This document shows positions 1 through 23,999 of a stretch of DNA of 23,999 nt, one piece after another. The notes beneath the pieces were generated by a model, which was not told the origin of the DNA, made no database searches, and saw nothing but the letters and a program-made list of their open reading frames with translations. Origin of the DNA: a virus. Position numbers and translations under genes: made by a program. Position 1 is the first letter of the stretch; each line of letters opens with the position of its first letter. The stretch covers positions 1 to 23,999 of IMG/VR virus record IMGVR_UViG_3300006920_000247; one strand, 5' to 3'.

Positions 1-1
1 A

Positions 2-100
2 ATCACTTGGCTGGCGCGGAACGTGCCTGAGGGTATGACCATCAACGAGTTTTTAGCGACGGCCCTGCTGGATGACGCAATGGCGGAGGACGAGGAATGA
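2..100 (+). CDS. Partial unknown protein (C-terminal 32 residues)
   Basis: The gene runs in from the left edge and is open in one frame up to a TGA at 98-100. Visible residues include NVPEGMTINEFLATALL and an acidic end (DDAMAEDEE). The stop overlaps the next start as ATGA, the usual sign of translational coupling in a phage operon, which supports this short open stretch being coding. The 'TINEFLATALL' segment could be the second helix of a small DNA-binding fold such as ribbon-helix-helix, but too little is visible to assign a function. Confidence 0.6.
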   Translation: MTWLARNVPEGMTINEFLATALLDDAMAEDEE

Positions 101-339
101 GCGCTCAATCATTGCCAGAGCGTATGCTCTGGGCCAGCGTATTGGAGTCAGCCGTTCGCGACGCCCTGCGGGACAAGCCAACAGATGAGCCTGGCTCTAA
201 ACGTAACAGCGTGCAGTGGCGGCAGGACAGGGCCTATATCAGAACCTCAGCGTTTTCTGAGATATGCCTGCTGGCTGGCGTAGACCCGCAGTACGCGCGC
301 GACCGCATTCTCAACAAAATGGCGTCAATCGAGGGCTAG
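97..339 (+). CDS. Hypothetical 80-residue phage protein
   Basis: An 80-residue soluble protein with no signal peptide or membrane segment. The ATG overlaps the upstream stop (ATGA) and is preceded by a purine-rich GGAGGACGAGG Shine-Dalgarno region, which fixes the start. The charged first half (KPTDEPGSKR) is followed by a more structured second half (SAFSEICLLAGVDPQYARDRI) that resembles a small helical domain. I do not recognise the family. It lies at the head of the recombination block, about 45 bases before the ribbon-helix-helix gene, and is probably co-transcribed with it. It ends in TAG, which matters for judging the amber codon at 4234. Confidence 0.7.
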   Translation: MSAQSLPERMLWASVLESAVRDALRDKPTDEPGSKRNSVQWRQDRAYIRTSAFSEICLLAGVDPQYARDRILNKMASIEG

Positions 340-383
340 ATTAGCCCTTGCATGTGCGCTGCATGTAGTCTAGGGAGGTAAAC

Positions 384-515
384 ATGCAAAATCGAGACCA
401 GAGAGTAACAGTCAACGTCACGCCGGATGATCTGGAGCGCATCCGCGCTGCGGCTGAGCGTGCGGGGCTGACCATCAGCGACTTTATCCGCCGCCTTTTG
501 GAGGTCGCCACCTGA
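384..515 (+). CDS. Ribbon-helix-helix (Arc/CopG-like) small DNA-binding protein
   Basis: A 43-residue protein. It has a short beta strand (RVTVNVT), then helix 1 (PDDLERIRAAAERAG), a turn (LTIS) and helix 2 (DFIRRLLEVA). This is the classic layout of the CopG/Arc ribbon-helix-helix fold, in which a dimer inserts a two-stranded sheet into the DNA major groove. A strong Shine-Dalgarno (GGGAGG, 373-378) sits just before the ATG, and the stop overlaps the next start as TGATG at 513-517. In phages such proteins are usually transcription repressors or antitoxin-like regulators. No toxin partner is visible, so a regulatory role for this operon is my inference. The fold call is fairly secure; the target is unknown. 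Confidence 0.75.
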   Translation: MQNRDQRVTVNVTPDDLERIRAAAERAGLTISDFIRRLLEVAT

Positions 516-961
516 TGATCTGCGGCATTGATCCGGGCTATAAGACTGGCGCCGTCGCATTCGTTGACGACAACTTCCAAGAGGTCAACGATCTGCCGGT
601 ATACGACAAGGGCGGGGTGGACGTCATTGCATTGATGGACATCCTGACCAGCGTCGAGCGCCTGGATCACGTCTACATCGAGAAAGTGGGGCCAATGCCC
701 AAGCAGGGCGTCACGTCGGTCTGGAACTTTTCACGCGGCGTTGCTCAGATTGAGACAACTGTCGCTCTTAGCAGGACGCCCTACAGCCTAGTGACGCCCA
801 ACACATGGAAGCGGGCCATGAACCTGCCACGGGATAAGGATGCGGCTCGCCGGATGGCGCAGCAGTGGTTCCCGACGCTGGCGTCAGATCTTAAGCGCAA
901 GAAAGATGAGCATCGCGCTGAAGCGCTACTGATCGCCCTGTATGGGAGGGGGAGAACATGA
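515..961 (+). CDS. RuvC-like Holliday junction resolvase
   Basis: 148 residues with an RNase H-like fold. The N-terminal GIDPG carries the first catalytic Asp (Asp6), YIEK carries Glu56, and the C-terminal KKDEHRAEALLIALYG supplies the last acidic residues (Asp131/Glu132 and Glu136). This spacing matches RuvC-family metal-dependent endonucleases, which cut four-way and branched DNA. Length is close to the roughly 150-170 residues of the family. In a phage it would resolve recombination or replication intermediates and debranch DNA before packaging. It sits directly before a RecE-type exonuclease, with an ATGA overlap (958-961), and an SSB-like gene follows, so this is a recombination cassette. 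The start overlaps the previous stop, with GGAGG at 500-504 upstream. Confidence 0.88.
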   Translation: MICGIDPGYKTGAVAFVDDNFQEVNDLPVYDKGGVDVIALMDILTSVERLDHVYIEKVGPMPKQGVTSVWNFSRGVAQIETTVALSRTPYSLVTPNTWKRAMNLPRDKDAARRMAQQWFPTLASDLKRKKDEHRAEALLIALYGRGRT

Positions 962-1752
962 CCATCGATCTCAACATGTCCAACGAGGACTATCACGCTC
1001 TGCCGTCCATATCGTCTAGCGCGGTCAAGACCGTCAGCATTAACGGTCTGGCGCGTTGGAAGTTTGGTCAGCGCAAAAGCAGCACCGCGTTTGACATGGG
1101 CACGGCAGCTCACGCCTTGGCTCTAGAGCCAGAGGCAGACCTAGTGCGCCGTGGCCCAGAAACGCGACGCGGCAATGCGTGGAAAGAAGCCCATGAGGAA
1201 GCTCAGAGCGCTGGGGCGCTGCTGCTAACTGCTGCCGACTATGATCAGGCCATGGGCATCGCCGATAGCGTTAAGGCACATCGCGAGGCGTCCAAGTTGC
1301 TTTCGGGCAAGCCAGTGATCGAGGCGTCTATCTTCGCGTACGATCCCAGCGTTGGCCTGGATCTGCGCTGCCGCCCTGACGCATGGCGCAGGGACATTGG
1401 CTGCGTCGTCGATCTCAAGACGACCATATCAGCCTCGCCTGAAGAGTTTGCCAAGTCAGCTATGCGGTTTGGCTACCACATTCAGGAAGCATTCTACCGC
1501 CGCGTTATGGCGCTGGCGGGTCTGCATGTCTTCCGCTTTATCTTTATTGCGGTTGAGAAAGAGCCGCCGTTTATTACGGCGGTTTACGAACTCGACTCGA
1601 ACGCCCGCGCAGAAGCGGACGCCGCAGTCGATGACGCGCTGGCGCAGATCGCCAGTGCACAATCCAGCGGGATTTACCCGACGGGGTATGAGGACGGCGT
1701 GACCGTTCTTGCTCTGCCGTCGTGGGGGTTCCGCTTCAATCGGCAACCATAG
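958..1752 (+). CDS. PD-(D/E)XK exonuclease, RecE/exodeoxyribonuclease VIII-like
   Basis: 264 residues. Family hallmarks appear in order: an N-terminal SISSSAVK (residues 18-24), GTAAHALALEP with His52, RPDAW with Asp141, VVDLKTT with Asp152 and Lys154, and GYHIQEAFYRR near residue 172. Together these form the PD-(D/E)XK nuclease core of the RecE C-terminal domain (DUF3799). Such enzymes degrade one strand of duplex ends 5'-to-3', giving single strands for annealing. A very strong Shine-Dalgarno (GGGAGGGGGAG) precedes the ATG. No RecT/Red-beta annealase is seen next to it; the following gene looks like a single-strand binding protein instead, so the partner may lie elsewhere or be replaced. 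Confidence 0.88.
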   Translation: MTIDLNMSNEDYHALPSISSSAVKTVSINGLARWKFGQRKSSTAFDMGTAAHALALEPEADLVRRGPETRRGNAWKEAHEEAQSAGALLLTAADYDQAMGIADSVKAHREASKLLSGKPVIEASIFAYDPSVGLDLRCRPDAWRRDIGCVVDLKTTISASPEEFAKSAMRFGYHIQEAFYRRVMALAGLHVFRFIFIAVEKEPPFITAVYELDSNARAEADAAVDDALAQIASAQSSGIYPTGYEDGVTVLALPSWGFRFNRQP

Positions 1753-1766
1753 TCTAGGAGACAAAC

Positions 1767-2333
1767 ATGCCAATTTCATTCTCATCAGGTAACGGCGGCG
1801 GCGGTAGCTATCTGCGGGTCAACATGCCCCAGAACCGCTGGACTTACGTCAGCGACGCAGGTCAGGAAGACCTGCCTGACCCGGTCATCGCATTCGACGT
1901 TGCCAAAATCCAGCTTGGCTGGCTCGCCATCGACACTGGTTTCCGCGACTGGCAGGCATGGCCCGGCAATACCGAAACGGTTGCGCCTGGCGATAACTAC
2001 AAGCGCGGCTTTGAGCTGGACTGCTGGGTTTCCGGTGGGCGTCACGGCACGTTCTCTGGCAACTCCTACGGCCAGACAAGCTTCATTGAACGCCTCTACA
2101 ACGAGGCTGAGAAAGCGCCTGAGTTTGCTGCTGGCAAAGTGCCAATGGTAAAGATTACTGCGTCCACGCCGATTTCGGTTGGTAAGGGCACGTCGTACAA
2201 TCTGGAGTTTGTGATCGGCAAGTGGATTGATCGCCCAGATGTCTCTGAAACCCCGCCGGAAGCGCCTGTCTCACAGCCAGATAGTGCTGCGTCCGCTTCC
2301 AGCGTGGCTAGCCCGGATGAGTTCGGGTTCTAA
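1767..2333 (+). CDS. Probable single-strand DNA-binding protein (SSB-like)
   Basis: 188 residues. The body is rich in beta-type and aromatic residues (WTYVSDAG, LDCWVSGG, YNLEFVIGKWIDRP) and is followed by a disordered Pro/Ser/Ala linker from about residue 155. The last residues are SPDEFGF. An OB-like body, a flexible linker and a short acidic tip ending in Phe is the pattern of bacterial and phage SSB proteins, whose tip recruits partner enzymes. The N terminus (SFSSGNGGGG) is also flexible. Position right after a RuvC-like and a RecE-like gene supports an SSB or annealing role. This is an architectural and contextual call, since no signature motif is clear. It starts 14 bases after the exonuclease with AGGAG upstream, and a terminator follows. 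Confidence 0.6.
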   Translation: MPISFSSGNGGGGSYLRVNMPQNRWTYVSDAGQEDLPDPVIAFDVAKIQLGWLAIDTGFRDWQAWPGNTETVAPGDNYKRGFELDCWVSGGRHGTFSGNSYGQTSFIERLYNEAEKAPEFAAGKVPMVKITASTPISVGKGTSYNLEFVIGKWIDRPDVSETPPEAPVSQPDSAASASSVASPDEFGF

Positions 2334-2354
2334 ATCTCGCCCCCAGCGAGTCAC

Positions 2355-2402
2355 GCCGGGCGGGCAGGATACCAAGCAACGATGCCGCGCCCGGCACTTT
2401 TT
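2355..2402 (+). terminator. Rho-independent terminator after the SSB-like gene
   Basis: GCCGGGCG (2355-2362) pairs perfectly with CGCCCGGC (2388-2395). The stem continues with GGCA (2363-2366) against TGCC (2383-2386), leaving a single unpaired G at 2387. That gives a 12-bp GC-rich stem with a 16-base loop, followed by ACTTTTT. It lies 22 bases after the SSB-like stop and just before the next ribosome binding site. It should end or attenuate the early transcript before the terminase small subunit genes. Confidence 0.85.
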
Positions 2403-2413
2403 AAAGAGGATAT

Positions 2414-2593
2414 ATGACTGATTACCCTGACCTAGTTCACCGGCTGCGCCGCAGCTACCAGATCAAAAACCCCGTGGCGGTCATCAAGCTCTGCGAAGAA
2501 GCGGCTGACGTCATTGATGCCCTAGCCAGCAGCGCTGACGCTATGCCCAAGCGCCGGGGCAGGCCACCAAAGGTGCGGACTGAAGATGGGTAA
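2414..2593 (+). CDS. Small hypothetical protein with a basic AT-hook-like tail
   Basis: A 59-residue protein too short for most gene finders. The ATG has GAGG about 6 bases upstream and the reading frame runs into the next gene, overlapping its start by 8 bases. The N-terminal two thirds is helical (DLVHRLRRSYQ, AVIKLCEEAADVIDALAS). The C terminus is strongly basic (PKRRGRPPK), resembling an AT-hook GRP core that binds the minor groove of AT-rich DNA. It is placed between a terminator and the terminase small subunit, so a role in DNA recognition or packaging regulation is possible but unproven. Confidence 0.7.
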   Translation: MTDYPDLVHRLRRSYQIKNPVAVIKLCEEAADVIDALASSADAMPKRRGRPPKVRTEDG

Positions 2594-3038
2594 GATCACC
2601 AGAGATCAGGTCAAGTTTCTTGACGGCATTGGCGAGGAAGAGCTTTTTGAGCGCATCACCGCCGGTCATACCGTCCGATCAATTATTCGAGATTTACAGA
2701 TAGGCAACCGCGCTTGGTACAAGTGGCTGGCTGCTGACCCGACCCGCAAAGAGCGCTACGAGCAAACCAAGGAAGCGGCAGCGCACTTCTACGCTAGTCG
2801 CGCCATTGATACGGCTCAGGACGCTACGCCAGAGAGCGTTAACGTGGCGCGCTTGCAGGTTGATACAGACAAGTGGATCGCCGCCAAATACAGCCCCAGC
2901 ACGTATGGCGATAAGAAGCAGGTGGACGTTACGATGAGCGTTGAGGATCTGCACGCTCAGGCCGCTGCGCTAGTCAGCCAGGAAGTGGTTGAGCTGACTA
3001 GCGATGATTACGATGTCGAAGAGGACGAGGCGAACTAG
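2586..3038 (+). CDS. terS: Terminase small subunit
   Basis: 150 residues. The N terminus holds a helix-turn-helix-like segment (about residues 16-58: ERITAGHTVRSIIRDLQI then WYKWLAADPTRKERYEQ), as in Sf6 gp1-like small terminases. A long central helical oligomerisation region (KEAAAHFYASRAIDTAQD, VARLQVDTDKWIAAKY) is followed by the typical YGDKKQVDV beta segment and an acidic C-terminal tail (DDYDVEEDEAN). The small subunit forms a ring that recognises the packaging site and regulates the large subunit ATPase/nuclease. No large subunit is in the window. Its stop lies only 4 bases from the end of the convergent late cluster, an unusual position away from portal and capsid genes. Confidence 0.8.
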   Translation: MGKITRDQVKFLDGIGEEELFERITAGHTVRSIIRDLQIGNRAWYKWLAADPTRKERYEQTKEAAAHFYASRAIDTAQDATPESVNVARLQVDTDKWIAAKYSPSTYGDKKQVDVTMSVEDLHAQAAALVSQEVVELTSDDYDVEEDEAN

Positions 3039-3042
3039 CGGC

Positions 3043-4233
3043 CTACTGGACGCCTGCCTGAGACAGCAAGCCTCGCAGCGTTGCTGACGGTACATCCACT
3101 CTAGGCCCGCGCAGTGCGGGCGCTCCAGTCGTCAGCGCCCTTTGCCCCATGTCAGATCTGTAAAACGCTTTCTTGAGCTGGCCAGGGACTGTAGCCCCAG
3201 CGAGTGCCAACATTGCCGCAGGCAAGCCTCCGCCTATCGTCGCGGCTGCGGTCCCGGCAGAGGCGTATGTAGGCGCTCCCTCTCTAGTAAAGAACCTAGC
3301 GCGCAAACTGCGGTCTTGCTCTGGGATATCCCGCAGAATCGTTTTCCCAGCCGTTTGCAGTAAGCCCTCTGGCGAATCTGCTCGCGGCGCGTCTGCCAGA
3401 GCGTTTGGATCGACAAAATCCTCTGGGCTTCTAGCTTTCTTCATCCTTACGAATGAATTGTATTTTCTCATGCTCTCGACATAGTCGTCGGCCAGATCCG
3501 CGCGCCCAGCGCTTCTGGCAGCACTTGCCAGCGTCTCAGTGATGGCGCTTAACGCTAGGCGCTTCGCCTCATAAGCGCTTTGGTTTGCCCTCGGCACGTC
3601 AAGCTCTGACAACTCCCTGCTTATGTCCCGCAGGATCATTGCTGGGGATGACCCGGCAGCAGGAGACAAGACCGCAGCTCTAGCGTCCTCAATTGAGTTC
3701 AGGATAGATTTCTGAGTGCCAGACATGCCACTGGCTCGAATGTTTTGCGAAACTATGCTTGCCGCGTCTAAAAGTTTCCCCTGACTCAAGTCATTGGGCG
3801 ATACTGCGACGCTTCTTATCTCGTTGAATGGCTTGGCGATGCGAGTTTCTATGCGGTCCATCACTTCATTGGTCAGACCAGCATTTCTGATATTTTCGAC
3901 TTCATCAGGGGTGGCGCCGGACTGCTTCGCTACAGCCGCAGAAAACTGTTTACGGGCTTCTGGCGAGACTTTTTCTGTACCTGCGGCGCGGCGCACCTTT
4001 TCTGCCCCTGCGACTACCTCGCGAGGAACCTCTACGCCCTCCATGCTCAGCACCCGCGCAAGCTCTTCTCTTTGGCTGCTTACAGGCAATGGTCTGTCGA
4101 AAATTGTCCGGCCCGCAGCCGAAAGACCCATTGGCGTAACTATCGCACCGACTGCCCGGCCTACATCTTCGTTTAAGCCCAATGCTCCAGATAAGCCTCC
4201 GACTGTCTCCGTACCTGCTGCTGGTGCAGCCAC
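3043..4233 (-). CDS. Internal virion/ejection-type protein, C-terminal part beyond an amber codon
   Basis: 396 residues that begin directly after a TAG and are in the same frame as the preceding 168-residue stretch. The only start codon at this position is a GTG abutting that TAG, with no recognisable Shine-Dalgarno upstream, so independent translation looks poor. It reads best as the C-terminal part of one 565-codon gene. The sequence is mostly helical and Ala-rich, with a charged middle (VSPEARKQFSAAVAKQSG, then RIETRIAKPFNEIRSVAV). A Gly/Ala amphipathic segment (GTAAATIGGGLPAAMLALAG) lies near the C terminus. This fits podoviral internal proteins that are ejected with DNA. It is the last gene of the late cluster and its stop nearly meets that of the convergent terminase small subunit. 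Confidence 0.7.
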   Translation of the reverse strand: MAAPAAGTETVGGLSGALGLNEDVGRAVGAIVTPMGLSAAGRTIFDRPLPVSSQREELARVLSMEGVEVPREVVAGAEKVRRAAGTEKVSPEARKQFSAAVAKQSGATPDEVENIRNAGLTNEVMDRIETRIAKPFNEIRSVAVSPNDLSQGKLLDAASIVSQNIRASGMSGTQKSILNSIEDARAAVLSPAAGSSPAMILRDISRELSELDVPRANQSAYEAKRLALSAITETLASAARSAGRADLADDYVESMRKYNSFVRMKKARSPEDFVDPNALADAPRADSPEGLLQTAGKTILRDIPEQDRSLRARFFTREGAPTYASAGTAAATIGGGLPAAMLALAGATVPGQLKKAFYRSDMGQRALTTGAPALRGPRVDVPSATLRGLLSQAGVQ

Positions 4234-4236
4234 CTA
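4234..4236 (-). other. In-frame amber (TAG) codon interrupting the internal virion gene
   Basis: Read on the minus strand the codons are GCT TCT TAG GTG GCT GCA. The same frame stays open for 168 codons upstream and 396 downstream. The flanking protein reads smoothly across the stop (LVRRFAS, stop, VAAPAAGTETVGG). A single C-to-T change from CAG (Gln) would create it. Other genes here end in TAG (for example at 339, 1752 and 3038), so genome-wide reassignment of TAG is unlikely. Candidate explanations are a nonsense mutation, host amber suppression, readthrough or a sequencing error. Confidence 0.8.
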
Positions 4237-4740
4237 AGAAGCAAATCTGCGCACCAAGCCGCCTGGGCCAGAGGCTACGCCTGGGAGAAAGTTGCCAACA
4301 GTCCTAGCGCCGCTGCCTAAGGTAGTGGTTGGCTGGATCATTTCTGGGTCCAAACCTACAGCGTCAAGCGCTGCTTGGCCGGGCTTTATGTACTCTCTAG
4401 GTGTCACCGTTTGGCGGATTTGTTCTGCCGTTTCGTTTGCGCCTACAAAGTCCAATACGCTTGCGGCAGCGTTCTGCACTAAGCCGGGGTTGAGCATTGG
4501 AGACTGCAGCTGCATAATTAAATCACTCGCCTCCACTGCGGCGTCGGCCAAGCCAGTAACGCCCTCAGCAGCACCGACGCCAACTTGTGTTGCTACATCT
4601 TCAACGACAGATTTTTGGCTTTTAGCAGCCTTAATCTCTGCGATTCTTTCCCGCATCTCGGCGTTAGACGTGCCCTCCGGGAAGAATTCGACGTCGTCGC
4701 CTTGATCTGTCTTGAATTCAATCTTGATTAAACCGCTCAT
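4234..4740 (-). CDS. Internal virion/ejection-type protein, N-terminal part ending at the amber codon
   Basis: 168 residues. The first 35 form a small beta/helix module (IKIEFKTDQGDDVEFFPEG, then SNAEMRERIAEIKAAK). This kind of 'xxPxGTSxxEhxxxI' module is commonly found at the start of large phage internal virion proteins. A Gly/Ala-rich amphipathic stretch follows (VGVGAAEGVTGLADAAVEAS). The last visible segment (GNFLPGVASGPGGLVRRFAS) continues naturally into the next in-frame open stretch, so this is very probably the front of a 565-codon protein cut by a TAG. The ATG has AGGAA upstream and lies 3 bases after the previous stop. If no readthrough occurs, a truncated 168-residue protein is made. 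Confidence 0.75.
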   Translation of the reverse strand: MSGLIKIEFKTDQGDDVEFFPEGTSNAEMRERIAEIKAAKSQKSVVEDVATQVGVGAAEGVTGLADAAVEASDLIMQLQSPMLNPGLVQNAAASVLDFVGANETAEQIRQTVTPREYIKPGQAALDAVGLDPEMIQPTTTLGSGARTVGNFLPGVASGPGGLVRRFAS

Positions 4741-4743
4741 GAG

Positions 4744-6705
4744 TCATGTTCCTGGCGTCTGAGGTTGCGCGTCGGGCTGATTTAATTGGTCTTCAGTCAT
4801 GGTTCTGACTACATTTTCTTCCGCCTCTTCTCCCCCCATTAGTGCTAGAGCCTTGTCAAACTGTTCCGGATTGAATTCTATCCCCTTAATCAAAGACTCA
4901 CGCTGACGCCTTGCAGCGGGGGACTCCTCAGGCTTGCCGCTCATAATTCTGTCGATTGAGCGGTAGTAGTGCCTGATGACGTCTTTAATGTTTTTCTTGA
5001 CCGCCTCTTCGCTCATACTGGAGTCTAGGGCCTTAATTGAGTTTTGAAGAGCTATAAGCTCAATGATTGCAACCTGCCCCAAACTTGTTTTCGCTTCTTT
5101 AAGCTCCATAAGTTGCTGAAAGCCAATGTTTGCTTTGATTGTATTCATATTTTTTACTAGTTCCCCAGCTGAAGTAAAGCCAATCCATCCCAACGCTTGA
5201 GCATAGCCCCCCGTAGAATAATCTTCGTCAGCTTTTTTATAGACATCAACCAAGTTGTTCAGTTGGCGCGTTGAATCGTAAACTATTTTGTCTAACTTAG
5301 CTGTCTCATCGCGAAGCAATGCTTGCCGCGTTTGGTTCTGTAAGATGTATTCTTTGCCCCCGTCAAAGCCCATGTTGTCCGTTATAGTTTCAAAAGATGT
5401 GTTCAAGTCTTCAATTGTCGCGTATTGGGCTTCCCCAGACCCAAAACTTGCAGCTATTGCGTTTTTGTTATCTTCAAAATTAAGCGGCACATATTCTTGA
5501 TCGCCATTAGGCGTTTCGCCAACGCGTTTTGGCTGAACGGTGCCCTGCAACACTTCTTGGAAGTTAGCCTGCAATGGCAAAAGAGTTTGCGGCGGGATGT
5601 ACTGCTCATAAGCTCTTGCTGCGTTAATCAGCGATTGCTGGCGGGTGCTGCCCGGCGCTTGCATCATCGCCTGCCGCATGTTTTTGACATAGTTCTGAAT
5701 TGCCATACGCTGGTTAGACGGCGTGCCGTAGTTTGGCTGAGACGCCTCAGTGATTGATTTCTGCGTCTCGCCAAAGAAGTTAGTGGCCTTACCCTCAAGA
5801 GCGTTGCCTGCGTCCTTTAGAGCAGCAACGCCGAGCATAACCCGCTGCTGGCGGCTTAGCGGGCTTTCGCTGTCAAGAATACCGCCCTTGAACAGGTTTG
5901 AGAAAAAGCTATCGCCATCTTGTGCGGGAGCTGCGGCAGCAGGTGCAGCTACGCTCATCAGCGCCTTGGGCACAGGGCCACCAGACGCGCCATCATTAGG
6001 CGTAAGTCCGAGGCGTCGAGTTACTTCACTCGCTATGTTCGCAGAGCCTGGCGCGGCAAGCTGAGCGCCAGCAGCCGCAGGGCGCATCTGCTCCGCGCCT
6101 GCCCCCGGAATAGGAACTGTAGCTCTCTGGCCAATGTCGCTTGGTCCTGCAATCTTAAACGACTGCGCGCCAATGTCGATTGTGCCGGGGATGTTCTTCC
6201 CAAAGTTTTCGTATGCCTCAAGCTGCTCGTCGCGCGTCTGTGGCACGATCACCCTTGCTGGGGCCGCAGGCTGCGCAGGCGCAGCTTCCGGGCTTACTAG
6301 CGGCACCGAGTCTGGGTATGGCACCGGCTCGACGTTTTTAGTCTTTGTAATCGGTGGCAGCCTGTCGTTGCCTGCCGCTACGGCTGGCTCTGCGGGCTGG
6401 TCTTCAAACGCAACTTCTGGCCCACCCAACATACCGACCCGGAACGGGCTTGGTGCGACTTGACGCCCGACGCCGGGAGGTGGCGCGTTTGTACGCACAG
6501 TGGCAGGTTGATATGCTGGGCCTGTCCCCGTTGTGCCCTCGCCCACAGTGCGCATTCCTCCCCCAAGCAGTCTGGGGTCGCGAGGCATAGTGGAGGTCTG
6601 GCCAACACGGCCACCGCGCGGGACATTTTTCGCAACTTGCTTCCCGCCAAGAGCCAAAATACGAAGAATCCCAGCGATAGCAGCAGGTATAACAGGTGCA
6701 GGCAT
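4744..6705 (-). CDS. Large internal virion or ejection protein
   Basis: 653 residues. The N terminus is hydrophobic (PAPVIPAAIAGILRILALGG) and is followed by roughly 250 residues of Pro/Ala/Gly-rich, probably flexible sequence. The C-terminal half is helical and charged (for example LLRDETAKLDKIVYDSTRQL, and IELIALQNSIKALDSSMSEE). This pattern of a low-complexity N half and a helical C half is seen in internal virion proteins encoded late in podoviral operons, near the lysozyme-like ejection protein, as here. No enzymatic motif was found. The neighbouring genes on both sides are ejection-type candidates. The function is inferred from context, length and composition; the family is not recognised. 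Confidence 0.65.
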   Translation of the reverse strand: MPAPVIPAAIAGILRILALGGKQVAKNVPRGGRVGQTSTMPRDPRLLGGGMRTVGEGTTGTGPAYQPATVRTNAPPPGVGRQVAPSPFRVGMLGGPEVAFEDQPAEPAVAAGNDRLPPITKTKNVEPVPYPDSVPLVSPEAAPAQPAAPARVIVPQTRDEQLEAYENFGKNIPGTIDIGAQSFKIAGPSDIGQRATVPIPGAGAEQMRPAAAGAQLAAPGSANIASEVTRRLGLTPNDGASGGPVPKALMSVAAPAAAAPAQDGDSFFSNLFKGGILDSESPLSRQQRVMLGVAALKDAGNALEGKATNFFGETQKSITEASQPNYGTPSNQRMAIQNYVKNMRQAMMQAPGSTRQQSLINAARAYEQYIPPQTLLPLQANFQEVLQGTVQPKRVGETPNGDQEYVPLNFEDNKNAIAASFGSGEAQYATIEDLNTSFETITDNMGFDGGKEYILQNQTRQALLRDETAKLDKIVYDSTRQLNNLVDVYKKADEDYSTGGYAQALGWIGFTSAGELVKNMNTIKANIGFQQLMELKEAKTSLGQVAIIELIALQNSIKALDSSMSEEAVKKNIKDVIRHYYRSIDRIMSGKPEESPAARRQRESLIKGIEFNPEQFDKALALMGGEEAEENVVRTMTEDQLNQPDAQPQTPGT

Positions 6706-6716
6706 TTCAAAATCTC

Positions 6717-7589
6717 CTATCGTTTGCGCGCTTGCAGATCGCGAAGCAGCATTCCTGCCCGCGCCTGCTGAAGCGGCGACTGACGGCCGCTCAGCGCTAA
6801 CATCATTCGTTCTGCCAAAGACGCCTGATCTGGCATTGGCATTTGCGTTGGCATTGGGGCTGCGGTGCGAGCCTTGGTAATGCGCACTTTAGGCGCGCCT
6901 AATTCGGCCAAAGAGGTGCCCTCAGGCGCGACGCCACCGCCCAAAATGGCCATCGCGGGGCTACCCGCTGGTGACATTGCTGGCGGCGGCGCGGCAGCAG
7001 GCTCTGCGCCTGCCATGGCCAGCATTCCTGTCAGGTCCTCGACCTGCAACGCAGGATCTGCGATAGGCGCTTCTGATATGTTGAGCAGGCCAGTTGGCAC
7101 ATCTCCCGGCCTTGGCATAGGCATGGGGGACTGATCAGGGGCAGCGGGATCTTCGATCTGACGCGAGATTGTTTTGAATTTATTGTAGTAGTTGCTTAGA
7201 GATGTTTTCTCTTCGTCTTGAGGATTGTATCCGCCGCGCGTTTTAACATAACTACGCATTCCGTTTACACCGCCAAGATGTGCAACAGCCCTTAGGCCAT
7301 CGCGATCAAAACCCTCAGCCTTTTCACCCAGCTCGTCGATAGCCCTATCAATGTCTCTTACTTGCCACTCCATAACGCGCTCCTGCAATTCAGGATCGCC
7401 AATGAACTCTTCCATCGTGAACTGTTCTTTGTTGGCTCTTTTGTAGTCCGCAAGGCGGTCCTTGCCAAATTGGTACTTTCCTACAAATCGCCTTTTTCTT
7501 TTGTCGTTGTTTTGCCGCTGCGCAGAGTAATTGTTGCTGGACTCGCTCTTGCCCATTGCGTCCATAAAGTCTGCTATACTAAGTGCCAT
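6717..7589 (-). CDS. Virion-associated lysozyme/transglycosylase-like protein
   Basis: 290 residues. The N-terminal 130 look like a lysozyme-fold muramidase: GKSESSNNYSAQ with a likely catalytic Glu16, then FVGKYQFGKDRLADYK (about residues 35-50), and later AVAHLGGVNGMRSYVKTRGG. The E-S-S-x-N-Y and G-(K/R)-Y-Q-F-G pair is characteristic of phage transglycosylase domains. The remaining 160 residues are Pro/Met/Ala-rich and probably disordered, ending in a basic segment (RDLQARKR). Such proteins are carried in the particle and open the peptidoglycan locally so DNA can enter. Its ATG shares one base with the upstream stop (TAATG at 7589). It is distinct from the endolysin at 12334. Confidence 0.78.
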   Translation of the reverse strand: MALSIADFMDAMGKSESSNNYSAQRQNNDKRKRRFVGKYQFGKDRLADYKRANKEQFTMEEFIGDPELQERVMEWQVRDIDRAIDELGEKAEGFDRDGLRAVAHLGGVNGMRSYVKTRGGYNPQDEEKTSLSNYYNKFKTISRQIEDPAAPDQSPMPMPRPGDVPTGLLNISEAPIADPALQVEDLTGMLAMAGAEPAAAPPPAMSPAGSPAMAILGGGVAPEGTSLAELGAPKVRITKARTAAPMPTQMPMPDQASLAERMMLALSGRQSPLQQARAGMLLRDLQARKR

Positions 7590-8566
7590 TACGCTGACTC
7601 CATCTGCTCACGGTGCAGGCCGTCGTAGTTAACTCGCAAGTAACCATCTTGGCCAGCAACAACCAAGTGCGGATGAGTGTTCGCAAGTTCGTGCGCCATG
7701 ACGCCAGATGTTGGGTGGCTGTCCACGCCAATGCGCTTGGCCTCGTCATTCCACGTCCAGCGATAGTAGTTAACGCCTTTGTGATTGCCCGTGCTCTCAA
7801 TGTTTGACTTGAGGCGAACGTCTGAGGCTCCGAACAAAGCCCCCGCAAGGCTGGCACCGCTAGACAAGTAGCTGCCAAAGCCAGGGCGAGAGGTTTGCGT
7901 TGCTGTACCAAGGCCGCCCGGAATGGTGCCCGCAGCCGCAGGCAAGACGCCGAACGCCTGCATGGGGTAGTTGGTTCTGCGAAGAAACTCTTCAACCTGA
8001 GCGTCGAGTACAAGCTGATCTTGCAGGGTTCCGACCTGACCAAGGCCGGTTAGACCCGTAGCGGCCTGACCCGCCAGTGCTTGCTCAGAAGCAATTTGCT
8101 GCTGTGTCAGACCCATGGCGCGGTTGAGATCCTGCTGCCGAATGTCCTCTACCATCCGTTCGCGAGCAATGTTTTCAGCGGCTGCCTGCTCCGCCTCCAC
8201 AAGCCCTCGGCGTTCGTTGCCGAAAGCACCGCTGCGAACCAAGTCAGCCTCCTGCTGGGTTCGGGCGATATCAAACTGCCGCTGCTGAGCAGCTAGGTAT
8301 GGGTCACTGGTCATCCCTAGGTTCGCCAGATTGGCTTCTAGCCGCGTTCCAAATTCTTCAGGGCTATAAGCGTCCTCGTCCCGGAAATCTCGGTAGATTT
8401 CAGCCGCTTCACCATATTCAGGGCTAAGCTCTGCAACGCGATTACCCTCGTATGGAGTAAACGGAGTCGCAAAAATATCTTTGGCAGCCGGGATGACTGT
8501 TTCTTCAAGAAACTTCTGCTGAAACTCAGGGAGTTCTGTTTCAGTTTTCTGCTTGGATGCGCCCAT
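7589..8566 (-). CDS. Virion structural protein with a C-terminal S74-like chaperone domain
   Basis: 325 residues. The first 180 are helical and Gln/Glu-rich (for example PEFQQKFLEETVIPAAKDIF and AAQQRQFDIARTQQEADLVR). A Gly/Ala/Ser-rich linker follows (SGASLAGALFGA). The C terminus holds SDVRLK with Ser248 and Lys253, then WTWNDEAKRIGVD, GVMAHELANTHPHLV and YLRVNYDGL. That is the core of an intramolecular chaperone S74 domain, which folds as a trimer and cuts itself off at the Ser of the SD-x-RLK motif. Here the domain is short (about 78 residues). The gene lies among internal protein genes rather than with the main fibre, so it may be an ejection, neck or small spike protein. The S74-like call is fairly firm; the body's role is not. 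Confidence 0.72.
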   Translation of the reverse strand: MGASKQKTETELPEFQQKFLEETVIPAAKDIFATPFTPYEGNRVAELSPEYGEAAEIYRDFRDEDAYSPEEFGTRLEANLANLGMTSDPYLAAQQRQFDIARTQQEADLVRSGAFGNERRGLVEAEQAAAENIARERMVEDIRQQDLNRAMGLTQQQIASEQALAGQAATGLTGLGQVGTLQDQLVLDAQVEEFLRRTNYPMQAFGVLPAAAGTIPGGLGTATQTSRPGFGSYLSSGASLAGALFGASDVRLKSNIESTGNHKGVNYYRWTWNDEAKRIGVDSHPTSGVMAHELANTHPHLVVAGQDGYLRVNYDGLHREQMESA

Positions 8567-8568
8567 CG

Positions 8569-9063
8569 TTACAACTCCATCTCGTACCTACGGCTGATCT
8601 CGCGGATAACTGGCGCAGCCGTTGGGTTTTCTTTTCCACGTTCCAAGCGCTCTAAGCGCTTTATGTATCTCGGCCAGCCTGGCCGTGCGTCGATCTCTAT
8701 TCCTGCAAGCCCTGCGCCAATCGCACCCTCGCGTAGCTTGCCGAATGCGTCTGCTATCCAAGTGTGGCCGAGCCTGCCGCTTAAATGCTCTATGACCAAC
8801 ATTGAGCGCCTAGGCTTTTGCACCTGCGTGACGACAATGGCTCCCCGGATGTCTTGGCCAACTATCGCCAACCAAAGTTGCGAGCGCTCGTTAGCTATAT
8901 TGTCTCGGATATCGTCAAGACTTTCGTCGGCTGCGACGCGCATTTGCGATAGTCGCAGAAGCGGAGCTACTGCTGCCCACGCTTCGTCTAATCTTTCTGC
9001 TGGGAGATGCCCAACAATTACAGGCAAATTATCACTATTTTGCGTGGTTGTCATCTTACTCAT
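8569..9063 (-). CDS. GNAT acetyltransferase-like virion-cluster protein
   Basis: 164 residues. The middle has the order of a GNAT fold: LWLAIVGQDIRGAIVVTQVQ (beta strands), SMLVIEHLSGR (strand), then HTWIADAFGKLREGAIGAGL (long helix), GIEIDARPGWPRYIKRLERL. A GNAT-like protein of about 160 residues in the tail/ejection gene block recurs in many podovirus-like genomes, but its substrate is unknown and it may be structural rather than enzymatic. The acetyl-CoA signature (Q/R-x-x-G-x-G/A) is not obvious. The start overlaps the upstream stop (ATGAGTAA); a second ATG three codons downstream (9054) is equally possible. Confidence 0.65.
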   Translation of the reverse strand: MSKMTTTQNSDNLPVIVGHLPAERLDEAWAAVAPLLRLSQMRVAADESLDDIRDNIANERSQLWLAIVGQDIRGAIVVTQVQKPRRSMLVIEHLSGRLGHTWIADAFGKLREGAIGAGLAGIEIDARPGWPRYIKRLERLERGKENPTAAPVIREISRRYEMEL

Positions 9064-9709
9064 GTATTCGCGCTATTGAGACCGTTGCCGCAGGCGCTGC
9101 GGGAGAAAATGATGTAGCAGCAGAGGCACCTAGGAACCCAGAAATGTTATCAACTGCCCAAAACGCCTCAATGTAATCATTAGCAGCCAAAGTCAAAACA
9201 ACGGTGCGCGTGATAATGGTCGTCGCATTATTTTGGTGTAGGGACGCGATCATTGTCTGTTTTTCTACATTGGTTCCGTTCTTTTTTGGCCAAAAGTAAA
9301 AGTTTACAGTGCTGCCGCTAGAGCTTGCGATCTGCCCAGAAAACGAAACGACGTATTCACCAGCCTCAGAAACCACGATTCGAGACGTTGGCGTTCCGCG
9401 AGAAATCCGGCTTGAGGAGTTGTCAGAAAAGGTCAGTGCGTATGCCGTATCCGCAGATGCTGCTGTTACGTCGGAATCTATGGAGCCGTTGAAGAACCCG
9501 CCAGACATAACGATCTGACGCCACTCGTTGTTGTAGCTAACAACTGGGTTACCGTTTGCCTCGTCCCACTGCATAATTCCGTTTTCGGCAGCAGAGTCTC
9601 CTGTTGAGAGAAATTGCAATCGTGGGAGGCGTCGGGTCAAAAAAACATTGACCTGACGCGCCCACGATGTCCAATCGCCGCCAACTGGTGGAGGGCTAGG
9701 CGATGTCAT
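9056..9709 (-). CDS. Fibre-like or decoration virion protein
   Basis: 217 residues. The N terminus (GGDWTSWARQVNVFLTRRL) and the following IMQWDEANGNPVVSYNNEWRQ region look like a virion-attachment module found on short phage tail proteins. Residues 75-217 are beta-rich, with alternating polar and hydrophobic stretches (GEYVVSFSGQIASSSGSTVN, then TRTVVLTLAANDYIEAFWAV). They end in TVSIARIHE, similar in pattern to C1q/TNF-like jelly-roll trimer tips. A tail spike or capsid decoration role is plausible. It overlaps the nozzle gene by 4 bases upstream and the GNAT-like gene by 8 bases downstream. The name is based on fold-like pattern and context only. Confidence 0.65.
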   Translation of the reverse strand: MTSPSPPPVGGDWTSWARQVNVFLTRRLPRLQFLSTGDSAAENGIMQWDEANGNPVVSYNNEWRQIVMSGGFFNGSIDSDVTAASADTAYALTFSDNSSSRISRGTPTSRIVVSEAGEYVVSFSGQIASSSGSTVNFYFWPKKNGTNVEKQTMIASLHQNNATTIITRTVVLTLAANDYIEAFWAVDNISGFLGASAATSFSPAAPAATVSIARIHE

Positions 9710-11190
9710 CCCCGCCTACCTGCTTGCGATACATCAGCCCGGAATACGCCGACACGCCATTCTGTAGCTTTCGCGCCCTCAACACGCATCCGCACCTGAC
9801 GCCCTTGGAAGCGGACGCTAGTGGGGTTGGCCAGAGTGTAAGGACCGTGGCTTGCTTCAGAGGAATTTGGGTAATTACGCGACTTGAATGTTAGGCTTAC
9901 ATCGCCCTGAGCGCGCTCATCTGGGATAATGCTTTTTACATTGATTAGCCTTTCGCCAGAGCCATCATAGATTGGCCCGCTTTCGGCAAAGATCGTAGCG
10001 CTGTCGTAGTTGTAGCCTACTTCGTGATCATAGATTTCTGCGTCTTCAGGCTCGAACATAATCGGGTATTCGAACACGCCTCGGTCAACGCCAGCAGACC
10101 TAGCCAGGGCACCGGCAGACCAGTGGCTTTCTTCAAAATTGTAAGAGACATACTGATCTATTTCGCTAGAACCAGCAGACGGGTAGAACCACCAGACTTC
10201 GTTTGCCTCTGATACCGCCATGGCCCAGATTTTGCTTTTCTGCTGGTTATTCATGTTCAGGAATATGCGGTCGCGGATTTCACACGGCACCGTTTGAACC
10301 GTACTGCCGTTGAAAAAGAAGAACGACTTCTGGCCCATCCAGAAAACCCCGGCCTCAGTGTCTACCGCGCATTTACGAGAAATGGCACCACAGGCCGACC
10401 CAACTTTCTCAAACTGATAAACAAGCGGCGGCCCAGCATACAAAGCTCTATGCGCATCAATCTCAGTAATGATTAGCGTCTGCCCGCGAGCTGACACGCC
10501 AAGCATGATTGAGCCAGAAGACTGTAGTATCTGGCTGCCTGCTTGGTTTGTTGAAGCAGGCGCCCAAGTTGTGTCATCCTCGAAGTCACACCACTGGACC
10601 TTACGGCTGTCGCCTCCAGCGCCCAGCGCAAAAATAAATCGCTCCTCTGTAACGACCAACCCGCTACAACTAGTAGGCGCACCCGGAATAGCCGCCGCAA
10701 CGCCAGTGCGGGGCCACTTAACTATTTTACCGTCTTCGCTAGAACACCCGACCAAATCTTGGCCGTAGTTGTCCAAGGACCAAGTGGTTGCTTCTAGATA
10801 TACGCCGTCGTCTGGTCGCGCCTGCCCATACATCCCAGTGTCGTATGTGCTCCCGCCATACCCAGTGTTAACAACTGCGTCCTCATTCCCAGACGTAAAG
10901 CTAGTTGGCGTGATGTCAGAGATCACGTTGCCAGACGTCATCGCATAGAGCTTGTTGAACGAGCCAAATGCTACGCGCCGATCACTGCTATTATCCTGCC
11001 ATGCAACAGCGCCGCGTGGTGTTGTGCTTGTGCTGGCGCCAGTTGTGGTGCGCTCAATCCAGCCGCCAACTGGCGACATAACGCCCTCGCGCCAACGCAC
11101 TAGATTTGCGTCATGCCATCGCCCGCGCGCCTGCAAGTCTGTGCCGTTATCTTTTAAGCCTGGCGGCAGTTCGATTGGGATTAAAGGCAT
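9706..11190 (-). CDS. Tail nozzle / packaged-DNA stabilisation protein, P22 gp10-like
   Basis: 494 residues, close to the 472 of P22 gp10. The N terminus (IPIELPPGLKDNGTDLQARG) leads to RWHDANLVRWREGVMSPVGG, the common start of this family: 'released from the input, RW-x-x-G-x-x-x-P-x-GGW'. The body alternates short beta strands with repeated blade-like segments (GSFNKLYAMTSGNVISDITP, SGLVVTEERFIFALGAGG, AMAVSEANEVWWFYPSAGSS). These fit the beta-propeller of P22 gp10 and related nozzles. The protein closes the portal channel after packaging and joins head to tail tip. It directly follows a fibre gene and overlaps the next fibre-like gene by 4 bases. Confidence 0.8.
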   Translation of the reverse strand: MPLIPIELPPGLKDNGTDLQARGRWHDANLVRWREGVMSPVGGWIERTTTGASTSTTPRGAVAWQDNSSDRRVAFGSFNKLYAMTSGNVISDITPTSFTSGNEDAVVNTGYGGSTYDTGMYGQARPDDGVYLEATTWSLDNYGQDLVGCSSEDGKIVKWPRTGVAAAIPGAPTSCSGLVVTEERFIFALGAGGDSRKVQWCDFEDDTTWAPASTNQAGSQILQSSGSIMLGVSARGQTLIITEIDAHRALYAGPPLVYQFEKVGSACGAISRKCAVDTEAGVFWMGQKSFFFFNGSTVQTVPCEIRDRIFLNMNNQQKSKIWAMAVSEANEVWWFYPSAGSSEIDQYVSYNFEESHWSAGALARSAGVDRGVFEYPIMFEPEDAEIYDHEVGYNYDSATIFAESGPIYDGSGERLINVKSIIPDERAQGDVSLTFKSRNYPNSSEASHGPYTLANPTSVRFQGRQVRMRVEGAKATEWRVGVFRADVSQAGRRG

Positions 11191-11193
11191 GGG

Positions 11194-11958
11194 TTACTTG
11201 CCTATGGCTAGGTAAAAGAAGTTTTGGCTTCCATCGATGTCGGCATCTCGGTTGATAGTAAAGCCGTTTGCGTCTTGGAGGGTCACGCTAAGGCATTTAT
11301 CGCTGCCAACCGTACGGATCTGGGTCATCACGACAAGAGTATTTGTGGTAAAAGCCTGAGAGTAAGCAAAAGATTGTGCCGTATCGAGAGTTGATGTTTG
11401 CCTGCCCCAACGCACTTGAAGACCAGATATTAGGTTTATGCCTCCATCGTTAGCCGTTGCTTTGTAAGTGTAGCTATTGCTTGCAATTTTTTCAGCAGAA
11501 ACAAGAGATTCTGTTGTGTCAGTGCCTGCCTGCCAAGTTGCGTCTGTTTGTGTTGGTATATCGCCAAGAGCAACTTTAGCGTTAATTTGCGTCTGGATGG
11601 CAGATGTTACGCCATCAATAAAGTTAAGCTCTGCGGTAGTCGCAGTCAGCCCATCCAGCTTATTGATTTCCGTTGAGTTTGCCGTCACGGCGTTAAGGAA
11701 GCTCAGGTCCTTTGTCAGCCCGTCTACCCTGTTGATCTCAGCGGCTGTGGCTGTCACGCCATCTAAAATGTTTAGCTCGGCAGCGCTAGACGTAACGCCT
11801 GCGAGTTTAACAAAGTCAGCAGCAACTAAGCCTGAAGCGTTAGTGCCTAAAAGAGTGTCTAGAGCTGTCCAGTTCGCGTTTAGGGTATCGCCCCAAGTTC
11901 CGCTATCGCCGCCAACTGCGGGTAAGTTAAACCAACCATTTGTAGTTGCCGTCGCCAT
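11194..11958 (-). CDS. Tail fibre with LDG/AAEIN repeats and gp53-like C terminus
   Basis: 254 residues. The N terminus (TTNGWFNLPAVGGDSGTWGD, then NANWTALDTLLG) is a widespread phage fibre attachment module. Residues about 50-128 are a run of degenerate repeats of the type TAAELNxLDGVT (SSAAELNILDGVTATAAEIN; later TTAELNFIDGVTSA), which form a triple-stranded coil or beta-helix shaft. The C-terminal 70 residues (LQVRWGRQTSTLDTAQSFAY, VVMTQIRTVGSDKCLSVTL, FFYLAIGK) match the gp53-like fibre tip pattern (W-G, then final 'aIGk'), likely the receptor-binding knob. It starts one base after the Rz1 stop. Confidence 0.82.
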   Translation of the reverse strand: MATATTNGWFNLPAVGGDSGTWGDTLNANWTALDTLLGTNASGLVAADFVKLAGVTSSAAELNILDGVTATAAEINRVDGLTKDLSFLNAVTANSTEINKLDGLTATTAELNFIDGVTSAIQTQINAKVALGDIPTQTDATWQAGTDTTESLVSAEKIASNSYTYKATANDGGINLISGLQVRWGRQTSTLDTAQSFAYSQAFTTNTLVVMTQIRTVGSDKCLSVTLQDANGFTINRDADIDGSQNFFYLAIGK

Positions 11959-12192
11959 TTACTTTGCCTCTTTGCATCCCGCGTCTAGCGCGGCAATTAA
12001 ACGTGCGCCCGTTATGACGCTATTATCTCCACCGTCCTTGGCCAAAGCGCTTGCGTGATCTTTTCGCAACACTTGTGTAGCGTCGCAGACCGCAGGGCTA
12101 CTGGCTGCGCTGACGCAACCACTGGCGAGCATCGTCAGCAGTATCAGGTGCGTCTTGCAGCGCCTCGTCAATAGCTGCTCTAGTCTCGCCAT
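11959..12192 (-). CDS. Rz1: Outer-membrane spanin lipoprotein (Rz1-like)
   Basis: 77 residues. A short basic N terminus (ARLEQLLTRRCKTH) leads to a hydrophobic stretch and the lipobox LASGC, with Cys26 as the likely lipid-modified residue. The mature 52-residue protein is small and polar. The gene lies in a different frame and overlaps the 3' end of the Rz-like gene by 95 bases, the well-known Rz/Rz1 arrangement. Together they disrupt the outer membrane in Gram-negative hosts after the endolysin has acted. The ATG at 12192 was chosen because GGTGG lies just before it; earlier in-frame ATGs at 12210 and 12258 are possible. Confidence 0.75.
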   Translation of the reverse strand: MARLEQLLTRRCKTHLILLTMLASGCVSAASSPAVCDATQVLRKDHASALAKDGGDNSVITGARLIAALDAGCKEAK

Positions 12193-12355
12193 ATTCCACC
12201 AAGTCCTCATGCTCGTCTTTAATCTGCTGGTCGCGACGTCCAAGCAAATAAACGCCAACGAATGCGGCGACTATAGCACCACACGCCGCAATATAAAACT
12301 TGATGCGTGCGGGCACTAAGGCGAGCAGGAAACTCACTTGGCGCCAGCTTTCCAT
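12098..12355 (-). CDS. Rz: Inner-membrane spanin (Rz-like)
   Basis: 85 residues. One transmembrane segment lies near the N terminus (FYIAACGAIVAAFVGVYLLG, about residues 20-39). The rest is a charged, largely helical periplasmic part (RRDQQIKDEHEDLVEYGETR). This is the layout of Rz-type i-spanins. The start overlaps the last 22 bases of the endolysin gene, and the 3' end overlaps the Rz1-like gene in another frame. The gene order endolysin, Rz, Rz1 is the standard lysis cassette and supports a Gram-negative host. Confidence 0.78.
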   Translation of the reverse strand: MESWRQVSFLLALVPARIKFYIAACGAIVAAFVGVYLLGRRDQQIKDEHEDLVEYGETRAAIDEALQDAPDTADDARQWLRQRSQ

Positions 12356-12969
12356 TTTTTGATGCGCTCGATGTCAATAACGCCAGTTGCAATCAAAACA
12401 ATTACAGACAACCCGCCAATAATAGCTAGGTTCTGCCATGGCATTCCGCCCACCGCGCCAACGATTGGGGTTGCAGTAGCAGCCAGCTTAGCAACCTGAG
12501 ACGCGCCCAATGTTTTAGATTGGACCATTTTTGTTTTAGGCTGCGAAGCGCGCCTAATGGCGACCAGCCGGCTGCGGGCATAGTCAGCAACACAAACGCT
12601 ATCGCCCTGGTTGCCACCCAACATGTGAATGTTGTTAGCGTCATGCCCAGCATAGAAACCTACATGCCCCTGCCAAGACTTTGTGCCGCGCGAAATTACA
12701 ATAACATCGCCCTTTTTAGCTTCGTTGAGTGAAGCAACCTTTGTGCCCCACTTTTCATAACTGCGGGCCAAAAGAGAGCCAGTAGGCTGGACGCCCGCAC
12801 GGCTTAGGACAGATCCAACAAAAGCAGCGCACCACGGCGTCGCGTCGTCCTGCACTTCAGCATGGCCTGACTCTTCATAGTACTTAACAACGGCAGGATT
12901 GCTGCCCTTACCCCATTCCACAACGCCAATTTGACTTTCTGCGATATCGTTTATGATCTGGTTTGTCAT
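12334..12969 (-). CDS. Endolysin, CHAP/NlpC-type peptidase (TIGR02594-like) with C-terminal membrane segment
   Basis: 211 residues from the ATG at 12969, chosen because GGAG lies 9 bases before it and the ATGA overlap with the upstream stop is typical; an ATG 5 codons earlier is also open. Residues 45-105 hold the catalytic core: TPWCAAFVGSVLSRAG (Cys47) and SWQGHVGFYAG (His102), followed by MLGGNQGDSVCVADYARSRL. This order is that of the TIGR02594 family of cysteine peptidoglycan hydrolases. The C terminus adds a hydrophobic span (NLAIIGGLSVIVLIATGVID) and a basic end (IKKWKAGAK), so the enzyme may be membrane-tethered. The Rz-like gene overlaps its end. Confidence 0.82.
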   Translation of the reverse strand: MTNQIINDIAESQIGVVEWGKGSNPAVVKYYEESGHAEVQDDATPWCAAFVGSVLSRAGVQPTGSLLARSYEKWGTKVASLNEAKKGDVIVISRGTKSWQGHVGFYAGHDANNIHMLGGNQGDSVCVADYARSRLVAIRRASQPKTKMVQSKTLGASQVAKLAATATPIVGAVGGMPWQNLAIIGGLSVIVLIATGVIDIERIKKWKAGAK

Positions 12970-13532
12970 GCTGCACTGCTCCATACATCGGTTACTTCGG
13001 GCACATCAGTCCACGTATCGCTAACGCTAGAAACGTCGACCCAGTTTTGCGTGTCGTCAGGCTGGACGACCCACAGCCAGCGCCCTGTCGACACAGGCAC
13101 CCCGGTTGTTATGTTGCCCAGCGTAAAGTGGTAATTTATTTGCGAGACTAGGCTGGCGATTGCAGGCGCACTGGTCGTTACGTTGCTTGGAGCAAAATGA
13201 GAATTTATTTGTTCAACTAGGCTGGCAACTGTGGGCGCACTAGTTGCTATGTCGCTTGGAGCGAAAGGAGAATTTATTTGCGTAACTACTAGGCTGACGA
13301 CTGTAGGCGCGCTGGTCGTTACGCTGCCTGGAGCAAAAGCAGAATTTATTTGCGCGACTAGGTTGGCAACTGTAGGCGCACTAGTTGCCACATCGTTCGG
13401 GGCAAACGAGTGATTTGTTTGTAAGTCTAAGCCTGGGACTACAGGCGCGCCAGCGGCGACGCCAACAAGCGTAATGTAAGAGCCTGCATCATCCGCAATA
13501 GGTGCAGTGGCTAGTGGGGTAAACCCAAGCAT
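12966..13532 (-). CDS. Tandem-repeat virion-type protein of unknown function
   Basis: 188 residues. A short N-terminal module (LGFTPLATAPIADD) of a type seen on other phage virion proteins is followed by about five copies of a 23-24-residue repeat (residues 25-146). The consensus is V/I-x-T-S-A-P-T-V-x-S-L-V-x-Q-I-N-x-x-F-A-P. The C-terminal 40 residues are Trp-rich (GRWLWVVQPDDTQNWVDV, then VSDTWTDVPEVTDVW). The repeats resemble the ITTGxPxLG-type repeats I know from uncharacterised marine phage proteins. No enzyme motif, signal peptide or membrane segment was found. It sits between a membrane protein and the endolysin, so a tail appendage or a host-interaction role is possible. SD GGGGGA lies before the ATG. 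Confidence 0.7.
   Translation of the reverse strand: MLGFTPLATAPIADDAGSYITLVGVAAGAPVVPGLDLQTNHSFAPNDVATSAPTVANLVAQINSAFAPGSVTTSAPTVVSLVVTQINSPFAPSDIATSAPTVASLVEQINSHFAPSNVTTSAPAIASLVSQINYHFTLGNITTGVPVSTGRWLWVVQPDDTQNWVDVSSVSDTWTDVPEVTDVWSSAA
13095..13460 (-). repeat. Tandem repeats within the 188-residue protein, about 69 bp unit
   Basis: About five diverged copies of a 69-bp unit (one is 72 bp) encode the 23-24-residue protein repeat. Copies are visible on the plus strand as recurring blocks such as GAATTTATTTGCG and GGCGCACTGGTCGTTACG. The first copy (nearest 13460) and the last (nearest 13095) are the most degenerate. Differences are spread over codons, as expected from old duplication and drift. 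Confidence 0.8.
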
Positions 13533-13571
13533 TTATGTTCCCCCTAAGCCTCTTTAATCAGGTTAGTTTAG

Positions 13572-13591
13572 TGGTAACGTATGCGTTACCA
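13572..13591 (-). other. Perfect 8-bp inverted repeat in a late intergenic gap
   Basis: TGGTAACG (13572-13579) and CGTTACCA (13584-13591) flank a 4-base loop, TATG. It lies in the 65-base gap between the small membrane protein gene and the tandem-repeat protein gene. On the minus strand no U-run follows, so it is not a standard terminator. It could be an mRNA processing hairpin or a protein-binding palindrome. Confidence 0.55.
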
Positions 13592-13597
13592 ATTGCC

Positions 13598-13807
13598 TTA
13601 TTTAGCCGCGTGAACAGGTTCGGTCCTCAAAAACCTCTGCCACATCGGCTTGAGCATTGCATATGACTCATCGAGCGTCTTTGCGTTTTCCTCCACTCGA
13701 TAAGAAACCAGCACCATTTGAGCGTTCATGTTGTACACTTGCAGACTGCCCCATGACAGAATGCCCAGTGCAATCACGCCGAATATATGCTCGACTTGCA
13801 GGTTCAT
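13598..13807 (-). CDS. Small membrane protein, possible holin or spanin-like
   Basis: 69 residues from the ATG at 13807. That start has GGAG 7 bases upstream, whereas the ATG five codons earlier would place this ribosome binding site inside the gene. One transmembrane segment lies at the N terminus (IFGVIALGILSWGSLQVY, about residues 8-25), followed by a helical, charged tail (SYRVEENAKTLDESYAMLKP). One span plus a short helix fits a class III-like holin or a membrane-anchored accessory lysis protein. It lies upstream of the endolysin cassette but is separated from it by the tandem-repeat gene. The role is inferred from this. Confidence 0.6.
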   Translation of the reverse strand: MNLQVEHIFGVIALGILSWGSLQVYNMNAQMVLVSYRVEENAKTLDESYAMLKPMWQRFLRTEPVHAAK

Positions 13808-13811
13808 GGCG

Positions 13812-14135
13812 TTACTCCGCATCCCACGGGTTGCCGCTGGCGGTCACCGGGTTTTTCTGCGCTTCAATGTCCGTAGCCAGCGCAGCTTCGGTGTCTGATT
13901 GGCTGATTTGGTCCCAGACCCATCCCTGCGCCATTGCCTCGGTGACATCAGCGTAGGCCACGAAGTCTGACGCTGACGGGTCTGGCGTTAAGAAGATGCT
14001 ACCGTCTTTGATCGCCTTGTAGGTAGTTTCGCCTGCAGTTTCAGAGGCAGTGCAACGCCAAATGATCGCGTTAATGCCGCCTGTTGCGATGTCGTGTTCG
14101 CAGGTGAAAATCTGCCAGCTGTATGCGATTGCCAT
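13812..14135 (-). CDS. DUF7936-like phage protein, fibre-associated
   Basis: 107 residues from the ATG at 14135, with AAAAGGGCG upstream. The pattern is: AYSWQIFTCEHD, then IIWRCTASETAGETTYKAIK, TPDPSASDFVAYADVTEAM, GWVWDQI, and a conserved-looking end EAQKNPVTASGNPWDAE. The order, W-x-I-x-x-x-E, IxW-R-C-T, the 'F-x-x-Y-x-x-h-T/V-E' segment, 'GWV', and 'Q-K-N-P', is one I know from small conserved proteins near fibre genes in cyanophages and other marine phages. Function is unknown; a fibre assembly factor or small virion protein are options. It follows the long S74 fibre by 22 bases. Confidence 0.65.
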   Translation of the reverse strand: MAIAYSWQIFTCEHDIATGGINAIIWRCTASETAGETTYKAIKDGSIFLTPDPSASDFVAYADVTEAMAQGWVWDQISQSDTEAALATDIEAQKNPVTASGNPWDAE

Positions 14136-14157
14136 GTTATTCGCCCTTTTCTGCTTG

Positions 14158-16926
14158 CTACTCCAGAGCGGCAACGCGCTGCTCTAGTTCTTCGATACGA
14201 CCAAGTGCTTCCTGCAGTGCGCCCACAGCTTTTAAGTACAGCAACGAGTAGTTGACCGACCGGTATCCGTCCTCGTCGATATCAACCAAGCCCGGCGAAA
14301 TCTGCTCTAAGTCCTGCGCAATTACACCTAGATGACGCGGGCCTTTTAGCCCTGCTTGTTCTGAGACGTTCAATGCCTTATCAGCGGCGACTTCTGCCGT
14401 GATCAGGTTGTAGTTCTTAAGCGAGAGCGCTTTCACGTCATCCCACTGAGACGCCGCGTCTGATATGTCTTCTTTCAGCCTAGCGTCCGACAGGGCACCA
14501 TAGCTGTTGTTGGTGTTTCTAACGTCGCCGTCCGCGTCAATGCGGAAGTTCGCGGTTTCCGTGCCGCCTACGTCAGACGTGCCTCTAAATAAAAAATGTG
14601 TGCTGGTTGTGGTAGCACGATATACGTCTACCGTAGTGGCTGGCGACACAATAGTACCAACCTCCAATACCCCAGCAATATCAACATTGCCTGTGTCTCT
14701 CACAGTGATGCCAGTAGTACCCGCAACATTTAGCAACAGCTTAGGGTCGCTGCCCTCAGCGTTTATGTCAGCGCTGATCACTAGATTTCCGACGCCAGAA
14801 TTAGCGTCAATCTCATGATCTACCCCTGTGGTTGTGTCCGTCATTCTGATGTAGGGGTCCGCTGCGGCCATAGTTACAGCGCCCGTGACATCAACGCCGC
14901 TGCTTGAGGTGTTCAGCTTCTCTGCGCCGTAGTAGAAAAGCTGGGCTTCACCAGAAGAACCGTCGGCCTTGAAGTAAGTTGCTGTTCCGCCTGAGCCGTC
15001 ATCACATTGGATGTTGACGTCTCGGTCGTCTGCGAGGTTACGGATAAGCAGGTCATTAGTACTGTTACGGATGTCGCCGTTGCTACCGTTATGCTCTAGG
15101 ATCAAATCGTTGCTATCACCAAAACGCAGTTCACCGTTGTCGGGGAGATCAACGTGGGCACCAACATCCAGACTACCATAGACGTCCATGTTACCGCTGC
15201 CGCTGTACAATGCCCAAAGTTCCGTACCTACGCCGCCTATAGCGCCATCCACTGTAATTCGTGATGACCCGCCGGAATCATATTTATACCGGTGCTGGAG
15301 GCCATAAGTGCCAGCGTTAGTAGGCGCCCCGGTGTAACTTGTAGTGGCCGCAATCATGTACGGTGCATTTTGGTTAGCAGCGTAGGTGACAACTTTCGCT
15401 ATGATCTTGTCACTGGTTGCCAAATTGCCCGTAATATCAACGCCGGAGCTTTTGGTGTTGAGTTTTTCTGAGCCGTAATAGTACAGCTTAGCTTCGCCAC
15501 TAGAGCCGTCAGCAGCGAAGTAATTTGCAATACCGCCAGAGCCGTCGTCGGACTGGATATAGACGTCTTTATCGTTTGCAGTATTAGTTAAGTAGAGGTT
15601 ATTGGTATTGTTGGCAATTATCCCGTTGGTGGCGTTATGTTTAATGGTCAGATCATCGCTATCACCTAAACGCAGCTCTACGTTGTCAGGCAGCGATAAG
15701 TTATGCCCAGCTAATACCTCTACATTTCCGTCAAGCTGGATTTGATCTCCGTTCGAGCCACCACTCATAATGCGTGATTGGATCACGCCAGCCGCGTTAC
15801 AAAACTCAATGCGGTTGTTTTGAGTGTCTCCTGTAGGCTGGAGGCGGACCTGTGGGGTAGACGCCTTAATGTGAAGTTCAGCGCCGGGGCTAGTTTGACC
15901 AATGCCAACATAATTATCATCTGAGATTGTGACTACATCTGTCCCAGCAATGGCAAAGCGCATCTCAGCGTTGCCGCCTGTCCCCTCGGCATTAAACTGG
16001 AAACCGATGTTGTTTACGCCGCCAACCGCAAACTCGTTAATCTGAAGCGCTCGGTCATAAACAGTACGGTTGCCTCCGAACTTAGCCAAAAGTCCATTTG
16101 ACGCGCCTACCACGTTTAGCCCGTCAGCGGCTCCTCCTGTTAAGGCTTCAGCAGTCCCAAGTGTGGCGTTGCCGCTAGTTGCCAGATCACCAGTTACATC
16201 TACACCAGCGCTTTTGGTGTTGAGTTTTTCTGAGCCGTAATAATACATCTTGGCTTCACCAGCAGAGCCATCCGCAGCGAAGTAATTTGTAGTGCCGCCT
16301 GACCCGTCATCAGACTGGATCGAAACGTCACGGTCGTCCGCGAAGTTGCGTATGGACATGTGACCAGTAGCACTACGGATGTCGGTAAGCGCTCCGGTAT
16401 GCTCAATGATCAGGTCGTTGCTATCACCTAAACGCAGTTCATCGTTGTCACCTAGGGAAACATGCGAAGTAGAAGTTAGCCCAGCAAAAGTAGGGCTATC
16501 GGTTGTAGCAACGCCCTGGTTAAGAGCCTTAACAGAGGCTTCGCTGGTCAGCTCACTGTCCATAACAGCGCCAGCAGCAGTGACGTTTGCTGTATCTGTT
16601 ACATCAGCGCCTGCTTCTATGCCGTCCAGCTTGTTAAAAGCAGACGCATGGGCACCCAAGAAAACTACCGCAGACCCACTCAAGTTCAAAAGCGAGCCAG
16701 TGCTGCTTTCGACAAGAGTACGAGAAAGAGTAGTCCCAGACGCTGTGTAAGTGCCCGTGCCTATTTCAAACGCATTGTTGTCCTCAATGACGTACTCAAC
16801 GGCTTGACCGTTTGTAACTCCGCCGTCTGCAAACGTCTGATGCCCATTAGTTGCGGTGCCAAGCGTAATGGTGCCGGTGCCGGTAGTAGACGTTAAGACT
16901 TTAACTCTGTTTGCATAGACGGTCAT
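14158..16926 (-). CDS. Tail fibre with internal repeats and C-terminal S74 chaperone domain
   Basis: 922 residues. The N terminus ([20 protein letters not shown]) is a common marine phage fibre start and is followed by a beta-rich shaft. The unit [60 protein letters not shown] occurs three times (about residues 158-248, 411-502 and 593-683). The C terminus from Ser813 ([11 protein letters not shown], with Lys818) to the coiled-coil end ([13 protein letters not shown]) is an S74 intramolecular chaperone. It trimerises, then self-cleaves next to Ser813, leaving the mature fibre. It is the best candidate for the main receptor-binding protein. Start: ATG at 16926, 8 bases from the previous gene. 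Confidence 0.88.
14878..15150 (-). repeat. Fibre shaft repeat copy 3
   Basis: Third copy of the unit, encoding [19 protein letters not shown] through [10 protein letters not shown]. It has [20 protein letters not shown] where the other copies have YFAADG and YYYGSEK. Confidence 0.75.
15421..15695 (-). repeat. Fibre shaft repeat copy 2
   Basis: Second copy of the fibre shaft unit, encoding [16 protein letters not shown] through [10 protein letters not shown]. It is closest in sequence to copy 1. Confidence 0.75.
16183..16455 (-). repeat. Fibre shaft repeat copy 1
   Basis: First of three roughly 270-bp repeats within the tail fibre gene, encoding [14 protein letters not shown] through [10 protein letters not shown]. 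It shares long near-identical blocks with copy 2, for example the region encoding [12 protein letters not shown]. Confidence 0.75.
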
Positions 16927-16934
16927 GCTGCACC

Positions 16935-17306
16935 TTAGGCTGGATCAGGAATGCCGATGTCAAACGAATCGGTACTAAAGGTGTTGCCAGAGTTAACGCC
17001 TTGAGAAGCGTTCATAGAGCCGGTCACAAGCAGTCGGCTTTCGCTGACATCAACAAGCGCATAGTGCGTTGCTGTTCCTGTGCCCGTAACAGTAGCATCA
17101 GAAATAGCAGACACAGTAACTTTACGCCCGCCGCCAGTTCGATCACTTGGCGACGCGACAGTAAATGACGTGTTATTGCCAAGCGTGTAGGTAGACGTCG
17201 CCTCTGCATACGTAGTTGGTTCCTGCGAGCAGATGTCCAAACGATCTGCCTCATTGGTCAGGACAGAAAGCCCGTTGTCAAAAACTCTATTGTTCAGTGT
17301 AGCCAT
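16935..17306 (-). CDS. Hypothetical virion protein between adaptor and fibre
   Basis: 123 residues, beta-rich with many Thr/Ser/Gly and no charged helices ([40 protein letters not shown]). The N terminus is [20 protein letters not shown]. It has no signal peptide or membrane segment. It lies between the adaptor and the fibre genes with 2-8-base gaps, a position often taken by neck, head-fibre-attachment or decoration proteins in podovirus-like genomes. I recall similar short proteins next to SU10-type adaptors but cannot name a family. It is very likely a structural protein. Confidence 0.6.
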
Positions 17307-17308
17307 TT

Positions 17309-17929
17309 TTAACCCATCGCCTTTGCGCGCATCCTAATTGACGAAGACCCAATCCGCGCGCGCTGATCAGATACGTTTAAACTTTGAATAGCGCGGCTGT
17401 AAAGGCCGCTCCATGTTGGAATGCGCTCGTCATCGTCCAGATACGGAGCAGCCTGCATCAACGATCCGTACAGGTAAATGTCGGGGTGGTTTTCCAACAT
17501 CCAGTTAGATGTGTCGCTATCAGACAGACTTTGGATTTTTTCGTAGTAAGTAAGCTCACCCGTGTACGAACTGTCTGGTGATGGCACGACCTGGAACTCT
17601 TCCCCAATCATCGTAAAGAACTGAGGGCGGCCATTGCTGCTGTCCAGCCTCTGCTCTTCAGCGGCTTGATCAGGAGTAACAAACTCCAACGTAACAATGG
17701 GAGTTGTGTTTAGCTGGAACCGCACATTTTCGATCCAGTTGGTTGGGACTGCGGTATATCCAGCGTCAATCGCTGCGGTAGCTCGCTTAATCATCCGGCG
17801 ATCCCGAACCTCACGGTTCATTTGAGCCTCAGCCAGAGTAATGAAATCAGGGATAACGCTGGTCAAATCCGTGCGGACAACCCAATCAGCAATAGAGGTT
17901 TTTAACTCAGAGTATGTGGATATGCTCAC
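17309..17929 (-). CDS. Head-tail adaptor protein, SU10/P22 gp4-type
   Basis: 206 residues, mainly helical at the ends. It begins with STYSELKTSIADWVVRTDLT, then VIPDFITLAEAQMNREVRDR, the familiar 'L-x-x-x-I-x-x-W-x-x-R-x-D' and 'FI-x-L-A-E-x-x-h-N-R-x-h-R' pattern of phage adaptor proteins. The middle is beta (TNWIENVRFQLNTTPIVTLE; GEEFQVVPSP; GELTYYEKIQSLSD), and a helical C terminus (LYGSLMQAAPYLDDDERIP) ends the protein. Such proteins bind under the portal and receive the nozzle. The start overlaps the upstream gene by 4 bases. Its place after the capsid gene is standard. Confidence 0.75.
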   Translation of the reverse strand: MSISTYSELKTSIADWVVRTDLTSVIPDFITLAEAQMNREVRDRRMIKRATAAIDAGYTAVPTNWIENVRFQLNTTPIVTLEFVTPDQAAEEQRLDSSNGRPQFFTMIGEEFQVVPSPDSSYTGELTYYEKIQSLSDSDTSNWMLENHPDIYLYGSLMQAAPYLDDDERIPTWSGLYSRAIQSLNVSDQRARIGSSSIRMRAKAMG

Positions 17930-18234
17930 AGTGTTGCCTCGCGAGTACGAAATACCTGGTTATTGCTGTCGTTCAGCCATTTGCGCAGAGCTTTCTTGTC
18001 ATCAAGAATGCCCTTTCGCTTTAGGTCATAATACACTGCTAACGGTAAAGATGCGACCTTGCTGACATCGCCATGAGGCGTGCGCGCATCAATCTCGTTC
18101 CGAGCGCGCTTATTGGCGTTGGCAATAGACGTAATATCTTGGCGCGTTTCTACGGTTACAGAACCTGTCAGGGGGTCAACGTGCCAAAGTTTGGTGATCC
18201 CGGTAAGTTTATCGTGATCAAGTATCTTGCGCAT
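17926..18234 (-). CDS. Small conserved-type phage protein after the capsid gene
   Basis: 102 residues from the ATG at 18234. This start was picked because GGAGGG lies a few bases upstream; the ATG four codons earlier overlaps that ribosome binding site. The sequence runs MRKILDHDKLTGITKLWHVD, then a helix (ANANKRARNEID), VASLPLAVYYDLKRKGILDD, KALRKWLNDSNNQVFRTREA. I recall the ending 'VASIPL-x-V-x-x-x-L-x-x-xGI-x-x-D... KWLN-D-x-x-N... FRTR' from other podovirus-like genomes, always near capsid and adaptor. The function is unknown; a head completion role is possible. Confidence 0.65.
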   Translation of the reverse strand: MRKILDHDKLTGITKLWHVDPLTGSVTVETRQDITSIANANKRARNEIDARTPHGDVSKVASLPLAVYYDLKRKGILDDKKALRKWLNDSNNQVFRTREATL

Positions 18235-18251
18235 CGTTCCCTCCATTTGTT

Positions 18252-18275
18252 GCGAGCGACCCTTAGGTCGCCCGC
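18252..18275 (-). terminator. Strong hairpin just downstream of the capsid gene
   Basis: On the minus strand GCGGGCGACC pairs with GGTCGCTCGC around a TAAG loop: ten pairs with one G-U. It follows the capsid stop by about 16 bases and precedes the next ribosome binding site. There is no U-run after it, so it is unlikely to be a full terminator. It may be a partial terminator or an RNA stability or processing element that keeps capsid mRNA high relative to later genes. Confidence 0.5.
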
Positions 18276-18291
18276 TTTATTATTGCCTCAG

Positions 18292-19254
18292 TTACGAGGT
18301 GGTCAGGTCAGCAACGATGCCATGAGCGGCTTCATTTTTAACCATCAAGCCAGACTCGCAGATCGCCATACGCTTCTCTGCGTCACCAGTTTTGGCCAGA
18401 TCAACCATCTGGATTGGACGCAGAACGCCAACAGCCACATACTCAGGATCGATGACGTAGGCGTCGCGAGAGCGCGAGAAGCGGTTCGCAACAATCGACA
18501 TTTCGCCAAAGTCAGACAGGTAAATGTCAGCCGCACCAATGATCGTAGTAGGGCCATCGCCTGGAGCCATGTAACGCTGAGCTGCGATACCGGCAAACCC
18601 CGATACTGCCTGCTTGTTAAACGATCCGACCATAACCATGGTGGGGTCGCCGCCAGCATTCCAGACTTTCTGGACAACGTCTTTCAACATTGCTTCAGTG
18701 AACGCACGCTGTGTGCCGTCCGTACGAGCGTCAGTGCCGTCGCCGGTTGGGTCAGCAGGCGAACCTGCGGTGGCTTTGTTGGTGTTGGTTGCAATCCAAG
18801 CCGACAGAGAAGCAGTTTCTGGAGCCGTCGTCGAGTTGCCAGTCACTTTGGCGTTGTTAACGCCGCAGAGCATGGTTTCAACGTCGCGCTTCAGCTCTTT
18901 GCCTTTCTTGGCAGCCTGATAAGCAACTTCCGAGTCACGGCCAGCTTTATCAACGAAGTCCAAGTTGTCTTCGATGACCATTGTCTGGCGCAGAATCTGC
19001 GTGACGTTGATCAGTCGAGTCGTTGCCGTAGTGGCATCGAAACTTGCAACATCATCACCAGAAATGCGGGCAGTCGCGCTTGCTGCGGCAAGCGAGTCTG
19101 TCTGCCACTCAAAGGTGGTGTTAGTTACATCAACGGTGCCAATGTTCGACTGAAAAGGCGTTTCTTCAGGCGAAATGTTTGCGATTACGTCCGCGAGATC
19201 TTCGCGGATGCCCTTTGCAGTGTAGTGCAAGAACGTATTTGCTACGATGGCCAT
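18292..19254 (-). CDS. Major capsid protein, DUF5309/SU10-type
   Basis: 320 residues. The N-terminal half matches the DUF5309 (SU10 major capsid) pattern: LADVIANISPEETPFQSNIG, then FEWQTDSLAAASATARISGD, LINVTQILRQTMVIEDNLDF, and KKGKELKRDVETMLCG. The C-terminal half includes MVMVGSFNKQAVSGFAGIAA, and later AYVIDPEYVAVGVLRPIQMV, consistent with the HK97-fold P and A domains. It is preceded by a scaffold gene, as expected for the coat protein, which polymerises around that scaffold. It ends in TAA and is followed by a hairpin. It has an ATG with AGGAG upstream. Confidence 0.85.
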   Translation of the reverse strand: MAIVANTFLHYTAKGIREDLADVIANISPEETPFQSNIGTVDVTNTTFEWQTDSLAAASATARISGDDVASFDATTATTRLINVTQILRQTMVIEDNLDFVDKAGRDSEVAYQAAKKGKELKRDVETMLCGVNNAKVTGNSTTAPETASLSAWIATNTNKATAGSPADPTGDGTDARTDGTQRAFTEAMLKDVVQKVWNAGGDPTMVMVGSFNKQAVSGFAGIAAQRYMAPGDGPTTIIGAADIYLSDFGEMSIVANRFSRSRDAYVIDPEYVAVGVLRPIQMVDLAKTGDAEKRMAICESGLMVKNEAAHGIVADLTTS

Positions 19255-19263
19255 TGTTATCTC

Positions 19264-20268
19264 CTACGTTAGACCACTCTTAAGAATGAGGTCCGCTGCG
19301 TCGCGCAGGTTCCCCGATTGGCGTAGACGCTTGCGCGCCTTGTCAACGTCGGTTTTCTTAGATTTCGTGCCTCTAGACCCAGCTTTCATAGGCCTCGGTT
19401 GTTCGCCAACCTGGGCCTTTTTGTTTACTGCGGTGCGGCCTTTGCGGAAAAGCATTGCGTCGCGAGCCATAGCTACGATTGCTGCGCTTTGGATGTTATC
19501 GACTTCGTTTTCTGGGAAGCCATTTTCAAGCAAAAATCCCCGGATTTCACCGGCTTCTTTTTTTGCTACATCCGAATTGCGCCAAGACGGGATCAAGTGA
19601 GGCAGCTTTTCTGTCTCTTCTGCCTGTCTGGCCAGCATTTGATGCTGATATTGCTTTGCCTGCAACTCCGCCAGTCTCGATTGTTCCGCTTCCACGGCCT
19701 GCAACTGAGCCTGCTTTTGTTCTTTGGCTACGCGCCACTGCCGTTCTAGCTTGGTGGCCTCTAACGGGTCACGCTCGTACAGCGTGTCCCAATCCGGTTC
19801 GTTCTGCGTTGCTTCCATTAGCTGCTGCTGCAACTGTGGCAAAAGCGCGGCATACTGTTGACGCTCCGCATCCACCTCAGACGTTTGCTGCTCGAACAAC
19901 TTGCGCTGCTCTGCAACTTCCTGAGACTTCCGCGTATAATCCGATTGGCGTGAATATCCGGCTATTAGCTCGTCTTCGCTTACCTCTTCATACTGCCCGT
20001 TAACCTTAACTTTGTAGGTGCGGGCTTCTTGAGGTTCGTCGTCGTACTCTTCGCCGTCGTACTCTGCTTCCTCGGCTGCTTCATACTCCTCGCCAGAATC
20101 TACTGGCTCGTCGTAATCGGCTGCCACTTCTTCAGTGGTCTGCTCTTCTTGCGCCTCCTGAACTGGTTCGTTCGTGCCCTCTTCAGAGGGTGGACTCATC
20201 AATTCCATGATAGCGGCTTGAGCTGAACGGAGATCAGTCCCGCGCTGCGGGTTACTGGTATCTGCCAT
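19264..20268 (-). CDS. Scaffolding (capsid assembly) protein
   Basis: 334 residues. The N-terminal third is extremely acidic (EEEQTTEEVAADYDEP and AEYDGEEYDDEPQEA segments). A short beta module follows (TYKVKVNGQYEEVSEDELIA), then a long charged helical coil with many Gln/Glu residues (for example AEQRKLFEQQTSEVDAERQQ and VEAEQSRLAELQAKQYQHQM). The C terminus is basic (KSKKTDVDKARKRLRQSG). Acid N terminus, coiled-coil core and basic C terminus, directly before the capsid gene, is the typical scaffold layout; the basic end would contact the coat protein. It ends in TAG. Confidence 0.8.
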   Translation of the reverse strand: MADTSNPQRGTDLRSAQAAIMELMSPPSEEGTNEPVQEAQEEQTTEEVAADYDEPVDSGEEYEAAEEAEYDGEEYDDEPQEARTYKVKVNGQYEEVSEDELIAGYSRQSDYTRKSQEVAEQRKLFEQQTSEVDAERQQYAALLPQLQQQLMEATQNEPDWDTLYERDPLEATKLERQWRVAKEQKQAQLQAVEAEQSRLAELQAKQYQHQMLARQAEETEKLPHLIPSWRNSDVAKKEAGEIRGFLLENGFPENEVDNIQSAAIVAMARDAMLFRKGRTAVNKKAQVGEQPRPMKAGSRGTKSKKTDVDKARKRLRQSGNLRDAADLILKSGLT

Positions 20269-20286
20269 TTGTTAGTTTCCTATTTA

Positions 20287-20535
20287 CTATTTTTTGCGCT
20301 TTTCTACAAGTTGCGCGCGATCAACCCGCGCACGGAGCGCGGCCTGCAACATCTCTACCCCAGCGCACGCAGCATGTGACTGCTGCAATGCCTCAATGTC
20401 TGTCATCTTGGTCGAGCGAAAATCAATAAAGCAAGCAGCCTGTATTTCGCTTAATGCTGACTGAATGTCTTCGTCGTCAAGAATAATCTTGGCCTTGCGA
20501 CCCTCGTCCAAAATCTGTTGGTCAGACTTCTTCAT
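20287..20535 (-). CDS. Small helical protein between portal and scaffold
   Basis: 82 residues, helical and charged (SDQQILDEGRKAKIILDDED, TKMTDIEALQQSHAACAGVE, LQAALRARVDRAQLVEKRKK). It overlaps the 3' end of the portal gene by 14 bases. It contains two Cys and no membrane segment. I do not recognise the family. Small genes at this location are common between portal and scaffold genes in podovirus-like phages, so it may assist procapsid assembly. Confidence 0.65.
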   Translation of the reverse strand: MKKSDQQILDEGRKAKIILDDEDIQSALSEIQAACFIDFRSTKMTDIEALQQSHAACAGVEMLQAALRARVDRAQLVEKRKK

Positions 20536-22654
20536 CCCGTACAGCTTCCTTGATTAGCTCAGACTGTGCTTTCATGCTTTCACGGCTTATTGCAGTGGAC
20601 TTTTTAATGTCCTCAACCCGCAACTGAGTGCCGTATTTTGCTCGAAGCTCCTCAGCAGTAACGTAAAGATCCATTTCCATCTGGTCGCGCTTCAGATCAT
20701 CTTCCATCTGCATCTGCTCGCGCTTCAATGCAAGCTCGGCAGCTTTTTTCTGGATATCAGCCTGAATTTGCTGGATTTGCACATCAATTAACTGCTCGTT
20801 AATATCAGGCTCATCCTGCTGCGGAGACGGACGGAAGTTAACAGGATCGCTCCAGAACTTGCTCACGTCCTTAAACCCTGCCAACTGGGTCATTTCAGCC
20901 AACGTGTTGTAAAGTTTATCCATGCTGGTCAGCGGGTTTTGTGCGCCCATCGTAGACATGGCTTCTTTCTGCATTTCGCCAATCTGGCGCAACATCATCA
21001 TGCGCTCAGTGTCAGACCCACGGCCCAGAGCCACATTGATAGAAACGTCCATAGTAGAGTCCCAGTAGCGCGGATCAATAGGCACATAGTCGTTGTTAAG
21101 GCGGACAATTCGCTCACGCTGCTGGTGCTGGCAAACTAACTTCAGCAAACCTCGCATTAAGTCGCGCATACCAGTCTCAGCAAAAATACGCGCGATCATC
21201 TCAATCTGTTGCTGAGCCGCTGAAACAGTTGCCGCAACAGCAGATGCTGTAGATGACTGCAATGCGTTTGCGTCCAAGCCATTCGCGGCCCTAGAAATGC
21301 CTGTGCGGCTTTCCTTGGTGCTGTCTAGATACTGAAGAACGGGGAACGCCTGCTGCCCCACAAAGGGCATAGAAATAGGCTGTACCTGCCCCGGAGAGCG
21401 CTGCCTGATGATGGCGCCGGTTTCGGTGTTCATCACATCCTCGATGCTCACCTGGCCCTCTGTGACGGCTATGCGAGGGTGTATGGACATGGCCAAACTG
21501 TCGAGAGTGTTGCGCATCACAACTGACTTAATGCGCTGGATGTCCATCACGATGTCGGCCATTGACGTGCCAAAAAACTCATGAGCCTCTGGGTCAGGGC
21601 AGAAGCTGGCAAACGGGCGCATATCGCAGGGGTTGTCCGCTAGGATTTCATGCCCACTACCCGCAACGCAAACCTTGCGCAGCTCCGCAATGCCGTCACC
21701 GTCTCGGTCTACCTTAATGTAAACTTCAGCGTAGCTAACTAACCGCTGGCTAGGGTCAGATGACGTATGATAGTCATCTGTGCGGGCTGGGTTTCGGGCG
21801 TAACGCTCAGGGTTCCAGTCCAGCTCGTCAGAGTTTGACGCTAGGCGCTCGACCTGATCTTTTTCGTAGCCCATCGCAACAAGATCGCTAACAGTCAGAA
21901 TGCGTCGGTGCGCCACCATCGTAGCGTCATCAATGTTTTTAGCCCGACGATCAATCAGGAACTCTTCTGGCGGAACTGCCTCAACGCGGATCTTGCCGTC
22001 CATTACCATGCGGGTAATTTCAACATCATGCAGCATTGGTGGCTGCAACCCAGCAGCCTCGATTGCCATTGCCTGCTCTACACTCATTTCAGCAGATGTG
22101 GAGCGAATAGCCTGAATCGAAACACTGTCATCTGAATACAAAGCAGCCAGAGCGTTATCGTCTAAACCCGTTAACTCAGATGCGCTGACTTCAACGCTCT
22201 CATCCCAGACAAATTTAATAATCCCAACCTTGCGGATCAAAGCGTCCTTGAATGCATCGTGCAACGCAAGAAAGCCCTTGTTGTCCTGGTTAAACACGTA
22301 GTTAACGTAATCTGTCGCTTGCTTTGCGGAGGCTACGTCTTCTGCGTGACGCGGCATAAACTCAACAGCGCGCTCAGACCCCGTAAAAATACGCAGCAAT
22401 GACGGCATAACGGCCTGGACAGTGTCACGCACGTCCATGCTGACAACCTGAGATCTGCCCTCTTCTTCATCGCCGTATGGCTCGCCGTTGTAGTATTTTG
22501 TGGCCAGAGCGCGGCTAGGGCTGATGTAGTTGTCAATGTAATCTTCAGCATCGTCCAGCTCACTGCCAACAATGCCCTGCAACTTGTCTTCTGACATATA
22601 ATCATCAGAAGCGTTGACGATAGCGCCGGTTTCTTCTTCTTGGTAAGTGGCCAT
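20522..22654 (-). CDS. Portal protein
   Basis: 710 residues. The N-terminal half has the portal pattern: MSEDKLQGIVGSELDDAEDY, RSQVVSMDVRDTVQAVMPSL, then VEFMPRHAEDVASAKQATDY, and later DEEEGRSQVVS. The middle holds HEFFGTSMADIVMDIQRIKS (the classic 'YG-x-S-x-x-x-h-x-x-x-Q' portal motif), plus VQPISMPFVGQQAFPVLQYL and GISRAANGLDANALQSSTAS. The C terminus is a long coiled coil (EQLIDVQIQQIQADIQKKAA). The 12-mer forms the packaging and ejection channel at one head vertex. Its size is similar to P22's 725. It ends in TGA, with a small gene overlapping. Confidence 0.85.
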   Translation of the reverse strand: MATYQEEETGAIVNASDDYMSEDKLQGIVGSELDDAEDYIDNYISPSRALATKYYNGEPYGDEEEGRSQVVSMDVRDTVQAVMPSLLRIFTGSERAVEFMPRHAEDVASAKQATDYVNYVFNQDNKGFLALHDAFKDALIRKVGIIKFVWDESVEVSASELTGLDDNALAALYSDDSVSIQAIRSTSAEMSVEQAMAIEAAGLQPPMLHDVEITRMVMDGKIRVEAVPPEEFLIDRRAKNIDDATMVAHRRILTVSDLVAMGYEKDQVERLASNSDELDWNPERYARNPARTDDYHTSSDPSQRLVSYAEVYIKVDRDGDGIAELRKVCVAGSGHEILADNPCDMRPFASFCPDPEAHEFFGTSMADIVMDIQRIKSVVMRNTLDSLAMSIHPRIAVTEGQVSIEDVMNTETGAIIRQRSPGQVQPISMPFVGQQAFPVLQYLDSTKESRTGISRAANGLDANALQSSTASAVAATVSAAQQQIEMIARIFAETGMRDLMRGLLKLVCQHQQRERIVRLNNDYVPIDPRYWDSTMDVSINVALGRGSDTERMMMLRQIGEMQKEAMSTMGAQNPLTSMDKLYNTLAEMTQLAGFKDVSKFWSDPVNFRPSPQQDEPDINEQLIDVQIQQIQADIQKKAAELALKREQMQMEDDLKRDQMEMDLYVTAEELRAKYGTQLRVEDIKKSTAISRESMKAQSELIKEAVRDEEV

Positions 22655-22669
22655 TACGCTGTCATCCTT

Positions 22670-23056
22670 TTATGCCAGTCCGTTCATAAAACGCTGCAAC
22701 ATGCCCGGCTGCTGCTGCACCATTTGAGCCAGCATGGCCTGATACTGCTGAGGACTGAACGGGTTGGCTTTTGTCGCGACTTGAGGGGCATTCGAAAAAT
22801 CTGGCGTTAAGGCATCGCCTGCGTCATCAAGAGCGGAAATGGCGCGATTTCGATTCTTTTTTTCTTCTTCCGTAAGGTCGGGCAGGAGTTGGTCAAAAAG
22901 CCCTCCTGGGTCTTTTAGCGGGCGATCCTTATCGTCTACAGGTGCGTCACGCATAGGACTCATTTCGCCAATGTCAGCACCAGCAAACGCAAGTCGAGAT
23001 GGATCGCCAAAATCTTGCAGAAATCCAATGCCAAAATTACGGATGTTTTCGAGCAT
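22670..23056 (-). CDS. Hypothetical protein at the head of the late cluster
   Basis: 128 residues. The N terminus (LENIRNFGIGFLQDFGDPSR) and a proline/aspartate-rich middle (DKDRPLKDPGGLFDQLLPDL) are followed by KKNRNRAISALDDAGDAL. The C terminus is Gln/Met-rich (QYQAMLAQMVQQQPGMLQRF). There is no signal peptide or transmembrane segment. GAGG lies 5 bases before the ATG. It is the first gene after the terminator at 23095 and directly precedes the portal, so it may be a portal-associated or minor head protein. I do not recognise the family. Confidence 0.65.
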   Translation of the reverse strand: MLENIRNFGIGFLQDFGDPSRLAFAGADIGEMSPMRDAPVDDKDRPLKDPGGLFDQLLPDLTEEEKKNRNRAISALDDAGDALTPDFSNAPQVATKANPFSPQQYQAMLAQMVQQQPGMLQRFMNGLA

Positions 23057-23094
23057 GTCGCCTCACTGTTTTTGAGACTATACATAATTAAATC

Positions 23095-23137
23095 AAAATA
23101 AAAAAGGCGGCACGCTTCCATGACAAAACGCGCCGCC
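23095..23137 (-). terminator. Rho-independent terminator separating the right-edge group from the late cluster
   Basis: On the minus strand GGCGGCGCG (23137-23129) pairs with CGTGCCGCC (23114-23106): nine pairs, one of them G-U, with a 14-base loop. A T-run of TTTTTTATTTT follows at once. The G-U pair would be an A-C mismatch on the plus strand, so the element is built for minus-strand transcripts. It lies about 40 bases before the first late gene. Confidence 0.88.
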
Positions 23138-23143
23138 GAGTTG

Positions 23144-23173
23144 GTCCGGGTTCATTGGGAGGAAACCCCGGAC
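23144..23173. other. Second hairpin upstream of the terminator
   Basis: GTCCGGG (23144-23150) plus TT pairs with AA plus CCCGGAC (ending 23173), with one bulged C. On the minus strand it lies just before the terminator hairpin and downstream of the membrane-protein gene. No U-run follows it. The rest of the 23174-23213 gap shows nothing but a very short ATG...TAG frame. Confidence 0.55.
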
Positions 23174-23213
23174 AGGGAGAGAGCTATGCAACAGGAGCGA
23201 TAGCAAAAAAATT

Positions 23214-23405
23214 CTAGCCGTCTTTGGACCGTTTGTCCAGTTCGCGGTCAATTTGCTTGTTCCAAAGCACAAATAAACTTTCTACTTTTTTCTCAAGCTG
23301 CTCAACCCGAACCGTTATGCGCGTTGACTCCCTGTTAAGCCAAGCAACGAGAAACACGAATGCGGTTAGCTGTGGCCACCATGTTTGCAAAAACCCCTCG
23401 ATCAT
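23214..23405 (-). CDS. Small membrane/coiled-coil protein (holin- or spanin-like)
   Basis: 63 residues from the ATG at 23405, which has a GGGGG tract 5' to it; a GTG 14 codons earlier (23447) is also open. An N-terminal hydrophobic stretch (WPQLTAFVFLVAWL) is followed by a coiled-coil tail (RVEQLEKKVESLFVLWNKQ) with a highly charged end (DRELDKRSKDG). One membrane span plus a short coil is like small phage lysis or membrane-associated proteins. It ends in TAG and is followed by the hairpin and terminator. It is separate from the main lysis cassette at 11959-12969. Confidence 0.65.
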   Translation of the reverse strand: MIEGFLQTWWPQLTAFVFLVAWLNRESTRITVRVEQLEKKVESLFVLWNKQIDRELDKRSKDG

Positions 23406-23480
23406 TATCGCCCCCAGCGCTAAATCCAGACCAGCAATAGATAGCACGTTATCCGCAAAATTTCACGGCGACTGATTAGC

Positions 23481-23537
23481 AGCCCCCACCACTACCACGC
23501 CACACCCCCTTTAGGGGGGTGGTGGTGTGGTGGGGCT
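23481..23537. other. Large G-rich hairpin in the divergent gap
   Basis: AGCCCC/GGGGCT closes a long imperfect inverted repeat. CCCCACCAC (23484-23492) pairs exactly with GTGGTGGGG (23527-23535). Inward, ACCAC, CAC and CCCCC pair with matching tracts, leaving small bulges on the C-rich arm and a 4-base loop, about 24 pairs in all. The plus strand right arm (23514-23535) is almost only G with T, so a G-quadruplex is conceivable. Just after it, GGGCT (23533-23537) could instead pair with AGCCC (23543-23547), competing with the big hairpin. Confidence 0.75.
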
Positions 23538-23553
23538 GGCAAAGCCCGCAATT

Positions 23554-23581
23554 TTCAAAAACACCCTAAAAGTGATACTAT
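23554..23581 (+). promoter_or_regulatory. Candidate sigma-70-type promoter for the solitary plus-strand gene
   Basis: TTCAAA (23554-23559) and, 16 bases on, TACTAT (23576-23581) within TGATACTAT, an extended -10-like sequence. Initiation near 23588 would leave only about 12 bases of leader with GGAGG at 23590-23594. No experimental support; the boxes match the consensus 4 of 6 each. Confidence 0.45.
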
Positions 23582-23599
23582 GGTCGGACGGAGGTTAAT

Positions 23600-23785
23600 A
23601 TGTTCATCCCGATTATCATCCTGTGCGCAGGAATGCAGTGCTTTCCAGTCACAGGGCCGGTAAAGCCAACATACGATTCTTGCATAAAAGAACTGCAAAA
23701 AAACGGAATACCTCAGGTGCGCGCAAACTTTCCATTGCTGGAAATTAAAAACGCAACATGCCTGGAAATGCCGGAAAACGCTTAG
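23600..23785 (+). CDS. Solitary small Cys-containing protein on the opposite strand
   Basis: 61 residues. The ATG has GGAGG at 23590-23594 with ideal spacing and a candidate promoter just upstream. The N terminus is hydrophobic (MFIPIIILCAGMQC), like a signal or membrane anchor, with Cys9, Cys14, Cys28 and Cys54. The rest is PVTGPVKPTYDSCIKELQKN and ANFPLLEIKNATCLEMP. It is the only plus-strand gene in this part of the window and ends head-on with the basic-protein gene, their stops overlapping by 4 bases. It resembles small exported phage proteins of unknown function and may be a 'moron', expressed apart from the late genes. Confidence 0.72.
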   Translation: MFIPIIILCAGMQCFPVTGPVKPTYDSCIKELQKNGIPQVRANFPLLEIKNATCLEMPENA

Positions 23786-23931
23786 CTGTAGCGAGACTTC
23801 GCTCGGCGATTGCCGCGCCGGTTTTCCATTTTCGCAGCGGTCATGTTGCCTTTGTTCTTCTTCATCTTGGCAGCCATCATAGGGCACTTTTTACCGCCAA
23901 TAGCTTTCTTGCCCTTGCTTCCGTATGCCAT
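23782..23931 (-). CDS. Small, highly basic protein
   Basis: 49 residues from the ATG at 23931, which begins 4 bases after the stop of the preceding partial gene; an ATG 19 codons earlier would overlap that gene and is less likely. The sequence is almost entirely Lys/Arg/Met/Gly (MAYGSKGKKAIGGKKC, KMKKNKGNMTAAKMENRRGN), with one Cys and no hydrophobic core. It probably binds nucleic acid or is a small internal head component; no family recognised. Its 3' end overlaps that of the convergent plus-strand gene by 4 bases. Confidence 0.6.
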   Translation of the reverse strand: MAYGSKGKKAIGGKKCPMMAAKMKKNKGNMTAAKMENRRGNRRAKSRYS

Positions 23932-23935
23932 TAGT

Positions 23936-23999
23936 TCACCATTTAACCTTATTAGCCCAGTAGGCCGCAGACGACTTGCCCTTGGCAATGTTTTTCCCA
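23936..23999 (-). CDS. Partial gene running off the right edge, basic C terminus
   Basis: The last 20 codons (GKNIAKGKSSAAYWANKVKW) are open to the edge and end in TGA at 23938-23936. The composition is basic, with Tyr/Trp near the end, like its neighbour. The stop is 4 bases before the next start, typical of one minus-strand operon. Identity cannot be judged from this fragment; I expect the rest of the minus-strand group to its right. Confidence 0.5.
   Translation of the reverse strand, partial: GKNIAKGKSSAAYWANKVKW

Follow-up and report, generated by a model that had tools for sequence, protein, structure and literature searches.

In the 23,999-base IMG/VR virus record analysed here (IMGVR_UViG_3300006920_000247, hereafter the window), a gene of 565 codons is in all likelihood broken by a nonsense change private to this record, which is either a real loss-of-function allele or an error in a consensus base. 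The interruption, an in-frame TAG at codon 169, is thus an ordinary broken copy or sequence error and no new way of making proteins. We propose that the intact gene would give one protein of 565 aa, probably the last packaged ejection-type cargo of an SU10-like podovirus, and that a single C-to-T transition would have turned Gln-169 (CAG) into a TAG that is unconserved. If the TAG is real, translation would end after 168 residues, within a segment conserved in the family, and the truncated protein would most likely be non-functional.

The interrupted gene and its near-identical relatives

Two open reading frames of 168 and 396 codons lie in one frame of the minus strand, parted by TAG and then GTG, and the coordinates given for them in the original prediction are confirmed (Table 1). 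Both parts are coding, since the downstream part stayed open in none of 2,000 base shuffles and GC3 is alike on either side of the TAG (0.54 and 0.55). The gene's own terminal codon, at the 3043 end, is also TAG. The absence of a Shine-Dalgarno sequence in front of the downstream part, likewise predicted, holds as well: the anti-SD duplex of the GTG scores +0.3 kcal/mol, the weakest among the 28 starts scored, and that of the gene's own ATG -4.3 kcal/mol.

Table 1. Coordinates of the interrupted gene, its parts and other virion genes in the window
Feature	Position	Strand	Remarks
Gene of 565 codons and a stop, probably for the last ejection-type cargo protein	3043..4740	-	Open throughout in L002 and L003; most of its length is homologous to a family of 552-576 aa
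In-frame TAG, codon 169	4234..4236	-	CAG (Gln) in L002 and L003
Upstream part, 168 codons	4237..4740	-	ATG start; ORF including the TAG is 4740-4234
Downstream part, 396 codons	3043..4233	-	GTG start abutting the TAG, without Shine-Dalgarno
653-aa neighbour	4744..6705	-	C-terminus resembles phrog_24864 and gp19 of Octadecabacter Antarctic DB virus 2; in distant relatives, comparable stretches stand immediately upstream of the homologue
290-aa lysozyme/endolysin-like protein	6717..7589	-	phrog_26675
325-aa protein like phrog_4287 'DNA ejection protein'	7589..8566	-	C-terminal S74-like stretch
Major capsid protein	18292..19254	-	SU10_MCP (PF17236)
Portal protein	20522..22654	-	SU10_portal (PF23899)

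Searching viral contigs for the joined protein returned two near-identical relatives (100% identity in the best segment), L002 (IMGVR_UViG_3300025508_000661; 99.95% DNA identity with the window over 7,620 bp) and L003 (IMGVR_UViG_3300006029_000209; 99.48% over 8,057 bp). Both read TCT CAG GTG where the window has TCT TAG GTG, and in both the gene is open and encodes 565 aa, identical to the window's protein except at codon 169. An intact allele one base away is what a nonsense allele should show, and the change predicted from the window alone, a single C-to-T from a glutamine codon, is borne out by both records. When viral contigs were scanned with the degenerate pattern TTTGCTTCTYAGGTGGCTGC, which accepts either allele, the only matches were again L002 and L003, both with C. 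Over the 7,620 bp shared with L002 the window differs by four substitutions, of which three are synonymous, none is missense and one is the TAG; one of the silent differences also sits in the interrupted gene. At each of these four sites L002 and L003 agree, which leaves their independence in doubt; they may be one genotype or related samples, and the comparison would then effectively be one of one genotype against another.

The two relatives also differ from the window, at window positions 83-101 (L002 7603-8400), by the presence of a C5-cytosine methyltransferase gene (265 aa, PF00145, E 4.6e-42). It is encoded in a segment of 794 bp that the window lacks there and that is flanked in L002 and L003 by two 19-bp direct repeats, the gene being missing exactly between the repeat copies, which lie at gene ends. 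This absence may be a real deletion between the repeats or an assembly collapse; a junction-specific scan, from which the window's own record may be omitted, found the deletion junction in no other viral contig. It is a matter of speculation that a lineage with this methyltransferase could in principle favour C-to-T changes. At the other end of the L003 alignment (L003 1-310, window 7826-8137), near-identity extends to about position 7826 and is followed by sharp divergence inside the 325-aa gene, with the differences clustered past this point until the alignment stops at 8137. This pattern has the look of a recombination boundary within a gene of the virion.

Continuity of the protein family across the stop codon

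The lead to a distant family came from an HHalign comparison with 345 long ORFs of other loci, in which a 563-aa ORF of L092 stood out; an ORF of L021 scored slightly above it, but its match was short and the gene adjoins the portal. Scanning with the L092 protein returned 17 loci, 15 of them with a complete gene (552-576 aa as matched). This distant family (L106-L120), found in viral contigs and unnamed, shares about 24% identity with the joined protein, and all 15 complete homologues are open across the site without any internal stop. The family profile aligns with residues 30-311 of the joined protein at an HHalign score of 39.8; none of 40 shuffles scored above 22.5, and the reversed sequence reached 18.6. 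Residues 136-364 were also aligned to L119 and L115 by an independent tblastn (with E-values relative to the 17 loci only). In a nine-sequence alignment A167, P173, A174, E178, T179 and G181 are invariant, all of them at most 12 residues from codon 169. Moreover, in most of these loci the upstream genes resemble the 653-aa and 325-aa genes of the window, so that gene position matches too: the family members occupy the same slot and are homologous through most of their length, but they are never interrupted. Other searches gave no relative: the joined protein had no tblastn match in phage and plasmid records, an 83-aa stretch spanning the site had none in phages at E up to 1, and genome contigs yielded nothing when scanned for the joined protein.

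Because the alignment runs through the site, the TAG lies inside one conserved protein and not at a gene boundary. The protein had been predicted to read continuously across the stop, and the 15 complete distant homologues agree, each being a single uninterrupted gene; none encodes two proteins with a boundary here. It follows from the homologues that a two-gene arrangement, in which the 396-codon part would be translated separately after reinitiation, either at the GTG next to the stop or at a later start, is largely refuted, and we regard it as highly improbable. The GTG does abut the TAG directly, and GGAGG precedes a TTG at codon 187, where weak internal initiation could occur; against this stand the poor score of the GTG and the single protein encoded by the relatives, with the site in a conserved segment.

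The same comparison bears on functional readthrough or host amber suppression, which would yield products of 168 and 565 aa. The intact downstream part, the equal GC3 and the kept frame are compatible with it, but an intact downstream part is expected after any recent stop. Conservation of the stop, the mark of programmed readthrough, is not observed, with CAG in L002 and L003 and no stop in the 15 complete distant homologues. Since the TAG is absent from near and distant relatives alike, it is no conserved readthrough signal, and nothing points to programmed readthrough. A strong suppressor would furthermore lengthen the genes that end in TAG, which are 11 of the 30 called in the window. A tRNA search, following the suggestion that a suppressor be sought, found no tRNA in the 24-kb window or in the eight near-relative loci, from a genome that may be incomplete. 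We thus consider readthrough or suppression very unlikely.

The use of TAG by so many called genes also weighs against a code-15-like phage that reads TAG as glutamine, in which TAG should be avoided as terminator; no such avoidance is seen. The sense allele at the site happens to be glutamine, and TAG-to-Gln recoding is known in crAss-like phages (PMC9523058). Phages of this type (PMC9523058, PMC10607447) likewise have TAG where a glutamine codon is expected. Unlike them, the window has one such site, with no other in-frame TAG interrupting a gene and no other stop difference with respect to L002, L005, L006 and L090; it still terminates many genes with TAG, and no suppressor tRNA was found in it or in the near-relative records. 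Recoding and a phage-borne suppressor are therefore both unsupported, in line with the original view that whole-genome recoding is unlikely, and we attach almost no probability to recoding. A literature search on nonsense or readthrough in metagenomic phages returned nothing directly relevant.

Nonsense allele or consensus error

The original prediction had left four alternatives, and said that each would matter in an essential gene. Two of them stand, a real nonsense mutation and an error of sequencing or consensus; no positive evidence was found for either readthrough or suppression. The statement on the importance of each was overstated, because only one record has the stop. Between the two that stand we give roughly equal odds, which is a judgement with no computation behind it.

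That the TAG is a sequencing or consensus error in the contig, absent from the phage population, has a little less than an even chance. It is a single unsupported base, in a stretch of 7.6 kb with zero missense differences from L002, and both other records that cover the site carry C. On the other side, the accuracy of the contig was checked against L002, L005, L006 and L090, which together span most of the window, and no other stop and no frameshift was found inside the called genes. Silent differences outnumber missense ones (16 and 0 for L005, which has two further non-coding differences, 3 and 2 for L090, and 14 and 9 for L006), so the contig appears broadly accurate, while one stray base could still have entered it. 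Moreover, a random substitution in the window's genes creates a stop in only 3.4% of cases, which gives no particular reason to expect this very change from one stray error. With respect to L006, six of the nine missense differences fall in the major capsid gene, several of them clustered at 18827-18836.

The other reading, to which we give nearly half of the probability, is a real nonsense allele present in part of the phage population, which would be recent and deleterious or tolerated through coinfecting intact phages that supply the protein. The change is a transition in a contig that otherwise appears accurate, and the window represents a genotype of its own, having three further silent alleles that are private to it and the precise 794-bp absence relative to L002 and L003. 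However, podoviruses are described as needing their ejection proteins for infectivity (PMC8954989), and a stop allele would accordingly be expected to remain rare; also, consensus assembly normally gives the majority base. A further step, in which a real TAG allele would be kept in part of the population by amber-suppressor hosts or by coinfecting intact phages and would thus act as a conditional ejection-protein allele, seems to us very improbable.

Probable role of the protein and meaning of the interruption

The interrupted gene is the last of a cluster with the phrog_4287-like and lysozyme-like genes, in a phage whose capsid and portal match the SU10 type. From this gene order and position, the 565-aa protein is probably the last ejection-type cargo protein of an SU10-like podovirus module. 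The description as an internal virion gene is accordingly sustained as to its placement in an ejection cluster, and its role would follow from position. SU10 has a head and ejection module (gp20-24), likewise packages several ejection proteins and releases five types of them (PMC9509320). The window shares the SU10_MCP and SU10_portal matches, but its 565-aa protein has no sequence match to any named ejection protein, and no hit in PHROGs or Pfam passed the threshold. Its AlphaFold model (mean pLDDT 44.5) is too poor to place residue 169. In Octadecabacter Antarctic DB virus 2 (MW805364.1), gp18-gp20 are an S74-containing protein, a cell wall hydrolase resembling the 653-aa neighbour and a 503-aa protein in the slot of the 565-aa gene; BLASTP of this gp20 against the 565-aa protein found no significant pairwise similarity. 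In the window, the S74 chaperone-like stretch at the C-terminus of the 325-aa protein is a sub-threshold Pfam match, and the end segment of a 922-aa fibre gene (14158-16926) looks similar to it.

The orphan 565-aa protein is now connected with an unnamed protein family whose members are probably ejection proteins. Beyond this, the meaning of the finding is mainly one of caution: when a gene is interrupted in one metagenomic phage record, this need not indicate readthrough or recoding, and near-identical records offer a cheap comparison that settles such cases. While nothing here demands it, a TAG allele that was both real and common would point to natural cheating or suppression in phage populations.
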